The position numbers and the translations under genes were made by a program. The notes under the pieces are model-generated. The model saw only the letters and a program-made list of their open reading frames with translations. It was not told where the DNA came from and made no database searches. Shown piece by piece: positions 1 through 64,000 of a stretch of 64,000 bases of DNA. This stretch comes from Thermosipho ferrireducens (lineage in GTDB: Bacteria; Thermotogota; Thermotogae; Thermotogales; Fervidobacteriaceae), in NCBI RefSeq assembly GCF_017358165.1, contig NZ_CP071446.1:62001-126000 (forward strand). Direction: 5' to 3'. Positions within the stretch are counted from its first letter, which is position 1, and each line of letters starts with the position of its first letter.

Positions 1-576
1 ATGTGGAGTCATGTAAACGTCTTCCCCGAAAGGGATATCGCCGCTGCAAAAGAAGTTCTCAAATTAGCTGGTTACAGCAAAGCAAATCCTCTTGTCATAG
101 ATTTATGGTACACTCCATCGCACTATGGAACAACTGAGGCAGACGTAGCTCAAGTACTGAAAGAAGCTTTAGAAGAAACAGGCATGATAAAAGTTAACAT
201 TAAATACGCAGAATGGTCAACATATGTTGAATATTTCTTGAATGGTACAATGGGACTCTTCCTGCTTGGTTGGTATCCTGATTATCTTGATCCAGATGAC
301 TATTTATGGCCGTTCCTGAGTGTAAATGGTGCAAAATCACTTGGAAGTTTCTATGAAAATAAGACTGTTGAAAATCTAATGATAGCCGGTCGTGCAGCAA
401 CGAATCAGTTCTCAAGGGAAATGATTTACAAACAGGTTCAAAATTTCCACGCTTCAGATGTTCCTTACATACCACTATGGCAGGGAATCGCCGACTGTGA
501 GGCATGGGATTATATCAAAGGAATCGTTCTTGAACCAACTCAAATATTCAGATATTACATTCTTGAAAAGAAATAA
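1..576 (+). CDS. ABC transporter substrate-binding protein, family 5 (C-terminal part)
   Basis: This is the C-terminal 191 residues of an extracytoplasmic solute-binding protein of the oligopeptide/dipeptide (SBP family 5) type. The gene starts before the window, so the ATG at base 1 is only an internal Met. Features typical of the family's C-terminal lobe are the segment around LLGWYPDYLDPDDYLWPF, and the closing part with YIPLWQG followed by the final strand. In Thermotogota such proteins often bind oligosaccharides rather than peptides, so the substrate is open. It heads the operon with the two permeases and two ATPases that follow. An intrinsic terminator separates it from them, which probably lets it be made in excess over the membrane parts. 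Confidence 0.9.
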   Translation: MWSHVNVFPERDIAAAKEVLKLAGYSKANPLVIDLWYTPSHYGTTEADVAQVLKEALEETGMIKVNIKYAEWSTYVEYFLNGTMGLFLLGWYPDYLDPDDYLWPFLSVNGAKSLGSFYENKTVENLMIAGRAATNQFSREMIYKQVQNFHASDVPYIPLWQGIADCEAWDYIKGIVLEPTQIFRYYILEKK

Positions 577-600
577 CATTTCACCTGGTTATTAATAAAG

Positions 601-630
601 TCCCGCCCGTTAATGCGGGCGGGATTTTTT
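601..630 (+). terminator. Intrinsic terminator between binding protein and permease genes
   Basis: A 9-bp GC-rich stem, TCCCGCCCG (601-609) with CGGGCGGGA (616-624), has a 6-nt loop and is followed by six T. It lies after the binding-protein stop and 19 bases before the first permease start, so it should act as a partial terminator that lowers downstream expression. Confidence 0.85.
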
Positions 631-648
631 AAAAGAGGAGGAGATAAT

Positions 649-1656
649 GTGTCCCTGAAAAGCTATATTATAACCCGAATAATACTGGCCCTTCCTATGA
701 TATTAGTTCTTCTTGTCATGATCTTTTTTATTCTTCGTATAATTCCAGGTGATCCAGTACTTGCAATTTTAGGTGGGAAAGCTCCTGTTGAAGTGATAGA
801 AGCCAAAAGACATGAGCTTGGCCTGGATAAACCTGTTATAGTACAATTTTTTGATTATCTTGGTAACGTAATTAAAGGAGATCTTGGAACTTCGACTCTT
901 ACAAATAGACCTGTCTGGAATGAAATCAAGGACAGATTCCCTGCAACCTTAGAATTAACCATCTTTTCATTTATAGTTGCATTGCTAATAGGTATTTTCT
1001 GGGGAGCGGAAGCTGCATGGAGGAAAGACGGACCCATAGATATTAGCGCAAGGGTATATTCCATATTCATATATGCCGTCCCGGTTTTCTGGTTAGGACT
1101 AATGCTCCAGCTTCTTTTTGGCATTTATCTAAGGTGGTTACCTGTAGGGGGAAGAATTTCCCCGCGGGTTAGTATAGACGTCAAAACAGGCTTGTATCTT
1201 TTCGACACATTAATTACCGGAAATTGGGAAGGATTTATAGATGTTCTTGAACATTTATTACTTCCAGGTATAACACTTGGACTTGTAATATCAAGTATAT
1301 TTTTACGTATGGTAAGAAACAATACTGTGTTAACTCTTTCAAAAGATTTTATAAAAGCAGCACGTGCTCGTGGATTAAAATCACGAGTAATACTTTATGG
1401 CCATGCTGTTAGAAACGCATTTGTTCCAATTTTTACAATAATGGGAATGCAGTTTGCTCTTCTTTTAGCAGGGGCTATTCTGACAGAAACAACTTTTTCG
1501 TGGCCCGGGGTTGGTAGTTATCTTGTACTAAAAATAAAATACAGAGATTTCCCTGCAATACAGGGTACAATCGTATTCTTTGCCTTATTCGTTGTTATTA
1601 TAAGTATCATAATTGACATTGTAAATGCTCTTGTGGACCCAAGAGTCAGATATTAA
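649..1656 (+). CDS. ABC transporter permease, DppB/OppB type
   Basis: Inner-membrane permease of an oligopeptide/oligosaccharide importer, 335 residues with about six membrane segments. The cytoplasmic coupling loop that docks on the ATPases shows as RARGLKSRV followed by HAVRNAF in the second half. I place the start at GTG 649, six bases after a strong AGAGGAGGAG ribosome site; an upstream in-frame ATG at 613 lies inside the terminator hairpin and is unlikely to be used. The next permease begins 16 bases after the stop. Confidence 0.93.
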   Translation: MSLKSYIITRIILALPMILVLLVMIFFILRIIPGDPVLAILGGKAPVEVIEAKRHELGLDKPVIVQFFDYLGNVIKGDLGTSTLTNRPVWNEIKDRFPATLELTIFSFIVALLIGIFWGAEAAWRKDGPIDISARVYSIFIYAVPVFWLGLMLQLLFGIYLRWLPVGGRISPRVSIDVKTGLYLFDTLITGNWEGFIDVLEHLLLPGITLGLVISSIFLRMVRNNTVLTLSKDFIKAARARGLKSRVILYGHAVRNAFVPIFTIMGMQFALLLAGAILTETTFSWPGVGSYLVLKIKYRDFPAIQGTIVFFALFVVIISIIIDIVNALVDPRVRY

Positions 1657-1671
1657 AAGAGGGGTGATTCT

Positions 1672-2544
1672 GTGCGAAAAAAATTTATGAGTGAAAGATT
1701 AGGTGAATTTCTAAGTGACCTGTTCAAAACAGGTACCGGATGGCTCACGTTTGTCGGTGCAACAATATTAATCTTTTACATAATTCTTGCAATATTTGCA
1801 CCGCAAATTGCCCCTTACAATCCCATACAACGAGTGGGAAGATCTTTAAGCGCCCCAAATGATCAGTTTATATTTGGTACAGACAATCTCGGAAGAGATG
1901 TTTTGAGTAGAGTAATTTATGGTGCGAGAATCGCCTTAATGATTGCTTTTCTTGCAGTAGCAATCGCCGCAGGTATAGGCGTCCCACTTGGACTAATTTC
2001 TGGATACATTGGCGGATGGTTAGATAGAGTTTTAACATTAATAATGGATGCAATATATTCTTTTCCTGGACTTATCCTTGCTATAGCAATAGCAGCGGTC
2101 CTGGGGCCAGGAATCGTTAACATTTCTATATCAATAGCCGTTGTTTACACACCAACATATTTCAGAGTCATCAGGAACCAGGTGTCATCTGTAAAAAGTG
2201 AACTTTATGTTGAAGCCGCAAGAGCTCTGGGCGCAAAAAATCGCGAGATTTTATTAAAATATATTTTCCCAAATGTTTTACCTTCTATAGTAGTGGTACT
2301 TTCCATGAACCTCGCAGACGCTATTATGACGGAAGCAGGACTATCTTTCTTAGGACTTGGAATAGCACCTCCAACACCTGATTGGGGATTTGACCTTAGT
2401 AACGGTCAAAGATTTGTTCTCAGTAGAGCCTGGTGGGGATTACTATATCCTGGACTTGCCATTATAACTGTTGTTCTTGGTTTTTCCATGTTTAGTGAAG
2501 GCTTAAACGAACTGCTGAATCCTACGATTAGGGAGAGAAGGTGA
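1672..2544 (+). CDS. ABC transporter permease, DppC/OppC type
   Basis: Second permease of the importer, 290 residues with an N-terminal cytoplasmic tail, one membrane helix and then the BPD_transp_1 core. The FGTDNLGRDVLSRV stretch after the first helix and the coupling motif EAARALGAKNREILLKY are characteristic of DppC/OppC. The start is GTG 1672 behind AGAGGGGTGA. It would pair with the preceding DppB-type protein and is cotranscribed with the ATPase gene that starts four bases after its stop. Confidence 0.93.
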   Translation: MRKKFMSERLGEFLSDLFKTGTGWLTFVGATILIFYIILAIFAPQIAPYNPIQRVGRSLSAPNDQFIFGTDNLGRDVLSRVIYGARIALMIAFLAVAIAAGIGVPLGLISGYIGGWLDRVLTLIMDAIYSFPGLILAIAIAAVLGPGIVNISISIAVVYTPTYFRVIRNQVSSVKSELYVEAARALGAKNREILLKYIFPNVLPSIVVVLSMNLADAIMTEAGLSFLGLGIAPPTPDWGFDLSNGQRFVLSRAWWGLLYPGLAIITVVLGFSMFSEGLNELLNPTIRERR

Positions 2545-2548
2545 AAAT

Positions 2549-3508
2549 ATGATTTTTGAAGCAAAAGATCTGAAAATTTATTACAGAACCAAAAAAGGAT
2601 TTGTAAAAGCAGTAGACAGAATAAGTCTAACTGTTAAAAAAGGTGAAACTGTAGGGCTTGTTGGAGAATCCGGTTGTGGAAAATCAACGCTTGGTCAGGG
2701 GTTGCTTAAAATTCTTCCTCCAAAAACATTTTATGGAGGAAGTATGAAAATAGAAGGAGAGGAATTGATATCTTTTTCGGAAAACAAAATGAGAGAAATC
2801 CGGGGAAAAAAGATTGGAATGATTTTTCAAGATCCTATGACATCGTTAAACCCTATAATGCGAATAGAAAAATTATTCTATGAAACACTTAAAACTCATG
2901 AACCAGAAATAACTGAAGAAGAAGCAAGGGAAAGAACTGCAAAAGTTTTAGAAAAAGTTGGTATTGAACCAGAAAGAATGCAGGAATATTCCTTTCAATT
3001 TAGTGGTGGAATGCGCCAAAGAGTCATGATAGCATTAGCCCTTGTATTAAATCCAATTCTTGTTATTGCTGATGAGCCAACAACATCGCTTGATGTAATA
3101 GTCCAGGCACAAATTATGGAATTATTAAATGAATTACGCCAGGAATACGAAATGTCAATGATATTGATAACCCACGACCTTGGAGTAGTAGCTGAAATGG
3201 CTGATAAAATTTGTGTAATGTACGCTGGTCAAATAGTTGAAGAAGCAATAAACGAAAAAATTTATTATGAACCAAAACATCCGTACACAAAACTTTTGCT
3301 GAAGAGTATTCCAAACACCAACATAGATGATCTTGAATTAAATTATATTCCAGGTTCCCCTCCAGACTTATTGAAACCGCCCAGAGGTTGCAGATTTGCA
3401 CCACGATGTCCATACAAAATGGAAATATGTGAGACTCAGGAGCCAAAAACATTTGCTGTAGACAATACACATGTAAAATGCTGGCTATACAGCGAGGTGA
3501 AAAAATGA
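2549..3508 (+). CDS. ABC transporter ATP-binding protein, DppD/OppD type
   Basis: Nucleotide-binding subunit of 319 residues. It shows Walker A (GESGCGKST, about residues 40-48), the signature FSGGMRQR, Walker B (LVIADEPTT) and the H-loop histidine in ITHDLG. The C-terminal oligopeptide-transporter extension carries a GCRFAPRCPYKMEIC cysteine motif, a type reported to hold an iron-sulfur cluster in some DppD/DppF proteins. It overlaps the next gene by an ATGA junction, so the two ATPases are probably translationally coupled and form a heterodimer. Confidence 0.95.
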   Translation: MIFEAKDLKIYYRTKKGFVKAVDRISLTVKKGETVGLVGESGCGKSTLGQGLLKILPPKTFYGGSMKIEGEELISFSENKMREIRGKKIGMIFQDPMTSLNPIMRIEKLFYETLKTHEPEITEEEARERTAKVLEKVGIEPERMQEYSFQFSGGMRQRVMIALALVLNPILVIADEPTTSLDVIVQAQIMELLNELRQEYEMSMILITHDLGVVAEMADKICVMYAGQIVEEAINEKIYYEPKHPYTKLLLKSIPNTNIDDLELNYIPGSPPDLLKPPRGCRFAPRCPYKMEICETQEPKTFAVDNTHVKCWLYSEVKK

Positions 3509-4479
3509 TAGAAATCAGGAATTTGAAAAAACATTTTCCTGTAAAAAGAACAATCGGAGAAGTTTTGCTAAGAATACCTCAAAGGTATGTAAAAGCAGTT
3601 GATGGTATAAGTTTTAACATTTTTAAGGGAGAAACTTTTGGGCTTGTGGGAGAATCTGGTAGTGGAAAAACTACAACTGGAAGATTAATCCTTCGCCTGA
3701 TAGAACCTACAGACGGTCAGATATTATTTGAAGGTGAGGATATCACAAAATTTTCAAAAGAAAAATTACGAAAATTCAGAAAGAACATCCAGATAATCTT
3801 TCAGGATCCCCTCGCCGCCTTGAATCCTTACATGAAAGTTGGTGAAGCTATTAAACACGGCCTGGAAATACACAACATTGGAAATACACGTCTTGAGCGA
3901 AAAAAAATGGTTTATGAAATGCTTGAAAGAGTAAATCTTTCTCCAGCAGAACAATTTTACAATAGATATCCTCACGAACTCTCAGGCGGTCAACGACAAA
4001 GGATAGTAATAGCAAGGGCGCTAATTTTAAACCCTAAATTCATCGTTGCGGATGAAGCTATAGCCATGCTTGACGTATCAGTGCGTTCTCAGCTTTTAAA
4101 ACTTCTCATAGATTTAAAGAAAGAGTTCAATCTCACCTTTTTATTTATTACACATGACCTTGCAACTACAAAATACATATGTAACCGTATTGGAGTGATG
4201 TATTTAGGTAAAATCGTAGAAATAGGTAATTTCAAGGATATATACGAAAATTCTCTTCATCCGTACACCAAAGCCCTTATTTCCGCTGTTCCTGAACCAG
4301 ATCCAAAAAAGAAAAAAGAAAAGTTAATCCCCAGAGGAGAGGTACCAAATCCTATCAACCCACCTCCTGGCTGTAGATTCCACCCAAGGTGTCCTTTTGT
4401 AATGGATATATGCAAAAAAGAGGAACCAAAATTAAAGAAAGTAAACGAACGATTAGTTGCCTGTCATTTATACAAATAA
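3505..4479 (+). CDS. ABC transporter ATP-binding protein, DppF/OppF type
   Basis: Partner ATPase of 324 residues with Walker A GESGSGKTT, signature LSGGQRQR, Walker B ending in DEAIAMLDVS and H-loop ITHDLA. The C-terminal GCRFHPRCPFVMDIC motif mirrors that of its partner. The start is ATG 3505, whose ATGA overlaps the upstream stop, with GAGGTGA just before it; a TTG 27 bases upstream lacks such a site. Walker B reads DEAIAMLD instead of DEPTSALD, a divergence seen in some DppF-like subunits. It closes the transporter operon. Confidence 0.94.
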   Translation: MIEIRNLKKHFPVKRTIGEVLLRIPQRYVKAVDGISFNIFKGETFGLVGESGSGKTTTGRLILRLIEPTDGQILFEGEDITKFSKEKLRKFRKNIQIIFQDPLAALNPYMKVGEAIKHGLEIHNIGNTRLERKKMVYEMLERVNLSPAEQFYNRYPHELSGGQRQRIVIARALILNPKFIVADEAIAMLDVSVRSQLLKLLIDLKKEFNLTFLFITHDLATTKYICNRIGVMYLGKIVEIGNFKDIYENSLHPYTKALISAVPEPDPKKKKEKLIPRGEVPNPINPPPGCRFHPRCPFVMDICKKEEPKLKKVNERLVACHLYK

Positions 4480-4494
4480 TTCAACAACTAAATT

Positions 4495-4523
4495 TTGACA
4501 AAACTTGTAGAGAATGATATAAT
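4495..4523 (+). promoter_or_regulatory. Consensus sigma70 promoter
   Basis: TTGACA (4495-4500), a 17-bp spacer and TATAAT (4518-4523) match the consensus exactly. It lies just downstream of the transporter operon and drives the small membrane protein at 4574. Confidence 0.85.
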
Positions 4524-4534
4524 GATTTATGATG

Positions 4535-4551
4535 CCCCCTGTATAAGGGGG
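4535..4551 (+). promoter_or_regulatory. 5' leader hairpin
   Basis: CCCCCT (4535-4540) pairs with AGGGGG (4546-4551) around a 5-nt loop. It starts a few bases after the predicted transcription start and ends 9 bases before the AGGAGGTGA ribosome site. It has no T-run, so it is more likely an mRNA-stabilising or regulatory stem than a terminator. Confidence 0.55.
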
Positions 4552-4573
4552 TATATTTGAAGGAGGTGAATTT

Positions 4574-4831
4574 ATGTGGTGGCACTGGCCTGGAGCTGGA
4601 TGCGGACTCTGGTCATGGGGATTTGGTAACGGTACATGGTGGTTTGGACTCCTGTGGGCATTGCTGTGGATAGTTGTAATAGTAGGAACTATACTTATTA
4701 TAGTCAAGCTGTTTAGTAAAACTTCTTTCAGTAACTCAGATAACGCCCTTAAAATTTTAAAATCAAGGTTTGCCAGAGGAGAAATATCTGAAGAAGAATT
4801 TGTGAAGATGAAAAAATTGTTGAAAAATTAA
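4574..4831 (+). CDS. Small membrane protein with SHOCT domain
   Basis: An 85-residue protein. A Trp/Gly-rich N-terminus (MWWHWPGAGCGLWSWGFG) leads into one membrane helix (about residues 24-48). After a short linker comes a SHOCT (short C-terminal) motif: LKSRFARGEISEEEFVKMKKLL. SHOCT domains are thought to mediate oligomerisation or membrane recruitment, and no enzymatic role is known. It has its own consensus promoter, a leader hairpin and a near-perfect ribosome site, so it is probably well expressed. It is monocistronic and convergent with the HD-GYP gene. Confidence 0.85.
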   Translation: MWWHWPGAGCGLWSWGFGNGTWWFGLLWALLWIVVIVGTILIIVKLFSKTSFSNSDNALKILKSRFARGEISEEEFVKMKKLLKN

Positions 4832-4862
4832 CTAATTCACAATTATCAATTTCTTTCCAATT

Positions 4863-5987
4863 CTAACTCGTGAGTTCTTGATTTGTTATAAACAACTCTT
4901 TTTCTTCTTCTAAAACATTCAAAAAAGCTTTAACCACAGCTGGATCAAACTGCTTGCCCATATTATAAACTAATTCCTGCAATGCTATATTATATGGAAG
5001 TGGATTTCTATATGATCTCGGGCTTGTCATTGCATCCCAGGAATCTGCTACAGCAATAATTCTAGATATTAGGGGTATCATCTTTTTCTCCAGTCCCGCA
5101 GGATAACCTTTGCCATCCCATCTTTCGTGGTGGTGATAGACATACTCTGCAATCTTTCTTAAATTTGATGACGTTGTTAGAAAATCAAACCCATAAATCG
5201 GATGTTTTTTTACTATTTCATACTCTTCTTGAGTTAACCTGCCTTCTTTATTAAGAATGTTTATAGGTATTGCTATTTTTCCTATGTCGTGAACCAGCCC
5301 TGCCCAATATGCATCTTTTATATCCTGATCGCTTAACCCCATTTTCTCTGCTATATTTGCGGATAACTCTGCAACCCTCACAGAGTGACCCTTAGTATGT
5401 TTATCATAATATTCAAGAATTTTTATCATTGAAAGCAACAAATCCTTTTGAAATTTTCCCTGGGATATTAAATATTCCCTCAACGCTATATAAGACGCCG
5501 CAAGATTTGAAAAAATACTCATAACCTCTATATCTCTATTTGAAAATGTTCCTTTTGGTGAATAAAGAATAATCTTGCCTCTTTCATTTTCAGTAAATCC
5601 TATATTAATCGTTAAAAATTGTCCTAAATCATCTTTTGAAAACATTCGACTTTCCCGAAAGCTATCACTCTTATTTAATTCGATCACATCTTTAATTTCA
5701 TCAAATTCAAGTTCCTTAGACACAACAGGTTTTAATTTACCGGCCTTGTTTATAAGAATAATTCCTTTTTTTGCAGAGGGGACTATTTCCAGAGAAACAT
5801 CTAAAAGTTTTCTAAAATAGGCTACTTCATTTCTGGCAGGAAGATATCTCAGGTAGGAAGTCATATCTTTAAGAAGAGATATTTTATCATCAAACAAATT
5901 AACTGTCTTTGCTTTAATAAAAAATTTTACTGCCAGATACGTTGCAAAAACTGAATACGTAACCACTGTTAAAACTATAATCAACAT
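4863..5987 (-). CDS. HD-GYP domain protein with N-terminal membrane anchor and GAF-like region
   Basis: A 374-residue protein. One N-terminal membrane helix (about 1-24) is followed by a GAF-like sensory region (about 50-180), then an HD-GYP domain. The metal-binding HD dyad is in LVHDIGKIAIP, with the downstream HHERWDGKGYP motif and VADSWDAMTS. HD-GYP proteins hydrolyse cyclic di-GMP, or sometimes cGAMP; the key residues are present, so an active phosphodiesterase is likely. The gene is alone on the minus strand behind its own promoter (6021-6048). The GAF ligand is unknown. Confidence 0.9.
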   Translation of the reverse strand: MLIIVLTVVTYSVFATYLAVKFFIKAKTVNLFDDKISLLKDMTSYLRYLPARNEVAYFRKLLDVSLEIVPSAKKGIILINKAGKLKPVVSKELEFDEIKDVIELNKSDSFRESRMFSKDDLGQFLTINIGFTENERGKIILYSPKGTFSNRDIEVMSIFSNLAASYIALREYLISQGKFQKDLLLSMIKILEYYDKHTKGHSVRVAELSANIAEKMGLSDQDIKDAYWAGLVHDIGKIAIPINILNKEGRLTQEEYEIVKKHPIYGFDFLTTSSNLRKIAEYVYHHHERWDGKGYPAGLEKKMIPLISRIIAVADSWDAMTSPRSYRNPLPYNIALQELVYNMGKQFDPAVVKAFLNVLEEEKELFITNQELTS

Positions 5988-6020
5988 TAATTTTATTACC
6001 TCCCGATGCTTTTCAACTAA

Positions 6021-6048
6021 ATTATAACACTTTCACAAATGTTTGCAA
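6021..6048 (-). promoter_or_regulatory. Promoter of the HD-GYP gene
   Basis: On the minus strand TTGCAA (6043-6048), a 16-bp spacer and TATAAT (6021-6026) precede the HD-GYP start by about 30 bases. A GGGAGGTAA ribosome site follows. Confidence 0.65.
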
Positions 6049-6075
6049 CACTTACATTTTTCATTTTTAATTATT

Positions 6076-6097
6076 AAAGCCCCCTTTCGGGGGCTTT
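6076..6097. terminator. Probable terminator, cytochrome/Etf operon end
   Basis: AAAGCCCCC (6076-6084) pairs with GGGGGCTTT (6089-6097) around a 4-nt loop, right after the stop of the minus-strand triheme cytochrome. The minus-strand side continues into an A/T-rich run (TTTAATAATT), giving a modest U tail. Confidence 0.7.
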
Positions 6098-6101
6098 AAT
6101 G

Positions 6102-6524
6102 CTATTCTTTACCTGCCTGGACTTCATCAAATAATACAAATTCTCCTTTTTCTGAAATATCGTGACAGCTAAAACAATTACCTTCAAAATGCTCGCTGAA
6201 GTAATGAATTGGATGAATAATCTTTTTAAAGGATTTCTCTCCCATATCTTCGTGACACACCAGACAATAAAGCACTCCTTCTTCTTCTACTTTTTCCTTT
6301 TTTATAGCCGGGTGATCCTCAATCCGCTGCACCTCCGCATACAACGTATAGTCAAACACTTTACCATCTCTTTCGACTACTTTATGACAACTGGTACATC
6401 CCCTCTCGTCTAAATGAAGAATTTCTTCTTCAAAATTTTCATCCTCTCCTGCCTGAACAAACACAGGTATAAATAATGCAAGCACAACACTTAAAAGAAT
6501 AATAAGCCCTATCCTTTTTCTCAT
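6102..6524 (-). CDS. Secreted triheme c-type cytochrome
   Basis: A 140-residue protein with a cleavable signal peptide (Lys/Arg start, hydrophobic core, probable cut after VQA). It has three haem-attachment motifs, CTSCH, CLVCH and CFSCH, and extra histidines (DHPAI, HPIHYFSEH) that could be distal ligands. I recognise no precise family; it resembles small periplasmic multihaem cytochromes. The start is ATG 6524, eight bases after AGGAGG, rather than the GTG three codons upstream. It is the last gene of the operon that also encodes the ResB/ResC maturation pair, so it is the likely periplasmic electron carrier of that system. Confidence 0.85.
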   Translation of the reverse strand: MRKRIGLIILLSVVLALFIPVFVQAGEDENFEEEILHLDERGCTSCHKVVERDGKVFDYTLYAEVQRIEDHPAIKKEKVEEEGVLYCLVCHEDMGEKSFKKIIHPIHYFSEHFEGNCFSCHDISEKGEFVLFDEVQAGKE

Positions 6525-6653
6525 CTTACACACCTCCTTTCCAATAATAATTTAAAAAAACTGCCAGGATGCTCCTTTGAAGTCTCCTGGAAATTGATCA
6601 CTGGCAAGTATGAATGACTATCCCAACATATATTTCAAGGTTTAATTGCCCTT

Positions 6654-6986
6654 TTATACAATTTTTATCTTGCCTTTGCTCTTTTCAAAAAAGGCTTCTG
6701 GATAATTATCTATACATCCTGATTCCTGCATTTCTATTTCAAGGGATTTCTTTAATTCTTTTAAATCTTTCTCAAATTTCTTTATTTTTTCAAGAATTTC
6801 GTCTATATAGTTTATACTGTTTGTAATAAGATTTATATTTTGCCTTCCGCAATACGGACAATCTGTAACAAGAATCGTATGTAGTTTCTGAACTTTTGGA
6901 ATTTCGTAACTTTTATTACAGTGAGAACACAAAATTGTTCCCTCTGTTTCCACAAATGGAATAAGTTTCCTGTCAATTTTATTCAT
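6654..6986 (-). CDS. Zinc-ribbon and coiled-coil protein of the Etf/cytochrome operon
   Basis: A 110-residue protein I do not recognise. It carries two CxxC pairs (CSHC near residue 20, CPYC near residue 43), which look like a zinc ribbon or rubredoxin-like knuckle. A Lys/Glu-rich helix (about 55-90) with coiled-coil spacing follows. There is no signal peptide, so it is cytoplasmic. It lies 9 bases after EtfX and before the triheme cytochrome, clearly inside the operon, and might act as an assembly or regulatory factor; this is a guess. Confidence 0.75.
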   Translation of the reverse strand: MNKIDRKLIPFVETEGTILCSHCNKSYEIPKVQKLHTILVTDCPYCGRQNINLITNSINYIDEILEKIKKFEKDLKELKKSLEIEMQESGCIDNYPEAFFEKSKGKIKIV

Positions 6987-6995
6987 AATCTCACC

Positions 6996-7271
6996 TCACC
7001 CGAATTTATACAAAATACCATAATTCCCTTTTGGGTATTTCCATTCTATATTCTGATATGGACAAACTATTCTACATGTACCACATTCCAAACAACCTTC
7101 GAATTTTACTTCCATACTTTCGCCATCCCATTCATAAACACCTGCCGGACAACAATTAATACACGGTCTATTTTTACATTTTTTACATATCTCCATATTT
7201 ATAATTTTCAAATGAGGATTTTCTTCATCAGTCCTATATCTATTTAGAAATAACTTATCCTCTATCCTCAT
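6996..7271 (-). CDS. fixX: EtfX/FixX ferredoxin-like protein
   Basis: A 91-residue iron-sulfur protein of the FixX family, the small partner of FixC in EtfABCX. It has a CKKCKNRPCINCCP stretch and a CLECGTCRIVCP stretch; the second looks like a full [4Fe-4S] site and the first a modified one. Its role is to pass electrons between the flavins of EtfA/B/C and the quinone site. The start is ATG 7271, which overlaps the FixC stop by ATGA; longer in-frame starts would sit inside FixC. Confidence 0.9.
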   Translation of the reverse strand: MRIEDKLFLNRYRTDEENPHLKIINMEICKKCKNRPCINCCPAGVYEWDGESMEVKFEGCLECGTCRIVCPYQNIEWKYPKGNYGILYKFG

Positions 7272-8590
7272 CCTCTCACACCTTTCCACATTTTAAGCGC
7301 ATCAATTGTCATACCTATTAATCCTCTTCTCTTTCTAAACATTTCAAATATTTCCTTTTGCATTTCCCATTTGGGTGTTCCATCCACATTCAAAAACCTA
7401 TACGCTGCATCATTAAGTAGTGAAGGATAAATTTCAAAAAACTGGTGATTTTTCTCCATTATTGAAGTTAAATCTTTATATTTCTTCAAATCTTTAATTA
7501 TGAAAGAGTCACGTAGCTTTAAATAATACTTCTTTAGAAACTTTCGTGAAAAATCACCTTTTTCAAACGCATCTACAAGTGTTTCTCCTGCAAGCATTCC
7601 TGAAGTTATAGCATGGTTGGAACCTTCTCTATGGATAGAATTTACCATCATACCAGCATCACCTACTACCAAAATTCTATTATCATAAAGCCTTGGCATG
7701 GAATAATAACCACCCTCAGGAATTAAATGAGCCATATATTCGTTTGCGGAATTTTTATTTTCACCTAATAATTCACTAATTGCCGGGTGTTCTTTTAAAT
7801 TTTGCAAAAGTTCATAAGGTGTAAATTTATTATTCTGCTTCAAATCTTCTATTAAAACTCCTGCTCCTAATGATATGGAGTCTTTATTTGAATATAAAAA
7901 TCCTATTCCCATCATACCCTTTGACCAGCTACCAATTATTTCTATTGTTGCACCTTCATTTTCATTACCAACACCAAAAATGTCATTGATTCTTTCTGTT
8001 GACATAGGAATTATTTCTTTCACAGCAATTGCCGCCATTTTCGGTGTAATATCACGTTTCCTTAATCCAGCTTTGAGAGTTAATATTGGATTTACCCCTT
8101 CAGCAATAACCACAGCTTTACAATAGATTTCCCCTTTAGGTCTTGAAGTTTTAACACCTATTATTTCGTCGTTCTCCCAGATAAAGTCTTCCACCTTAGT
8201 TTTTGATATTATCAAAGCCCCGGTTTTTTCAACTTTTTTTGCAAACCAGTTATCAAATTTTGCTCTTAATACCGTAAAAGCATTTGGAGAGGTTTTCCAC
8301 TTCTCATTTCTGTGACCCGCTTTTATCACACCATCATCACTTAAAAACCACATGTTTTGTTCTATCACGTTTCTTTCTACAACATTAGCCTGTAGCATCT
8401 CATCAACTATTGTTTCAGATATTAACTTCTTAAGCGGAGATAAGTATAAAACTCCTCCCATTACATTTTTCGAACCAGGATACTCACCTTTTTCAACAAC
8501 TGCAACTTTTATTCCAGAACTTGCCAATTTGTACGCGGCTGACAACCCCGCTGGTCCTGCACCAATCACCACAACGTCAAATCTTATCAT
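7268..8590 (-). CDS. fixC: EtfC/FixC flavoprotein (ETF:quinone oxidoreductase type)
   Basis: An FAD-dependent, membrane-associated oxidoreductase of 440 residues. The N-terminal dinucleotide fold is clear (VVVIGAGPAGLSAAYKLA), and the typical second FAD motif VVGDAGMMVNSIHREGSNHA lies around residues 310-330. The family takes electrons from EtfAB and reduces (mena)quinone. In the EtfABCX complexes of Thermotoga maritima and Pyrobaculum, NADH oxidation is bifurcated to ferredoxin and menaquinone. ATGA overlaps with both neighbours show tight translational coupling. Confidence 0.93.
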   Translation of the reverse strand: MIRFDVVVIGAGPAGLSAAYKLASSGIKVAVVEKGEYPGSKNVMGGVLYLSPLKKLISETIVDEMLQANVVERNVIEQNMWFLSDDGVIKAGHRNEKWKTSPNAFTVLRAKFDNWFAKKVEKTGALIISKTKVEDFIWENDEIIGVKTSRPKGEIYCKAVVIAEGVNPILTLKAGLRKRDITPKMAAIAVKEIIPMSTERINDIFGVGNENEGATIEIIGSWSKGMMGIGFLYSNKDSISLGAGVLIEDLKQNNKFTPYELLQNLKEHPAISELLGENKNSANEYMAHLIPEGGYYSMPRLYDNRILVVGDAGMMVNSIHREGSNHAITSGMLAGETLVDAFEKGDFSRKFLKKYYLKLRDSFIIKDLKKYKDLTSIMEKNHQFFEIYPSLLNDAAYRFLNVDGTPKWEMQKEIFEMFRKRRGLIGMTIDALKMWKGVRG

Positions 8591-9597
8591 TTTCTCGCCC
8601 CGCTCTTTAATTTATTCTCAATTATTTCAATTAAAGCTGGAACAACTTTGTGTAAATCTCCTACAATTCCCATATCTGCAACCTCAAATATCGGTGCATT
8701 CTCATCTTTATTAATTGCTACAATAATATCAGATTCTTTAATCCCCACTATGTGCTGGATTGCTCCAGAGATTCCACAGGCTATGTATAATACTGGCCTT
8801 ATTGTTTTTCCTGTTTGCCCGACTTGATATTCATAAGGTACCCACCCTTTTTTCACCGCTGCTCTTGATGCTCCAACTTCACCTCCAAGTAAATCTGCAA
8901 GTTTTCTCAGCATTTTAAATCCCTCAGGCCCTCCTACACCATTCCCTCCTGATATAACTACAGGAGCATATTGTAAATTCGAACCACTTTTTACAGGTAT
9001 TGATTCCAGAACTTCTATTAATTTTTCCACTTCAGGCATTTGATATTCTTCAACTATAATTTCCCCGGCCCTTTTAAAATCTGGTGGCAATTCTTTCATA
9101 ACCCCAGGTCTTACAGTGGCCATCTGCGGAACATGCTCAGGGCAAAAAATAGTAGCCATTAAATTACCACCAAATGTCGGCCTTGTCATAGCTAAAAGTT
9201 CTTTCTCCGGGATAATGTCCAACCCGGTACAGTCTGCTGTAAGTCCCGTTTTTAACTCTGTTGCAATCATCCCTGCTAATTCTCTGCCTTCTAACGTAGC
9301 TCCTATCAAAAATATCTCTGGTTTATATTTTTTAACCATATCAACCAATACCTTCTGGTATTTATAATTTATATACTCGTTTAGTTCAGAATTTTTCACA
9401 TACAATACCTTGTCAGCACCCCTTGCTATAGCCTCTTTACAAACTTCATCTAACTCATTCCCAAGGAGAACTCCCCAGACTTCGCTACCTTCCAGTTTTT
9501 CAGAAAGTTCTCTGGCTTTTGCCATAAGTTCCCAGGAGACAGGTTTTGCTTTTTGATTAACAGTTTCTATGAAAACGAATATATTCGAGTGTTTCAT
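8587..9597 (-). CDS. etfA: Electron transfer flavoprotein alpha subunit (FixB type)
   Basis: A 336-residue EtfA/FixB protein. The N-terminal ETF fold is followed by the conserved C-terminal FAD-binding domain, seen as GASRAAVKKGWVP, QVGQTGKTIRPVLYIACGIS, then INKDENAPIF and the closing MGIVGDLHKVVP. This domain binds one FAD and swings between donor and acceptor in bifurcating Etfs. It overlaps fixC by an ATGA junction and follows etfB directly. The gene context (etfB-A-C-X) is that of the bifurcating EtfABCX class rather than the mitochondrial-type ETF. Confidence 0.95.
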   Translation of the reverse strand: MKHSNIFVFIETVNQKAKPVSWELMAKARELSEKLEGSEVWGVLLGNELDEVCKEAIARGADKVLYVKNSELNEYINYKYQKVLVDMVKKYKPEIFLIGATLEGRELAGMIATELKTGLTADCTGLDIIPEKELLAMTRPTFGGNLMATIFCPEHVPQMATVRPGVMKELPPDFKRAGEIIVEEYQMPEVEKLIEVLESIPVKSGSNLQYAPVVISGGNGVGGPEGFKMLRKLADLLGGEVGASRAAVKKGWVPYEYQVGQTGKTIRPVLYIACGISGAIQHIVGIKESDIIVAINKDENAPIFEVADMGIVGDLHKVVPALIEIIENKLKSGARK

Positions 9598-10442
9598 TTT
9601 TCATCACTCTCCAAAATAGTATTAAAAATTTCTACAAGTCTAATTGCTGAGAATTTTTTTAATTCCAAAAGTAACCTTTCCGCTGCCTTTTTTGGTTCAT
9701 CATTTTTAGAAATAATATCACCACCTTTTCTTGCAGGTGGGACATTAGTTCTTACAACACGCGTAGGGGAACCAAAAAATCCACAAAGCTTTGGATCAGC
9801 TCCTATATCTTTTGCATTCAAAACCTTTGGCTCATACTTAATCGCTCTAATTAAATCCGGAAGTGATCCATACCTTGGTTTTGCAAATTCATGAGTTATA
9901 GTCAACACTGCCGGTAATTTAATCCTGATTTTCTCATATCCTCGATCTATCCTCCTAACAGCAATAACATACTCATCGGTTACTTTTTCTATTTTTTCAA
10001 TGTAAGCCCCCAGCGAATAACCGCGTCTTGTAGCTATTCCCGGGCCTACTTGCCCGGTATCACCATCAGCTGCCTGCTTTCCAGTTAAAATGATGTCAAA
10101 CCTTCCAAAATCTTCTTCGATTTTGTTTATTCCCAGGTTTAGAGCATAAGTTGTGGCTAAGGTATCAGCTCCAGCAAATGTTCTATCGCTAAGTAAGTAA
10201 GCTTCATCAATCCCAAACATTAACGCATCTTTTAACGCGTTGATAGCTTGAGGTGGTCCCATTGTTAAAACACATGTTTTAGCTCCCATTTCTTCTTTCA
10301 AATGAGCTGCTAACTCCAGAGCGTGTAAATCATCTGGATTTATAACAGCAGGAACACCTTCCCTAATAAGATTGTTCGTTTTTCTGTCAATCCTAACATT
10401 TGTGGTATCTGGAATTTGTTTAATACAAACTAATACATTCAT
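9594..10442 (-). CDS. etfB: Electron transfer flavoprotein beta subunit (FixA type)
   Basis: A 282-residue EtfB/FixA protein. The start is characteristic (MNVLVCIKQIPDTT, then INPDDLHALELA), followed by LTMGPPQA and the segment with TGKQAADGDTGQVGP. In bifurcating Etfs this subunit holds the FAD that accepts hydride from NADH and splits the electron pair. It overlaps etfA by ATGA and lies 11 bases after the cytochrome c maturation gene resC, joining the Etf and cytochrome halves of the operon. Confidence 0.95.
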   Translation of the reverse strand: MNVLVCIKQIPDTTNVRIDRKTNNLIREGVPAVINPDDLHALELAAHLKEEMGAKTCVLTMGPPQAINALKDALMFGIDEAYLLSDRTFAGADTLATTYALNLGINKIEEDFGRFDIILTGKQAADGDTGQVGPGIATRRGYSLGAYIEKIEKVTDEYVIAVRRIDRGYEKIRIKLPAVLTITHEFAKPRYGSLPDLIRAIKYEPKVLNAKDIGADPKLCGFFGSPTRVVRTNVPPARKGGDIISKNDEPKKAAERLLLELKKFSAIRLVEIFNTILESDEK

Positions 10443-10453
10443 GATTTTCCCTC

Positions 10454-11245
10454 CTAAGAATAACTATGTAGCCCAGAAAGTATGTAATTTACTCCGAAAA
10501 ATGTAAAAATCATTAGCATAAACGCAATTATAGCTATAATACTGCTTCGTTTACCCTTCCATTTCAAAAGATATCTTGAATGCAAATAACCGGCATAGAA
10601 AAGCCAGGTGATCAGACTCCAGGTTTCTTTCGGATCCCACGACCAAAATCTTCCCCACGCATACTTAGCCCATATAGCTCCAAAAATTAAAGCTCCCAGC
10701 GTAAAAAATGGAAAACCTATGAGTATGCTTTTGTATGTTAACTCGTCCATTTTCTTTTTGACCTTCTCTTTTTTAGACCATAAATATATCAACGCTGTGG
10801 CAAAAGATACTACGAAAAATACTTCCCCTATAAAAGCAAAAGAAACATGCAAAACAAGCCAGTAACTTTGAAGTGCAGGTATCGGGGGGTTAATTTCTGA
10901 TGAAACCAATGGAGAAGAAGATATGGCAAAGAAAGTTGTTAACACAGCGATTGATATGAAAGCCGTCTGAGAATCTATTTTGTATTTCTTATAAAAATAA
11001 AAAACCACAAAAGCTCCAACCCAGGCAATAAAAGTGACAGCTTCAAAAGTTGATGTGATTGGTATAAATTTCATTTGAATTCCCCGCAAAATCAAACCCG
11101 GTGTTTCTAAAATACCGGCCAAAAGAAGCGTGTACATTGCCAAAGCATGAATTTTCTCCTTTTTTAAAAACAAAGAAATTATTTCCATAAGCAAAGCAAC
11201 CAGATACAGTCCAAAAGCCAGAGAATAAAATATAGTATCTTTCAC
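10454..11245 (-). CDS. ccsA: Cytochrome c maturation protein ResC/CcsA
   Basis: A polytopic membrane protein of 263 residues with about eight helices and the Trp-rich haem-handling motif WGRFWSWDPKETWSL. It is the ResC/CcsA half of cytochrome c biogenesis System II, which exports haem and ligates it to CxxCH motifs outside the membrane. The likely external histidine ligands flank this motif. The GTG start follows AAGGGGGAG. It directly follows resB, as expected for a two-part synthetase, and sits between the cytochromes it would serve and the Etf genes. Confidence 0.92.
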   Translation of the reverse strand: MKDTIFYSLAFGLYLVALLMEIISLFLKKEKIHALAMYTLLLAGILETPGLILRGIQMKFIPITSTFEAVTFIAWVGAFVVFYFYKKYKIDSQTAFISIAVLTTFFAISSSPLVSSEINPPIPALQSYWLVLHVSFAFIGEVFFVVSFATALIYLWSKKEKVKKKMDELTYKSILIGFPFFTLGALIFGAIWAKYAWGRFWSWDPKETWSLITWLFYAGYLHSRYLLKWKGKRSSIIAIIAFMLMIFTFFGVNYILSGLHSYS

Positions 11246-11257
11246 AAAAACTCCCCC

Positions 11258-12430
11258 TTACAATTTTTCTTTTTGATAAAAGTAAACTCTTATTTTGTCC
11301 TTGTCTCTCACCGCATAAACTTTATTATAATCTCTTCTTATTGAAAGCATGGACCCTATTCCTATGAATATTAACGCTATAAACATTAGTAAATCTCCCT
11401 GTGATTTAACATACAAAAGACCTGTTTGTTCATATTTTTTATATCCAGCCAAATACGCTTTTACCGGAAAGTCTTTCGGATCAGTGGGATAATCAAAGTT
11501 TTCGAAAACCCACTGTCTGCCAATTCTTACTCCAAGTAAATTGTAATATTCAACTAAAATAGCAGGATTTACCGGTTCATTACTCATGTTATAAACTTTT
11601 CCATTGGAAACTCTCAAGTGTGGGATAAATCTACTTATTTTTATCCTATAATTTCCCGCTTTAAAACTACTATCATCTGGTCCCTCATAAACATAATCCA
11701 ACCCTTCAAATCTCAACTTAACATTCCAATCAACCTTATGAGACCATTGATATAATTTCCCTTTTTGAATATTCATAGGTTTATTAACCTCTATACTATA
11801 AGTTTTACCATCATATCTTACTATTGAGATCCAATCTTTTGGCATTCCATTTTCGTAAGTATAGAATTTAAAATCTGCTAATTCCAACACTTTTCCATCA
11901 ACGTTAAACTCATCACCAGGACTCAAATAAAATTTCTCCATTTTAGTTGTAAGACCTATAACTAAACCACTAACAATAGCGATTAAAATACCAACATGGA
12001 TTATATCTGGACCTATCTTTCCCAGAAGTGCTTTACTTCCATACATTTCATTTCCTTTAATCTTTGCTTTAAACCCCTGTTCTTTTAGCTTGATTTTTAA
12101 TTCCTTCATACTTCCTTCAAATTCTTCAACACTATCACTTTTAAACCTTTTTCTAAACAACGAAGGGTAAACTTTTACAATTCGAACAAAAGTACATACC
12201 AGGGTATTCAGGAAAAAAAGCGTTAAAAGAAATCCAAAAATTATAGAATTACTATAATGATCAAGCTGCAAAAATAAAATGATATATCCTGTAATACCAT
12301 ATTTTGAAATATAATACTCTGATACATGATATTGTGGGATAAATGTCCCTAAAGCGGCAAAGATTGAAATTGATATCATTAACACTAAAGCAAATTTTAA
12401 TGATTTAAAAAGCTCTATAACCTTTTTCAT
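11258..12430 (-). CDS. resB: Cytochrome c maturation protein ResB/CcsB
   Basis: A 390-residue ResB-family protein. Three N-terminal membrane helices (about 10-30, 60-85 and 135-160) precede a large extracytoplasmic beta-rich domain, and a final membrane helix lies near residues 345-365. The opening KSLKFALVLMISISIFAALGT is typical. With ResC it forms the System II synthetase that delivers haem to apocytochromes. Its start overlaps the end of the tetraheme cytochrome gene by ATGA. I find no separate thiol-disulfide partner (ResA or CcdA) in this window. Confidence 0.9.
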   Translation of the reverse strand: MKKVIELFKSLKFALVLMISISIFAALGTFIPQYHVSEYYISKYGITGYIILFLQLDHYSNSIIFGFLLTLFFLNTLVCTFVRIVKVYPSLFRKRFKSDSVEEFEGSMKELKIKLKEQGFKAKIKGNEMYGSKALLGKIGPDIIHVGILIAIVSGLVIGLTTKMEKFYLSPGDEFNVDGKVLELADFKFYTYENGMPKDWISIVRYDGKTYSIEVNKPMNIQKGKLYQWSHKVDWNVKLRFEGLDYVYEGPDDSSFKAGNYRIKISRFIPHLRVSNGKVYNMSNEPVNPAILVEYYNLLGVRIGRQWVFENFDYPTDPKDFPVKAYLAGYKKYEQTGLLYVKSQGDLLMFIALIFIGIGSMLSIRRDYNKVYAVRDKDKIRVYFYQKEKL

Positions 12431-13038
12431 TTTTTATCCTCCCATTCCAGCACTCCATGAACAAAATTATAGTGACAATCAAAGCAAGAAAGACCCTTTT
12501 CTTTCACTTTTAGTTGTTGATGTATATTTATACCATAAGCCTCTACTTCCATATATGGTATTTCTTCACTTTCCCCATGACATTCCAGACATGTTTCTTC
12601 CGTCAAATTTTTTTCATAGGCTATCTTTTCCCAGTGCTCTTTATAATTGTTATACCAATCTTCTCTGTTTTCAGGATGGTCCTGAGTAAAATAGATCCAC
12701 GCCTCTCTTAATCCTCCTAACTTTGCCCTTGTAAACCCAGCAATATCGGAGGGAATATGGCAATCTGCACAATCAACTCCAGCCTCTCCATGACTGGTTT
12801 CATAAAACTCCTTTTCAAAGTATGGATGGCAGGTCAAACAAAAACTATTAGTTGAAGTTGCCTCTATTGCAATAACCAATCCTATTCCACCCAAAATAAA
12901 TACACCTAACAAGATAATCGCAATCTTTTCAGAAAGATGGACATGTCTTCTCACAAAATCAAAAAACAACAATATTAAATTGAAACCAGCTACTACAACC
13001 TCAAAAAGCAATTTAAAAAAGTCAACAACAACTTTCAC
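12427..13038 (-). CDS. Membrane-anchored tetraheme cytochrome, NapC/NirT/NrfH family
   Basis: A 203-residue quinol-dehydrogenase-type cytochrome. One N-terminal membrane anchor (about 35-58) is followed at once by four haem sites, CLTCH, CADCH, CLECH and CFDCH, in the outward domain. This layout matches NapC/NirT/NrfH proteins, which oxidise menaquinol and pass electrons to periplasmic partners. No dedicated terminal reductase is encoded next to it; the triheme cytochrome at the operon end is the best partner candidate. It ends by overlapping resB. Confidence 0.92.
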   Translation of the reverse strand: MKVVVDFFKLLFEVVVAGFNLILLFFDFVRRHVHLSEKIAIILLGVFILGGIGLVIAIEATSTNSFCLTCHPYFEKEFYETSHGEAGVDCADCHIPSDIAGFTRAKLGGLREAWIYFTQDHPENREDWYNNYKEHWEKIAYEKNLTEETCLECHGESEEIPYMEVEAYGINIHQQLKVKEKGLSCFDCHYNFVHGVLEWEDKK

Positions 13039-13047
13039 GATCCCACC

Positions 13048-13656
13048 TCAGTTTAAAGGTAATATAGCAAAGATAAGTGGTGTCCAAAGCATATGAATAT
13101 ACATAGTTGTTGTCACTTTCCCTGTAATAAAATAGGTCACAGAAAAAATTAAACCTATTATAAACGCAGAAATAACTAAGACTATATTCATAGTATATAA
13201 GTAAATCAACGAATATATCGCAGAAGAAATTGTTAAAGCAATAACAGGATTGTCTATACTATCAACTAACGCTTTTGTTACAAAACCTCGCCAAAAAATT
13301 TCTTCAAAAATTCCAATCAACATAAGTACTATTATCAAAAGCACAAAGTCATATCTATCCATTAGTCTATAAATATCCTCTATACCTTCACGCAACGGTT
13401 CGAAAAAATTAGCTATAAATCTAAGTATCCAGAAAAGAAAGTACATTAGCGCAGTCTCCAGAATAATCAAAACCGCTTCTAATTTGTTAACTTTCAACCC
13501 TATGTCCGCACCAAAAATCACTCCAAGCACTGCTAACACAAATGAAGAAATCAACATAACATAAAGGAAATCTGAAAATTTAAACACGTTGTACCAGAGT
13601 ATATACGCCAGAATTAATAACGATAGGAATCCAGGGATACGAATTTTCTTATGCAC
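13048..13656 (-). CDS. CPBP-family intramembrane protease-like protein
   Basis: A 202-residue membrane protein with about six helices. It carries the CPBP/Abi (CAAX-protease-like) motifs: EEIFWRGF (the EExxxR element) and a late histidine in MYIHMLW. Members cleave substrates within the membrane, but the substrate here is unknown. It uses GTG at 13656 behind GAGGTGATA and is the first gene of the Etf/cytochrome operon, nine bases before the tetraheme cytochrome. A role in processing or assembly is possible but only an inference. Confidence 0.85.
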   Translation of the reverse strand: MHKKIRIPGFLSLLILAYILWYNVFKFSDFLYVMLISSFVLAVLGVIFGADIGLKVNKLEAVLIILETALMYFLFWILRFIANFFEPLREGIEDIYRLMDRYDFVLLIIVLMLIGIFEEIFWRGFVTKALVDSIDNPVIALTISSAIYSLIYLYTMNIVLVISAFIIGLIFSVTYFITGKVTTTMYIHMLWTPLIFAILPLN

Positions 13657-13679
13657 ATTATCACCTCAACAATTTTGAT

Positions 13680-13707
13680 ACAATACATGTAGCAAAAAAG
13701 ATTTCAA
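13680..13707 (-). promoter_or_regulatory. Candidate promoter of the Etf/cytochrome operon
   Basis: On the minus strand TTGAAA (13702-13707), a 16-bp spacer and TATTGT (13680-13685) lie about 25 bases before the first gene. The -10 element is imperfect, so this is tentative. Confidence 0.4.
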
Positions 13708-14093
13708 TAATGACATTCTCTGATTTTCTCTGACCTTAAAAATTCAATGGATTTATCAACCTGATTCAGGAGAACAATCACTATCGACACCATTTTTGTG
13801 CTCGAAAAGTTAGGTATTTATAATATTAACTCACGCATAAATTAGAATGTTAACTATTAATCATGTACAAAGCAAAATCTCCTGGGGAAAAGACTTAAAA
13901 ACCGACTGTTGCTGAAACAATGGAGGCGACAAAAGAGAAAGGCATTATTGCTGTTAAATATTTTATAAATTTCACAATCCCCCTCCCGACAGTAGGGCGC
14001 TAAAAATTATACCACAAATTAATCTAAAAAAACAAATAGATGTAAAATTTTATTTAAATAATTTCCAAAACAGAAACAAAAATTATATATCAC
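13708..14093. other. Intergenic stretch without a recognisable gene
   Basis: AT-rich sequence between the operon promoter and the first repeat island. The only reading frame of note is a 27-codon ATG frame at 13920 with no ribosome site. I see no tRNA, terminator or riboswitch that I could defend. Confidence 0.5.
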
Positions 14094-14402
14094 GAGATTC
14101 CTCGCCTCCACGCTCCTCGGAATGACATATTTCAGGGATGCCAATCCTTACTGTTTTTTGTCATCCTGAGGAACGAAGTGACGAAGGATCTTATTCTTTT
14201 ACCAACCTCACCAACTCTCGCCAATTATAAGATTCCTCACCTTTCGGGCTCGGAATGACACAGAAGGGATCCAACTCTCGCTAACCTCGCCAACCCCGCT
14301 AATTATAAGATTCCTCACCCTTCGGGTTCGGAATGACACAGGAGGGAGCCAACTCTCGCTAACTCTCGCTAACCTTGCTAATTTTGCTAACCTCGCCAAA
14401 TT
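14094..14402. repeat. Composite repeat island 1
   Basis: A GC-richer island of two repeat types. One is a degenerate 9-10-base tandem unit, AACCTCGCC / AACTCTCGCT. The other is a REP-like unit reading GATTCCTCACCCTTCGGG followed by TTCGGAATGACA, present three times, plus one copy of GTCATCCTGAGGAACGAAG. Closely similar islands lie at 19804, 42030 and 48708. Open frames inside it translate to artefacts such as LARLARV. Confidence 0.85.
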
Positions 14403-14462
14403 TGTACCTTATTACCAAGCAAAGTCATACTAAATCTTATTCGCCCAGAGCCTGAAAAAATA

Positions 14463-14471
14463 TGGTATAAT
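14463..14471 (+). promoter_or_regulatory. Extended -10 promoter
   Basis: TGGTATAAT (TG at 14463-14464, TATAAT 14466-14471) is an extended -10 element with no clear -35 box. It lies about 60 bases before the MBL-fold gene. Confidence 0.5.
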
Positions 14472-14531
14472 TTCGTTGAACCTCGAATAGTGTCATTTCT
14501 CAACAAAGATCACCGTTAGGAGTATAGAAAC

Positions 14532-15275
14532 TTGAAAATTAAAATTTTGTGCAATGATTCCTCAAGAAAAAATTTCTTTTATGAACATGGCCTTTCAATT
14601 CTAATTAATGATACAATTCTATTTGATACAGGCCAAACAGACATTTTTATAAAAAATGGCGAGAAATTGCACGTTGACTTTCAAAAAATTGAGAAAATTT
14701 TTATTTCTCATGGTCATTATGATCACGTAGGAGGATTATTTCACCTCCAGAATAAAACAAATGCCACTGTCTTCATCCACAAAAAAGCGTTAATTCCAAA
14801 ATTTAGTGCTAAAAAATTCGCGGGAATTCCTTACGATTGGAATAAAATTCCTTTTAAGGTGGTTTATACTGACAAGGATACAGTTATTGACAATATTCAT
14901 ATCATAAACTCTATTCCAACCGATAAAGAAATAATCAACAAAAAATTTAATGTAAACGGGAAACAGGATCTATTTGACGATGAAATAAACTTGATTATTA
15001 ATAATGTTCTTTTTACTGGCTGTGCTCACAAAGGTATTGAAAATATTTTGAAATATACCATGAAAAATTATAAAATAAAAGCTGTGGTTGGTGGATTTCA
15101 TTTGTCAGGTGCTTCAAGCAAAAGAATAAAAAAGATAATAGCTCTTTTTAAAAGTTACAATCTCGAAATTTTTCCACTGCATTGCACAGGAAGTGATGTA
15201 ATTAAACTTTTAAAAGAGGAATTAAATGAAAAATGTATAGAATTAAAAGCTGGTGATGAATGGAGGTTAATATGA
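14532..15275 (+). CDS. MBL-fold metallohydrolase
   Basis: A 247-residue metallo-beta-lactamase-fold protein. The metal-binding motif ISHGHYDHVGG lies near residue 60, with further ligands expected in GCAHKG, GGFHLSG and PLHCTG. This subgroup is often annotated as dihydropterin-aminobenzene phosphate synthase-like, but the true substrate is generally unknown. The start is TTG 14532 after TTAGGAG. Its ATGA overlap with the PadR gene shows the two are cotranslated. Thiol or persulfide chemistry would fit the redox cluster around it but is not shown. Confidence 0.85.
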   Translation: MKIKILCNDSSRKNFFYEHGLSILINDTILFDTGQTDIFIKNGEKLHVDFQKIEKIFISHGHYDHVGGLFHLQNKTNATVFIHKKALIPKFSAKKFAGIPYDWNKIPFKVVYTDKDTVIDNIHIINSIPTDKEIINKKFNVNGKQDLFDDEINLIINNVLFTGCAHKGIENILKYTMKNYKIKAVVGGFHLSGASSKRIKKIIALFKSYNLEIFPLHCTGSDVIKLLKEELNEKCIELKAGDEWRLI

Positions 15276-15619
15276 GAAGAGGGTCAGGAAGATATAGAAA
15301 AACGTTTATTGAACCATTTATTTTATTGATTATAGCAGAAACTCCTCTTCATGGTTATGAAATTGCAAACAAACTTTCCAGATATGGAATAGAACTTACA
15401 GGATTAGGTCAAATGGGAAATTTATATAGAATTTTATCGAGACTTGAAGATGAAAAATACATCACTTCACAATGGGATTCAAATGCCCGAGGGCCATCTA
15501 AAAAAGTTTATTCTATCACCCCAAAAGGTATTGAACAATTGAAAAACAGCAAGAAAGAATTATTAAAAGTTAAAAAAATCATAGAAGAATTCGTTTCAAA
15601 AGTCTCGAAATTTGAATGA
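15272..15619 (+). CDS. PadR-family transcriptional regulator
   Basis: A 115-residue PadR winged-helix protein. An FIEPFILLIIAETPLHGYEI opening is followed by recognition-helix and wing regions (LYRILSRLEDEKYI, then GPSKKVYSITPKG) and a short C-terminal helix for dimerisation. The start is ATG 15272 behind TGGAGG, overlapping the MBL stop. PadR proteins commonly bind ATGT/ACAT palindromes; a 19-bp palindrome of that kind lies at 17297 and related sites lie just after this gene. It is the obvious candidate regulator of the cluster. Confidence 0.9.
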   Translation: MRRGSGRYRKTFIEPFILLIIAETPLHGYEIANKLSRYGIELTGLGQMGNLYRILSRLEDEKYITSQWDSNARGPSKKVYSITPKGIEQLKNSKKELLKVKKIIEEFVSKVSKFE

Positions 15620-15629
15620 GGATTTTTTC

Positions 15630-15658
15630 TTGACAACTATATGTAAAAATACTATAAT
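15630..15658 (+). promoter_or_regulatory. Consensus promoter of the CoA-disulfide-reductase-like gene
   Basis: TTGACA (15630-15635), a 17-bp spacer and TATAAT (15653-15658) match the consensus. The spacer contains TATATGTAA (15638-15646), the exact half-site of the palindrome at 17297, so a bound repressor would block polymerase. Confidence 0.8.
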
Positions 15659-15691
15659 TAAATTGAAGATATATGCCAATTGAATATAATT
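15638..15691 (+). promoter_or_regulatory. Candidate PadR operators
   Basis: Two related sites. The first, inside the promoter spacer, is TATATGTA followed by an imperfect mirror TACTATA (15638-15656). The second, AGATATATG at 15668 running on to 15691, matches 18 of 24 positions of the operator region at 17295-17318. Binding by the adjacent PadR protein is inferred. Confidence 0.5.
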
Positions 15692-15830
15692 CTCTTTTAA
15701 TTCATTAATTTGTGAAAAAAAATATCTATGTTTTCTGAGAATAGGGTTCAAAGCAATAATAAAAATAAAAATTGATTATTGGCAATTGTGAAATTCTTAT
15801 TTAGCCAAGAACTTGAAGGGAGGGATTAAA

Positions 15831-17174
15831 ATGAATAATATATATGATGTAGTTATTATTGGCGGAAGTGCTGCTGGCATTGTTGCAGCCACGACTGGAA
15901 AATGCTGTTATCCTGACAAAAGTTTTTTAATGATTAGAAAAGAAAAGGATGCGCTGGTTCCGTGTGGTATACCATATGTGTTTGGTTTTTTAGGAACAAC
16001 CGAAAAAAATATAATACCATTAGAACCTATTAAAAAAGCTGGTATTGACTTTCTACAAGATGAAGTAACAAAAATTGACAGGAAAAACAAAATAATCTTC
16101 ACAAAATCTGAAAAGGAATTTCGGTACGAGAAGTTAATATTGGCAACTGGTTCAAAACCTTATGTTCCAGACATAAAAGGTAACGATCTGGAAAATGTAT
16201 TTACTGTTCCAAAAAATAAAGAATATTTAGATAATATGCTTGAAAAACTTAAAAATCTAAACAAAATAGTAGTAATAGGAGCTGGTTTTATAGGTGTTGA
16301 AGTTTCCGAACAATTAGCTCATATAGGTAAAGAAATCACCATAATTGAAATATTACCCCATATTTTAGGAAAAGCTTTTGATAGTAATATAGCCAGCTTA
16401 GCTCAGAAAGAACTTGAAAAATTAGGTATAAAAGTTCTAACAAATACAAAAGTGTTAGAAATAACTGGGAACAAAAAAGTCGATGGTATAGTATTAGAAA
16501 ACGGCAAAATTTTATCAACTGATGCAGTAATCTTTGCTACCGGATATCAACCCAACTCAGAATTAGCAAAAAGTGCGGGATTAGAATTAAATAAATACAA
16601 TGCAATAAGAGTAGATAGTTATATGAGAACAAATGATCCAGATATTTTTGCAATCGGAGATTGTGCCCAGAAGGTTGATTTCATTACACGAAAAAGCGTT
16701 CCAATAATGCTGGCTTCAACTGCAACTTCTGAGGCGAGAATCGCTGGAACAAATTTATATAGACTCTCAACTGTTAGGAGCTTTCTGGGAACAATTGCAA
16801 TATTCTCAACTAAAATAGGAGGTAAAGTCTTTGCCTCTGCTGGTTTGACCGAAGAAGAAGCGCAAAAAAATAATTTTGATGTTAAAACAGGTTATTTCGA
16901 AGGAATTGATAAGCATCCCGGTTCACTTCCCAACGCAAATAAACAAATAGTTAAATTAATTGTTTCAAAAGAATCAGACGTAATAATAGGCGGTGAAATT
17001 GTTGGAGGAGATACTGTTGGAGAACTTATTAACGTTGTCGGAATGGCGATTCAGAATAACGTTAGTATAACAGAATTATTTATCTCTCAAATTGGAACTC
17101 ATCCTCTCCTCACTTCAGCACCAACTGCTTATCCATTAATTAAAGCTGCACAAAACGTTTTTATATCAAAATAG
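15831..17174 (+). CDS. CoA-disulfide reductase / NADH oxidase-like flavoprotein
   Basis: A 447-residue class-III pyridine nucleotide-disulfide oxidoreductase. It has an FAD fold (VVIIGGSAAGIVAA), a single redox cysteine (Cys45 in VPCGIPY), an NAD(P)H fold (VVIGAGFIGVEVSEQLA) and the FAIGDCAQ FAD motif, then the dimerisation domain. The lone active cysteine is typical of CoA-disulfide reductases, NADH oxidases and persulfide reductases (Nsr/Npsr). The start is ATG 15831 after GGGAGGG. It has its own operator-bearing promoter and a terminator after the stop. Which acceptor it uses cannot be told from sequence. Confidence 0.88.
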   Translation: MNNIYDVVIIGGSAAGIVAATTGKCCYPDKSFLMIRKEKDALVPCGIPYVFGFLGTTEKNIIPLEPIKKAGIDFLQDEVTKIDRKNKIIFTKSEKEFRYEKLILATGSKPYVPDIKGNDLENVFTVPKNKEYLDNMLEKLKNLNKIVVIGAGFIGVEVSEQLAHIGKEITIIEILPHILGKAFDSNIASLAQKELEKLGIKVLTNTKVLEITGNKKVDGIVLENGKILSTDAVIFATGYQPNSELAKSAGLELNKYNAIRVDSYMRTNDPDIFAIGDCAQKVDFITRKSVPIMLASTATSEARIAGTNLYRLSTVRSFLGTIAIFSTKIGGKVFASAGLTEEEAQKNNFDVKTGYFEGIDKHPGSLPNANKQIVKLIVSKESDVIIGGEIVGGDTVGELINVVGMAIQNNVSITELFISQIGTHPLLTSAPTAYPLIKAAQNVFISK

Positions 17175-17198
17175 GATTCAAATAGTAAAGTTTCAAAC

Positions 17199-17236
17199 AA
17201 GCCCGCTTTTATAATCTTGTAAGCGGGCTTATTTTT
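17199..17236 (+). terminator. Intrinsic terminator
   Basis: AAGCCCGCTT (17199-17208) pairs with AAGCGGGCTT (17221-17230) around a 12-nt loop and is followed by ATTTTT. It ends the flavoprotein transcript. Confidence 0.85.
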
Positions 17237-17258
17237 AAAGAATAAAAACTAATTTAAT

Positions 17259-17287
17259 TTGACAGTCTTTCAATTGTAGAATATAAT
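17259..17287 (+). promoter_or_regulatory. Consensus promoter of the MinD-type ATPase operon
   Basis: TTGACA (17259-17264), a 17-bp spacer and TATAAT (17282-17287). The predicted start site falls at the edge of the palindrome at 17297. Confidence 0.85.
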
Positions 17288-17296
17288 AAAAACAGA

Positions 17297-17315
17297 TATA
17301 TGTAAATTACATATA
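17297..17315 (+). promoter_or_regulatory. Perfect 19-bp palindromic operator
   Basis: TATATGTAA, a central A, and TTACATATA form perfect 9-bp arms containing the ATGT...ACAT core known from PadR operators. It covers the transcription start and touches the AGGAGG ribosome site (17315-17320). It is a likely site for the PadR protein encoded at 15272. Confidence 0.75.
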
Positions 17316-17327
17316 GGAGGTTTGTAC

Positions 17328-18176
17328 GTGAAGATAGCGATTTTAAGCGGAAAAGGAGGCACAGGCAAAACTACTGTTTCAACAAATTTCGCCTGGGTTC
17401 TATCTAAAACAATTTCTGTTCAATTACTTGATGCTGATGTTGAAGAACCAAATGACCATATCTTCTTCAACGTATCATTTGATTATGAAGAAAATGTAGA
17501 ACTCCTACTTCCATTAGTTAACAATGAAATATGTATAAAATGTGGAAAATGTTCAAACAACTGTCAATTTGGTGCCATCTCAGTCTTCAACTCTGGAACT
17601 CTTGTATTTGAAAATTTATGCCACGGATGCGGTGTATGTGAAATGGTTTGTCCTGTTAACGCGATCACTGAAAGACCAAAAAATATAGGTAAAGTAATGA
17701 TTGGTACCATAAATAAAAACCTTAAATTTGGAATGGGAATCTTAAAGATCGGTGAACCTTCAGGGGTAAAGATCATCAGACAACTCAAAAAACATATCGA
17801 CAATAAAGTTGAAGTCGTTATTATTGATTCTCAACCAGGGACTTCCTGTCCTGTCGTAGAAACGCTGAGAAATGTTGATTTCGCAATTCTCGTCACCGAA
17901 CCAACCACTTTTGGTCTACATGATTTATCTTTAGCTGTAGAACTTATTAAAGATATGAAAATCCCTTCTGGAATTATTATCAACAGAGACAATTTCAGAA
18001 CAAACATCATAGATAACTTTGCAAAAAAAGAAAAAATACCTATTTTAATGAAGATACCTTTTAAAAAGCAAATTGCAAGAATCTATTCTGAAGGAAATTT
18101 ATTCTCAGAGTTTTTACCAGAATTCCAGGAAAAATTCCTTTCGGTTTATGAAACCATAAAGGAGTTGATTAAATGA
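17328..18176 (+). CDS. MinD/ParA-type ATPase with inserted ferredoxin domain (first copy)
   Basis: A 282-residue P-loop ATPase of the MinD superfamily. The deviant Walker A GKGGTGKTT is near the N-terminus, and two [4Fe-4S] motifs, CIKCGKCSNNC and CHGCGVCEMVC, are inserted at about residues 65-105; the second half of the ATPase fold follows. Pairs of such proteins beside a NifX-like protein make up the ORP system of Desulfovibrio and its relatives. The GTG at 17328, seven bases after AGGAGG, is the better start; a TTG two codons earlier is too close to that site. ATGA overlap couples it to the next copy. Confidence 0.9.
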   Translation: MKIAILSGKGGTGKTTVSTNFAWVLSKTISVQLLDADVEEPNDHIFFNVSFDYEENVELLLPLVNNEICIKCGKCSNNCQFGAISVFNSGTLVFENLCHGCGVCEMVCPVNAITERPKNIGKVMIGTINKNLKFGMGILKIGEPSGVKIIRQLKKHIDNKVEVVIIDSQPGTSCPVVETLRNVDFAILVTEPTTFGLHDLSLAVELIKDMKIPSGIIINRDNFRTNIIDNFAKKEKIPILMKIPFKKQIARIYSEGNLFSEFLPEFQEKFLSVYETIKELIK

Positions 18177-19051
18177 AACAAATAGCAATAGTCAGTGGAA
18201 AAGGCGGAACAGGCAAAACCACCCTGAGTTCTTCTCTTGGAATCCTATTTGAAAATTCAATTTTAGCCGATTGCGATGTTGATGCGGCTAATCTAAATCT
18301 TATGTTCAATTCAAAAGTGATTGAAAAACATGAATATTATGGAGGTAAAAAAGCAATAATTGTTCCTGAAAAGTGTGATGGATGTGGAATATGTAAAAAA
18401 GTGTGTAGATTTGAGGCTATTATAACTGTTAGCAATATCTATAAAGTTGATCAATATGCCTGTGAAGGTTGTAATGCATGTGTCATTTCCTGTCCTCAAA
18501 GGGCTATCAAATTAGTTGAATCATTATCGGGTGAATTTTATTATTCAGTTTCTGAAAACAAAAATATTATACATGCAAATCTTAATCCCGGTGAAGAAAC
18601 ATCTGGTGGACTTGTTGCTGAAGTTAGAAAACTTTCAATTGAAAAGGGGAAAAATTTAAAAAAAGAAATAATATTGATCGATGGAGCACCAGGCGTTGGA
18701 TGTCCAGCTACATCGTCAATTGCAGCTACTTATTTTGTAATTATTGTTACTGAACCTACTTCTTCAGGAATACACGATTTAAAAAGAATTATTGATACTG
18801 TTAACCATTTCAAGAGAAATTTTGCAATAGTGATAAATAAATACGATATTAACGAAGAAATAACCGGTAAAATTGAAGACTTTTGTAAAGATGAAAAAAT
18901 CGAAATACTTGGAAAAATTCCTTTTGATGAAACAGTAGAAAAAGCAATTCTTGAAACCAGACCCGTTGTTACGTATGAAAATAGTAAAGCGGCAAGAGCA
19001 ATAATAGAGATTTATAAAAAACTATTAAAAGTCATTAAAAAGGAGGTGTAA
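18173..19051 (+). CDS. MinD/ParA-type ATPase with inserted ferredoxin domain (second copy)
   Basis: A 292-residue paralogue of the preceding gene with the same plan. Walker A GKGGTGKTT lies at about residues 9-17, ferredoxin motifs CDGCGICKKVC and CEGCNACVISC at about 62-105, then GAPGVGCPA and TEPTSSGIHDL in the ATPase core. The two proteins probably form a heterodimer that inserts or carries a metal-sulfur cluster, with the NifX-like product as scaffold. This is inferred from ORP/Nbp35-like families. Only four bases separate its stop from the next gene. Confidence 0.9.
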   Translation: MKQIAIVSGKGGTGKTTLSSSLGILFENSILADCDVDAANLNLMFNSKVIEKHEYYGGKKAIIVPEKCDGCGICKKVCRFEAIITVSNIYKVDQYACEGCNACVISCPQRAIKLVESLSGEFYYSVSENKNIIHANLNPGEETSGGLVAEVRKLSIEKGKNLKKEIILIDGAPGVGCPATSSIAATYFVIIVTEPTSSGIHDLKRIIDTVNHFKRNFAIVINKYDINEEITGKIEDFCKDEKIEILGKIPFDETVEKAILETRPVVTYENSKAARAIIEIYKKLLKVIKKEV

Positions 19052-19054
19052 ATT

Positions 19055-19399
19055 ATGAAAATAGCGATTCCATCTGAGGGTAAAACTCTTGATTCCATGA
19101 TAAACGATAGATACGCAAGAGCTGAGTACATTATTATCTATGATATTGATAGAGAAGAAATTATCGAAGTTATTGAAAATGATTCCTCAGAGGCTCATGG
19201 TAAAGGCTCAAAAGTTTCCCAATTGCTTACAAACAAGGGAGTTAAAATATTAATAACTCAAAATGTCGGAAAAAACGCACTCGAAGTTCTCAAAGCAGCA
19301 AATATAGAAGTTTACTTATCAAAAAAAGATACTATAAAAAATGCTATTCAAAAACTCAAAGACGGTACCCTTGAAAAAATAGAAAATCCGACAAACTAA
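19055..19399 (+). CDS. NifX/NifB-fold (dinitrogenase Fe-Mo cofactor-like) protein
   Basis: A 114-residue protein of the Fe-Mo-cofactor-binding fold (PF02579 type). It opens with MKIAIPSEGKTLDSMINDRYA and continues with YIIIYDIDREEI and LLTNKGVKILITQNVGKNA, where the cofactor pocket normally lies. Relatives include NifX, MTH1175 and the molybdenum-copper orange protein (ORP) of Desulfovibrio. No nitrogenase genes are present, so nitrogen fixation is not implied. AAGGAGGTG precedes the ATG, and the gene is cotranscribed with the two ATPases. Confidence 0.88.
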   Translation: MKIAIPSEGKTLDSMINDRYARAEYIIIYDIDREEIIEVIENDSSEAHGKGSKVSQLLTNKGVKILITQNVGKNALEVLKAANIEVYLSKKDTIKNAIQKLKDGTLEKIENPTN

Positions 19400-19549
19400 G
19401 ACTAAATAAAGTTAATTATTACAAGAACATCAAAAGAACAAAAATCAGCCAATAGTATTTTAGCTATTCTAAAATTTATGTGGCATACGGATTCAATGAA
19501 ATTGAACTTATAAAAACATTTTCAAATGAAAAATCGCGGAGGTAATACT

Positions 19550-19783
19550 ATGCCATGGATTAAAAAAGAAAATTGTATAAAATGCCAGATTTGTGTAAAT
19601 GTTTGTTCTGTCGAAAATGCAATATACTTTGAAGAAGATGGCTATCCATTTATTAATAATAATATTTGTACAAGATGTGGGATATGTATGAGAAAATGTC
19701 CGCAAAATGCTATTCGCCCTAACTATGAAAACCCTTTACTCAGGGGTATTGGCAGAGGAATAAGACAACAGTTTAAGAAATGA
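19550..19783 (+). CDS. Two-cluster [4Fe-4S] ferredoxin
   Basis: A 77-residue ferredoxin with two CxxCxxCxxxC motifs, CIKCQICVNVC and CTRCGICMRKC, and a basic Arg/Gly tail. The start is ATG 19550 eight bases after GGAGG; an ATG eight codons earlier lacks a ribosome site. It lies 150 bases after the NifX-like gene without an obvious terminator between, and so may be the electron donor of that system. A repeat island begins 20 bases after the stop. Confidence 0.9.
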   Translation: MPWIKKENCIKCQICVNVCSVENAIYFEEDGYPFINNNICTRCGICMRKCPQNAIRPNYENPLLRGIGRGIRQQFKK

Positions 19784-19803
19784 TTCTCAAAAGAAGGCAC
19801 TTC

Positions 19804-19933
19804 ACTAACCTTGCTAATCTTGCTAACTCTCGCTAACCTCGCCAAAATAAGATTCCTCACCCTTCGGGTTCGGAATGACACAGAAGGGAGCCAACTCTCG
19901 CTAACTCTCGCCAATCTTGCCGACCTTGCCAAA
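19804..19933. repeat. Composite repeat island 2
   Basis: The shortest copy of the composite repeat. Degenerate AACCTCGCC-type units flank one REP-like unit (GATTCCTCACCCTTCGGG, then TTCGGAATGACACAGAAGG). The sequence is nearly identical to part of the island at 14094, although about 5.5 kb apart. Confidence 0.85.
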
Positions 19934-20001
19934 TTTAAAATCTTTTCCACATTTATGATAAAATATAACATGCACCACGCTATAAAAAGGGGGTTTTTTT
20001 A

Positions 20002-20553
20002 GTGACTGGAAAAATTACAGTAATAACCGGACCCATGTATTCTGGAAAAACGACAGAACTTTTATCGTTTGTTGAAATCTATAATATTGGAAAGAAAAAA
20101 ACACTGGTTTTCAAACCTGCTGTTGACAATCGATATGGTCATGACATTGTTTCGACTCATACTGGTTTTAGCGTAAAAGCTGAAATAATAGCAAGAGCTT
20201 CAGAAATAATGAAAAAAATAACACCAGAATTTGATGCAATTTTCATTGATGAGGTACAATTTCTTGATACAGAGTTGGTTGAAATTGCTAAAAAACTTGC
20301 TTTTCAAGGAATAGATGTTTACTGCGCTGGTCTTGATATGTCTTATCTTGAAAAACCATTTGAAACTACAGCTCGACTCTTAGCAATAGCAGATGTTGTT
20401 ATAAAAAAGAAAGCAGTTTGCGAAAAATGCGGAGAACATAGGGCAACTTATTCTTACAAAATCGTTCCAGACGGCGGGGAGATTGATGTTGGAGGTAAAG
20501 ATAAATACATCGCAATTTGCCGAGACTGTTTGAAACAACTTAAATCTACATAA
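20002..20553 (+). CDS. tdk: Thymidine kinase
   Basis: A 183-residue type II thymidine kinase. The P-loop GPMYSGKT lies near residue 10, DEVQFLD is the Walker B/catalytic region, and a C-terminal zinc knuckle is made of CEKCGEH and CRDC. It phosphorylates thymidine for salvage. The GTG start at 20002 follows an AAAAGGGGG run. It is followed after 19 bases by the secreted nucleotidase, which would release nucleosides outside the cell, so the pair forms a small salvage unit. Confidence 0.95.
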   Translation: MTGKITVITGPMYSGKTTELLSFVEIYNIGKKKTLVFKPAVDNRYGHDIVSTHTGFSVKAEIIARASEIMKKITPEFDAIFIDEVQFLDTELVEIAKKLAFQGIDVYCAGLDMSYLEKPFETTARLLAIADVVIKKKAVCEKCGEHRATYSYKIVPDGGEIDVGGKDKYIAICRDCLKQLKST

Positions 20554-20572
20554 TTTATTGGGAGGTGTAAAA

Positions 20573-22384
20573 ATGAAAAGGGTTCTCAGTGTTATTCTGT
20601 TGATTTTTATTATTTCTATCTCTCTGGCTCAATCAATTGAATTAGTATTGCTTCATACTTCCGATTTGCACGGGAATATATTCCCTATTAACTACGCTAC
20701 AAACAAACCTTACGATGTGGGAATTGGTAAAATTGCAACTATTGTAAAGCAAATTAAAGAACAGTATTCAAATGTTATTATTCTTGATTCAGGAGATTTG
20801 ATTCAGGGCACTCCCCTTGAATATTACCACGCAAGAATCGACAACAAACCTGTAGATCCCATGATGTTGGTAATGAACAAAATTGGATATTCAGCAATGG
20901 CTCTTGGAAACCACGAATTTAATTACGGAATGAAAGTGTTAAAAAAGGCTATCTCTGAAGCTCAATTTCCTGTTTTAAGTGCCAATATTGTTAAAAAAGG
21001 AACTCAGGAACCTTATTTTAAACCTTACCATATCGTTACACTTGACAATGGTATAAAAGTTGGAATTTTAGGACTTATAACAAAGTTTGTACCCAATTGG
21101 GAAGATCCAAAAAATATCGCAGAGCTTGAGTTCTTAGACCCTGTGGAAGTTGCAAAAAAATACGTACCAAAATTAAGAAACGAAGAAAAAGTTGACGTTG
21201 TCGTTGTTGTATATCATGGGGGATTGGAAAGAGATCCGAAAACCGGTCAGCCTACAGAAGAATTGACAGGAGAAAATGAAGCTTATCAACTACTCCAGGA
21301 AGTTCCTGGAATAGATGCCCTTTTACTTGGACATCAACATAGGACTATAGCTGTGAAAATAAATGGTGTTCCAGTTTCAATGCCATCCAAATGGGGGAAA
21401 TACCTTGGAAAGATTGTGCTGAAACTCGAGAAAAAAGATGGAAAATGGATTGTAACTGATAGTAATGTTGAACAGCTCTCTGTGAAAGGAGTAGAAGCTG
21501 ATAAAGAAATTCTTGCTATGGCCCAGGATTACGAAGATAAAGTTCAGGTATGGCTGGATCAGCCTGTTGGTTTTGCAAAAGGCAATTTCTGGATAGAAGA
21601 TCCCTTGTTTGCAAGACTGCAGGACAATCCTCTTATAGAATTTGTCAACAAAGTACAAATGTATTATAGTAAAGCAAAGATTTCATCCACTGCTCTTTTC
21701 AATAATAGCATAAAGGGATGGAAAGACGGTCCAATTACTTTAAGAGATATTAACGCTGTTTACATTTATCCAAACACCCTTAAAGTTATTAAGGTTAAAG
21801 GTTCTGATATTAAAGCGGCTCTTGAAAAAAGTGCAGACTATTTTGTTTACGAAAATTACTACGCAAAAGTAAATAAATCCTGGGTTGATCCAAAACCAAG
21901 ACATTACAATTATGACATGTGGGAAGGAATTTCCTATAAAATAGTTCTTAATAGACCTTCGGGAAATAGAATAGTTGATTTGATGATAGATGGTAAACCT
22001 ATAGATTTAAACGCGGAATATGAAATAGTTCTCAACAACTATAGAGCCGGCGGTGGCGGTGGTTACACCATGTTTAAAGGTAAACCAGTTGTTAGAGAAG
22101 TTATGATGGAAGTATCTGAACTCATGGCAGATTACATTATGTCAAGAAAAACTGTTAAAGCAACTGTTGACAACAACTGGGAAACTGTTGTTGAATTTTA
22201 CTATACAGTAAGCTCCGGTGAAACTCTTGGAGAAATTGCCCAAAAATTGGGTGTGTCAATTAAAGACCTTGCAAGATGGAATAAAATTAAAAATCCAGAC
22301 ATAATAAAAACCGGTATGAGGCTTGTTTATTTCAAAAACTATATCGATACAATTCCACCAATAAAAGAGGCAATTGGATTTTAA
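20573..22384 (+). CDS. Secreted 5'-nucleotidase / cyclic phosphodiesterase with C-terminal LysM
   Basis: A 603-residue UshA/CpdB-family enzyme. A signal peptide (about 1-20) leads to the metallophosphoesterase domain with metal motifs HTSDLHGN, DSGDLIQG, GNHEFNYG and GHQH. The 5'-nucleotidase C-terminal domain with the substrate-stacking region around RAGGGGGY follows, then a LysM domain (VSSGETLGEIAQKLG) that should tether it to cell-wall glycan. ATG 20573 follows GGGAGGTG; a TTG 15 bases upstream lies before that site. It hydrolyses extracytoplasmic nucleotides to feed salvage by the upstream kinase. Confidence 0.92.
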   Translation: MKRVLSVILLIFIISISLAQSIELVLLHTSDLHGNIFPINYATNKPYDVGIGKIATIVKQIKEQYSNVIILDSGDLIQGTPLEYYHARIDNKPVDPMMLVMNKIGYSAMALGNHEFNYGMKVLKKAISEAQFPVLSANIVKKGTQEPYFKPYHIVTLDNGIKVGILGLITKFVPNWEDPKNIAELEFLDPVEVAKKYVPKLRNEEKVDVVVVVYHGGLERDPKTGQPTEELTGENEAYQLLQEVPGIDALLLGHQHRTIAVKINGVPVSMPSKWGKYLGKIVLKLEKKDGKWIVTDSNVEQLSVKGVEADKEILAMAQDYEDKVQVWLDQPVGFAKGNFWIEDPLFARLQDNPLIEFVNKVQMYYSKAKISSTALFNNSIKGWKDGPITLRDINAVYIYPNTLKVIKVKGSDIKAALEKSADYFVYENYYAKVNKSWVDPKPRHYNYDMWEGISYKIVLNRPSGNRIVDLMIDGKPIDLNAEYEIVLNNYRAGGGGGYTMFKGKPVVREVMMEVSELMADYIMSRKTVKATVDNNWETVVEFYYTVSSGETLGEIAQKLGVSIKDLARWNKIKNPDIIKTGMRLVYFKNYIDTIPPIKEAIGF

Positions 22385-22390
22385 TTAAGT

Positions 22391-22416
22391 AAAAGGGAGC
22401 GTTAACGCTCCCTTTT
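22391..22416 (+). terminator. Intrinsic terminator, perfect palindrome
   Basis: AAAAGGGAGCG (22391-22401) pairs with CGCTCCCTTTT (22406-22416) around TTAA, followed by GTTTTT. It ends the nucleotidase gene and could serve the convergent LUD gene too. Confidence 0.85.
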
Positions 22417-22438
22417 GTTTTTCCTCGTTCACTTAACT

Positions 22439-23080
22439 TTACAAGCCCAATTCTTCAAGAATCAGAATAATTTTTATTCTCCCTGGCGAGCGATGGCCAG
22501 ATTCTATTATAACGTAATAGTTACAAATTCGCTGATAAGACGCGCAATCAATACACATTCCCGTTTGAACACATGGAGTACTCAAGTTAAGTCTTTTAGA
22601 GTTCATTGGTGAAATATAACGTATTCTTTCTCTTGCTTCGGGCAAATTTCTTACTATTTTATTGACACTAACAACTAATATGACATTTTTAGGTCCGTAA
22701 ATTACTGCAGCAACCCTATTACCGTTACCATCTAAAAGAGCAATTTCCCCATCTTCTGTTATTGCATTGGCACTACAAAGATAATAATCTGCAAAAAACG
22801 CCTCTTTTTCAAGTTTCTCTTTTTCTTCTCTGGTTTTTGCTGCATACCTATCTATAAACTTGTATTTACCGCTCCTTAAATGTTCTAATATCCCGCTTTC
22901 CCCGATGGTTAACGAACCACCAACAGCTACACTTGCACCTTCAGGAATTATTTCGTCTACTTTTTTCAGAGCTTCCCTGGCGCTTTGTACAATAAACACC
23001 TCATGACCTTTTTTGGATAAGCTATCTGCCACTCTACTCGCAAGAGCTTGATATTTCCATTGAAACAGCTCTTTTCTCAT
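22439..23080 (-). CDS. LUD-domain protein (LutC/YkgG-like)
   Basis: A 213-residue protein of the LUD (DUF162) family. Its core runs through VAVGGSLTIGESGI, ADYYLCSANAITEDGEI and NRVAAVIYGPKNVILVVS, and a cysteine-containing tail has CVQTGMCIDCAS. LutB/LutC members take part in lactate oxidation, but the function of stand-alone LUD proteins like this is unclear. It lies 16 bases after rex on the same strand, so Rex very likely controls it in response to NADH/NAD ratio. Confidence 0.85.
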   Translation of the reverse strand: MRKELFQWKYQALASRVADSLSKKGHEVFIVQSAREALKKVDEIIPEGASVAVGGSLTIGESGILEHLRSGKYKFIDRYAAKTREEKEKLEKEAFFADYYLCSANAITEDGEIALLDGNGNRVAAVIYGPKNVILVVSVNKIVRNLPEARERIRYISPMNSKRLNLSTPCVQTGMCIDCASYQRICNYYVIIESGHRSPGRIKIILILEELGL

Positions 23081-23096
23081 ACCTTCTCACCTCGAT

Positions 23097-23714
23097 TTAA
23101 ATTTTACGTTCCACTTGAAACACAAGGGATTTAAATGTAAGAGTAATGTCCACTTCCTCAACCAACAAATGAGTTCTCAATTTAATAGGTGCAAAGTTTA
23201 CCACACCTTTTATCCCAAGTTGCTCAAGTTGTTCAACAACATACTGAGCAGCTGTTTCTGGAACAGCTATTACAGCTATCTCTACAATATTCTTTTTAAC
23301 AAATTCTTTTAGTTCAGAAATATGCCTGACTATTAAATTACCTATTTTTCTTCCAACTTTAGCCCGATCAGCATCGAAAATTCCTATTATATTAAATTTT
23401 TCTTTTTTCAATCCTTCATAATTTACCAGTGCACTTCCTATGTTACCTGCACCTATAACAATAACGTTCCAATACTTATCAACCCCTATAATACTCTCGA
23501 GTTTTTCCATAAGCATAGCCACATTATACCCAACTCCACGTTTTCCAAATTCCCCAAAATACGACAAATCTTTTCTAACTTGACTTGATTTGATACCCAA
23601 CCTTTCAGCTATATCTCTAGATGCTACATAATCCACCCCTTCTTCGTACAATTTAGATAGACAACGATAATAAAGCCCTAACCTTCTGATAACCGGTCTT
23701 GGAATTTTGTCCAT
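23097..23714 (-). CDS. rex: Redox-sensing transcriptional repressor Rex
   Basis: A 205-residue Rex protein. The N-terminal winged helix (IPRPVIRRLGLYYR, then SQVRKDLSYFGEFGKRGVGY) is followed by an NAD(H)-binding Rossmann domain with GAGNIGSAL and a domain-swapped C-terminal helix. It represses fermentation and respiration genes when NADH is low. I take ATG 23714 as the start, since longer frames run into the Rex operator and promoter. A hairpin sits between the ribosome site and this ATG. Confidence 0.93.
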   Translation of the reverse strand: MDKIPRPVIRRLGLYYRCLSKLYEEGVDYVASRDIAERLGIKSSQVRKDLSYFGEFGKRGVGYNVAMLMEKLESIIGVDKYWNVIVIGAGNIGSALVNYEGLKKEKFNIIGIFDADRAKVGRKIGNLIVRHISELKEFVKKNIVEIAVIAVPETAAQYVVEQLEQLGIKGVVNFAPIKLRTHLLVEEVDITLTFKSLVFQVERKI

Positions 23715-23747
23715 ATCTTCCGGTACGCTTTCGCGTACTCTCCTCCC
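23715..23747 (-). promoter_or_regulatory. rex leader: hairpin between ribosome site and start codon
   Basis: On the minus strand GGGAGGAGA (23739-23747) is followed by GTACGC-GAAA-GCGTAC (23723-23738), a perfect 6-bp stem capped by a GNRA loop, then eight bases and ATG. With the stem folded, the ribosome site lies at an effective 8-base distance; unfolded it is 24 bases away. Confidence 0.6.
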
Positions 23748-23760
23748 TTCCCTTTGTTTA

Positions 23761-23778
23761 TTGTGATGTTGTTCACAA
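23761..23778 (-). promoter_or_regulatory. Rex operator
   Basis: TTGTGATGTTGTTCACAA is a perfect 6-bp inverted repeat with a 6-bp spacer, the classic Rex-box form. It lies next to a TATAAT (minus, 23780-23785) ahead of rex, implying autoregulation. Confidence 0.85.
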
Positions 23779-23961
23779 ATATTATACAACAATTTTTGTC
23801 AACTTTTACCATTCAATTTATAAAAAATTTCGCACAGTAAATAAGTTTTCTTAAAGGTATTAATCATAAAAATAGTGATTTGAATTTTTATTTTTACAAA
23901 AATAATTCAATTTTACCTTTCTCATGAAATATTTTCGCGCCTCTCGAAACAAAATCGTAAT

Positions 23962-23989
23962 TTGTAAAACAAATAAGATATGCTATAAT
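23962..23989 (+). promoter_or_regulatory. Promoter of the Mbx-like operon
   Basis: TTGTAA (23962-23967), a 16-bp spacer and TATAAT (23984-23989), about 70 bases before the first gene. I see no Rex box here. Confidence 0.6.
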
Positions 23990-24060
23990 ATTGCTGCGTT
24001 AATACCGATAAGTTTACTCTTGATATTTTTAATCCACAATTCCTTTAAAGGAGGGAGATT

Positions 24061-24543
24061 ATGTATTTTTCAGCGTTTATTGTGATATTTTTCACTTGGA
24101 TCTTACTAACTGGTTCATTTGATCTTGCTGAGCTATTAGTTGGTTTTGCTGTGTCACTTGTAATTGCAGGAATTTTGAAACGATATTACTCCATAAAATT
24201 TGACGGAAAATTTATTTCAAGGATCATAAAATTCGTCTTCATTTACCTGCCGGTATTCATACTGGAGATGATCAGAGCAAATATAGACGTTGCAAGAAGA
24301 GTATTATCTCCTTCTTTGCCCATCAATCCCGGATTTGTACGAATAAAAACAAACCTGCATAAAGATATCTCCAAGCTTGCACTGGCCAATTCTATAACAT
24401 TAACTCCTGGAACATTAACACTTGATGTGGAAAAAGACAGTTTATACATTCACTGGATTGATGTCAAGACAACTGATCCAGATGAAAAAAAAGAACTTAT
24501 TGCCGGAAAGTTTGAACGCATATTGAAGGGGGTATACGAATGA
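24061..24543 (+). CDS. Mrp antiporter subunit MnhE/MrpE-like (MbxA position)
   Basis: A 160-residue membrane protein of the MrpE family. Hydrophobic N-terminal helices are followed by the conserved cytoplasmic part with LANSITLTPGTLTLDVEKD and IHWIDV, diagnostic of MnhE. It is the first gene of a 14-gene operon combining Mrp-type Na+/H+ antiporter parts with a complex-I-like redox arm. The subunit forms part of the ion-translocating membrane module. A GGAGGGAG ribosome site precedes the ATG, and its end overlaps the next start. Confidence 0.9.
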   Translation: MYFSAFIVIFFTWILLTGSFDLAELLVGFAVSLVIAGILKRYYSIKFDGKFISRIIKFVFIYLPVFILEMIRANIDVARRVLSPSLPINPGFVRIKTNLHKDISKLALANSITLTPGTLTLDVEKDSLYIHWIDVKTTDPDEKKELIAGKFERILKGVYE

Positions 24544-24797
24544 CTCTGATTAATTATATATACTTTGGTCTGGTAGGATTTGGCGTTTTATTTTCATTTC
24601 TGAGAATCCTCATTGGACCTTCAAGTGCTGATCGTGTTGCGGCGCTTGACACATTAAATATCATGCTCACTGGAAGTATTGTTTTTCTCGCGCTTGTTTT
24701 TAGAAATGGATTGTACTTAGATATTGCTCTGGTATATGGGCTTTTATCTTTTGTGGAAACTGTAGTGATTGCACGCTATCTGGAGGGGAAAAAATGA
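24540..24797 (+). CDS. Mrp antiporter subunit MnhF/MrpF-like
   Basis: An 85-residue protein with three membrane helices and the MrpF hallmark GPSSADRVAALDTLN. It overlaps both neighbours by four bases (ATGA), so translation is coupled across the mnhE-F-G trio. In Mbh/Mbx complexes the homologue packs in the sodium-handling module. Confidence 0.9.
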   Translation: MTLINYIYFGLVGFGVLFSFLRILIGPSSADRVAALDTLNIMLTGSIVFLALVFRNGLYLDIALVYGLLSFVETVVIARYLEGKK

Positions 24798-25114
24798 GTG
24801 TATTGGGCTATATTTTAATTGGAATTGGCTCTTTCTTTTATTTTCTGGGAGGTCTCGGTATGCTGAGAATGCCTGATGTTTATAACAGGCTCCAGGCTGG
24901 AACAAAAGCCACAACTCTTGGATCATTTTCTGTTATTTTTGGTGTGGGATTAGTAGAACCAGGCTTCTTAGGAAAAGCGCTGATAATAATCGCATTTATT
25001 GCCCTTACAAATCCTGTTGGAAGTTCTGTGCTCGCGCGAGCAGCATATTTAAAAGGAGTAAAACCATGTGAAAAAACTAAAACTGACGAGTATCAAGGTG
25101 GTGATACCCAATGA
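24794..25114 (+). CDS. Mrp antiporter subunit MnhG/MrpG-like
   Basis: A 106-residue membrane protein of the MrpG family. The hallmark GGLGMLRMPDVYNRLQAGTK near residue 20 and the second motif NPVGSSVLARAAYLKG are clear. The polar C-terminal tail (KPCEKTKTDEYQGGD) is cytoplasmic. Start and stop overlap the neighbouring genes, keeping the trio in one translational unit. Confidence 0.9.
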   Translation: MSVLGYILIGIGSFFYFLGGLGMLRMPDVYNRLQAGTKATTLGSFSVIFGVGLVEPGFLGKALIIIAFIALTNPVGSSVLARAAYLKGVKPCEKTKTDEYQGGDTQ

Positions 25115-25350
25115 CAATAGTAAATATTTTCATTGGTATTTTAATGGTTATTGCAGGAATATTCGCTATTGAAGCAAAAAAAGTTATCGATTCATTTATA
25201 CTGCTCTCTATAATGAGCCTATTATCAGTTTTTCTATTTGTAACTATGAAAGCTCCGGATGTAGCTATAACAGAGGCAGCAGTGGGAGCTGGTTTGACAA
25301 CCGCAGTTTTAGTTCTTGCACTGAAAAGAATAGGTGGTGATGAAAAATGA
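25111..25350 (+). CDS. MbhD-like subunit (DUF4040, Mrp/Mbx membrane protein)
   Basis: A 79-residue protein with three membrane helices and the MbhD/MrpA-C motif APDVAITEAAVGAGLTTAV. It corresponds to the part of MrpA that is a separate small subunit in Mbh and Mbx complexes. It overlaps both neighbours by four bases. Its conserved glutamate in TEAAVG lies in the membrane and is thought to belong to the ion path. Confidence 0.88.
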   Translation: MTIVNIFIGILMVIAGIFAIEAKKVIDSFILLSIMSLLSVFLFVTMKAPDVAITEAAVGAGLTTAVLVLALKRIGGDEK

Positions 25351-26066
25351 GAAGATTTTTATCAGCACTTATTGCTTTAGGAATAGTATTATTCTTTATT
25401 AACATCATATCTATATTACCAGATTACGGAAACGCTCAACTTTCCAGAGTTTCACAGGCTTTCATAGGCAAAAAGGTAACCGATTCACCAGATAATGTAA
25501 AGTTCAAAGAATCCACAAATCTTGAAGACGGTTCAGCTAACGTAGTGACATCTATTGTTGTTAATTATAGATCTTTCGACACCTTAGGAGAAGTTACTGT
25601 ACTGTTTACTTCCGCTTTTGGTATAGGCCTTATTATTCACGGCAAAAAAAGGTATAAATATAACCAAAAACCCAATTTCATATTGAGAGTTTCTGTGGGT
25701 ATTTTACTCCCGATAATATTTCTCTTTGGTTCTTATGTATTTATCCATGGGCATCTCACCCCGGGTGGTGGTTTTCCAGGAGGAACGATAATTGCAGCAG
25801 GTATTTTACTCCTTTACCTCTCCAATGAAGAATTTGACCTTTCAAAAACTTCTAAGTTTGTTGAAAGCATCGCAGGAAGTCTTTATATAATAATTGGGCT
25901 TACTGGAATTGCTATAGCAGGGATATTCTTAATAAATTTCCTCCCAACGGGAACCCTGGGAAATCTTTTCAGTTCAGGAATAGTACCTATAGTTTACACA
26001 ATAATTGGCTTTAAAGTCGGAGCCGAGTTATCAGGACTTATTGCTGATCTGCACAGGGAGGGATGA
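25347..26066 (+). CDS. Fused MbhE-MnhB-like subunit
   Basis: A 239-residue membrane protein joining two parts. The N-terminal MbhE-like piece ends in NVVTSIVVNYRSFDTLGEV. The C-terminal MnhB/MrpB domain shows GHLTPGGGFPGG near residue 140. In the Pyrococcus Mbh complex these are two proteins (MbhE and MbhF); here one reading frame covers both. It belongs to the sodium-translocating module, and the next gene overlaps its end. Confidence 0.88.
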   Translation: MRRFLSALIALGIVLFFINIISILPDYGNAQLSRVSQAFIGKKVTDSPDNVKFKESTNLEDGSANVVTSIVVNYRSFDTLGEVTVLFTSAFGIGLIIHGKKRYKYNQKPNFILRVSVGILLPIIFLFGSYVFIHGHLTPGGGFPGGTIIAAGILLLYLSNEEFDLSKTSKFVESIAGSLYIIIGLTGIAIAGIFLINFLPTGTLGNLFSSGIVPIVYTIIGFKVGAELSGLIADLHREG

Positions 26067-26410
26067 AAATGGTATATTACTTTTCTATGATACTAATAGG
26101 AATAGGGATATATGGTATTCTTTCACAAAAAAATTTATTTAAATACCTGGTATCTTTAACAATTATTGATACAGGAATAAATCTATTCATAATAGCTACC
26201 GGGTACATCAGAGGAAAAGAAGCTCCAATTTATTCTGCTTTCTCTCCCACCGCAAATTTTGTTGATCCACTACCTCAGGCTCTTGTATTAACAGCAATTG
26301 TAATAGGAGTAGGAACACTGGCACTTGGTGCTTCTTTACTTGTGAAAACATATGAAAAATATGGAACCCTGGATATAGAAGAAATCGCCGCAAAGGAGGC
26401 GAAAGAATGA
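26063..26410 (+). CDS. MnhC/NuoK-like subunit
   Basis: A 115-residue, three-helix protein of the MnhC/NuoK family. Membrane carboxylates are visible in LTIIDTGINL, and the loop DPLPQALVLTAIVIG is diagnostic of MnhC. The ATG at 26063 overlaps the upstream stop; a second ATG two codons later (26069) has better spacing to GGGAGGG and may be the real start. The role is a structural and proton-path subunit next to the antiporter-like subunits. Confidence 0.9.
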   Translation: MKMVYYFSMILIGIGIYGILSQKNLFKYLVSLTIIDTGINLFIIATGYIRGKEAPIYSAFSPTANFVDPLPQALVLTAIVIGVGTLALGASLLVKTYEKYGTLDIEEIAAKEAKE

Positions 26411-27759
26411 TTGCATTACTTATAAGTATCCCACTAATAGCAGCTTTTCTTACTGTGCCTTTTAAAGGTCTGGGAAAATATTTGCTTTTACCTGTAACTA
26501 TAATCAATTTAATAATCCTGACATCACTTAATCCTGTAATCATCAGTAACATGGGAGGCTGGAAAGCTCCTTTTGGAATTACCTTAATACTCGATGGAGC
26601 CAGTTATTTTTCACTCATAGTGTTGAACACAATATTTTTAATAATATCATTATTACCACAAATCATAGATAAAGGTTTTGGAACAGTGTTACTATTACTC
26701 CTTACTTCAACCAGCGGTCTTATATTAACAGGAGATATTTTCAATTCATTCGTGTTTCTTGAAATTACTGCTGCCGCTGCGTATATACTTGGTTCAAACA
26801 AACAGAATTTTTATGGGGCTTACAAGTATCTAATATTAGGTAGTCTGGCTGGTGGATTTTACCTGCTTGGGGCAATCTTTGCGTATCTCGGCACCGGTTC
26901 TCTAAATATAGCCGATATTTCAGTAAATTTGAAAGAAAATTTCCTGCCAGCGGTGTCACTTCTTCTGCTAATCGGATTGGGTGTAGAAGCAAAATTATTC
27001 CCACTTTCCGGCTGGGTACCTGATGTTTACTCCTCTGGTTCTGCATTAACACCAACTATTCTTGGAACAGGTGTAACATTTACCTTTATATATATGATAG
27101 GGCGAATTTTTATTACAATGTTACACGGTAAATTTATGGGGATATTATACATACTTGGTTTATTAACAATCGTTTTTGGAGAGCTTGCTGCCTTTAGAGA
27201 AAAAAAGTTACTAAGAGCTCTTGCATATTCCTCCATAGCACAAACCGGCATTATGCTCACAGCTCTGAGTATTAATAGTTTTGATTCATTAGTTGCGACA
27301 TATTTCCATGCATTAAATGATGCAACAGCAAAAATTGTACTTTTCTTGATAGCAGCGTATACCGCAAAAGGTTTTTCCAGAAATAAAACATCAGGAATCG
27401 CATTCAGTATCGCATCTTTTTCACTTATAGGCTTCCCGCTATTTGCTGGATTTAGAAGCAAAATGATGATACTGTTTTCTTCTTTTTCTTCCGGAGATTA
27501 TTTATTTCCGGCAATCTTTCTTTTTGCAGGTGTTATAGAAGCAGTTTACATTATTAGATGGAATATAAATCTCTGGCATAACAACGACGTCAGTAACGTC
27601 ACTATTCCATGGAATGTAAAACTTATTACTTTAATTCTGGCACTTGCGCTGATTTATATTGGATTGTTCCCGGAGATATATATCAATATTGCTCGAAGTA
27701 TCGCAGATTCAATTGTAAATACAGCCAATTATGTATCCAGTGTGTTGGGAGGGATGTAA
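26407..27759 (+). CDS. MnhD/NuoN-like antiporter subunit (MbxH type)
   Basis: A 450-residue antiporter-like protein with about 14 helices. Proton-path residues show as FVFLEITAAAAYIL (transmembrane Glu) and KLFPLSGWVPDVYSSGSALTP (Lys and the broken-helix region), then LLRALAYSSIAQTG and YFHALNDATAKIVLF. It is the first of two large antiporter-like subunits in the operon. Two are found in Mbx/Mbs-type complexes and one in Mbh, so this favours an Mbx-like complex. Confidence 0.92.
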   Translation: MIALLISIPLIAAFLTVPFKGLGKYLLLPVTIINLIILTSLNPVIISNMGGWKAPFGITLILDGASYFSLIVLNTIFLIISLLPQIIDKGFGTVLLLLLTSTSGLILTGDIFNSFVFLEITAAAAYILGSNKQNFYGAYKYLILGSLAGGFYLLGAIFAYLGTGSLNIADISVNLKENFLPAVSLLLLIGLGVEAKLFPLSGWVPDVYSSGSALTPTILGTGVTFTFIYMIGRIFITMLHGKFMGILYILGLLTIVFGELAAFREKKLLRALAYSSIAQTGIMLTALSINSFDSLVATYFHALNDATAKIVLFLIAAYTAKGFSRNKTSGIAFSIASFSLIGFPLFAGFRSKMMILFSSFSSGDYLFPAIFLFAGVIEAVYIIRWNINLWHNNDVSNVTIPWNVKLITLILALALIYIGLFPEIYINIARSIADSIVNTANYVSSVLGGM

Positions 27760-29604
27760 ATGATATCTTTAACTACCTTAATAATTACTCTACTTTTTAG
27801 TACCATCATCTCTTACTTTCTAACCAGAATCAACAAAAAAATAGGAACAATTTTTAACTTTGCATTAATCTCATACTCGCTTTACATTGTCAGCAATTTA
27901 AAAACGGGAATACAAATTAAACTATTTTCAATAACTCCAGGGCTTGAAAACACATTAATTGTTACAGAACTTGGAAAATATTTCGCAATAATAAGTTTTA
28001 TTGTGCTTTCTATGGTAGCATTTTTTAACATAACCTGGATAAACAAAAAAGTTAATTTCTCAGCTGCATTCAACGCTTTTTATCTATTTACAAGCGCTGG
28101 TTCTCTTGGAGTTTTTTTCGCAAAAGATATGCTTACATTATACATTTTCTGGGAAATGGCTGTCCTTGGATCACTTTTAATTGTTCCTATGGGCAGAGAA
28201 GATGCAAAAAAAGCTGCCATTACTTATCTGGCTATCAGTTCAACAGGAAGTTACTTATATCTTTACGCCGCTTTATCTCTCTGGAATAAATATGGCACCT
28301 TAACATTCGACAAAATCGCATATCATCTGATCAACGAATCATCTGTTACATACAAATGGCTGATAATTTCCTTTATAGTAGCCGCTGGAATAGCAAAAAG
28401 TGGTATATTCCCACTGCATACATGGCTTCGAACAACCCTCGGAAAAGCCCCTGACACATTTAGTGCGGTTATGTCTGGTCAATTAGAGAAATTGGGAGCT
28501 TATATTATAGTATTTGCCCTTGCGGTAATCCCAAGTTTGCAATTGTTCAGACCAATATATAGTTCTGTTCCTTCAATCAATTATTTGCTAATAATTCTTG
28601 GCAATATTTCCATAATACTTGGAACGTTTATGGCTATAAGACAAAATGATATGAAAATGCTGATGGCATATTCGTCCATAGCCAATGGTGGTTATATTTT
28701 AGTGGGAATTGCAACAATAGATACCATTGGATTTTCCGGAGGACTTTTCCACGTTTTTAACCACGCAATCGCCTCCGCTATGATTTTCCTTTCCTTTGCA
28801 GCTGTTATATACAGAACAAATACATCGAAAATTGATGAAATGGGCGGACTAATCTGGAGAATGCCTTTAACTTTTGTAACATACCTTGTTGGAATTATTT
28901 CGCTTGCTGGTATACCACCAACAAGCGGATTCATTTCAAAATGGATGATTTTCAATGTTCTTGTTAGAAAAGGAATGTTTGTAACTGCAGCCATAGCATT
29001 TATAGGAAGTGTAGGTTCGTTCCTTTACGTTTTCAGACCACTTGCAGGTGTATTTCTTGGGCAACTAAAGAAAAAACATTATGATGTAAAGGAAGTTCCA
29101 GTGGTAATGCTTATTCCGATGATATTGCTTGTTTTTTTAACATTATTTGCAGGAATCATCCCAGGTCCTATCCTTGATAAGATTTCTGCTATTGAAACAG
29201 AACTTGGGATAACTCCTATAGAACACACCGCCACTATTATTAAAACACCTCTTGGTCAGTGGGATACATTGACTGTTTTTACAATGTTCACAACAGGATT
29301 TATTATTGCGTTTATATTATTTGTGATATTCCCAAAAGGGAAAAAAGTAGAGTTAACCGATCAGTACACTGGCGCAGAATTTTTACACAATTACGATTTA
29401 TATCATTATGCGACAGGATTTTATAGATTCATTGAAAGACTTTACGATAAACATCCATCGTTTGAAAAATTGTATGGAATGCTTGCAAATTTCTTTAAAA
29501 ATGTTGGAGAGTTTGTAAATGCATGGGTGTATAAAACAAGCCCCGGCGCTTATGTATTCTGGGTTTCCGTTGTAATCCTCATACTTTTCTGGGTGAGGTG
29601 GTAA
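27760..29604 (+). CDS. Second NuoL/MrpD-like antiporter subunit (MbxH' type)
   Basis: A 614-residue antiporter-like protein. The canonical core has FWEMAVLGSLL (transmembrane Glu), KSGIFPLHTWLRTTLGKAPDTFSAVMSGQ in pieces, LMAYSSIANGGYILVG and LFHVFNHAIASAMIF. It extends past the core into a long C-terminal region (about 500-614) with an amphipathic part and a final anchoring helix ending WVRW. Duplication of this subunit type next to the preceding gene is a signature of Mbx-like complexes. Its ATG directly follows the upstream stop. Confidence 0.92.
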   Translation: MISLTTLIITLLFSTIISYFLTRINKKIGTIFNFALISYSLYIVSNLKTGIQIKLFSITPGLENTLIVTELGKYFAIISFIVLSMVAFFNITWINKKVNFSAAFNAFYLFTSAGSLGVFFAKDMLTLYIFWEMAVLGSLLIVPMGREDAKKAAITYLAISSTGSYLYLYAALSLWNKYGTLTFDKIAYHLINESSVTYKWLIISFIVAAGIAKSGIFPLHTWLRTTLGKAPDTFSAVMSGQLEKLGAYIIVFALAVIPSLQLFRPIYSSVPSINYLLIILGNISIILGTFMAIRQNDMKMLMAYSSIANGGYILVGIATIDTIGFSGGLFHVFNHAIASAMIFLSFAAVIYRTNTSKIDEMGGLIWRMPLTFVTYLVGIISLAGIPPTSGFISKWMIFNVLVRKGMFVTAAIAFIGSVGSFLYVFRPLAGVFLGQLKKKHYDVKEVPVVMLIPMILLVFLTLFAGIIPGPILDKISAIETELGITPIEHTATIIKTPLGQWDTLTVFTMFTTGFIIAFILFVIFPKGKKVELTDQYTGAEFLHNYDLYHYATGFYRFIERLYDKHPSFEKLYGMLANFFKNVGEFVNAWVYKTSPGAYVFWVSVVILILFWVRW

Positions 29605-30489
29605 ATGATGACTGTACTTAAAGTTATTGCCGTCCTGGCAACTGGCTTTTTTTTCGGATTAACATTTGAAGGTATAGCTAGAAAAGTTATCGCAAGGATT
29701 CAAAGAAGATATGGTCCACCATGGTATCAGAATTTTATAGACGTTTTTAAAGCACTTTCAAAACATGGAATTTCTCACGGATGGATTTTTGATTTTGGAA
29801 TTTTAATGGCCCTTGGCGGAACAATAGCTACCCTTGCATTTATCCCTATTGGTAATCTTGTTGCTTTTCCCGGGCTGGACAATATATTCGTTATTACCTA
29901 TTTATTCGCCGTAGGTGCCCTTGGTATGGCTATGGGAATGGTTGGTTCTGGAAATCCAAACGCAAGTGTTGGAGTTGCAAGAGCACTTACTCAAATGCTG
30001 GGATATGAGATTCCATATCTTGTGGTAATTTCTGGAGTTATGTATTACTACAAAACATCATCTGTAAGTGGATTGATGACTGCTCAGGGAGATACCTGGA
30101 ATCTTGTAAAAATGCCTATAGGTACGCTGGTAGCGTTTATTTCTTTGCTTGGAATGCTGGGCAAGAAACCTTTTGATACTCCAATTGCCCCATCTGAAAT
30201 AGCCTCGGGACCAATGGTTGAGCTCTCTGCGAAATATATGGGACTTTTAATGCTCATGCATACCTTCTCTATATTTGTAGAAGTTGCATTATTCGTTGAT
30301 ATATTCCTCGGTCAGAGTAACTATTTCACATTTCTTTTAAAATTTGCTATCGTCTGGATTCTGGCAACAATGATTTCCGCTGTTCTGCCGAGATTCAGAA
30401 TAGAACAGGTTGTTAAATTCTACTGGACAGTTCCTTTAGGCCTTGCATTTGTTCAGGTATTATTTGTACTTCTGGGCCTTGTATTTTAA
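29605..30489 (+). CDS. NuoH-like membrane subunit (MbhM/MbxM)
   Basis: A 294-residue membrane protein of the NuoH/MbhM family. Typical signatures are ARIQRRYGPPWYQNFIDVFK near the N-terminus, ALTQMLGYEIPYLVV in the middle and KKPFDTPIAPSEIASGPMVE, which corresponds to the quinone-site loop in complex I, though Mbx complexes do not use quinone. It joins the redox arm to the membrane arm. GGTGAGGTGG overlaps the end of the previous gene. Confidence 0.92.
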   Translation: MMTVLKVIAVLATGFFFGLTFEGIARKVIARIQRRYGPPWYQNFIDVFKALSKHGISHGWIFDFGILMALGGTIATLAFIPIGNLVAFPGLDNIFVITYLFAVGALGMAMGMVGSGNPNASVGVARALTQMLGYEIPYLVVISGVMYYYKTSSVSGLMTAQGDTWNLVKMPIGTLVAFISLLGMLGKKPFDTPIAPSEIASGPMVELSAKYMGLLMLMHTFSIFVEVALFVDIFLGQSNYFTFLLKFAIVWILATMISAVLPRFRIEQVVKFYWTVPLGLAFVQVLFVLLGLVF

Positions 30490-30507
30490 CAACGTGGAGG
30501 TGAAAAC

Positions 30508-31050
30508 ATGTCTGCATCTGAAAGAAACATATGGGAAAAAATAGCCGATCAGCTTAGAAGTAGATCAATGTGGATGTTACATTATTGTACAGGTTGTGGC
30601 GCAATCGAACTTCCACCGTCAATGACTTCAAGATTTGATATGGAACGATTTGGAATGGGACCTATGGCTACACCACGACAGGCAGATCTGTTCCTAATAA
30701 CAGGTTATTTAAGTACAAAAACCTTAAGAAGAGTTATTAAAACTTACGAACAGATGCCTGACCCAAAATACGTAATTGGTTTTGGCTCCTGCACACTGAA
30801 CGGTGGAATATATTTTGACTCTTACGCCACTATAAACAGGTTAGACTATTATATTCCAGTTGATCTTTACATTGCCGGATGTATGCCACGCCCTGAAGCG
30901 GTTATCGAAGCATTCAACACATTAATGGAAATGATAAGAAAAGGCGAAGCAAACGGCTGGAAACGATACAAAGAAAATTATGAATGGTACAAGAAAAATC
31001 AATTGCGTTCACTTGGGGAGGTGGACATACATGACGAGTTCCATGAATAA
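30508..31050 (+). CDS. NuoB-like [4Fe-4S] subunit (MbhJ/MbxJ)
   Basis: A 180-residue small subunit with the cysteines for the N2-type proximal cluster: CTGCGAIE near residue 27, GSCTLNGG, and AGCMPRPEA. The cluster hands electrons to the site next to the NuoD-like subunit. GGAGGTGAAAAC precedes the ATG. Its last 20 bases overlap the next gene. Confidence 0.93.
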   Translation: MSASERNIWEKIADQLRSRSMWMLHYCTGCGAIELPPSMTSRFDMERFGMGPMATPRQADLFLITGYLSTKTLRRVIKTYEQMPDPKYVIGFGSCTLNGGIYFDSYATINRLDYYIPVDLYIAGCMPRPEAVIEAFNTLMEMIRKGEANGWKRYKENYEWYKKNQLRSLGEVDIHDEFHE

Positions 31051-31561
31051 CGCTCTGGAAAAGGTGAAAAATGCAATAAAAAACGTGAAAATTATTGAAA
31101 TAGATGAACGAGAAGCAAAAATAGAAGTTGAATCTGAAAATACTCTTCCAGTTTTATCTATTTTAAAAGGTGAAGGGTACTTTCACCTTTCTTTACTAAC
31201 TGCCGTAGACTGGATGGAAAAAAACGAATTTGAATTAATATACATCTTATATTCGTGGAATGACGGTGGAAAATTTATAGTATCTACAAAAATTGATAGA
31301 GAGAAAGCTGAATTTGTTACAGTGATGCATATGTGGCCTGTTGCAAGATTTTATGAAAGAGAACTTCACGAGTTTTTTGGGATTAAGTTTGCCGGAAACA
31401 ACGATATGAAACCTTTATTTCTTGAAAATTGGGACGATATACCACCGCTAAGGAAAGATTTTGATCCACTTGAATATTCAAAGAAAAAATTCCCGGAAAG
31501 GGAGTATCAGAAAGATATTATTCATGAAGCTAAGATAATAAGAGGTGATATAAATGGGTGA
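31031..31561 (+). CDS. NuoC-like subunit (MbhK/MbxK)
   Basis: A 176-residue soluble subunit of the 30-kDa complex-I family. Signatures are LTAVDWMEKNEFELIYIL, then WPVARFYERELHEFFGIKF and LRKDFDP. The start is ATG 31031 behind GGGGAGGTGG; an ATG 51 bases upstream lies inside the NuoB-like gene without a ribosome site. It has no cofactor and supports the NuoB/NuoD-like pair. Confidence 0.9.
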   Translation: MTSSMNNALEKVKNAIKNVKIIEIDEREAKIEVESENTLPVLSILKGEGYFHLSLLTAVDWMEKNEFELIYILYSWNDGGKFIVSTKIDREKAEFVTVMHMWPVARFYERELHEFFGIKFAGNNDMKPLFLENWDDIPPLRKDFDPLEYSKKKFPEREYQKDIIHEAKIIRGDING

Positions 31562-32657
31562 AGTAAAATTCTTTTTTGGCCCAAATCATCCAGGAATGCA
31601 TGGGAATTTCAGTGTGCATATGTATGTAGAAGGTGACACTGTGGTTCGTGCAAAACCAGTACCAGGCTTCCTCCACAGAGGTTTTGAAAAGCTTATGGAG
31701 AGAAGATTATGGTATCAAAATCTTGCACTTGTCCCAAGAATATGTGTTCCTGAGCCTGATATTAACGAAATGTGTTATGCTATGGGAATTGAAAAATTAG
31801 CAGGTGTTGAGGTACCTGAAAGAGCGCAATGGATAAGAATGATTATACTTGAACTTGCAAGAATAGCCAATCATTTTATGAGTTTTGCAGGAATTGGTGG
31901 CCCCCTTGGACTTTATACAGGACCTTTCTGGGGAGTCGCTGACAGAGACAAAATTCTTGATATTTTTGAAAGTTTAACAGGTGCCAGGATATATCACATG
32001 TACATAGTCCCTGGCGGAGTTAGAAAAGATATGCCTCCAAAAATTCAGGACATGATTCTTAAGACACTTGAATATATAGAATCAAGATTGGACGATTACG
32101 ATAACATCATCTTTAAAAACAGAATAGTTCATACAAGGTTAAAAGGGATTGCTCTTTTAGATAGAAACACTGCACTTGAAATGGGAGTAACTGGAATAGG
32201 AATAAGAGCTACAGGAGTACCTTATGATATAAGAAAAATAGATCCATACCTATTCTATGACAAAGTTGAATTTGAAGTTCCTGTTGCTACTGAGGGTGAT
32301 GCGTATTCACGGCTTAGATTAAAATTCCTTGAAATACCTCAAAGCATAAAAATTATCAAGCAAGCACTTGAAAAAATGCCAGAAGGCAAGGTAAATGTTC
32401 CTATAAGCGAAGGTAACGCTTTAAGATTTCGCGTGCCAAAAGGGCAGGTATACGTGCACGTTGAAGCTACGCGGGGCGAATATGGATACTTTATAGTATC
32501 AGATGGTGGCGAAAAACCATATAGAGTGACTATCAGAGGAGCTTCATATCCACAAACACTCTATGGTATAGAAAAGTATCTTCCAGGAACTCGAATAGAA
32601 GATGTACCTATATGGCTTGATACAATGGGAATTTGCTCCCCAGAAGTAGATAGATGA
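31554..32657 (+). CDS. NuoD-like large subunit (MbxL type, degenerate Ni-Fe site)
   Basis: A 367-residue homologue of NuoD and group-4 hydrogenase large subunits. True hydrogenases bind Ni-Fe with two CxxC pairs. Here the first pair reads Cys64-Val-Pro-Glu67 and the last is Met358-Gly-Ile-Cys361, so one cysteine of each pair is missing. Hydrogen evolution is therefore unlikely. The pattern fits Mbx/Mbs-type subunits, which act in (poly)sulfide reduction in Pyrococcus, or a ferredoxin:NAD(P) function given the next gene. It ends in PEVDR, so no C-terminal peptide needs processing. Confidence 0.9.
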   Translation: MGEVKFFFGPNHPGMHGNFSVHMYVEGDTVVRAKPVPGFLHRGFEKLMERRLWYQNLALVPRICVPEPDINEMCYAMGIEKLAGVEVPERAQWIRMIILELARIANHFMSFAGIGGPLGLYTGPFWGVADRDKILDIFESLTGARIYHMYIVPGGVRKDMPPKIQDMILKTLEYIESRLDDYDNIIFKNRIVHTRLKGIALLDRNTALEMGVTGIGIRATGVPYDIRKIDPYLFYDKVEFEVPVATEGDAYSRLRLKFLEIPQSIKIIKQALEKMPEGKVNVPISEGNALRFRVPKGQVYVHVEATRGEYGYFIVSDGGEKPYRVTIRGASYPQTLYGIEKYLPGTRIEDVPIWLDTMGICSPEVDR

Positions 32658-32670
32658 GGAGGTGACTCTA

Positions 32671-34530
32671 ATGAAAAAGAATACAACCGCTGAAAAAGAT
32701 TTTTTCGCTCCCATAAAAGCGTGGAAATTTTTGTTTAAAAAACCTGTCACTATAAAAGTTCCTTATGTAAAAAGAGAAGCAGCTGAACGATATAGAGGAT
32801 TTCACATAAACGATTGGGAAAAATGTATAGGGTGTGGAACATGCGCAAAAATCTGTCCAACTGATGCTATAAAAATGGAAGAGATCCGTGAAATACCACA
32901 AAAGTATGGAGAAAAACCGCAGAGACCTGTAATCGATTATGGGCGTTGTTCTTTCTGCGCCATGTGTGTTGATATTTGTACCACAGGCTCTTTGAAAATG
33001 ACCCGTGAATATGTACACATTTCCAAAGATCCTGAAGATTTTATATTCATCCCAACAGAAAAAGGTATTCACGGTATAGAAAATGTACCTATAGGGTGGA
33101 CTCGAGATGAAAATTCTGATTTATTAGAACTTGAAAGAGTAGAAATGGAAATGCTTCAGGGCAGTGAAAGAGTTAAATCGTTTATAGAATACGTAAAAGG
33201 ATACAGCAAAGAACAGGCCATGCATGAAGCTGCAAGATGTGTTGAGTGTGCCATTTGTACAGACAGATGTCCAGAACATATGCAAATACCTGAATATATA
33301 AAGTCTATATGGAAGGATGATCTGAACGAAGCGCTAAGGTGGCTAATGAAAGGTAAGGAGTCAGAGAATTATTTCGGAGCAAATCCATTTTCCGGAGTTT
33401 GTGGAAGAGTTTGTACTCACAAATGTGAAGAAGCCTGTTCTCTGAACAACAGAGGAGAAGCAATTGCTATAAGATGGTTAAAAAGATATATCGTAGATAA
33501 TATTCCAGAAGAAGATTACGGAAAAATCCTCGATATCAAACCATCTCCTAAAAATAAAAAAGTCGCTATAGTGGGCTCAGGTCCAGCAGGATTATCTGCC
33601 GCATATTTTCTTGCAACAATGGGCTATGAGGTAGATGTTTACGAGTCTCTCGGAAAACCAGGTGGAGTAATGCGTTATGGTATTCCATCCTACAGATTGC
33701 CAGATGAAATTCTCGACAAAGACATCGCTTTTATCCAGGCGCTCGGTGTAAAAATTTTCGTTGGGGTGGCTGTGGGGAAAGACATAAAATTTGAAGAGCT
33801 TAAAGAAAAGTACGATGCGGTCTTTGTTTCCACAGGATTCAGTTTAGGAAGAAGTACAGGTATTCCTGGAACAGAACATCCAGATGTTGTTCAGGCACTT
33901 CCATTATTAAGAGAAATTAGAGATTATTTAAGAAACGGAGGCGCAAAACCAAAAGTCCCTAAGAGTCTTGTTGTAATAGGTGGTGGAAATGTCGCAATGG
34001 ACGTTGCAAGATCAATTGCAAGACTTCAGATGCAGGAATACGGAAAAGTTGATGTTAAAGTAACATCGCTGGAAAGAAATTACGAAGAAATGCCTGCGGA
34101 TATGGAAGAAATAGAGGAGGGTCTTGAAGAAGGAGTAAAATTCTATCCCGGTTGGGGTCCTATTAAAGTTAAGGTCGAAAATGACAAAGTTATTGGTGTA
34201 GAATTAAAAAAATGTGTGCAGGTATTCGATGAAAATGGTAAATTCAGTCCACAATTCAATGAAAACGAAAAAACATTTTTAAATGGAGAAATGGTAGTAG
34301 AAGCAATTGGTCAGGCACCAGACTATTCCTATTTACCTGAAGATATTAAAAATAAAATAGAGTTTATCCGGGGAAGACTGTTAACAAACGAGTATCGGCA
34401 AACTTCGATAAAATGGTTATTTGCTGGTGGCGATATTGTAAATGGACCAGATATTATTCATGGAGTAGCAGACGGATATTGGGCAGCAAGAGGAATAGAT
34501 GAATACCTCTCACAAAAAAAGGAGGGATAA
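32671..34530 (+). CDS. Fusion of NuoI-like ferredoxin and NfnB/GltD-type NAD(P)H:ferredoxin flavoprotein
   Basis: A 619-residue fusion. Residues about 45-110 hold a complex-I-type 2[4Fe-4S] domain (Cys52/55/58/62 and Cys93/96/99/103), the MbhN/MbxN equivalent. From about 165 on it is an NfnB/SudA/GltD-small-subunit protein. That part has cysteines 190/193/196/200 and 244/248/252/256, an FAD fold at 302-307 (GSGPAG), an NAD(P) fold (GGGNVAMDVARS) and the closing FAGGDIVNGPD motif. The fusion could let electrons pass between NAD(P)H and the ion-pumping complex without free ferredoxin. ATG 32671 follows AGGAGGTG. Confidence 0.9.
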   Translation: MKKNTTAEKDFFAPIKAWKFLFKKPVTIKVPYVKREAAERYRGFHINDWEKCIGCGTCAKICPTDAIKMEEIREIPQKYGEKPQRPVIDYGRCSFCAMCVDICTTGSLKMTREYVHISKDPEDFIFIPTEKGIHGIENVPIGWTRDENSDLLELERVEMEMLQGSERVKSFIEYVKGYSKEQAMHEAARCVECAICTDRCPEHMQIPEYIKSIWKDDLNEALRWLMKGKESENYFGANPFSGVCGRVCTHKCEEACSLNNRGEAIAIRWLKRYIVDNIPEEDYGKILDIKPSPKNKKVAIVGSGPAGLSAAYFLATMGYEVDVYESLGKPGGVMRYGIPSYRLPDEILDKDIAFIQALGVKIFVGVAVGKDIKFEELKEKYDAVFVSTGFSLGRSTGIPGTEHPDVVQALPLLREIRDYLRNGGAKPKVPKSLVVIGGGNVAMDVARSIARLQMQEYGKVDVKVTSLERNYEEMPADMEEIEEGLEEGVKFYPGWGPIKVKVENDKVIGVELKKCVQVFDENGKFSPQFNENEKTFLNGEMVVEAIGQAPDYSYLPEDIKNKIEFIRGRLLTNEYRQTSIKWLFAGGDIVNGPDIIHGVADGYWAARGIDEYLSQKKEG

Positions 34531-34531
34531 T

Positions 34532-35044
34532 ATGTCCGTAAAAGATATATTAAAGCTCGCTGAATTTTTTGAAATAGAAGGCTACAAATTCTACAGAAGT
34601 AAAAAAGAAGAGTTAAAAAGCAAATTAATAAAAGATGTATTTTCCTACTTACAGGAAATGGAAAAAGAACACACAGAATACATAAGAAAGCTTCTAAAAA
34701 CTTTTGAAAGTTCAGAAAAACTTCCCACAAATATTTTCGAAAACACAGACGAAAACTTTTTCCTGAATAGATTTAAAAGTCAAAAACTTGACAATGTACC
34801 TTATGAAGACGATATTAAAGACCTTTCAATACTCAGAATGGCTTTTCTAATAGAAAAAGATTTTGTTTCATATTACAACAAAGCAGCTGAAAGCGCCGAA
34901 AAGATAAATCAGCTTGAACTAAGAGAAATATTAATTCATCTAAGAAACTGGGAAGAAGGACATGCAAATCTTATTGAAAATCTTATAAAAGAAATATACA
35001 CCAGAAAGAGTTTGGATCTTGGTTTTTATCCATTTGAAAGGTAA
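34532..35044 (+). CDS. Ferritin-like diiron protein (rubrerythrin-type)
   Basis: A 170-residue four-helix protein with carboxylate/histidine motifs spaced as in rubrerythrin-type diiron sites: EFFEIEGYKFY, LQEMEKEHTEYI, FLIEKDFVSYY and LRNWEEGHANLI. There is no rubredoxin domain. A peroxide- or oxygen-scavenging role protecting the iron-sulfur complex is plausible. ATG 34532 follows AGGAGGG, and the gene begins right after the fusion gene. It is the last gene before the operon terminator. Confidence 0.85.
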   Translation: MSVKDILKLAEFFEIEGYKFYRSKKEELKSKLIKDVFSYLQEMEKEHTEYIRKLLKTFESSEKLPTNIFENTDENFFLNRFKSQKLDNVPYEDDIKDLSILRMAFLIEKDFVSYYNKAAESAEKINQLELREILIHLRNWEEGHANLIENLIKEIYTRKSLDLGFYPFER

Positions 35045-35062
35045 AATAACATTGTATACATT

Positions 35063-35091
35063 GGGGAGAGGGTAAGCCTCTCCCCTTTTTT
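35063..35091 (+). terminator. Intrinsic terminator of the Mbx-like operon
   Basis: GGGGAGAGG (35063-35071) pairs with CCTCTCCCC (35077-35085) around GTAAG, followed by six T. It is a textbook terminator after the ferritin-like gene. Confidence 0.9.
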
Positions 35092-35103
35092 GGAGTTATG
35101 TAT

Positions 35104-35568
35104 CTAAAACTCGTAAGCAAGCTCGAAAAAAGGAATAGGCCAAACAGTTTTACTTGCAGCGCTTACAGGTAACGACATGTCTCCAGATACTGAAAAGTTA
35201 ATTTTTCCACCATCCAAAGGGATGGAATAACCTATTTCTCCTCCTATCAAATATAATTGCCTTTCTTGATGAGGAAAAACCACTATCGAACGAAAATTTA
35301 TACCGGCGAAAATATTTTCAAACAGATTCGTGGAAAGACTCACCTCAGGTGAAACTAAGAAATCATTATCTCCTGTTTCCGAATCTTTCACCATAAACAT
35401 GCCAAGTGAAATCCCGATTCGAACATTATCGATATCATAAGCTATTTCAACATATGGAAAAAAAGTACCCGTTATTACGACGCCTACAGAATAACTGATA
35501 TTATTTGCAAAAATCACACTACATAATACTAATATTACTACAACGACAAAAAGTCGAAAGTTTTTCAT
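35104..35568 (-). CDS. Secreted beta-barrel-like protein
   Basis: A 154-residue protein with a signal peptide (about 1-21). The rest alternates hydrophobic and polar residues as in small outer-membrane barrels and ends in an aromatic residue (AYEF), the usual barrel C-terminus. I recognise no specific family. It would sit in the outer sheath (toga). Its start overlaps the upstream membrane-protein gene by ATGA, so it belongs to the XRE operon. Confidence 0.7.
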   Translation of the reverse strand: MKNFRLFVVVVILVLCSVIFANNISYSVGVVITGTFFPYVEIAYDIDNVRIGISLGMFMVKDSETGDNDFLVSPEVSLSTNLFENIFAGINFRSIVVFPHQERQLYLIGGEIGYSIPLDGGKINFSVSGDMSLPVSAASKTVWPIPFFELAYEF

Positions 35569-36203
35569 AACTCCCCCTCCTTTCTAAAAGATTGTATTCC
35601 AAGAAACAACAGCGGTGTTCCCAACAGAGAATAAACAAGTATCTTTACAACATTAAACTCATTTCTAAAAATAAAAAAGCTAAGAACTAAAAACCATCCA
35701 GAAAACAATATACTCCCGATCCATCTAAATCGTAGTGCAATCCATGTAGAAATTAATAGTAATAAAGGCAGAAAGATAAATTCCATTAGCCCTTCCAACG
35801 TAAAACCATGAGATAACAGTGTAAACGCAGATAGAATGGCAAACAATGTATACCCTGTAACTTTTATTACTTTATTTCTCTGATAAATATATCCTATATA
35901 CAGCAAATTTTTTAAAAGTAAAGGAAACAAAATATAAAAATAGAAAATATCGTTGGTAGCTTTCAGGCTAAATAATAAAAATAATGCGGAAATCATTATC
36001 ATAACATATAAAGTAATATTCGATGTCTTATACTTCAATAATCTTTCAAACTCGTCTGTACGTTTTGAAAACATATCTTTGTATACCTCTATAAATATAG
36101 GAACAAAATAAAGAATAGAAAACCACCTGTTTAATGAAATAACTATGGTAACTCCTACAATCAAAACTATTTCAAAAACAGATAGAAATTTATTCGTCAC
36201 CAT
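35565..36203 (-). CDS. Polytopic membrane protein of unknown function
   Basis: A 212-residue protein with about six to seven predicted membrane helices. The first cytoplasmic loop contains DMFSKRTDEFERLLKYKTSN, which looks like the small membrane partners of YozG-type XRE regulators. I cannot name a family with confidence. ATG 36203 follows GGAGGGTGATTA, while longer in-frame starts overlap the regulator gene. It lies directly after the XRE gene, so the two probably act together. Confidence 0.7.
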   Translation of the reverse strand: MVTNKFLSVFEIVLIVGVTIVISLNRWFSILYFVPIFIEVYKDMFSKRTDEFERLLKYKTSNITLYVMIMISALFLLFSLKATNDIFYFYILFPLLLKNLLYIGYIYQRNKVIKVTGYTLFAILSAFTLLSHGFTLEGLMEFIFLPLLLLISTWIALRFRWIGSILFSGWFLVLSFFIFRNEFNVVKILVYSLLGTPLLFLGIQSFRKEGEL

Positions 36204-36204
36204 G

Positions 36205-36405
36205 TTAATCACCCTCCTCCAGAATAAATAACTCTTCAACTTTACACCCAAAAACTCGTGCTATTTTTAAAGCAAGTAGTACAGAAGGTGTGTACTTTCC
36301 TTTTTCAATATAATTAATAGTTTGTCTTGAGACTCCGACTTTTTTAGCAAGCTCTTCCTGGGTAATATTTTTCATTGCACGAAAAACCCGAATTTTATTT
36401 CTCAT
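36205..36405 (-). CDS. XRE-family transcriptional regulator (short form)
   Basis: A 66-residue helix-turn-helix protein (MRNKIRVFRAMKNITQEELA, then KVGVSRQTINYIEKGKYTPS, then CKVEELF). The form is the short Cro/YozG type, which is only the DNA-binding domain. ATG 36405 follows CGGAGGGGAGAA; the upstream TTG would place the start inside the promoter. The operator-like repeats at 36438-36464 suggest autoregulation. It is the first gene of a three-gene operon with a membrane protein and a barrel protein. Confidence 0.88.
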   Translation of the reverse strand: MRNKIRVFRAMKNITQEELAKKVGVSRQTINYIEKGKYTPSVLLALKIARVFGCKVEELFILEEGD

Positions 36406-36423
36406 TTTCTCCCCTCCGAAATA

Positions 36424-36464
36424 ATTGTAAAACATATTTGACATAATGTCAAGTATAGTTGACA
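36424..36464 (-). promoter_or_regulatory. XRE operon promoter with three operator half-sites
   Basis: On the minus strand TTGACA (36447-36452), a 17-bp spacer and TACAAT (36424-36429). On the plus strand TTGACA-TAA-TGTCAA-GTATAG-TTGACA (36438-36464) gives three alternating half-sites, the middle one being the -35 box itself. This is a likely autoregulatory operator. Confidence 0.7.
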
Positions 36465-36508
36465 CAATTTTCAAAATTTTCTCTCACTAACGTTTTTTAG
36501 AACAGGTT

Positions 36509-36538
36509 TTGCCAATTTTTCTAAATATATGATATAAT
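36509..36538 (+). promoter_or_regulatory. Promoter of the MFS gene
   Basis: TTGCCA (36509-36514), an 18-bp spacer and TATAAT (36533-36538), about 50 bases ahead of the MFS transporter start. Confidence 0.6.
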
Positions 36539-36585
36539 ATATTTCGTTAAACGAACCATTATGTTGCGTGATGGGAGTGTGAAAA

Positions 36586-37743
36586 TTGAGTGCTCCTTTG
36601 ATGATAACACTTTATACCCTTATAAATGGCTTAACAAGAAATATTTACCAGGTGCTTTTCAACCTGTATTTAAAAAATCTTGGATATAATAATGAAATTG
36701 TTGGAACAATAATGTCGTATAATCTCTGGGGTGGAGCCATTCTTGGGCTTTTAATAGGTTTTTTAGCAGATAAATTTGGAAGAAAAAAAGTAATACTTTT
36801 CACCCAGATTTTTATTGTTATCTTTGGTATCTGGCGACTTTTCCCCACCTCATTTTTATCTCTGTATATAACTTCATTTCTTTACGGTGGCTTTAATGTT
36901 ACCTCGAGAATCCTATCGAATGTGTTTCTTGTTGATTATACTCACTATGGTAATCGTGCGAAATTTTTTGGCCTTAATTTCGGAACAGTAATGTTTACTG
37001 GAGTAATAGGTAACGCCCTGGGAGGAATGCTGGGAGATTTATTCGGATTTAAAAGTATTATGATTCTTGCTATGTTATTACGAATTTTTGCATTGGTTCC
37101 CATCTGGTCCCTTAAAGAAAATACCCGTAGAAGCAATATAAAAATAAAATTGACTGGTTATCAAAAGAAAGTTTTCGCATATTATTTGTTCTCAACAATG
37201 AGCGTAGGATTTGGCGCAGGATTGTTTATTCATTTTGGGAATGTTATATTCTATGACCTCTTTTCCATGAGCGCCACACTTATAGGATTTGTACTTGCAC
37301 TGGCTCAATTTGGAACAAGTCTTGGTGCAACATTTTCTCATAAACTCGGGAAAAAATTCGGGGCTGCAAAATTACTTTTGATTTCTCATTTTTCCGTTCC
37401 GATTTTAATCCTCTTAATGGCGTTTATAAGAGAACCCGTTTCTTTCACATCAATTTATATAGCAAGATTTACAATAATGAATATGGTAAATCCTATATTC
37501 AGTACACTTATACTTTCCTTCCTTCCCTCAAATATTCTGGCTTCCACTTCTGGATTAAATAACTTTGTTAACAACGCTATGCGAGGTGTAGCCGCTATAC
37601 TATTTGCAAATATTACTCGTACATTGAATGGTTACTGGGTAATTTTCCTCATAAGTTCCATATTCTACCTTGCAAATGCCTTAGTAACTCTACAATTTTA
37701 CAAACACATAAATGGAAGAGACAAAAAACTTTATAGTAATTAA
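36586..37743 (+). CDS. MFS transporter
   Basis: A 385-residue major facilitator with about 12 membrane helices. The loop 2-3 signature reads GFLADKFGRKKV. The C-terminal half shows SLGATFSHKLGKKFGAAKLL, the matching repeat element. The substrate is not evident; drug or sugar export are both possible. The start is TTG 36586 after GATGGGAG. The gene stands alone between its own promoter and the following ABC operon. Confidence 0.87.
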   Translation: MSAPLMITLYTLINGLTRNIYQVLFNLYLKNLGYNNEIVGTIMSYNLWGGAILGLLIGFLADKFGRKKVILFTQIFIVIFGIWRLFPTSFLSLYITSFLYGGFNVTSRILSNVFLVDYTHYGNRAKFFGLNFGTVMFTGVIGNALGGMLGDLFGFKSIMILAMLLRIFALVPIWSLKENTRRSNIKIKLTGYQKKVFAYYLFSTMSVGFGAGLFIHFGNVIFYDLFSMSATLIGFVLALAQFGTSLGATFSHKLGKKFGAAKLLLISHFSVPILILLMAFIREPVSFTSIYIARFTIMNMVNPIFSTLILSFLPSNILASTSGLNNFVNNAMRGVAAILFANITRTLNGYWVIFLISSIFYLANALVTLQFYKHINGRDKKLYSN

Positions 37744-37766
37744 TTTCGTTTTTCTGATCATAAAAT

Positions 37767-37795
37767 TTGACTTTAAAAATGTATTATGCTACAAT
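37767..37795 (+). promoter_or_regulatory. Promoter of the ABC exporter/TetR operon
   Basis: TTGACT (37767-37772), a 17-bp spacer and TACAAT (37790-37795), just upstream of the operator-like sequence at 37800. Confidence 0.7.
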
Positions 37796-37799
37796 TTTA

Positions 37800-37817
37800 G
37801 GTAACCGCATGGTCACC
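37800..37817 (+). promoter_or_regulatory. Candidate TetR operator
   Basis: GGTAACC-GCAT-GGTCACC, an imperfect 18-bp palindrome with GGTnACC in both halves, spans the predicted transcription start. The operon's third gene is a TetR-family regulator, so autoregulation is likely. Confidence 0.55.
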
Positions 37818-37842
37818 AACATCTATCAGGGAGATGAAAACA

Positions 37843-38724
37843 GTGAAAGTTATTGAAGTAAAGAAACTTACAAAATATTATGGGAAAAATCGTGGGGTAG
37901 AAAACTTAAGTTTTTCAGTGGAAGAAGGAGAGATTTTTGGGTTTATTGGGCCAAACGGTGCCGGAAAGTCCACAACTATAAGACTTTTATTAAATTTTTT
38001 GTACCCGGATTCAGGAAAAGCAACTATATTTGGAAAAGATTGCTTCAAAGACTCTTCTGAAATTAAAAAGACGATAGGTTATATTCCAGGAGAGGTTAAC
38101 TATTATGGAAATGTCAGAGTTAAGGAGCTTCTTGAATACTCAATGACATTCTATAAAGGTTCGAAACTACAGTTTAAAAAACGCATGATTGAGCTTGCAG
38201 AAAGATTTTCACTAAATTTAGAGCAAAAAATCGATGAACTCTCCCTTGGAAATAAGAAAAAAGTTGCAATAATACAATCCCTCATACACAAACCAAAGCT
38301 ATTAATCTACGACGAACCCACAAACGGTTTAGATCCACTTATACAAAATATCTTCTTCGACTTAATAAAAGAAGAAAATAAAGATGGTGTTACCGTATTT
38401 TTTTCTTCACATATACTTTCTGAAGTCCAAAAACTATGCTTCAAAGTAGCAGTTATAAGAGATGGACAGATTGTCAGTGTGGAAAATATAGACGATTTAA
38501 CAACCAGACAGTACAAAAAGGTAAAACTATCTGGAGATGTTGACATAACATCCCTTTCTGGAGTAAGTAACATAAAGCGTGAAAATAACAGTGTTTCTTT
38601 TATTTATTCTGGAAATATAAACCATCTCATAAATTTTTTATCCAAAAAAGATGTTAAAGATGTTTCTATAAACGACCCCTCTCTTGAAGAAATTTTTATG
38701 AAATACTATACGAAAGGAGAGTAA
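37843..38724 (+). CDS. ABC exporter ATP-binding protein
   Basis: A 293-residue ABC ATPase of the drug/ABC-2 exporter type. Walker A is GPNGAGKST, the signature is the divergent LSLGNKKKV, Walker B is LLIYDEPTNGLDP and the H-loop is SSHILSEV. A C-terminal accessory domain (about 215-293) follows. I take GTG 37843, nine bases after CAGGGAG; an in-frame ATG at 37834 abuts that site. It works with the permease encoded next. The substrate is unknown. Confidence 0.9.
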   Translation: MKVIEVKKLTKYYGKNRGVENLSFSVEEGEIFGFIGPNGAGKSTTIRLLLNFLYPDSGKATIFGKDCFKDSSEIKKTIGYIPGEVNYYGNVRVKELLEYSMTFYKGSKLQFKKRMIELAERFSLNLEQKIDELSLGNKKKVAIIQSLIHKPKLLIYDEPTNGLDPLIQNIFFDLIKEENKDGVTVFFSSHILSEVQKLCFKVAVIRDGQIVSVENIDDLTTRQYKKVKLSGDVDITSLSGVSNIKRENNSVSFIYSGNINHLINFLSKKDVKDVSINDPSLEEIFMKYYTKGE

Positions 38725-38730
38725 CTAATT

Positions 38731-39537
38731 ATGAATATGTTAAAATGGGAATTTAAAAAGATTAAAACTTCCATCATTTTATGGACAATAGCATTCGTAT
38801 TATTACAATTAATGTACTCTTCATTTTTTCCATCGATGACTTCTGAAGAAGGAAGTTTTCTTGCGGCAAAACTAAAATTTCTTCCTAAATTCTTTCTAAA
38901 AATGTTTGGTATGGAAAATCTTGACATAACCAATATTTTGCATTATTACGCTCTCCAGGGACAATTTATTATTATATTAATAGGCAGTGTTTTTGGAGCA
39001 AAAATTGGGGCAGGTATTGTTGTTAAAGAAGAAAGTGAAAAAACTGCTGAATTTCTTCTTTCAAAACCTGTCACAAGAGAAAAAATTATTACAGCAAAAA
39101 TCTTAACATTGATTCTAAGTATTATAACATTCGATGGTCTTATAATAATTGCAAATTTAATATTCTTCAACATATTCAATACTTCCGAAATTTTTGATTT
39201 TAAGCTTTTCTGGCTTCTTTCTCTGGCCCCGCTTCTTATACACCTTATAATAGGGTTGATAAGTTTTCTAATATCAACTATTGAACGAAAATTGCAAAGG
39301 GCAGACGCCATTGCACTTGGTATAACTTTTACTTTGTATTCTATCTCAGTCCTTGGAAAACTAACAGAAAAATTAAATTTCTTAACATTTTTCACTCCAT
39401 ACTCATATTTTGATCCAACTAAAATAGTAAAAACGACCTCATTAAATTTTTCATTATTACTTTTGTATATAGTAGAATGCTCAATTTTAATCTCTATTTC
39501 ATATGTTATCTTCAGAAAAAAAGATATTTATCTTTAG
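38731..39537 (+). CDS. ABC-2 type exporter permease
   Basis: A 268-residue permease with about six membrane helices. It starts MNMLKWEFKKIKTSIILW and has the conserved cytoplasmic segment KEESEKTAEFLLSKPVTREKII near residues 92-113, in which the typical EExxxxT-E-LL-SxPVsR pattern is clear. It pairs with the ATPase encoded just upstream. Its last 10 bases precede the TetR start with a shared AGGAGG site. Confidence 0.9.
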   Translation: MNMLKWEFKKIKTSIILWTIAFVLLQLMYSSFFPSMTSEEGSFLAAKLKFLPKFFLKMFGMENLDITNILHYYALQGQFIIILIGSVFGAKIGAGIVVKEESEKTAEFLLSKPVTREKIITAKILTLILSIITFDGLIIIANLIFFNIFNTSEIFDFKLFWLLSLAPLLIHLIIGLISFLISTIERKLQRADAIALGITFTLYSISVLGKLTEKLNFLTFFTPYSYFDPTKIVKTTSLNFSLLLLYIVECSILISISYVIFRKKDIYL

Positions 39538-39547
39538 GAGGAATTCT

Positions 39548-40180
39548 GTGAGTGGAAAAAGTGAAAAAATTAAAAATATATTAGACGTATCAATAAAAGA
39601 ATTTGCAAAAAAAGGGTATGAACTGGCTTCTACTAATGTAATTGCAAAAGATGCAAAAGTTTCTAAAGGATTGATTTTCAAATATTTCAAAAATAAAGAA
39701 AACCTCTATATTGAAACGTATAAATATGCAATAAAAGAATTAAAAAATGAATACGAAAAATTTTCAAAGGAAAAATCCAGCTACGATTTTTTTGAATTTT
39801 TAAACAAGTGGGGATTGAAAAAATTAGAATTACTTTACAAAAAACCTATACTTTCAAAGTTTTTACTAACAAGCCTGGAACTTCCTGAAAAAATCTCTCA
39901 AAAAATTCAAGAAATATCATCAGAAATTTTTCAGGAAATTATCCCTGATTTGTACCACAGATTCTCTAAACTCTCTTTGCAGGACAACCTCCCAAAAGAA
40001 AAACTATTTCAACTGATAATTTTCATGATACAAGCCTTAGGCGATGCTTACACCAAACAGTATTTCAAAAAAAGTAATGACTTTATTAAAAACAAAGATG
40101 AAATATTAAAAGAATGGGAATTATACCTTGAAATAATAAAAAGAGGCGTGTTAAAAACCACGCCTCCTGATAATTCATAG
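39548..40180 (+). CDS. TetR-family transcriptional regulator
   Basis: A 210-residue TetR protein. The N-terminal helix-turn-helix reads ILDVSIKEFAKKGYELASTN, then VSKGLIFKYFKNKENLY, followed by an all-helical ligand domain. The start is GTG 39548 behind TAGGAGGAATTC. It is the third gene of the exporter operon and is likely to control it through the GGTnACC palindrome at 37800. The last codons (RGVLKTTPP) double as the terminator hairpin of the convergent gene. Confidence 0.88.
   Translation: MSGKSEKIKNILDVSIKEFAKKGYELASTNVIAKDAKVSKGLIFKYFKNKENLYIETYKYAIKELKNEYEKFSKEKSSYDFFEFLNKWGLKKLELLYKKPILSKFLLTSLELPEKISQKIQEISSEIFQEIIPDLYHRFSKLSLQDNLPKEKLFQLIIFMIQALGDAYTKQYFKKSNDFIKNKDEILKEWELYLEIIKRGVLKTTPPDNS
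40143..40166 (-). terminator. Terminator of the barrel gene, embedded in the tetR coding sequence
   Basis: GAGGCGTG (40143-40150) pairs with CACGCCTC (40159-40166). On the minus strand the stem is followed by TTTTTATTATTT, so it terminates the minus-strand gene at 40184 from within the end of tetR. The plus strand has no T-run. Confidence 0.8.
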
Positions 40181-40183
40181 TTA

Positions 40184-41017
40184 TTAAAACCTCGCGGAAA
40201 ACGTTAAATAATAGTCTGTTGTTATAAAAGGAATCTTTATATCTGTCGCAGCACCTTCTGACGTCCAGTTTAAAAAGCCAAACAAATTATATATCCAGTC
40301 AGTAGGGGTAAAACCTTGCAGATACATCAAAGGACTTTCTTTGAATTTATACCTATAACCAATTTCAACAGCCGAATAATTGTCGTAATACCATCTTAAT
40401 CCAACCCTGCCCATTGAATATAAACTCTCATTTCTCAACTGGTCGATATAAGTTTGAAAGTCCGTACTTGTTGATTCCGGTTGAACGTATATATTGAATA
40501 AAATACCAGATTCTGCTCCACCAAATACCTCAACATTATCTCTTACATAAAAACCTACACTTCCAAAGCCTTTTAGCCAGATCCCATGAATAACAAAATA
40601 ATTGGCAGAGAAAAGTTCAGGTGCAACGTAAATACCTGTATCATTAACTTCTCCATGTAATTTTAAACTTAACCTGCCAAGATTCATATTTGTATGAAGA
40701 TACCCACCTATGTTGAATGGCAGTAACCAACCGTATCGTGGTTCGCCCGCATAAGTTGACATAAGACCTGGATCAAATACTATTCCGTACAGGTTAATAA
40801 CATTGGTATTTCCCATAAACAACCTGAATGTTGCATTATAAAGCCCCAAAGGCCATCCCAATGGTATTGTTGAAATCTCTGCTTCACCAAATGAGTATCC
40901 TAAACTATTAATCTGAATAAAAAACCCCTCTGGATGTGGAGGAATTATATCTGTTTTTATTCCATACACCATTACCGTTAAAACAACAAAAATGATACTT
41001 AAAATCACTCTCTTCAT
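40184..41017 (-). CDS. Outer-membrane beta-barrel protein
   Basis: A 277-residue exported protein with a signal peptide (about 1-19). The rest is rich in aromatic, alternating strands with Asn/Gly turns and ends FSARF, a typical barrel C-terminus. I recognise no family. ATG 41017 has the best spacing to GGGGTGA; two ATGs within 18 bases upstream are less well placed. It is probably a toga porin or structural barrel. It follows lactate dehydrogenase on the same strand after 35 bases and may be cotranscribed. Confidence 0.75.
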   Translation of the reverse strand: MKRVILSIIFVVLTVMVYGIKTDIIPPHPEGFFIQINSLGYSFGEAEISTIPLGWPLGLYNATFRLFMGNTNVINLYGIVFDPGLMSTYAGEPRYGWLLPFNIGGYLHTNMNLGRLSLKLHGEVNDTGIYVAPELFSANYFVIHGIWLKGFGSVGFYVRDNVEVFGGAESGILFNIYVQPESTSTDFQTYIDQLRNESLYSMGRVGLRWYYDNYSAVEIGYRYKFKESPLMYLQGFTPTDWIYNLFGFLNWTSEGAATDIKIPFITTDYYLTFSARF

Positions 41018-41051
41018 TTTCATCACCCCTTTCATAATTAATATTATACTA

Positions 41052-41960
41052 CTATATTATTTTTGAAACAAATTCTCTGACAATATTTTTTGAACGCTCA
41101 AATAATCCTTGCTCTTCTTCATCTAAATCTATTTTTACTATCCTCTTTACACCATCTCTTCCTATAACAGCGGGATATCCTATATAAATATCATCGATAA
41201 GTACAGAAGGCGTCCACACCCGTTTTTCATCTTTCACAATGCTTTCAACCAATGTACTGGTTACAGCACCAATTGCGTAATTAGTTGCTCCCTTTTTCTG
41301 AATGATTTTATATGCTGCATTTTTTGTTTCTTCAAACAAAATTTCAAGAGATGTACAACTTTCCTTTTCACAAAAAGAACAAAACTTTGAAAGTTGAACC
41401 CCTCCTATCATCGCGTTGCTCCACACAACAAATTCAGAATCTCCATGCTCACCAATTATATATGCATGAACACTGGTAGGTGATACGTCGCAATTTCTGG
41501 CAACAAGGGATCTAAATCTTGCTGTATCAAGTATTGTACCGGTCCCGATTACTCTACCACTTTCAAAGCCTGTTTCTTTCCACAAAAGATAAGTTAAAAC
41601 ATCAACGGGATTTGTGATATTTATTATTAACGAATCAGGAGCGTATTCTTTAATCTGCGAAGCTATATCCTTCATAATCTTTGCATTTCTGACCGTCAAA
41701 TCTAATCTTGTTTCTCCAGGTTTTTGCGCAGCTCCTGCTGTTATTATCACTATATCACTATTTTTAATATCCCTCGATGTTCCCGCTTTTACATCACATC
41801 TTTTGAAAAACGGCGTACCATGATACAAGTCAAGGGCTTCTCCTTCAGCCTTTTCTAAATTTATATCAACTATAACAATTTCATCCGCTACAGCCTTGTG
41901 TAATATGGAAAAAGCTACACTTGTTCCAACACGACCTGCTCCAAATATGGATATTTTCAT
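41052..41960 (-). CDS. ldh: L-lactate dehydrogenase
   Basis: A 302-residue NAD-dependent lactate/malate dehydrogenase family protein. The NAD fold is [12 protein letters not shown], the substrate loop is [11 protein letters not shown] (Gln, as in lactate rather than malate dehydrogenases), followed by [12 protein letters not shown], the catalytic histidine in GEHGDSEF, and [12 protein letters not shown]. It reduces pyruvate to lactate and regenerates NAD. It is slightly shorter than the usual 310-320 residues at both ends. Confidence 0.93.
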
Positions 41961-42029
41961 TATTCCACCTCCACTTAAATTTGCTTTACATAATTAGTAT
42001 ACACTAATTAGTCTTTTTTTCCAAACCTA

Positions 42030-42297
42030 CTCTCACCAATCTTGCCAACTTCGCTAACCTCGCCAACTCTCGCCAATCTCGCCAGTTATAAGATTCCTCG
42101 CCTGCCTGCTCCTCGGAATGACACAGGTGGAAGGTCAACCTCGCTAAATTCAAGATTCCTCACCCTTCGGGTTCGGAATGACAAAAAAGGGGGCATCATG
42201 AGGAATGCAATGACAAGAGGGATGTCATCCTGAGGAATGAAGTGACGAAGGATCTTATTTTACTAATCTCGCTAACCTCGCCAACATTCGCTAATTA
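42030..42297. repeat. Composite repeat island 3
   Basis: Tandem AACCTCGCC-type units at both ends enclose two REP-like units ending in CGGAATGACA and one GTCATCCTGAGGAATGAAG unit. It fills most of the gap between ldh and tRNA-Val. Confidence 0.85.
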
Positions 42298-42308
42298 GTC
42301 GATTCCCC

Positions 42309-42337
42309 TTGATTTGAAACGTATTTTGTGATATGAT
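42309..42337 (+). promoter_or_regulatory. tRNA-Val promoter
   Basis: TTGATT (42309-42314), a 17-bp spacer and TATGAT (42332-42337), 13 bases ahead of the tRNA. Confidence 0.65.
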
Positions 42338-42350
42338 TATGTGTGGTTAT

Positions 42351-42425
42351 GGGTGCGTAGCTCAGTGGGAGAGCGCTTCCCTCACGAGGAAGAGGTCGCA
42401 GGTTCGATCCCTGCCGCACCCACCA
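42351..42425 (+). tRNA. tRNA-Val (anticodon CAC)
   Basis: The cloverleaf folds cleanly. The acceptor is GGGTGCG/CGCACCC, the D arm GCTC...GAGC, and the anticodon stem CTTCC/GGAAG with loop CTCACGA, giving CAC (codon GTG). The T arm is GCAGG-TTCGATC-CCTGC, with encoded 3' ACCA. A terminator follows at once. Confidence 0.95.
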
Positions 42426-42426
42426 G

Positions 42427-42453
42427 ACAGGGCTAAAACAGCCCTGTTTTTTT
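42427..42453 (+). terminator. Intrinsic terminator after tRNA-Val
   Basis: ACAGGGCT (42427-42434) pairs with AGCCCTGT (42440-42447), followed by six further T. Confidence 0.9.
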
Positions 42454-42500
42454 ATGTTAAAATAAAGGTTAGGCATAAAAAATCGTCAGGGGGCATTATA

Positions 42501-42962
42501 ATGAAAAATTCCACTATTTATCTTATGTTCATATTTGGAATAATCACAACTGTTTTTGGTTTAATTACTTTATCAATATACGTATCTCTTTTTTACTTTT
42601 CTTCTGCCATAGAAGATTTATTAGGAATAACAATGAATTTTTCTATGACTTTTTTATTTACCGCTGTTTCACTAACTTTATCAGGAATTATGATAGGAAT
42701 TTATTCTATTTCTCGCACACATTCTGAATATTATCTTATGTGGATATTGATATCTTTTATATTCAGCTCTATTTCTCTTGGAATACAACTGTATGAGATG
42801 GCTGTAAGGGGGCCAACCTGGCTTGGATTGGAGCTTTTTGGAGAACTTGGCAACAGAATAGAGACAATGTATATTGTTGGGGCGTTGTTTTTGTACAACT
42901 TTCTATTAGAGATGATAAACGCAACATTTTTATGGTATGAAATCAAGGGTGGAGAGAAGTAA
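42501..42962 (+). CDS. Four-helix membrane protein of unknown function
   Basis: A 153-residue protein with about four membrane helices (roughly 5-30, 45-70, 80-105 and 125-148). The loop MAVRGPTWLGLELFGELGNR lies between helices three and four. I recognise no family. The start ATG 42501 follows CAGGGGG; the longer frame upstream would run through the tRNA. Its stop overlaps the start of the TmcAL gene, so it is probably part of that operon. Confidence 0.7.
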   Translation: MKNSTIYLMFIFGIITTVFGLITLSIYVSLFYFSSAIEDLLGITMNFSMTFLFTAVSLTLSGIMIGIYSISRTHSEYYLMWILISFIFSSISLGIQLYEMAVRGPTWLGLELFGELGNRIETMYIVGALFLYNFLLEMINATFLWYEIKGGEK

Positions 42963-44239
42963 TGAAAGTTTTAGGAATAATTGTTGAATATAATCCCATG
43001 CATAATGGCCATTTATATCATTTGCAGAAAGCAAAAGAGTTAATAGATCCAGACTATACTATTGCAGTAATGAGCGGAAATTTTTGTCAACGCGGTGAGC
43101 CTGCTATAATTAACAAATTTGCACGTGCAAGAATGGCACTAAAACATGGAATTGATATAGTCTTTGAACTTCCAACAATTTATGCTATACAGGATGCGGG
43201 AGGATTTGCCTACGGTGCTATAGGTGTGCTACACAAAACAAACACCGTCACAGACATTGTTTTTGGAAGTGAAAGTGCTGATATTAATTTCTTAGAGAAA
43301 GTAGCACTCCTTCTTCATAATCAACCTGAAGGTTTTGGACAGTTGTTAAAAAAAGAACTAAAAAAAGGACTATCGTATCCAAATGCGCGAAAATATGCCT
43401 TAAAAAATTTCCTAACCAGTTCCAGCGATGAAATCAAAAAACTGGAAAAATCAAATGATATACTTGGAATAGAATATATTAGAGCCATATTCAAATATAA
43501 AAGCAAAATTAAATACCACGTTATAAAAAGAATCGGATCAAATTACAACGATCCAGCCTTTAAAGGAAAATTCTCATCAGCTACAGCCATTAGAAGGTTA
43601 ATAAAAGAAAAGAAAGATATATCTCAGACGCTTCCAGAAAAGAATTTAAAAATTTTAGAAAATGAAATAGCAAATGGACGTGGACCTGTGTTTCTGGAAG
43701 ACCTTACCTGTTTTGTTATACCATTGTTTAGAAAAATGAGAAGAGAAGATTTTGAAAAAATATACGGCTTTAACGAAGGGTTGGATTTAAGGTTCTTTAA
43801 ATACTCAAGAGAGTGCGGGACATTACAAAGTCTAATCGAAAGTATAAAAGCAAAAAGATTTACATACTCACGCATAAGAAGATTAATTTTGATGACCATG
43901 CTTAACATTGAAAAAGAATTTGCAGAGCTTTCAAATAAATATGGCCCTCAATACCTCAGAGTCCTTGGCTTTACAAAAAAAGGACAGGTGTTGCTTTCAA
44001 AAATAAAAAAACGGACCTTTATACCAATAATCACTACAGTATCACTAAAAGAAAAGGTTTTACAAAAGGTCCGAAATGATATGGAAAAAAATAAACGAAA
44101 TTGGGATATAGTCCCTGAACTTTACACCAGACAGCTTGAACTTGACATATTGTCAAGTGACATATATACTTACTTTTATAAATCAGAAGATCAACGTAAA
44201 AGTGGTATGGATTTCAGGAAACCTATAATAGAAGGTTGA
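42962..44239 (+). CDS. tmcAL: tRNA(Met) cytidine acetate ligase TmcAL
   Basis: A 425-residue HIGH-type nucleotidyltransferase of the YlbM/TmcAL family. The N-terminus reads GIIVEYNPMHNGHLYHL with the HxGH motif. AVMSGNFCQRGEPAIINKFA and FELPTIYAIQDAGGFAYGAI are diagnostic. It activates acetate with ATP and acetylates the wobble cytidine (position 34) of elongator tRNA-Met. It lies in a run of three genes ending with mfd. Confidence 0.93.
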   Translation: MKVLGIIVEYNPMHNGHLYHLQKAKELIDPDYTIAVMSGNFCQRGEPAIINKFARARMALKHGIDIVFELPTIYAIQDAGGFAYGAIGVLHKTNTVTDIVFGSESADINFLEKVALLLHNQPEGFGQLLKKELKKGLSYPNARKYALKNFLTSSSDEIKKLEKSNDILGIEYIRAIFKYKSKIKYHVIKRIGSNYNDPAFKGKFSSATAIRRLIKEKKDISQTLPEKNLKILENEIANGRGPVFLEDLTCFVIPLFRKMRREDFEKIYGFNEGLDLRFFKYSRECGTLQSLIESIKAKRFTYSRIRRLILMTMLNIEKEFAELSNKYGPQYLRVLGFTKKGQVLLSKIKKRTFIPIITTVSLKEKVLQKVRNDMEKNKRNWDIVPELYTRQLELDILSSDIYTYFYKSEDQRKSGMDFRKPIIEG

Positions 44240-44243
44240 AATA

Positions 44244-46988
44244 ATGGAAAACACAATCATAATTGTCCCTTCTGAAAAAGACTGCCAGCTCGAAAATTAT
44301 TATCACATTCCTTCACATGATATTTTCCCCTTCGAAGAGATGGAAAATTCATGGTATGTGAGATCACACAGAATTTATTCTTTATACCTTGCACTGCAAA
44401 AGAAACTAAAAGGTATAGCAACCCTTCATGCATTAACTCGCTATATCATGCCTCCTGAAGAGTTTAAAAAACATATATATTTCTTTAAACCAGGGGATAA
44501 TATTAAAAATCCAGAGAAACTTTTTACATTTTTAGGATATGAGCGTGTGTTTAATGTAAGGGAAGGCGGGCAGTTTTCAATCAGGGGTTCTATAATTGAT
44601 TTTATAGGCCCTGATGAAGTCCCAACAAGATTTGAATTGTTTGGAGAAGAAATAGAAGAAATCAGAAAATTTGATCCCTTTACTCAGAAAAGCGTGGGAA
44701 AACTTGAACAGGCTTTGTTGCTTCCTGCAAAAGAGTACGTTGGAGAACCTGTTCATGAAACAATGATTGGTAAAAAGTATCGGGGTACAATATTAGATTA
44801 CGATATAAAACTACTTATAACAAATAAAGAAGATGTCATAAAAGAATATGTAAAAAAAGAGAGAGAAATAAGGGAACTAATTGTTTCGCCGGAGTTAAAA
44901 CGTGAATACGTAAACAATTCTGGCATTGAATACCATTATATTCTGAAACATATTGATGGTTCTTTTAAATTACCAGAAAAAGCTCCAAAAAAAGTTAGTA
45001 AAGCAAAAAGGGAGGAACAAATCGCTGTACCTGTTATATCTGAAGAGGAGTTCAAAATTGGAGATATTGTTGTCCATAAACATTATGGGATTGCAAAATT
45101 CAACGGGACAAGAAAAGTTTCAAAAAATAATATTGAACGAGAGTATTTAATTTTAAGTTTTAAAGATTCCACTCTATATGTGCCAGTTGAAAGATTGGAT
45201 CTGGTTCAAAAATATATAGGCACTAAAGAAAGTGTTACTTTAGATAAACTAAGGAAAAGCACGTGGAAAAAACGGGTTAGAAAAGCAAGAAAAGAGATTG
45301 AAAAAACTGTAAAGGAGCTGTTAAGGCTTAACGCGCTAAGAAATAAAACGAAAGGATTATCAATCCTGGGTGATCCTGAACTTGAAGAAGAATTTGCAAA
45401 AACATTCCCTCATATAGAAACAGAAGATCAATTAAAAGCTATAGAAGAAGTACTTGAAGACATATCTTCTGAAAAAAATATGGATAGGTTATTAGCAGGT
45501 GATGCTGGATATGGGAAAACAGAAGTCGCTATGAGAGCCGCTTTCAGGGTAACAATTGGCGGAAAACAGGTGGTCATGCTTGTGCCCACAACTGTACTTG
45601 CAAGACAACATTATGAAAATTTCAAAAAAAGATTCAGTCAGTTTGGATTACGGGTTGAACTATTTGACAGTTCCCTTACTCCAAAACAGAGAAAAAAAGT
45701 ATTAACAGATACTGAAAGAGGATTAGTTGATGTTGTAATAGGAACCCACGGGATAATAAAAAGTATGAAATTCGCCGATTTAGGACTTATTATTATTGAT
45801 GAGGAACAAAAATTTGGCGTAGAACAAAAAGAAACGCTAAAAAAGGCAAGAATAAACGTAAACGTACTGTCAATGAGCGCTACTCCCATTCCACGGACCT
45901 TACACATGGCACTGAGTGGTCTGAAAGACATGTCGGTTATAAAAACTCCACCTTTTGGAAGGAAAAAAATACAAGTTTTTATAAGTAATTTTGATGAAAG
46001 AATTGTAAGACAGGCGATATTAAGGGAACATAATAGAGGAGGGCAAATACTTTATGTTCATAACAGAGTTTACGATATAGATAGCGTTGCCACAAATCTT
46101 TCTAAAATCGTGCCGGAAGTTTCAATAGGAATTGCACACGGACAAATGTCAAAAAGAACTATGGAGAAAACCGTAGAAAATTTTTATAACGGAAAAATTG
46201 ATGTTCTTGTGTGCACATCTATAATAGAAAATGGAATAGACATCCCAAACGCAAATACGATTATAGTAGATGATGCTCATAGATACGGATTGTCTCAGCT
46301 GTATCAATTAAGGGGAAGAGTTGGCAGAAGCAATAAAAGGGCTTTCGCTTATTTCTTTTATCCTTCTCCAAGACTTTCACAGGTTGCATTTGAGCGTCTT
46401 AAAGCTATTAAAGAAATTATGGGGCCGGGCAGTGGCTTTCAAATTGCGTTAAGAGATATGGAAATACGTGGTATAGGAAATATTCTCGGTTTAGAACAAC
46501 ACGGTTTCATAAACGACATTGGTTTTCATTATTACTTTGAAATTCTTGAAGAAGTGTTAAATGAAAGAAGAGGAGTTATAAAAAGTAAAATAGATACAGA
46601 ACTTGAAGGAATGCAAGGAAGTATTGTTATTCCTGATAACTATGTTTATGACCCCGTTGAAAGAATGCATCTTTACAGAAGAATCGCATCTGCAGCAACT
46701 ATAGAAGAGATTAACGACCTTGCTAAAGAGCTTAAAGATCGTTTTGGAGAACTCCCTCAAAGTGTAGAAAACCTGCTAAAATATACCAGGATGAGAATTC
46801 TTGCTTCAAAAGTTAACATAGAAAAAATTAATATAAAAGAAGGTGCTATTATTTTGAAAACAAAAACCAAAATTGAACCTAATTTACCTTATATATACAA
46901 TGAAAAAACTGAAGAATATATTATATATTGCAACGAAGAAGACTTCCTTAAATTTTTATTTGAACTTTACAACAAAAAGGGCGACTGA
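44244..46988 (+). CDS. mfd: Transcription-repair coupling factor Mfd (short form)
   Basis: A 914-residue Mfd. The N-terminal UvrB-homology part is reduced, as in Thermotoga where the protein is near 890 residues against about 1150 in E. coli. The RNA-polymerase-interacting domain (FKIGDIVVHKHYGIAKF) is at about 270. The superfamily-2 helicase motifs are GDAGYGKTEVA, IIDEEQKFGV, SATPIPRTLHM, IENGIDIPNANTIIV and QLRGRVGRS, followed by a TRG region and C-terminal domain. It removes stalled RNA polymerase and recruits repair. Its stop codon lies within the terminator stem. Confidence 0.95.
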   Translation: MENTIIIVPSEKDCQLENYYHIPSHDIFPFEEMENSWYVRSHRIYSLYLALQKKLKGIATLHALTRYIMPPEEFKKHIYFFKPGDNIKNPEKLFTFLGYERVFNVREGGQFSIRGSIIDFIGPDEVPTRFELFGEEIEEIRKFDPFTQKSVGKLEQALLLPAKEYVGEPVHETMIGKKYRGTILDYDIKLLITNKEDVIKEYVKKEREIRELIVSPELKREYVNNSGIEYHYILKHIDGSFKLPEKAPKKVSKAKREEQIAVPVISEEEFKIGDIVVHKHYGIAKFNGTRKVSKNNIEREYLILSFKDSTLYVPVERLDLVQKYIGTKESVTLDKLRKSTWKKRVRKARKEIEKTVKELLRLNALRNKTKGLSILGDPELEEEFAKTFPHIETEDQLKAIEEVLEDISSEKNMDRLLAGDAGYGKTEVAMRAAFRVTIGGKQVVMLVPTTVLARQHYENFKKRFSQFGLRVELFDSSLTPKQRKKVLTDTERGLVDVVIGTHGIIKSMKFADLGLIIIDEEQKFGVEQKETLKKARINVNVLSMSATPIPRTLHMALSGLKDMSVIKTPPFGRKKIQVFISNFDERIVRQAILREHNRGGQILYVHNRVYDIDSVATNLSKIVPEVSIGIAHGQMSKRTMEKTVENFYNGKIDVLVCTSIIENGIDIPNANTIIVDDAHRYGLSQLYQLRGRVGRSNKRAFAYFFYPSPRLSQVAFERLKAIKEIMGPGSGFQIALRDMEIRGIGNILGLEQHGFINDIGFHYYFEILEEVLNERRGVIKSKIDTELEGMQGSIVIPDNYVYDPVERMHLYRRIASAATIEEINDLAKELKDRFGELPQSVENLLKYTRMRILASKVNIEKINIKEGAIILKTKTKIEPNLPYIYNEKTEEYIIYCNEEDFLKFLFELYNKKGD

Positions 46989-47005
46989 AACAAGTCGCCC
47001 TTTTT
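46974..47005. terminator. Bidirectional terminator between mfd and ferritin genes
   Basis: AAAAAGGGCGACT (46974-46986) pairs with AGTCGCCCTTTTT (46993-47005). T-runs form on both strands, so it serves both convergent genes. The mfd stop codon lies inside it. Confidence 0.9.
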
Positions 47006-47018
47006 AAATCATCATTTT

Positions 47019-47507
47019 TTATTCTCGCATACCGAGCTCTTTGTCGAGCATATAAAGACCGTGTGGAATTCCCGAAAGTTTTTTAAGTTTTATTACTATA
47101 TTTTCTGCATTTGCTTCTTCTTCTACCTGTTCATCTATAAACCACTTTAACATACTCGCTGTTGCATAATCTTTTTCTTCCAGAGATAATTCATACAATT
47201 TGTTTATTGAATCAGTAATGAACCTTTCATGCTTATACGCATCTTCGAAAGCCGCAAGAGGAGAAGCCCACTCACTCTTAGGTTTTTCCAGAGCTGGAAG
47301 TTCAACTTTGCCCCCTCTTTCATAAACATAATTATAAAGTTTCATCGCATGATTTAATTCTTCTTTTGCCTGTAATTTCATCCAATGCGCAAAACCAGAG
47401 AGATTTTCACTATCAAAATACGCAGCCATAGAAAGGTAAAGATAAGATGAAGCTAACTCTTTTTTAATTTGCTCGTTAAGCGCTTTTTCAATTCTCTCGT
47501 TAAGCAT
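47019..47507 (-). CDS. ftn: Ferritin
   Basis: A 162-residue non-haem ferritin. The four-helix bundle carries the ferroxidase-centre residues in [18 protein letters not shown] (Glu17), [18 protein letters not shown] (Glu50/His53) and [12 protein letters not shown]. It oxidises and stores iron as a 24-mer cage. It lies 38 bases after disA on the same strand, probably in one transcript. The AGGAGGTAG site precedes the ATG. Confidence 0.95.
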
Positions 47508-47545
47508 TTTAACTACCTCCTTTCGTTTGAAATTTAATAATCACA

Positions 47546-48616
47546 CTACTTCTGGGTAACCCTCGATTTCATGGAATTTATACTATCTATAATTGCTGCA
47601 GCTCTTTTTTCACCTATTCCTTCTACTTCTTTAAGCGCAGAAAAATCGGCGTTACTTATTGAAAAGATATTACCAAAAGCCTTAACCACGTTGTGAGAAA
47701 TGGTCATAGGTATTTTGGCTATGCTTCTTAATACCCTATATCCTCTTGATTGAACATGGTAATCATTCAACTGATTTATATTGGCTATATCTTCATAGCC
47801 AAGTAATCTTGCTGTTGAAATCGGGCGCCTTTCTTTATAATTTTTAAGAGTTTCAATAATACGATCAGCACTTTTGTCATCCTCAAACTCTTCCGCTGCA
47901 TAATCTAAAACAAGATTAGTTAATATATCTTCAATATCCACTATTATTTCAGAAAGTTGCATTGATGCGAGCCTTCCTTCAACACCAAGTTCAATAACAT
48001 ATGGTTCTATCTCATCCTGGATTTTCAGGATCTCTATACCTTTGTTTAGAATATCAACAACATCCACAAGATTTACACGGTTTTCTATTTCAAGAATGTC
48101 CAGTTGTATTAACATCTTGTCAAAATTCTGGCGATATTTTTCAAGAGTATTCAACGCCTGGTTCACTCTGGTTATCAGGAAATTTATATCGTTGATTATA
48201 TATTTGTAGTTCTTATAGTAAAGAGTTATGACATTTCGCCGTTTAGAAACCGCTATTACCAGCTGCCCAGTTTGCTTTGCGAATCTTTCAGCCGTTCTAT
48301 GACGGGTTCCCGTTTCACTGGTTGGGATTCCTGGATCTGGTACAAGATGAACATTCGCTCCAAGTATTCTGGAAATATCATCGCTAATTATTATGGCTCC
48401 ATCCATTTTTGCAAGTTCATAAAGTTTTTCCGGAGAAAACTGCATATCAAGTGTAAAACCTGCCTGAATTATGTCGGAGTATTCTTTCATTTTTTCCTCA
48501 GAAATAAATACTATCAGCGCCCCAAAGTTAGCAAGTACAATATCATCAACAGCTTTTCTTAATTTCGTTCCTGGTGCAAGCAACTTTATTTTTGAAATCA
48601 ATTCTTGAGGTATCAT
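47546..48616 (-). CDS. disA: DNA-integrity scanning diadenylate cyclase DisA
   Basis: A 356-residue DisA. The N-terminal DAC domain has the catalytic KMDGAI and TGTRHRTAER motifs. A long helical spine follows, and the C-terminal helix-hairpin-helix DNA-binding domain has VEGIGEKRAAAI. It makes c-di-AMP and pauses at branched DNA. The length and order match my recollection of the Thermotoga maritima enzyme. I use ATG 48616; GTG two codons upstream (48622) is the alternative. Confidence 0.95.
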   Translation of the reverse strand: MIPQELISKIKLLAPGTKLRKAVDDIVLANFGALIVFISEEKMKEYSDIIQAGFTLDMQFSPEKLYELAKMDGAIIISDDISRILGANVHLVPDPGIPTSETGTRHRTAERFAKQTGQLVIAVSKRRNVITLYYKNYKYIINDINFLITRVNQALNTLEKYRQNFDKMLIQLDILEIENRVNLVDVVDILNKGIEILKIQDEIEPYVIELGVEGRLASMQLSEIIVDIEDILTNLVLDYAAEEFEDDKSADRIIETLKNYKERRPISTARLLGYEDIANINQLNDYHVQSRGYRVLRSIAKIPMTISHNVVKAFGNIFSISNADFSALKEVEGIGEKRAAAIIDSINSMKSRVTQK

Positions 48617-48707
48617 AGCCACATTTCCCCTTTAATTTATATTAATAGTTCCATTAACATTATATCACGAAAAATCCACTTTTTTATAACTTTTTTACTA
48701 ACCACCC

Positions 48708-49204
48708 CAACTCTCACCATTATAAGATTCCTCACCTGCCCGCTCCTCGGAATGACAAAAAAGAAATACTAACTCTCGCTAACCTCGCAAGATCCTTCGC
48801 ACTCCGTGCTCAGGACAAACCTTGCCAACCTCGCTAAATTAAGATTCCTCACCCTTCGGGTTCGGAATGACAAAAAGGGATGCATCCTGAGGAATGCAAT
48901 GACAAAGGGGACGTCATCCTGAGGAGGGGAAGGCGAAGGATTTTTATCCCTGTCATTCCGAGCGAAGCAAGGAATCTTATTCTTTTTCGCCAACCTCGCC
49001 AACATTCGCTAAATTCAAGATTCCTCACCCTTCGGATTCGGAATGACAAAAAAGGAAGTCATCCTGAGGAACGAAGTGACGAAGGATCTTATTTTTTTAC
49101 TAACTCTCGCCAATCTCGCTAACACTCGCCAACCTTGCTAATTATAAGATTCCTCACCTGCCCGCTCCTCGGAATGACATGGGCGGGGGCTAACCTCGCC
49201 AACT
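48708..49204. repeat. Composite repeat island 4 (largest)
   Basis: About 500 bases of the composite repeat. Four units end in CGGAATGACA, one unit is inverted (GTCATTCCGAGCGAAGCAAG), and GTCATCCTGAGG units and blocks of AACCTCGCC-type 9-mers are interspersed. It fills the gap between disA and the DprA-like gene. Confidence 0.88.
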
Positions 49205-49229
49205 TCTGAAATACATTCTTAAAAATTTG

Positions 49230-49259
49230 TTGCAAAAATTCACTTTATAGTGATATAAT
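49230..49259 (+). promoter_or_regulatory. Promoter of the DprA-like gene, with palindrome in the spacer
   Basis: TTGCAA (49230-49235), an 18-bp spacer and TATAAT (49254-49259). The spacer carries TCACT-TTAT-AGTGA (49240-49253), a perfect short inverted repeat that may be an operator. Confidence 0.55.
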
Positions 49260-49345
49260 TAAGAAGATATAAAACAAATTTCAAATTCCTTTACTTCCTT
49301 TAAAAATATATGAAAAAATCATATTATGCAGGAGTTGAAATAAGT

Positions 49346-50530
49346 ATGAAAAAAGAAACTGCAGCGATATTTGCCTTAACCCGGACTAAACTAACCAATG
49401 AAAAAATTAATAAAATTATTCTCTTTGCTTTCGGTAATGGAATCAGCATAAGTCAGATATTAACCCTGAAAAATCATGAATTAAAAAACATATGTGAAAA
49501 ACTCTCCTTTAGTGAAAATGATTTTGAACAAATAGTATTAGCCCAAAAACTAATTCACGATTCTACAATCGAAATTAAAGAATTTAACAGCAGAGAAATT
49601 TTTTTACTAAGTGTTGTTGATACACACTATCCCGAAAACTTCAAGCAAAAAATAAAGTTTGAAAATCTTCCTCCCATTTTATATTACAGCGGAAATCCAG
49701 ATTTACTTAATAAAAAAGCAGTGGCAATTCTGAGCAGTAAAAAAGCAAGTAAAGAATCCATGGAATTTACCTGGAATATTGTAAAAAAATATGTAAAAAA
49801 TGGCTATTCAATAGTATTAGGATTCTCAGGAATTATGGATAATTTTGCCTTTGAAAGTGCTCTTGAGTTAGGTGGAAGCGTTGTTGTAATTCCTCATCAA
49901 GAAATTACCTTTTTTACCTTTCCAATAGAATATCTTAAAAAATATAAAGAAGGAAAAGTTTTGATTTTAAGCGCCTTCTCTAAAAAACATTCAGCAAACA
50001 ATGTTTATGATATAGTGAAACGAAATGAATATATACATTCCCTTGCAGAAAAAACTTACATAGTAGACTCTGCAAAAAACGATGGGATAAAAGAAAGTAT
50101 TTTAAATATTTTAATGAACAACGAATATCAAATATACGTTAGATTACCAGGACCAGATGAAAATAATGAAAATTTAGAATTAATAAAAGCCGGAGTTCCC
50201 GCGGTAGACATCACAGGAAACATTGTAGAAGTTTCAGAAGAATTACTTTCCAGGAGAAAAGACAAAGAATCAACAGAGTTAGAGTCCATTGAAAATGTTA
50301 TCGTTGAAATACTTAAGAATGCAAACAGACAACTTTACGCGTTTGAAATAGCAGAAAATCTTAAAAAATATAACTATTCAATAACCCCTCAAAAACTTTC
50401 CAATATCTTGAAAAAAATCCCTTCAATAACTCGTGTAAAGTCGAAAGGAAAATATCAATACTTTTTAAATGAAAATGCAGAAGACATTAAATTATTTCAA
50501 CAAGCTCAAATATTACAGATAAAAAAATAA
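49346..50530 (+). CDS. Divergent DprA/Smf-like DNA-processing protein
   Basis: A 394-residue protein with the plan of DprA. An N-terminal helical region is followed by the entry motif YPENFKQKIKFENLPPILYYSGN, a Rossmann-like core, and a C-terminal winged helix (about 325-380). Canonical core signatures have drifted: GSRxAS reads SSKKAS, and the SGxAxGID loop reads GFSGIMDN. DprA loads RecA on incoming single-stranded DNA; whether this copy does so is uncertain. ATG 49346 follows AGGAGTTG. The gene stands alone with its own promoter and terminator. Confidence 0.8.
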   Translation: MKKETAAIFALTRTKLTNEKINKIILFAFGNGISISQILTLKNHELKNICEKLSFSENDFEQIVLAQKLIHDSTIEIKEFNSREIFLLSVVDTHYPENFKQKIKFENLPPILYYSGNPDLLNKKAVAILSSKKASKESMEFTWNIVKKYVKNGYSIVLGFSGIMDNFAFESALELGGSVVVIPHQEITFFTFPIEYLKKYKEGKVLILSAFSKKHSANNVYDIVKRNEYIHSLAEKTYIVDSAKNDGIKESILNILMNNEYQIYVRLPGPDENNENLELIKAGVPAVDITGNIVEVSEELLSRRKDKESTELESIENVIVEILKNANRQLYAFEIAENLKKYNYSITPQKLSNILKKIPSITRVKSKGKYQYFLNENAEDIKLFQQAQILQIKK

Positions 50531-50541
50531 TTTTCATAAGT

Positions 50542-50566
50542 AAAGGGCACACAAGGTGCCCTTTTT
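50542..50566. terminator. Terminator between convergent genes
   Basis: AAAGGGCAC (50542-50550) pairs with GTGCCCTTT (50556-50564), with TT after it on the plus strand. The minus-strand U tail is weaker. Confidence 0.8.
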
Positions 50567-50567
50567 A

Positions 50568-52481
50568 TTAAAATCGCACTGTTCCTATAATATCAAAATA
50601 GAGATTGTTTTGAATATCTGAAATATTTTCAATTCGAGTTTTCAGGGTAAATTCCACATCGTCTCCATAATATTTTCCATAAAATGCCACTTTATCAAGC
50701 AGCGTTGTTTTTGAATATTCAACACCAACCCCATAATAATCACCAATAACTAACTCTCCACCAAAAACATATGTCAGGTATTGCAAATTATATTCTGTGT
50801 GAAGACTCACACCACTATATGTAAAATTCAATTCCATATCTTCCCCATTATAAGATGAATTTATTGACCAATTAGTTGATGAAGCCTGAATGCTTGCATA
50901 GTATTTTCCAGAATCAATGTGATAACCAAAGACAGTCTGTAAATCAATTCCTATTTCAAAGTCTATTTTACCAACAATACTTTTACTCAATACATCGAAA
51001 TACTTATCCGCATAATAAACTGCAAAATTTTTGTACCCAAAACCGACAAAATACGGTAAATAAGCTGAAGAATAGCCAGCACCAACGTAAATATTGAAAT
51101 CTGATAAAGGTACTTTTAAAATTATTCCAGACTTTGAACCATCCATCGGCAAATCTACAGACTTGTTATAATGTGCCAGAAACTCATACATTTGCCCTTT
51201 AAAATCCACTATACCGTAATTTATATTCGCTCCACTATATTTAATGCTTACATCCACTTCCTCGTTAGGAACAAATTCAAGATATAACGCGTGTGAAACA
51301 GAAGAACCTGTAAGAATTTTGTTTGAGTCATATTTAAAGCTATGCTCGAATGTGTATTCACCTTTTACAGGCAACCCCCCAGATGTTTCCTGAACTTCTT
51401 CTATAGAAAGTTTTCCATCCTCGTTAACCAGCTTAAAAACCCCATTTTTGCCACCAAAACCGTCTGGTTTATATCCTGGGGCGTTCGGATCTTCCTGCCA
51501 GACCTGATTTCCCGCGACAATGAACACGTATTTATACTCGTATGTTCCAGGCGATAAATTCAAAGAGGCTACCCAATATCCATTTTCAAGACTCATTTTA
51601 ATATCAGTTGGGTTCCAGCTGTTAAAACTTCCGGCAAGATACGCTGCTTCTACCCCTTCCTTTTTTACTACAAAATACACTTTGCCATCAACTACGTTAA
51701 GTCCAGGGCTTAATGACAATTCTTTTTTCTTTTCTTCTTTTCCTGAAGTTCCCGGCACAGTTACATAAAGTTTTCCATCTTGTTCTACAACTTCAAATAC
51801 TCCGTTTTTCCCACCGAATCCGTCATCAACAAATGCAAAGGCATTTGGATCTGTAATCCATTCTTCCCCGTTTACAACGAATTTATACTCATAAATACCC
51901 GGTTCAAGTTCAAGAATAGCTTCCCACCAGCCATCTCCCATATCATAAAGCTCTGCCGCTTCAGAATCCCAACCATTGAAATCCCCGGCTATAGTTACAT
52001 ATTCCGCCTCAGGGTTGTAGTATCGAAGAACTACAAACCCTTCCTCATCGACAAATATTGTGTCTTCCCGATTTTTGTTAACTTCATATGTCGCCTTTTT
52101 CTGTGACGATTCATCTATAACACCGTTTTCAACTGGTAGTATTTTCCCATCTTCTGTTAAAATAAATGCACCGTTCTTCCCACCAAAACCATCATCTACG
52201 TAAGAAGGAGCTTTAGGATCTTCTTTCCAATCAGTTCCATTAATAACGTACTTGTACTGGTAAGTTCCCGGCTCCAATTGTAACTTTACAGTCCAGATTC
52301 CATTAATTTTTTCCATGGGAAGTGCACTGGAGTTCCAATTATTAAAATTCCCTGCAAGATATACCACATCACCGTCAGATTGAAACGTAAATACAACAAA
52401 TCCATTTTCATAGGTAACTGCCGAAAAACCATTTATTAAAAGCACAAATAATAAAGAAAAAAGCACTATAATTTTTCTCAT
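50568..52481 (-). CDS. Surface protein: three CBM48-like modules fused to a beta-barrel
   Basis: A 637-residue exported protein. A signal peptide (about 1-20) is followed by three glycogen-binding-type (CBM48/AMPK-GBD-like) modules at roughly 22-110, 145-240 and 265-360. Each has a GxFNxW start (AGNFNNW, AGDFNGW, AGSFNSW), an EPGTYxYKYV-like strand and the same DGFGGKNG end. From about 385 to the final TVRF the sequence looks like an outer-membrane barrel. It would hold starch-binding modules at the cell surface. It is the last gene of the starch operon. Confidence 0.85.
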   Translation of the reverse strand: MRKIIVLFSLLFVLLINGFSAVTYENGFVVFTFQSDGDVVYLAGNFNNWNSSALPMEKINGIWTVKLQLEPGTYQYKYVINGTDWKEDPKAPSYVDDGFGGKNGAFILTEDGKILPVENGVIDESSQKKATYEVNKNREDTIFVDEEGFVVLRYYNPEAEYVTIAGDFNGWDSEAAELYDMGDGWWEAILELEPGIYEYKFVVNGEEWITDPNAFAFVDDGFGGKNGVFEVVEQDGKLYVTVPGTSGKEEKKKELSLSPGLNVVDGKVYFVVKKEGVEAAYLAGSFNSWNPTDIKMSLENGYWVASLNLSPGTYEYKYVFIVAGNQVWQEDPNAPGYKPDGFGGKNGVFKLVNEDGKLSIEEVQETSGGLPVKGEYTFEHSFKYDSNKILTGSSVSHALYLEFVPNEEVDVSIKYSGANINYGIVDFKGQMYEFLAHYNKSVDLPMDGSKSGIILKVPLSDFNIYVGAGYSSAYLPYFVGFGYKNFAVYYADKYFDVLSKSIVGKIDFEIGIDLQTVFGYHIDSGKYYASIQASSTNWSINSSYNGEDMELNFTYSGVSLHTEYNLQYLTYVFGGELVIGDYYGVGVEYSKTTLLDKVAFYGKYYGDDVEFTLKTRIENISDIQNNLYFDIIGTVRF

Positions 52482-52497
52482 TCACAAGCACCTCCTA

Positions 52498-53709
52498 TTA
52501 CCACCAGGTATTAAACTCAATATTTACTACCTTCTTGAAATTATTGACATTATAAAAATCGTCATTCCCCACTTTAACTATCAACTCTCCACTGGAAAAT
52601 CCTGTAAACTTCAACTCTCCATAAAACGTATTTCTTGTTTCATAATAACCCACTATACGTTGAAACTTTGTAAATAATGTAATATTTCCTATTGACTTTG
52701 AAAGCTCTAAATAATACACATCTCCTATTGTTCTTACAGTGTTATGTGCAGGGTTTCCAAAAGTATATGAAAGTTTGCCATTAAACCCAAAAAGAGAATA
52801 ATTGGTTCCAAAAGTTACTGAAAATTCGCCCCATGTAGTTGGATTCGCAATGTCGTCAAATTCTATTCCCTTTTTAAACAAATTTATAAAAATGCTGTCA
52901 TTAGAAAAATCAACAAATATTTCTGTTCTTTTTATAAAATCATCCACAATTGTGTCTATATCAAAATGTGGTTTCAAAGCTACAGTAAAATTTCCCATCT
53001 TTGACCATATATCAAGGTTATGAGAACTTTCAAAACTTGTAGGGGAATATGGCATTTCAACATTATTCCCAAAAAACACATATTTTATTCCACTATTCCA
53101 ATTTTTCTCCACAATGCCTCCAAGAAATACCATTTTTTCAATAGAAAGATTTGAAAAATCGCTTAAAATCCCTGTCTGAACCACTTCGCCAATAACATTA
53201 AAATTTGAAAATTTTAAATAATAGTCCAGATAAAAGTCCCAGAGACTTCCTCTTTTACCAAAAAAAGTGCTAAAAGATGAACCTCTAAACTGCAAATAAC
53301 GTAAATCCAGCGTATTAAAAAGAACAACATTTAAACCCGAATAATTAAAATACACTCCATCCTGTCCAGAATCTACATAAGGATAATCTATAATATATAA
53401 AGACAACCAATCACCAGTTGAACCCTCCTTTTGGTTTTTAAAAATTGTTATTTTTGAGTCGTACTGACTTATTGCTATTTTTGCAGAATTTATTTGGTTG
53501 TCTTTTAAAGAAAAAGATAGATCATAATCTTTTTCGAATATGTTTCCACTAATCCAGAATTCATTCGTCCAATAATAAACAGGTGTAATCACCGGATAAT
53601 CATTGGTATAATCCAGTGTAAAAGTAACTTTCAACGAAAAGCTCGGCGAAAACGATGCCATAACAGTTAAAGAGACCAAAAAAATCGAAAAAAGCAAAAA
53701 CTTTTTCAC
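52498..53709 (-). CDS. Outer-membrane beta-barrel protein of the starch operon
   Basis: A 403-residue exported protein. A signal peptide (about 1-18) precedes a long series of amphipathic strands rich in Phe, Tyr, Asn and Asp, ending FNTWW. I recognise no family; it could be a porin-like channel or a glycan-binding barrel. It uses GTG at 53709 behind GAGGTGG and lies between the two-module lipoprotein and the CBM-barrel fusion, 9 and 16 bases from its neighbours. Maltodextrin uptake through the toga is a reasonable inference. Confidence 0.75.
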   Translation of the reverse strand: MKKFLLFSIFLVSLTVMASFSPSFSLKVTFTLDYTNDYPVITPVYYWTNEFWISGNIFEKDYDLSFSLKDNQINSAKIAISQYDSKITIFKNQKEGSTGDWLSLYIIDYPYVDSGQDGVYFNYSGLNVVLFNTLDLRYLQFRGSSFSTFFGKRGSLWDFYLDYYLKFSNFNVIGEVVQTGILSDFSNLSIEKMVFLGGIVEKNWNSGIKYVFFGNNVEMPYSPTSFESSHNLDIWSKMGNFTVALKPHFDIDTIVDDFIKRTEIFVDFSNDSIFINLFKKGIEFDDIANPTTWGEFSVTFGTNYSLFGFNGKLSYTFGNPAHNTVRTIGDVYYLELSKSIGNITLFTKFQRIVGYYETRNTFYGELKFTGFSSGELIVKVGNDDFYNVNNFKKVVNIEFNTWW

Positions 53710-53718
53710 ATTACCACC

Positions 53719-54408
53719 TCACTCGCTTTTAACGGTTAAAATACTAAACTCTGGATCATATTCAAATACAAGGGTTACTGTACCAGAAACAGTTGGTAAA
53801 AATACTCCATCCTGTTTTTCTCTTGCATTATAATTTTTCCCGTCAAACTGTTCTTCATATGGTAACCAGTTTGTACCTCTTGCTATTTTATACTTTATAG
53901 GGTCTTTACTTTCTGAAATGTAATATTCCACCGTGTAAACAAATTTCCCAGCCTGAAATGTCATTGCTTCATGAGCCCAATCATTAAAATCCCCTGCAAT
54001 ATACCACGTTCCTGATGCTTTTTCTGTATCACCAACACCTATTGCAAGTCCATCTCTCATAAGAATAGGACTTGCATAGATTGTAACTTTTGTCGCTGTT
54101 CCAAGATTTTCTTTCCAGATTGGAATTCCAGACGATATTTTTGAACCTGAAGAATCTTTGTAAATAAGTTTATACCACCCTATGTTTCCCGAAGATCCAG
54201 GCTCAAATGTTAATGAGGCTACAGGAAGTTCAAAAGTATAATAATTATCTTTATAGGTCATTTTATCATTCTCGGTAGGAGTCCAATTATTCCAGTCTCC
54301 CGCAAGATAAATTCCCTCTGGAAGAGTAAGATTTAAAATATTCATACAACCGGCAAATAACACAATTAATACAGGCAATAAGACAAAGATCAACCAAAAC
54401 CGTTTCAA
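53719..54408 (-). CDS. Lipoprotein with two starch-binding-like modules
   Basis: A 229-residue lipoprotein. The signal peptide ends in a lipobox (LFAGC), and two E-set/CBM48-like modules begin LAGDWNNWTP and IAGDFNDWAHEAM. The second contains YKIARGTNWLPYE. There is no catalytic domain. I choose TTG 54408, placed correctly after GGAGGTGAT, rather than GTG 54417 inside that site. It would tether starch-binding modules to a membrane, analogous to SusE/SusF though without detectable kinship beyond the module fold. Confidence 0.8.
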   Translation of the reverse strand: MKRFWLIFVLLPVLIVLFAGCMNILNLTLPEGIYLAGDWNNWTPTENDKMTYKDNYYTFELPVASLTFEPGSSGNIGWYKLIYKDSSGSKISSGIPIWKENLGTATKVTIYASPILMRDGLAIGVGDTEKASGTWYIAGDFNDWAHEAMTFQAGKFVYTVEYYISESKDPIKYKIARGTNWLPYEEQFDGKNYNAREKQDGVFLPTVSGTVTLVFEYDPEFSILTVKSE

Positions 54409-54438
54409 AACTATCACCTCCAGAAAATTCCAACAACA

Positions 54439-54460
54439 AGGGGACCATTATGGTCCCCCT
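54439..54460 (-). terminator. Attenuating hairpin between the two starch lipoprotein genes
   Basis: AGGGGACCA (54439-54447) pairs with TGGTCCCCC (54451-54459). On the minus strand it follows the lipoprotein gene at 54483 and is trailed by a weak U tail (TTGTTGTT), so it probably attenuates rather than stops transcription. Confidence 0.6.
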
Positions 54461-54482
54461 GTTTATAAAACCAAAAAACTTC

Positions 54483-55241
54483 TCACATATTTTCCCAGGA
54501 CAACACTTTTATAGTAACTGTAGCATCATTACTCAAAATCAATCCTCTGTTTCCTCTGTATCCTCCATCTTTATTTCCTTCAGGATAGCTCCAGTCGCTC
54601 CCCAATCTGAGTTTAAATTCATAATAAGTATTTGCTTCCAGTTGCTTTGTTATAGTCCACACATCTCCTTCTTTTGTCATATCTTCCCCATTCCATCCGT
54701 TCATACTTCCAGCCAACTGTACTATAGAACCATCTGGCGTAGTTGAAGGAACGTATGCAACAAACTTTACTGTTATTGCTGAAGTTGCAGGTGCTGTAGG
54801 TGCTGCTCCAGCCCAGTTCAATACAGCATCCTTTATAAATATCTTTGAAAATTCGTCCACATACATAAAACGATTGGCAATATCATTCGAACCATCTGCT
54901 TGTTTTTCAACATAAGCCCAATCTTTTCCCGCTAAATATTTGTATTCAAATTCTGCCCCACCTGTGACCGATGCAGCGGGAAGAATATCTGAGCCTACCG
55001 GAACTTCTCCAACTGCATACTTTTTCCCATCTTTTTCCACAACGTTAAGAGTTATCCATGGATTTGCCTTATTCCATCCATTCATACTACCAACAACAAA
55101 TATTTGCGTAGCTTCAGTTGTATCTGGTAAAAGCACCTCAAAAGCTATACCCGGTGTTACTGGTGGTACAACATTAAAACATCCAAAAAGAACAAAAACA
55201 AGAGCTAAAAGCGCAAAAGTAATAAGTAAACCTTTTTTCAT
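54483..55241 (-). CDS. Lipoprotein with starch-binding-like modules (SusE/F-like organisation)
   Basis: A 252-residue lipoprotein with lipobox LFGC. Two CBM20/48-like modules begin VVGSMNGWNKANPW (about 50) and LAGSMNGWNGEDM (about 175). The second contains NTYYEFKLRLGSDWSYPEGN and the end EGNKDGGYRGNRGLI. No enzyme motifs are present. It follows the amylase gene and precedes the attenuating hairpin, suggesting higher expression than the genes after it. Candidate operators lie upstream at 55299 and 55359. Confidence 0.82.
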   Translation of the reverse strand: MKKGLLITFALLALVFVLFGCFNVVPPVTPGIAFEVLLPDTTEATQIFVVGSMNGWNKANPWITLNVVEKDGKKYAVGEVPVGSDILPAASVTGGAEFEYKYLAGKDWAYVEKQADGSNDIANRFMYVDEFSKIFIKDAVLNWAGAAPTAPATSAITVKFVAYVPSTTPDGSIVQLAGSMNGWNGEDMTKEGDVWTITKQLEANTYYEFKLRLGSDWSYPEGNKDGGYRGNRGLILSNDATVTIKVLSWENM

Positions 55242-55298
55242 AATACCTACCTCCCTCCTCAGTAATGAAAAATTAATTTTAATTAATTACAAACCTAT

Positions 55299-55370
55299 TG
55301 GAATTACTTCCACTTAGCAATTTTATCAAAAACAAATAAATTATTTTTAAATCCATTATGGAACGTTCCA
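55299..55370 (-). promoter_or_regulatory. Two candidate sugar-regulator operators
   Basis: TGGAATTACTTCCA (55299-55312) has the form TGGAA-N4-TTCCA, as does the site before the amylase gene. TGGAACGTTCCA (55359-55370) is a perfect 12-bp palindrome with a central CG, like LacI/GalR operators. They lie in the gap between amylase and the following lipoprotein gene. Confidence 0.55.
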
Positions 55371-55379
55371 ATTCACTCT

Positions 55380-56987
55380 TCATTTCAAACGTATGATTAT
55401 AACTTCTCGTGGATTAACCAGTTTGATTCCACTAATTTCTTCACGTAATTCTTCCCAGGTGAAATTCTGCAAGGTTGCTTTAAAAACGAGGGATGAACCT
55501 ACTGGAAATTCAAAATATTCAGCACTTGTACTGGAAGGATTTATAACAACCAGAAATTTTTCATTTTCAAAAATTCTCCTATATACGATCAAATTTTTCT
55601 TATCAGCTATTATTTCCATATCACCTATTGAAAAAGCCTTATACCTTTTTCGCAAATTGATTAAAGTTTTTATATAATTCAACATACTATAAGTTTCACT
55701 TTCTTGCTCCTCAACAGAAACTCCATCATATGGATCATCATAAATACAGCCATCTACATTTGCATTTCCAAATGAAATTTTTTTATCAGAATACAGCCAC
55801 TTTGTCCACTTTGTTTGACCTTTGCCTGTGCCAGACGCATACCATTGAAAAGGTTCTCGTAATGGTTCATCATACACAGGGCCAAACCATTTGAAACCTG
55901 GTGTGCCAAGTTCATCGCCGTAATATAAAACCGGAGTTCCACTTATTGTCAAAAGGAGTGTATGCCACAATGCAGATTGTTTCAAAGAATCATCTGGTTT
56001 ATCAAAATCTTTATAATACTCCTGGAATACGCTTAATATCCTATTTAAGTCATGATTTCCAAGGAAAGGTACATTATTTCTTCCATTTGTCCAGCTTAAA
56101 CTCATTTTCAATAAACTATCCGCACCCTCATAATTGGAAACAACCATATTTCTAAAAACAAAATTAAACACAGGGATTGGAAATTTTTCAAGCTGTAGAG
56201 CATCCCCTGAAAAAACTTCACCAACTAAACCTGCATCTTTTTTTATGGAAAAAACGTAATTCCTGAACCATTTCCAATATTCTGCACTCTGCTCTATTCC
56301 ATCATCCCAGGTCCATCCGTAAATATGCTTGGCAGCATCCAATCTAAATCCATCAATTCCTTTATTCAACCAGAATTTAACTATCTTTTTAATCTCGTTT
56401 CTCAAATAGGGGTTATCATGATTTAAATCGGGCATCGAAGGTCCAAATAAACCAAAATACCATACCTTTTGCCCTTTGCTGTTAAACTTGTAATGCCAAT
56501 TGGCTTTCCCGGAATGATCTTCAAGGCTCATAAAATACCAATTCCAGTACGGAGAAGAATCTAAATTTTCTATAGCATCTAAAAACCAGGGATGTTTATC
56601 AGATGTATGATTTATTACTAAATCCATTATGATCTTTATTCCGTTTTCATGTAAAATTCCGATCATTTTTTCAAAATCTTCCATTGTTCCATAATCTTTT
56701 TCAACTGTATAATAATCCACCACATCATAACCATGATAAGAAATTGCTTCATTAAAAGGCATCAACCACACTGCATCAATTCCAAGTTCCACAAGATAAT
56801 CAACTTTCCTTGCAATTCCTGAAAAGTCGCCTATACCATCCCCATTAGAATCATAAAAAGAACGCACGAAAATTTCATAAATAACATTTGAAGTATTACT
56901 TTCAAATGCAAAATTCAAAACACAACCTGGCAGTAAAAATAAAAAAAAGAATATTATGAAATAAAAAAGATATTTTGTCTTCGACAT
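55380..56987 (-). CDS. Alpha-amylase family glycosidase (GH13), lipoprotein
   Basis: A 535-residue GH13 enzyme with a lipoprotein signal (FLLPGC). The conserved regions are DLVINHTS, GFRLDAAKH (nucleophile Asp), GLVGEVF (acid/base Glu) and FLGNHDLNR (transition-state Asp), and a C-terminal beta-sandwich ends the protein. It should cleave alpha-1,4 glucan outside the cytoplasmic membrane, as AmyA of Thermotoga maritima, also a lipoprotein, does. ATG 56987 follows AGGTGGGGA. It is first in the starch locus, with an operator-like palindrome upstream. Confidence 0.93.
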   Translation of the reverse strand: MSKTKYLFYFIIFFFLFLLPGCVLNFAFESNTSNVIYEIFVRSFYDSNGDGIGDFSGIARKVDYLVELGIDAVWLMPFNEAISYHGYDVVDYYTVEKDYGTMEDFEKMIGILHENGIKIIMDLVINHTSDKHPWFLDAIENLDSSPYWNWYFMSLEDHSGKANWHYKFNSKGQKVWYFGLFGPSMPDLNHDNPYLRNEIKKIVKFWLNKGIDGFRLDAAKHIYGWTWDDGIEQSAEYWKWFRNYVFSIKKDAGLVGEVFSGDALQLEKFPIPVFNFVFRNMVVSNYEGADSLLKMSLSWTNGRNNVPFLGNHDLNRILSVFQEYYKDFDKPDDSLKQSALWHTLLLTISGTPVLYYGDELGTPGFKWFGPVYDEPLREPFQWYASGTGKGQTKWTKWLYSDKKISFGNANVDGCIYDDPYDGVSVEEQESETYSMLNYIKTLINLRKRYKAFSIGDMEIIADKKNLIVYRRIFENEKFLVVINPSSTSAEYFEFPVGSSLVFKATLQNFTWEELREEISGIKLVNPREVIIIRLK

Positions 56988-57061
56988 ACAAATCCCCACC
57001 TGTTATTTTAAAAAAATATCGTTTTTATATTTTAACTCTTTTCAATCCCATTTTATCTCTT

Positions 57062-57081
57062 TTATGGAAAGTGTTCCATAA
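57062..57081 (-). promoter_or_regulatory. Operator-like palindrome upstream of the amylase gene
   Basis: TTATGGAA-AGTG-TTCCATAA, perfect 8-bp arms with a 4-bp spacer, lies 75 bases before the amylase start. Its TGGAA-N4-TTCCA core recurs at 55299. Confidence 0.65.
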
Positions 57082-57102
57082 ATAATTACCTAAATTAAAA
57101 AA

Positions 57103-57437
57103 ATGACCTTAATTAAAAAAATGACCTTTGATGTCTCAGCAGACGTTTTGTTTAAGTATAATACGAAAGAAACAACGTTCCAAGAACTTGAACCTGGTGA
57201 TCTGATATTTTACGATTTAGAAAATGATGGAGTAATAGACCATGTAGCATTGTTTGTAAAAAAAGATGAACAAGGAGTATGGATATGGGATGCCGTTGAT
57301 AATGTAGATGGAAAACAAACAAACAAATAAATAAAGTATCACTTCGGATTGCCCACGAACTTCCTATGCGACACCCTAAATACGGAAAACCACCAAAAAT
57401 TATCATTCCTCTGTTAGCTTTTATTCGTTACCTATAA
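57103..57437 (+). pseudogene. NlpC/P60-like hydrolase remnant, frameshifted
   Basis: A 75-codon open frame carries the conserved half of an NlpC/P60-type peptidase (ELEPGDLIFYDLENDGVIDH, then VALFVKKDEQGVWIWDA) and stops at 57330. Shifting frame near 57310 continues the protein plausibly (KVSLRIAHELPMRHPKYG) to a stop at 57437. The N-terminal half with the catalytic cysteine is missing. The start shows a short duplicated ATGACCTTAATTAAAAAA-type sequence. I judge it a decayed fragment. Confidence 0.65.
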
Positions 57438-57458
57438 TAGGAGATATGACAGCCAAAT

Positions 57459-57488
57459 CGCTGGTTCATCCAGCCGCTTTTTGTTTTT
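57459..57488 (+). terminator. Likely terminator after the NlpC/P60 remnant
   Basis: GCTGG (57460-57464) pairs with CCAGC (57470-57474), followed by CGCTTTTTGTTTTT. The stem is short but the T-run is strong. Confidence 0.55.
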
Positions 57489-57574
57489 AATCATCATTCA
57501 AATGAAAGTGTTTTTGTTGCAAATTTTCAGGACAGGAAAAGATATGAACTTATGAGAAAAATAGTGAAATCAAA

Positions 57575-57609
57575 ATAAAAAGCGGAGTAGTTTTTATATA
57601 CTACTCCGC
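57575..57609 (-). terminator. Terminator of the tRNA operon
   Basis: GCGGAGTAG (57582-57590) pairs with CTACTCCGC (57601-57609). On the minus strand it is followed by TTTTTATTTTG, just after tRNA-fMet. Confidence 0.85.
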
Positions 57610-57615
57610 CACTTC

Positions 57616-57692
<77 letters not shown>

Positions 57693-57734
57693 ACGTCTAA
57701 TATATATTATATCACATCTCTATTCTTTTTCAAG

Positions 57735-57824
57735 TGGTGCCGGGGATCGGACTCGAACCGACACGGGGGTGTAACCCCCAGCGGATTTTAAGTCCGCTGC
57801 GTCTCCCAATTCCGCCACCCCGGC
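57735..57824 (-). tRNA. tRNA-Leu (anticodon TAA)
   Basis: A class II tRNA of 90 bases. The acceptor is GCCGGGG/CCCCGGC, the anticodon stem GCGGA/TCCGC with loop CTTAAAA, and a long variable arm (GGGGGTTACACCCCC) and T arm GTCGG-TTCGAGT-CCGAT follow. The CCA end is encoded. It is cotranscribed with tRNA-fMet. Confidence 0.95.
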
Positions 57825-57836
57825 GTACCATAAACG

Positions 57837-57865
57837 ATTTTATCATAAACTCTTTGTCTGGTCAA
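57837..57865 (-). promoter_or_regulatory. tRNA operon promoter
   Basis: On the minus strand TTGACC (57860-57865), a 17-bp spacer and TAAAAT (57837-57842), 12 bases ahead of tRNA-Leu. Confidence 0.75.
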
Positions 57866-57916
57866 TATCAAAAGGCGGGTCTGTTTCAAAAATAGGAAGG
57901 AAAGGTATAGAAAAAA

Positions 57917-57946
57917 AGCAAGGGAGATGTTATAATCTCCCTTGCT
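57917..57946 (+). promoter_or_regulatory. Hairpin at the transposase start
   Basis: AGCAAGGGAGA (57917-57927) pairs with TCTCCCTTGCT (57936-57946), ending one base before the transposase ATG at 57947. Such a stem can block translation of read-through transcripts, as known for several IS families. Confidence 0.6.
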
Positions 57947-58576
57947 ATGAGAAGAAGAAACATAAAGAAGATATTCAAACTTATCCAAAAATTCTACAAA
58001 AATATTTTACCACAACTTCCCCAAAAATCTACCAATAGGGGGAGGCCTAGGAAATATTCAGATGTATTAATACTTTCATTAGCAGTTCTTAAAGAACTGT
58101 TGGGACTTTCATTCAGAGAGACATTAGAAATAGGTACAATTTACTTTAACAAAGTTCCATCACTCAGGGACTTTCATTACAGAGTTCTTCAGTTAGAAGA
58201 GATTATAAAACATCTTATAAACTTCATACACAACACACTTCAGTGTGAGATAGAGAGTATTATAGTAGACGGTACAGGAATAGGGTTTACAAAACATACT
58301 ACCTTGAACTGGATGAGAGGCACATATGTACGACAGATAAAGAACCACGTTAGATGTGAAGTAGTGTTAACAAAAGGAAAATACAAACTTTTTCAGTATG
58401 TGGAAGTGGGAAAAGCTTATTCAAGTGAAATAAAACTTCTAAAAAAACTATTGAAAAAGATAGAACTCAAGAGAAAGAAATTCATAGCAGACAAGCGAGG
58501 CTTGTCAAAAAAATTGTGTCTTGTTAACATACCTGAGATTAAAAAAACCGTAAAATTTCGTATTACATACCTTTGA
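57947..58576 (+). pseudogene. Truncated DDE transposase (IS4/IS5-like)
   Basis: A 209-residue reading frame. It has a basic N-terminus with GRPRKYSDVLILSLAVLKEL, then IIVDGTGIGFTKHTTLNWM carrying the first catalytic Asp, and KKFIADKRG at the second Asp. Past residue about 190 the sequence no longer looks like a transposase, and the third acidic residue is lost. No ribosome site precedes the ATG, which abuts the hairpin. It is almost certainly inactive. Confidence 0.7.
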
Positions 58577-59333
58577 CTTTTGGTATAAGATTTTTTCATT
58601 TTTTAACAATTCCTGTATCAAAAACATTTTCAACTTCAGCATTTCAATAAGTTGAAAATATTGTCTTTTTCTGTATCTTTCATTTTTTAGCATGCTATTT
58701 ATACTCTTCACAACATTTGTTGTATATAACTCCTCATTTCATTCAAATATTTCAGAAATGCTACATACTTTTTTTACATAATCCAAAAGTTTTTCATGAA
58801 TCCCTGATATTTTTTGCAACTTTAGCTTGTTTCCCGAACTGTTAAAATCCTGTTCCGTAAATAGACTGTATCTTTATTTGTTTTTGTTCCATCTTAAACC
58901 GTATTGTTTTTTTTATACTTGTTAGTTTTTCCTTTGTGTGCAGAAACTTTAATATTTCAAGTACATCCATGATTTGTGTAGAGGAATATCCATTTAAAAC
59001 TAATGCCATAACAAATTGTGTGTGTTCGGTTGTATTCTGTTCTCATCGTTCAGATAGAACAGATAATATAAATTATCCGCTTTTTTGTGCGTGAAATATC
59101 AAGACTGTACGTTATATTCGCAGAATTAACTGCGCTTGCGTAAAAACTGTTACTTTTGTTCTCCACGCAATGCTAAAAAAAACGACATTACCTCCACATC
59201 CTTCAAATACTGTTTTTATTACACCCTTCATTTTTTGTAAAATTTCTTGCATATGATGTATATGTAATATCTTTTTTTACCCAGTCTTGTATTGTATTAC
59301 ATTACATATTTTAAACTTGTTTTTCTTCCATAA
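58577..59333 (-). pseudogene. Decayed second transposase (Mutator/IS256-like fragments)
   Basis: Six-frame reading shows only fragments, all on the minus strand. Near the left is TTNVVKSINSMLKNERYRKR, like the TTNAIExLN element near the C-terminus of Mutator-type transposases. Further upstream are FVMALVLNGYSSTQIMDVLE, like their N-terminal helix-turn-helix, and MQEILQKMKGVIKTVFEGCG. Stops and shifts interrupt it throughout. Family assignment is tentative; the left end overlaps the tail of the plus-strand transposase. Confidence 0.45.
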
Positions 59334-59352
59334 TATTTTTGAAACAGAACCG

Positions 59353-59562
59353 TAATTTCATAAAGTAACCCTAAAAGTGTTATAATATTAAGTTGTAATT
59401 ATTAACAAATGATAACAATTGTTGTACAATGATGATATATTTGCTACAACAATATGTTAAACAACTGCATCCCTTTAATCTACATTTTTATCATAATACG
59501 GTTAAATTTGTCAGGTGTTCAGTATTTAAGTTAATTCACACTGTTTTCGGGAGGTTGGGAAA
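59353..59562 (+). promoter_or_regulatory. Leader region of the secreted-protein cluster
   Basis: It contains an inverted repeat, TTGTTGTA with TACAACAA around an 18-base interval (about 59420-59455). TTGTAC and TACAAC fall 17 bases apart within it, as a weak promoter would. GGGAGGTTGGG precedes the gene at 59563. Confidence 0.35.
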
Positions 59563-60531
59563 ATGATGAGGATACTCTTGATTGTATCGATTGTTTTTAC
59601 TTTATCAATATCTCTGTTTTCCCAGGGAATTCTTTCACTTCCAAAAGAAAAGCTCGCCTTTCCTTATGACTATGCAGGATTTGCAATATGGATAGAGCTA
59701 AAAGAAGTACCGGACTTTGAAATAGTTGGCAAGCACGTTGAACAGATATTAGAAGTCAGCGACAACCATATTCTTGGCTGGAAAAGCGTAGGTATATTAA
59801 ATGAAACGAAAGTTTACATCTATGCGGATGTGAAAGGATACCTGGTAATATTTCTTCACAAAGATACTCCACCAGCTGCGATAATAGACTTCAGGTATGT
59901 AAATTTCGAGAAGAGACATGTAAAAACTTTTTCCATTTTGAATGTCATGGAAAACATTTTAACAGATCTTGGGTACGACTACGTATCACTTTTGAGCGAC
60001 ATAAAATTTGCCGACTTTCAGCATCCAGAAGCAAACTCGTTTTTGGTAGCTTTGACAAGGACAAAACCTGTAACCACATTACCAGGTGATAGAAAATGGT
60101 ACGAAGAAAAAACAACAATGCACATAGCGGTAAACGAAAAATCAGTAGTGTATTCTTATTCTTATACATTTGGATATTATGGAGTATACAGATATGATAG
60201 GCTTTATCAAAGAATGTTTTTGAATTTGGACGGAAACAATGTACTAAAAATGATTGAGGATAATGTCTCAGAGAATTCAAAGTCCTTGGAAAATTACACA
60301 TTCATGTCAAAACAAATACCTTTTTATATTTACTACCGAGAAGGCAAAGATGAAAGAATTTTGTTAAAAAAGCTTGACGAATGGCGTTTAAAACGCATGA
60401 CGATTTCTTTTGATCCATTAAAACCTCACACGTACACTCTTGTTTGTCAATATTGGTCAAATTATGAATTCGATGCAGAAACTTATCCCATTCATCTTGC
60501 AATAGCGATAGTTATAGTTTATAAAAAGTAA
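59563..60531 (+). CDS. Secreted protein of unknown function
   Basis: A 322-residue protein with a signal peptide (about 1-20, SLFSQG). The mature part is mixed alpha/beta with many aromatic residues and no cysteine-rich or catalytic motif I can name. A DRKWYEEKTTMHIAVNEKS stretch leads into strands ending WSNYEFDAETYP and a hydrophobic last strand. A GGGAGGTTGGG site precedes the ATG. It lies 17 bases before another exported protein gene, so the two form an operon of unknown purpose. Confidence 0.75.
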   Translation: MMRILLIVSIVFTLSISLFSQGILSLPKEKLAFPYDYAGFAIWIELKEVPDFEIVGKHVEQILEVSDNHILGWKSVGILNETKVYIYADVKGYLVIFLHKDTPPAAIIDFRYVNFEKRHVKTFSILNVMENILTDLGYDYVSLLSDIKFADFQHPEANSFLVALTRTKPVTTLPGDRKWYEEKTTMHIAVNEKSVVYSYSYTFGYYGVYRYDRLYQRMFLNLDGNNVLKMIEDNVSENSKSLENYTFMSKQIPFYIYYREGKDERILLKKLDEWRLKRMTISFDPLKPHTYTLVCQYWSNYEFDAETYPIHLAIAIVIVYKK

Positions 60532-60548
60532 AAAAGAAGGTAGGGAGT

Positions 60549-61442
60549 ATGAAAAGAATAAAAGAAATTTTTTTGTTGTTCCTAATACCCTTACTCTTTA
60601 ATACTTTATTGTTTGGTAAAGGTGAAGAGACAGAAAAATACATAGGGGAAACTTTTGTTGTATCTGCACCCGTACTTATCGCAGGGGACTTGTTTTTGAA
60701 TTTTCCGATGCTTGATACTTTTAAAGCATCTTTGACCTCACTTTTCGTTGAAGGTTCGGAAATATACGGAAATTTACCAATAACTTATGTAAAGCCTGAT
60801 ATTAAAGATATAAAGTTAAGTAAGTTTTATCTCTCGTCTAATAACTTTTTTACTCTGGTTCACACACTTTACTATAAAAAAATCAATATGTTATTCGCGA
60901 AAAGAACAGAATTTTATTTAACAAGTAATTTCAAGCTTATATTTAACACTGAACATTTGGTTAATTTAATCATGAACACAGAGAAATCGTCAAGAAACTA
61001 CACCTATGCTATAAACTGCTTCACACAGGATTATCCAACTGCTTTTACCTCAATAGATACCAAGAAACCAAAAAAAATAAAGAAAAAACTGATAGAATAT
61101 TTAGAAGAAAAGGAAAAGCCGAGAAAAAAGAACCCACCATCTTCTCATCAGAAGAAAGAAGAAAAAACCTCAAAAAAGTATACTCTTATTGTCGCTGTGA
61201 CTACCCCCATTTCTCAGGTGTTCAATATAATACCAAAAGACACATATCTCATATTAAGTGGCATGGGCATAGAGAAAAAAGTTTATTTGGGTAAACTCTC
61301 TGGTACTGAATCAACAGAAGTTGTGTTCGAAAATCTCACAGAAGGTTCGTATACTTTAAGACTTATCTGGAGCAACAAGTCGTACACAAAACTTATTAAA
61401 GTTCCGGAAGATCTTCATGTAGATTTTATGATTGTCTTTTAA
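60549..61442 (+). CDS. Secreted protein with Lys-rich linker, unknown function
   Basis: A 297-residue exported protein. A signal peptide (about 1-23) precedes an N-terminal domain (to about 170). A highly basic linker follows (about 174-220, with DTKKPKKIKKK and EEKEKPRKKNPP), then a C-terminal beta-sandwich-like domain of about 80 residues with ENLTEGSYTLRLIWSN, similar in style to Ig-like or CARDB folds. I recognise no family. It follows the previous gene closely behind GGTAGGGAG. Confidence 0.75.
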   Translation: MKRIKEIFLLFLIPLLFNTLLFGKGEETEKYIGETFVVSAPVLIAGDLFLNFPMLDTFKASLTSLFVEGSEIYGNLPITYVKPDIKDIKLSKFYLSSNNFFTLVHTLYYKKINMLFAKRTEFYLTSNFKLIFNTEHLVNLIMNTEKSSRNYTYAINCFTQDYPTAFTSIDTKKPKKIKKKLIEYLEEKEKPRKKNPPSSHQKKEEKTSKKYTLIVAVTTPISQVFNIIPKDTYLILSGMGIEKKVYLGKLSGTESTEVVFENLTEGSYTLRLIWSNKSYTKLIKVPEDLHVDFMIVF

Positions 61443-61971
61443 AAATGTATAAGTCAAGATAAAAATGTATAAAAAATAGAAAACAAAAATGTAGTAAAAC
61501 GTATTATACATTAAAGGTTAATCAATTGATTTGCTTAGATGTGCGTTTGAAATTCAAAACCGTTTTTTGGATTCAGGTTCAACAGAATTTATATAACATC
61601 TTTATATCACTATCAACTGGAATACTATGATAATAAATTGACATATCTTAGGGATAATAGTAAGACAACATTCTCGTTGCAAAAGTTAGCAAATGAATAA
61701 AGTACTAGATAAAATCTATACTGCACTCCAAAGATAAAAAAGCAAGATGGAGCAATTCATAGCAAAGTAACATTTAACATTAAAAGAAAGTAAAAGAATT
61801 AGATAAAAAGGTTAATCATTTTCTCACAAAGAATGCAAACTATTAGTACTAAAGAGTTGAAAAACGAAAGACGAAAGAACTGTTTATAACAGTAATAACA
61901 AGTAACTTCTATATACACAACAGGCATATTTGGAATAACAATAGGTGAAAAAAGTAGGACGGGGGGATAAC
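61443..61971. other. Intergenic region without a recognisable gene
   Basis: Very A-rich sequence. It starts with several near-copies of AAAAATGTA (61442-61493) and then shows no open frame, tRNA or stem worth naming. The promoter of the large lipoprotein gene should be here, but no convincing -35/-10 pair stands out. A GGGGGGAT site lies at 61960-61967. Confidence 0.5.
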
Positions 61972-64000
61972 ATGAGAAAAGCCTGCAAAATTTTTTGGAT
62001 TGTTGTATTAATGGTGTCATTGCTAATATCAAATTCCTGTGGTACCACCAAACTTCCCAGCACATCTGACAAAAATTCCACCGTTTCAGATAAACACAAC
62101 AAAGTATATGTTCCAGAAGGAAAAAGTTTTATCAAGATGGATTTAAGCAACGTCATCAAAACTATGAGATCTAACAAAAAAAAATATTATCTGTTTTGGA
62201 GAGCAGTAAGATCCGACAGAAACGGCGTTATAGAAATTGAAGCTCCATCGAAAGTATCTTTTATTGTCGACAAAAATGATATTTATATGCTTGCACTGGC
62301 TGCAAAACAAAAAGAAGGTTATATTGAAACGCTGGGAATAATCGGAATCGGAGAAGATTTCAATTCGGTTCCTATAGGGGATACTGCAAATGAAGTGATA
62401 AATCTTGGTAAGCTTAAATATAACAATGGAAAGTTAGTTCCCGAGAAAGACTTAGTTGACTTAACAAATATTGGATATGATAAAAATACACTATTGTTTA
62501 TTAAGGGTTACAGCAAGTTTCTTAAACAGTTGGCAAATGTTGATATCGATCATGACGGGGTAATCGACAGCAATCAAACTAACTTTATCGGATGGTGGGT
62601 TGGAACAGGATACTTGTTTTTTGAAAAGCAATATTATCAGGAAGTTTTCAGAAAAGATTTAGAAGAGTTGATACACGTGGAGTCGGCTTCAATAGTTTTT
62701 AACGTGAAGTATACTAACATAGATTTTAAGGTTTACGATGAAAGTAACTTTGATGAAAATTCTCTTCGAAATGAAACTCCCCCAGCAACGCTGTATGTAC
62801 TGAAAAAAGATGGAAAGAAAGAAATTTTTGGTCGCCTGGTAAAAGCCGGAAGTGATTATTCATTCTTCCAATGGTACTTTTTATATAATCCCTACGAAAG
62901 TGTAGAAGGTGATTACGTTCTGGAAGCCGTGGACACCACTGGAAAAACAAGGTATTTCTATTTTCAGTATTTGTTTTTTTTGAATCCAAAAGATCTTTCT
63001 GCTTTACCACTCGTTCACGCAGAACAATATGCTTATAGCAATGGAAGAGTGGATAAAGTAAAATGGGAATGGTGGGCATATGATAACGTTAAATCAAGAC
63101 ATAAGCCTACAAAGGATTTCCTAAAACTCGTAATTAAAGAGCCTGGAGTTTATTTTTACATTAACACAAATAAGGGATTCCACAAACTTAATTCACCTAA
63201 TGAAAGACCATGGGGGGTTGTTCCTGCTAAAGTTCTCATCAACAGCGGAGACATAACAGATGATGGTGAAGATTTTATAAAAGTGGATAAAGATGTGTGG
63301 GTTCTGGGGTACAGATGTAATTGGTCAGTTTGGTTAATTGGAAATTTAAACGTTTCAGTGAGTATTCCATACAATATAGAAAAATTTCCACATGATTACA
63401 ATGAAAACTTACTTGCATATTTGCCAGACGATGAAAAATTAATAAATGGCATATGGTATAACTTGAGCTATCCTGGGGATAGAAAAGCATTTGTCTTTGA
63501 AAATGGCACAATCTACACGTTTTCTGAACTAGCCCCCAATAGTAAAAGAGAGATAGGTATTTATACTATAAACGCTCCGGGCAAGATAAAAATATCAATC
63601 GATGGTATAGAATATTACGGACTTGTAAATCTTAAAAGAACTTACATAGAACTTCAGTTGTCCAGAGACAGTTATCTAAAAAAGATATCCCCAAACTCTG
63701 AAGGTTATTTAATTTATTCTCGTTATAATCCATATCTTCCTCTTCCGGATGATATACAGATTTCTTACGAGTCGAATAAAGTTATAAAACTCTCATGGAA
63801 AATTTTCGAAAGAAATTTGTGGGAAAAATTCGTAAAAAAAATAGTAATTTTTGTGGGAAGTAAAGAAAACGTGAGAAATAAAAATTCATATTCTATAGAA
63901 ACAAACTTAAAGAGCAATTTTGTAGAAGTAGATTTGTCCAAGGTTTACCAGATTCAGACGGAAACTACTATTATAAGTTCATGCTCTTTGACACCAGAGA
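61972..64000 (+). CDS. Large lipoprotein of unknown function (3' end outside window)
   Basis: An open frame of 676 codons runs without a stop to the window edge. The signal peptide ends in the lipobox-like ISNSC, so the mature protein is lipid-anchored. The sequence is beta-rich with repeated Tyr/Trp-rich segments. Residues about 191-199 (DIDHDGVID) form a calcium-loop motif like those of dockerins and EF-hands. I recognise no enzyme or binding family. It uses ATG 61972 after GGGGGGATAAC. With the two secreted proteins upstream it makes a surface-protein cluster next to the starch locus. Confidence 0.85.
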   Translation, partial: MRKACKIFWIVVLMVSLLISNSCGTTKLPSTSDKNSTVSDKHNKVYVPEGKSFIKMDLSNVIKTMRSNKKKYYLFWRAVRSDRNGVIEIEAPSKVSFIVDKNDIYMLALAAKQKEGYIETLGIIGIGEDFNSVPIGDTANEVINLGKLKYNNGKLVPEKDLVDLTNIGYDKNTLLFIKGYSKFLKQLANVDIDHDGVIDSNQTNFIGWWVGTGYLFFEKQYYQEVFRKDLEELIHVESASIVFNVKYTNIDFKVYDESNFDENSLRNETPPATLYVLKKDGKKEIFGRLVKAGSDYSFFQWYFLYNPYESVEGDYVLEAVDTTGKTRYFYFQYLFFLNPKDLSALPLVHAEQYAYSNGRVDKVKWEWWAYDNVKSRHKPTKDFLKLVIKEPGVYFYINTNKGFHKLNSPNERPWGVVPAKVLINSGDITDDGEDFIKVDKDVWVLGYRCNWSVWLIGNLNVSVSIPYNIEKFPHDYNENLLAYLPDDEKLINGIWYNLSYPGDRKAFVFENGTIYTFSELAPNSKREIGIYTINAPGKIKISIDGIEYYGLVNLKRTYIELQLSRDSYLKKISPNSEGYLIYSRYNPYLPLPDDIQISYESNKVIKLSWKIFERNLWEKFVKKIVIFVGSKENVRNKNSYSIETNLKSNFVEVDLSKVYQIQTETTIISSCSLTPE

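Follow-up and report, generated by a model that had tools for sequence, protein, structure and literature searches.

A predicted operator shared by metal-sulfur genes of Thermotogales, and a PadR-type candidate regulator encoded at a MinD-ferredoxin locus of Thermosipho ferrireducens

Clusters of genes for MinD-ferredoxin ATPases, NifX-domain proteins and DUF5320 proteins occur widely among strict anaerobes and archaea, and have no known function outside the orange-protein (ORP) complex of Desulfovibrio. The window, a stretch of 64,000 nucleotides of the Thermosipho ferrireducens genome, carries two such ATPase genes with genes for a NifX-domain protein and a ferredoxin, next to genes for a PadR-family regulator, an MBL-fold hydrolase and an FAD/NAD(P)H-disulfide reductase (CDR). 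Are these genes controlled together, and what might they do? We consider it moderately likely that the locus is a PadR-controlled metal-sulfur handling unit, comprising the MinD-ferredoxin, NifX and ferredoxin proteins and CDR.

Genes and transcription units of the locus

All seven genes, encoded on the forward strand, were judged real and correctly called, with open reading frames that match the coordinates below and families backed by Pfam. The first (14532..15275, TTG start) encodes the MBL-fold hydrolase, an orthologue of TM1679 (PDB 3h3e; E 1.3e-46, 241 of 247 aa covered) in which the HxHxDH metal motif is present as SHGHYDHVGG. Its reading frame shares 16 nt with that of the padR gene (15260..15619, starting at ATG 15260 or 15272), and an earlier, sequence-only reading had described the two as cotranslated. 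The PadR protein is an orthologue of TM0937 (PDB 2esh; E 1.2e-24), with a PF03551 winged-helix domain (69 bits, cut-off 27) and the recognition helix GxGxMGxxYR.

CDR (15831..17174; ATG 15831, in an open reading frame from 15813) has the Pyr_redox_2 and dimerisation domains of Pfam. Its FAD/NAD and dimerisation domains and the redox cysteine near position 43 are features of the CoADR/Nox/Npr group, and its closest solved relatives are CoA-disulfide reductases, CoA-persulfide reductases and NADH oxidases. The score against the TIGR03385 equivalog, 271 bits, does not reach the cut-off of 578.8, and the substrate is therefore not assignable. The earlier description of a single-cysteine flavoprotein holds for the position of the redox motif (VPCGIPY) and fails for the protein overall, which has four cysteines. 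A terminator-like hairpin, AAGCCCGCTT...AAGCGGGCTT followed by a T-rich stretch (17199..17240), lies between the genes for CDR and MinD-Fd1, which are thus probably on separate transcripts.

MinD-Fd1 (17322..18176), a COG1149-type ATPase with an inserted 2[4Fe-4S] ferredoxin, and MinD-Fd2 (18173..19051), which is built in the same way and whose gene overlaps the first by 4 nt, are P-loop ATPases with two inserted 4Fe-4S motifs each (Pfam). In archaeal and bacterial relatives the 16 cysteines of the ferredoxin parts are invariant throughout, as are the two of switch II (Cys176 and Cys177, respectively). Cys176 was paired by hhalign with the cluster cysteine of NifH (probability 97%, E 2e-11). 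Each subunit of a NifH-type protein supplies two cysteines to the cluster, Cys97 and Cys132; the counterpart of Cys132 is present and invariant here, and that of Cys97 is absent from the alignment of the MinD-Fd ATPases. The predicted folds match ApbC, MinD, BchL and NifH with Z of 22-25, but MinD and ParA structures score equal to NifH, so that the common fold is no proof of function. A PF00142 profile search of the genome returned ParA-grade matches only, in agreement with the earlier claim that nitrogenase is missing.

The NifX-domain protein (19055..19399; PF02579, Nitro_FeMo-Co, 77 bits) is an orthologue of TM1290 (PDB 1rdu). It is 114 aa long, without a tail and without cysteine, and has NDRYARAEY where the HFG motif stands. 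A second NifX-like gene, of the HFGHS type, 107 aa and intact in relatives, persists as a decayed remnant (19400..19525) that the sequence-only reading had missed. Next comes the gene for a 2[4Fe-4S] ferredoxin (19526..19783, ATG 19550 likely), with the short tail RGIGRGIR; the ferredoxins of relatives have long, Gly/Arg-rich tails.

The locus had been called ORP-like, and the MinD-Fd pair with a single NifX protein, as in ORP (PMC6345978), bears out that part of the label. A true ORP system would have a NifX protein with a Mo-Cu-S cluster, and a MinD-Fd pair equivalent to Orp3 and Orp4 that acts at the cell pole or in division. We regard this as very unlikely: the NifX protein does match ORP (2wfb, E 6.5e-12), yet 1rdu and 1eo1 are the stronger matches, and it is nearer to TM1290 and to MTH1175, the latter assigned to the IssA clade (PMC5524996). 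No MrpORP fusion is encoded in the genome, where the best NF041136 match (327 bits, cut-off 450) extends over the ATPase part alone and lies away from the locus. Sigma-54 control was not found at either promoter of the locus; both are of the sigma-70 type, TTGACA-17-TATAAT, with a PadR-type operator in place of sigma-54. Nothing here favours Mo-Cu over Fe-S.

A palindromic operator and its candidate regulator

The two similar promoter palindromes from which a single regulon had been proposed are both real. Operator 1, TATATGTAAATTACATATA (17297..17315), is a perfect palindrome between the -10 box and the ribosome-binding site of the MinD-Fd operon, whose promoter (17259..17287) is also found in four other genomes. 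Operator 2, TATATGCCAATTGAATATA (15670..15688), has one mismatch, gives the second-best PWM score in the window and follows the CDR promoter (15630..15658). Each follows, by about 10 nt, the -10 box of a perfect TTGACA-17-TATAAT promoter, and the best sites read as ATGT-N5-ACAT. Operator 1 is the one exact copy of TATATG-N7-CATATA in the whole 1.98 Mb genome, and 20 Mb of first-order Markov sequence held none. The MBL-PadR genes of this genome lack a TATATG-N7-CATATA operator, which leaves no autoregulation via that site. We discarded the idea of a large regulon within this genome, as the loose form ATATG-N7-CATAT with one mismatch occurs 130 times, versus 136 in the reversed control, and no regulon gene adjoins the remaining exact loose matches.

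The palindrome recurs in about 20 other Thermotogales genomes at MinD-ferredoxin, DUF5320-MBL, DUF5320-PadR, OYE-flavoenzyme and CDR promoters, even where these target genes are unlinked, and in every case lies near or over a -35/-10. Of the other genomes, 14 have it at the MinD-Fd promoter (10 exact, 4 with one mismatch), and three have it at the equivalent place before CDR. In T. maritima-like genomes, several without a MinD-Fd pair, exact copies precede DUF5320-DUF5320-MBL operons; exact copies also lie before OYE (three genomes) and before a CDR homologue (one genome). DUF5320-PadR operons are headed by the operator in three genomes. The distant CDR homologues of Thermotogaceae (~49% identity) have no operator site and were ruled out as regulon members. 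A hairpin acting at the ribosome site was also rejected: the position of the palindrome relative to that site is not constant, in several genomes it lies over the -10 box, and elsewhere it precedes a DUF5320 gene that stands hundreds of bases ahead of MinD-Fd1. Its return before these gene families throughout the order upholds the single regulon. Gene order is kept in related genomes, so that unconserved neighbours, named as a refuting condition in the sequence-only reading, were not observed. We conclude that metal-sulfur genes of the heat-loving Thermotogales share one predicted operator. Our literature search found no account of this regulon or of such putative joint control; an in silico prediction may already exist in the RegPrecise Thermotogales collection (33 TF regulogs).

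The regulator reading the palindrome is probably the PadR protein encoded here, because the palindrome largely co-occurs with PadR orthologues: exact promoter operators are present in 18 of 26 genomes with an orthologue and in 1 of 19 without (Fisher p 1.3e-5, not corrected for phylogeny), although several genomes have the orthologue and no exact site. The MBL-PadR pair is kept in six genomes. The orthologues have an MGxxYR recognition helix in common, and a PadR paralogue with a different helix sits behind a different palindrome. The Petrotoga locus L155, where a PadR gene stands beside MinD-Fd, was set aside, as its PadR has a different recognition helix and TATATG-N7-CATATA is missing there. 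The ATGT/ACAT letters match those given for known PadR operators (PMC3506622), and the N5 spacer is shorter than the 8-10 nt reported for PadR and LmrR. This departure from classic spacing would suit an operator read by some other regulator, as would two genomes in which no PadR orthologue was found, G001 with an exact site and G032 with a site that has one mismatch. Both, however, are drafts (71% and 92% complete, respectively), and operator-DUF5320-PadR operons occur in two other families, which leaves another regulator rather improbable.

Proposed function and significance

By sequence, an operator overlapping or directly after the promoter joins the MinD-Fd1/MinD-Fd2/NifX/ferredoxin operon with the CDR gene in this genome; in other Thermotogales it adds the genes for MBL, Gly/Arg-rich DUF5320, the OYE flavoenzyme and PadR. 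In the proposed mechanism, the PadR encoded here would act on this operator as a repressor that blocks RNA polymerase and is released by a ligand, perhaps a sulfur or metal-sulfide species. The earlier suggestion of thiol sensing does not stand as made: PadR has zero cysteines, so it cannot sense thiols by cysteines of its own, and any sulfur sensing must use a bound ligand. MinD-Fd1 and MinD-Fd2 may pair as a heterodimer like NifH. The clusters of their inserted ferredoxins, and the separate ferredoxin, would pass electrons to a site at the switch-II cysteines, and ATP would power the assembly or reduction of a metal-sulfur cluster, most simply Fe-S, or its transfer onto NifX. The part of CDR would be to manage sulfane sulfur by reducing CoA-disulfide, persulfide or polysulfide.

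Known PadR proteins control responses to phenolic acids and drugs (PMC3506622), and OYE, CDR and MBL are common detoxification families with the operator in common. The regulon could thus serve detoxification, with PadR sensing an electrophile or aromatic that these enzymes remove and the Fe-S genes as a repair branch, but this appears doubtful, as the most constant operator target is the MinD-Fd/DUF5320 group and OYE is present in just 6 of 45 genomes. An iron-sulfide store, in which NifX, Gly/Arg-rich DUF5320 and ferredoxin tails bind anionic thioferrate and the MinD-Fd pair mobilises it, would follow the model of IssA of Pyrococcus furiosus, a NifX-domain protein of 179 aa whose 70-residue tail is cationic and Gly/aromatic-rich and which binds thioferrate (PMC5524996). 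In other genomes the regulon includes DUF5320 proteins that carry GRGFGRGW repeats, and relatives' ferredoxins have Gly/Arg-rich tails. Such a store is unlikely: in this genome the IssA-type tail is absent from the window NifX, the ferredoxin tail is short, and DUF5320 is in another cluster under another PadR. More speculative, and improbable as a whole, is a dedicated metal-sulfide storage regulon of anaerobes, with one genome carrying two PadR branches in parallel. Here PadR, whose Gly/Arg-rich start is like the DUF5320 and IssA tails, would itself sense a metal-sulfide polymer or cluster in solution, and would control a MinD-ferredoxin machine that uses ATP to load this material onto NifX and DUF5320 proteins or unload it from them.

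For the metal-sulfur handling unit that we favour, the conserved operator names a candidate repressor and defines co-regulated genes. Three structural-genomics orphans of T. maritima, TM0937 (PadR), TM1290 (NifX) and TM1679 (MBL), solved but unexplained, would fall within the regulon, which predicts that they act together; all are already crystallised or NMR-measured, so a joint role is testable. A bridging cluster like that of NifH can likewise be tested directly, since each of the two ATPases has the invariant switch-II cysteine.

Comparison with known systems

PadR and LmrR (PMC3506622) and TM0937 share the winged helix and a promoter ATGT/ACAT inverted repeat with the system described here. 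The half-sites of PadR and LmrR are 8-10 nt apart and their targets are drug or phenolic acid genes, whereas here the spacing is 5 (7 between the TATATG arms) and the targets are metal-sulfur genes. CDR aligns over its full length with CoA-disulfide and CoA-persulfide reductases (PDB 3cgb, 5l1n, 8a56) and has their redox cysteine motif, but falls below the TIGR03385 equivalog cut-off.

The MinD-Fd ATPases are like the NifH and BchL iron proteins in the deviant Walker A, the cysteine 7 residues past the Walker B aspartate and the fold (Z 22-24); they differ in the inserted ferredoxin, the missing Cys97 counterpart and the lack of a nitrogenase-like partner here. IssA (PMC5524996) shares the NifX domain, and Gly/Arg/aromatic-rich sequences occur in the regulon partners (DUF5320, ferredoxin tails). 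The NifX protein of this locus differs in lacking the cationic tail.

In the Desulfovibrio ORP complex (Orp3/Orp4/Orp5/Orp8/Orp9; PMC6345978), as here, a ferredoxin-containing MinD-type pair and a one-domain NifX protein are encoded together. The Thermosipho locus has no Orp9/MrpORP and no sigma-54 promoter, but a PadR-type operator, CDR and MBL neighbours, and a NifX protein closer to TM1290/MTH1175. The COG1149/COG1433/DUF5320 clusters of anaerobic bacteria and archaea have the same MinD-Fd1-MinD-Fd2-NifX arrangement. Among 80 distant loci, a NifX-domain gene lies within the fetched stretch in 71 and an MBL gene of the TM1679 family in 14; a PadR gene is near only 4, a count not weighed as evidence as no background rate was compared. 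The shared operator regulon was seen in Thermotogales only.

Gene content and conservation of the cluster

The genome is one complete chromosome of 1.98 Mb. ORF checks and Pfam-type family assignment confirmed the seven genes proposed by the sequence-only reading, all on the forward strand and each of the family named: a TM1679-type MBL hydrolase (MBL, 14532), PadR (15260), a CoA-disulfide-reductase-like flavoprotein (CDR, 15831), two MinD-type ATPases with inserted ferredoxins (MinD-Fd1, 17322; MinD-Fd2, 18173), NifX (19055) and ferredoxin (19526). The last 16 nt of MBL overlap the PadR gene. A terminator-like hairpin predicted from sequence lies 3' of CDR (17199-17240), so CDR and the MinD-Fd operon are probably transcribed separately; both have a perfect TTGACA-17-TATAAT promoter. 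Between the NifX and ferredoxin genes, where relatives have a second NifX gene (HFGHS type), a frame-broken remnant of this gene was found (19400-19525; local alignment score 91 vs a maximum of 57.5 among 200 shuffles).

The MinD-Fd pair is present in 17 of 45 genomes of the order, to which T. maritima also belongs. The set is a real, conserved unit made of known families: G029 encodes MBL-PadR-CDR-MinD1-MinD2-NifX-NifX2-ferredoxin in full and three other Thermotogales genomes (G023, G027, G028) encode parts of the set, with the MBL-PadR pair apart from the MinD-Fd operon in G024, G025 and G026. NifX of G035 matches PDB 1rdu (TM1290) over all 116 residues (E 2.8e-71).

Copies of a dispersed repeat of ~86 nt, possibly a mobile or recombination-prone element, flank the cassette (14227-14390 and 19847-19932; 91% identical), and its core recurs at 42155, 48844 and 49020. 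Upstream, a gene for a multihaem NrfH-like c-type cytochrome (12427-13038) stands beside genes for cytochrome c assembly proteins resembling ResB and CcsA (10454-12430). Such a cytochrome is unexpected in Thermotogales and may be in keeping with respiration of metals or sulfur. A thymidine kinase gene (20002-20553) lies directly 3' of the cluster, and a putative Rex-like redox repressor (family judged by eye) is encoded nearby (23097-23792). Thermosipho-like relatives (loci L265, L268-L270, L273) have PadR2, a second PadR branch, immediately upstream of thymidine kinase, so the neighborhood has been rearranged in the window.

The operator and its probable reader

TATATG-N7-CATATA has a single exact match in the genome, TATATGTAAATTACATATA at 17297, and comparison across genomes shows the operator pattern. 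An exact operator lies at the MinD-Fd promoter in 10 relatives, despite MinD-Fd1 identities of only 55-87%, and a one-mismatch version in four more; where a DUF5320 gene lies 5' of the MinD-Fd genes (G024, G025, G040), the operator sits ahead of DUF5320 instead. In T. maritima-like genomes, three of which (G036, G037, G039) lack the MinD-Fd pair, an exact operator is followed by two DUF5320 genes and then, where intact, the TM1679-type MBL. Exact operators also precede an OYE-type FMN/FAD enzyme gene (G023, G028, G029), a CDR homologue (G027) and a DUF5320-PadR operon (G034; one mismatch in G003 and G005). At all these promoters the operator lies over, or just 3' of, the -10 box, the position expected of a putative repressor site. 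In the window, the CDR site (15670; 15.6 bits, one mismatch) ranks second by PWM score across the 64 kb, and G029, G023 and G026 have comparable sites at their CDR promoters. The single regulon first suggested by similar palindromes is thus convincing as a prediction, since the operator recurs at the same gene families in relatives.

That PadR reads the operator is well supported by inference. Of 45 genomes, 26 have a PadR orthologue (E < 1e-13 and identity >= 38%); an exact operator at a promoter was found in 18 of these 26 and in 1 of the 19 others (Fisher p 1.3e-5), which is support rather than proof because relatedness is uncorrected. Although their overall identity is only 40-46%, orthologues across three families keep the MGxxYR recognition helix. 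Inverted ATGT/ACAT repeats separated by 8-10 nt form the known PadR operators (PMC3506622); the operator here fits in letters but differs in spacing. The window PadR has no cysteine, which rules out the proposed thiol sensing insofar as it would use the protein's own thiols.

PadR control of NifX/DUF5320 genes appears to recur within the family, given a PadR2-DUF5320-DUF5320-NifX operon in the same genome (L049:9489-10810 = C1:544489-545810) behind a different palindrome, CACTATTGA-N7-TCAATAGTG. Close versions of this palindrome also lie before a DUF5320 pair in G030 and before the PadR2 genes of G015 and G022, two genomes in which a His-rich NifX gene is next to PadR2. PadR2 has a Gly/Arg-rich start and a recognition helix, QHDPGVIYR, unlike that of the window PadR; the NifX of its cluster is of HFGHA type.

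A predicted NifH-like ATPase pair

In every full MinD-Fd1 and MinD-Fd2 sequence aligned, archaeal and bacterial, the eight cysteines of the ferredoxin insert and a single switch-II cysteine (Cys176 and Cys177, respectively) are conserved. The latter lies seven residues past the Walker B aspartate, the same distance as for NifH's bridging-cluster cysteine, with which hhalign pairs it; NifH's second cluster ligand has no counterpart in the alignment. The predicted structures (mean pLDDT 96 and 95) match ApbC, a HypB-type ATPase, BchL, MinD and NifH at Z 22-25, which indicates superfamily, not function. Most likely, the two ATPases would pair as a NifH-like heterodimer and consume ATP and low-potential electrons in assembling, reducing or transferring a metal-sulfur cluster onto NifX. 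PadR would repress the MinD-Fd/NifX unit, and CDR may be a co-regulated reductase of CoA-disulfide, persulfide or polysulfide type.

Comparison with ORP and distant loci

The ATPase pair is widespread outside Thermotogales. Among 80 distant loci, a NifX-domain gene lies within the fetched stretch in 71 and a TM1679-type MBL in 14 (raw counts); the latter suggests a long-standing link with MBL. PadR, too, is associated with the ATPases beyond Thermotogales: in a Chloroflexota locus (L098:2192-4417), genes for a PadR with a long Gly/Arg-rich start, for ferredoxin, for DUF5320 and for NifX lie directly ahead of MinD-Fd1.

The proposed likeness to the Desulfovibrio orange-protein (ORP) system (PMC6345978) holds for the ATPase pair and the one-domain NifX protein, but not for two features that define ORP: MrpORP, which a profile search of the genome did not find, and the sigma-54 promoter, in place of which TTGACA-17-TATAAT promoters occur. 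NifX is most similar to TM1290 (1rdu), then to MTH1175 (1eo1), a member of the IssA clade (PMC5524996), and third to ORP (2wfb). Therefore, the unit should not be classed as ORP; its likeness to that system lies in the ATPase pair, and its NifX is nearer to TM1290 and MTH1175.
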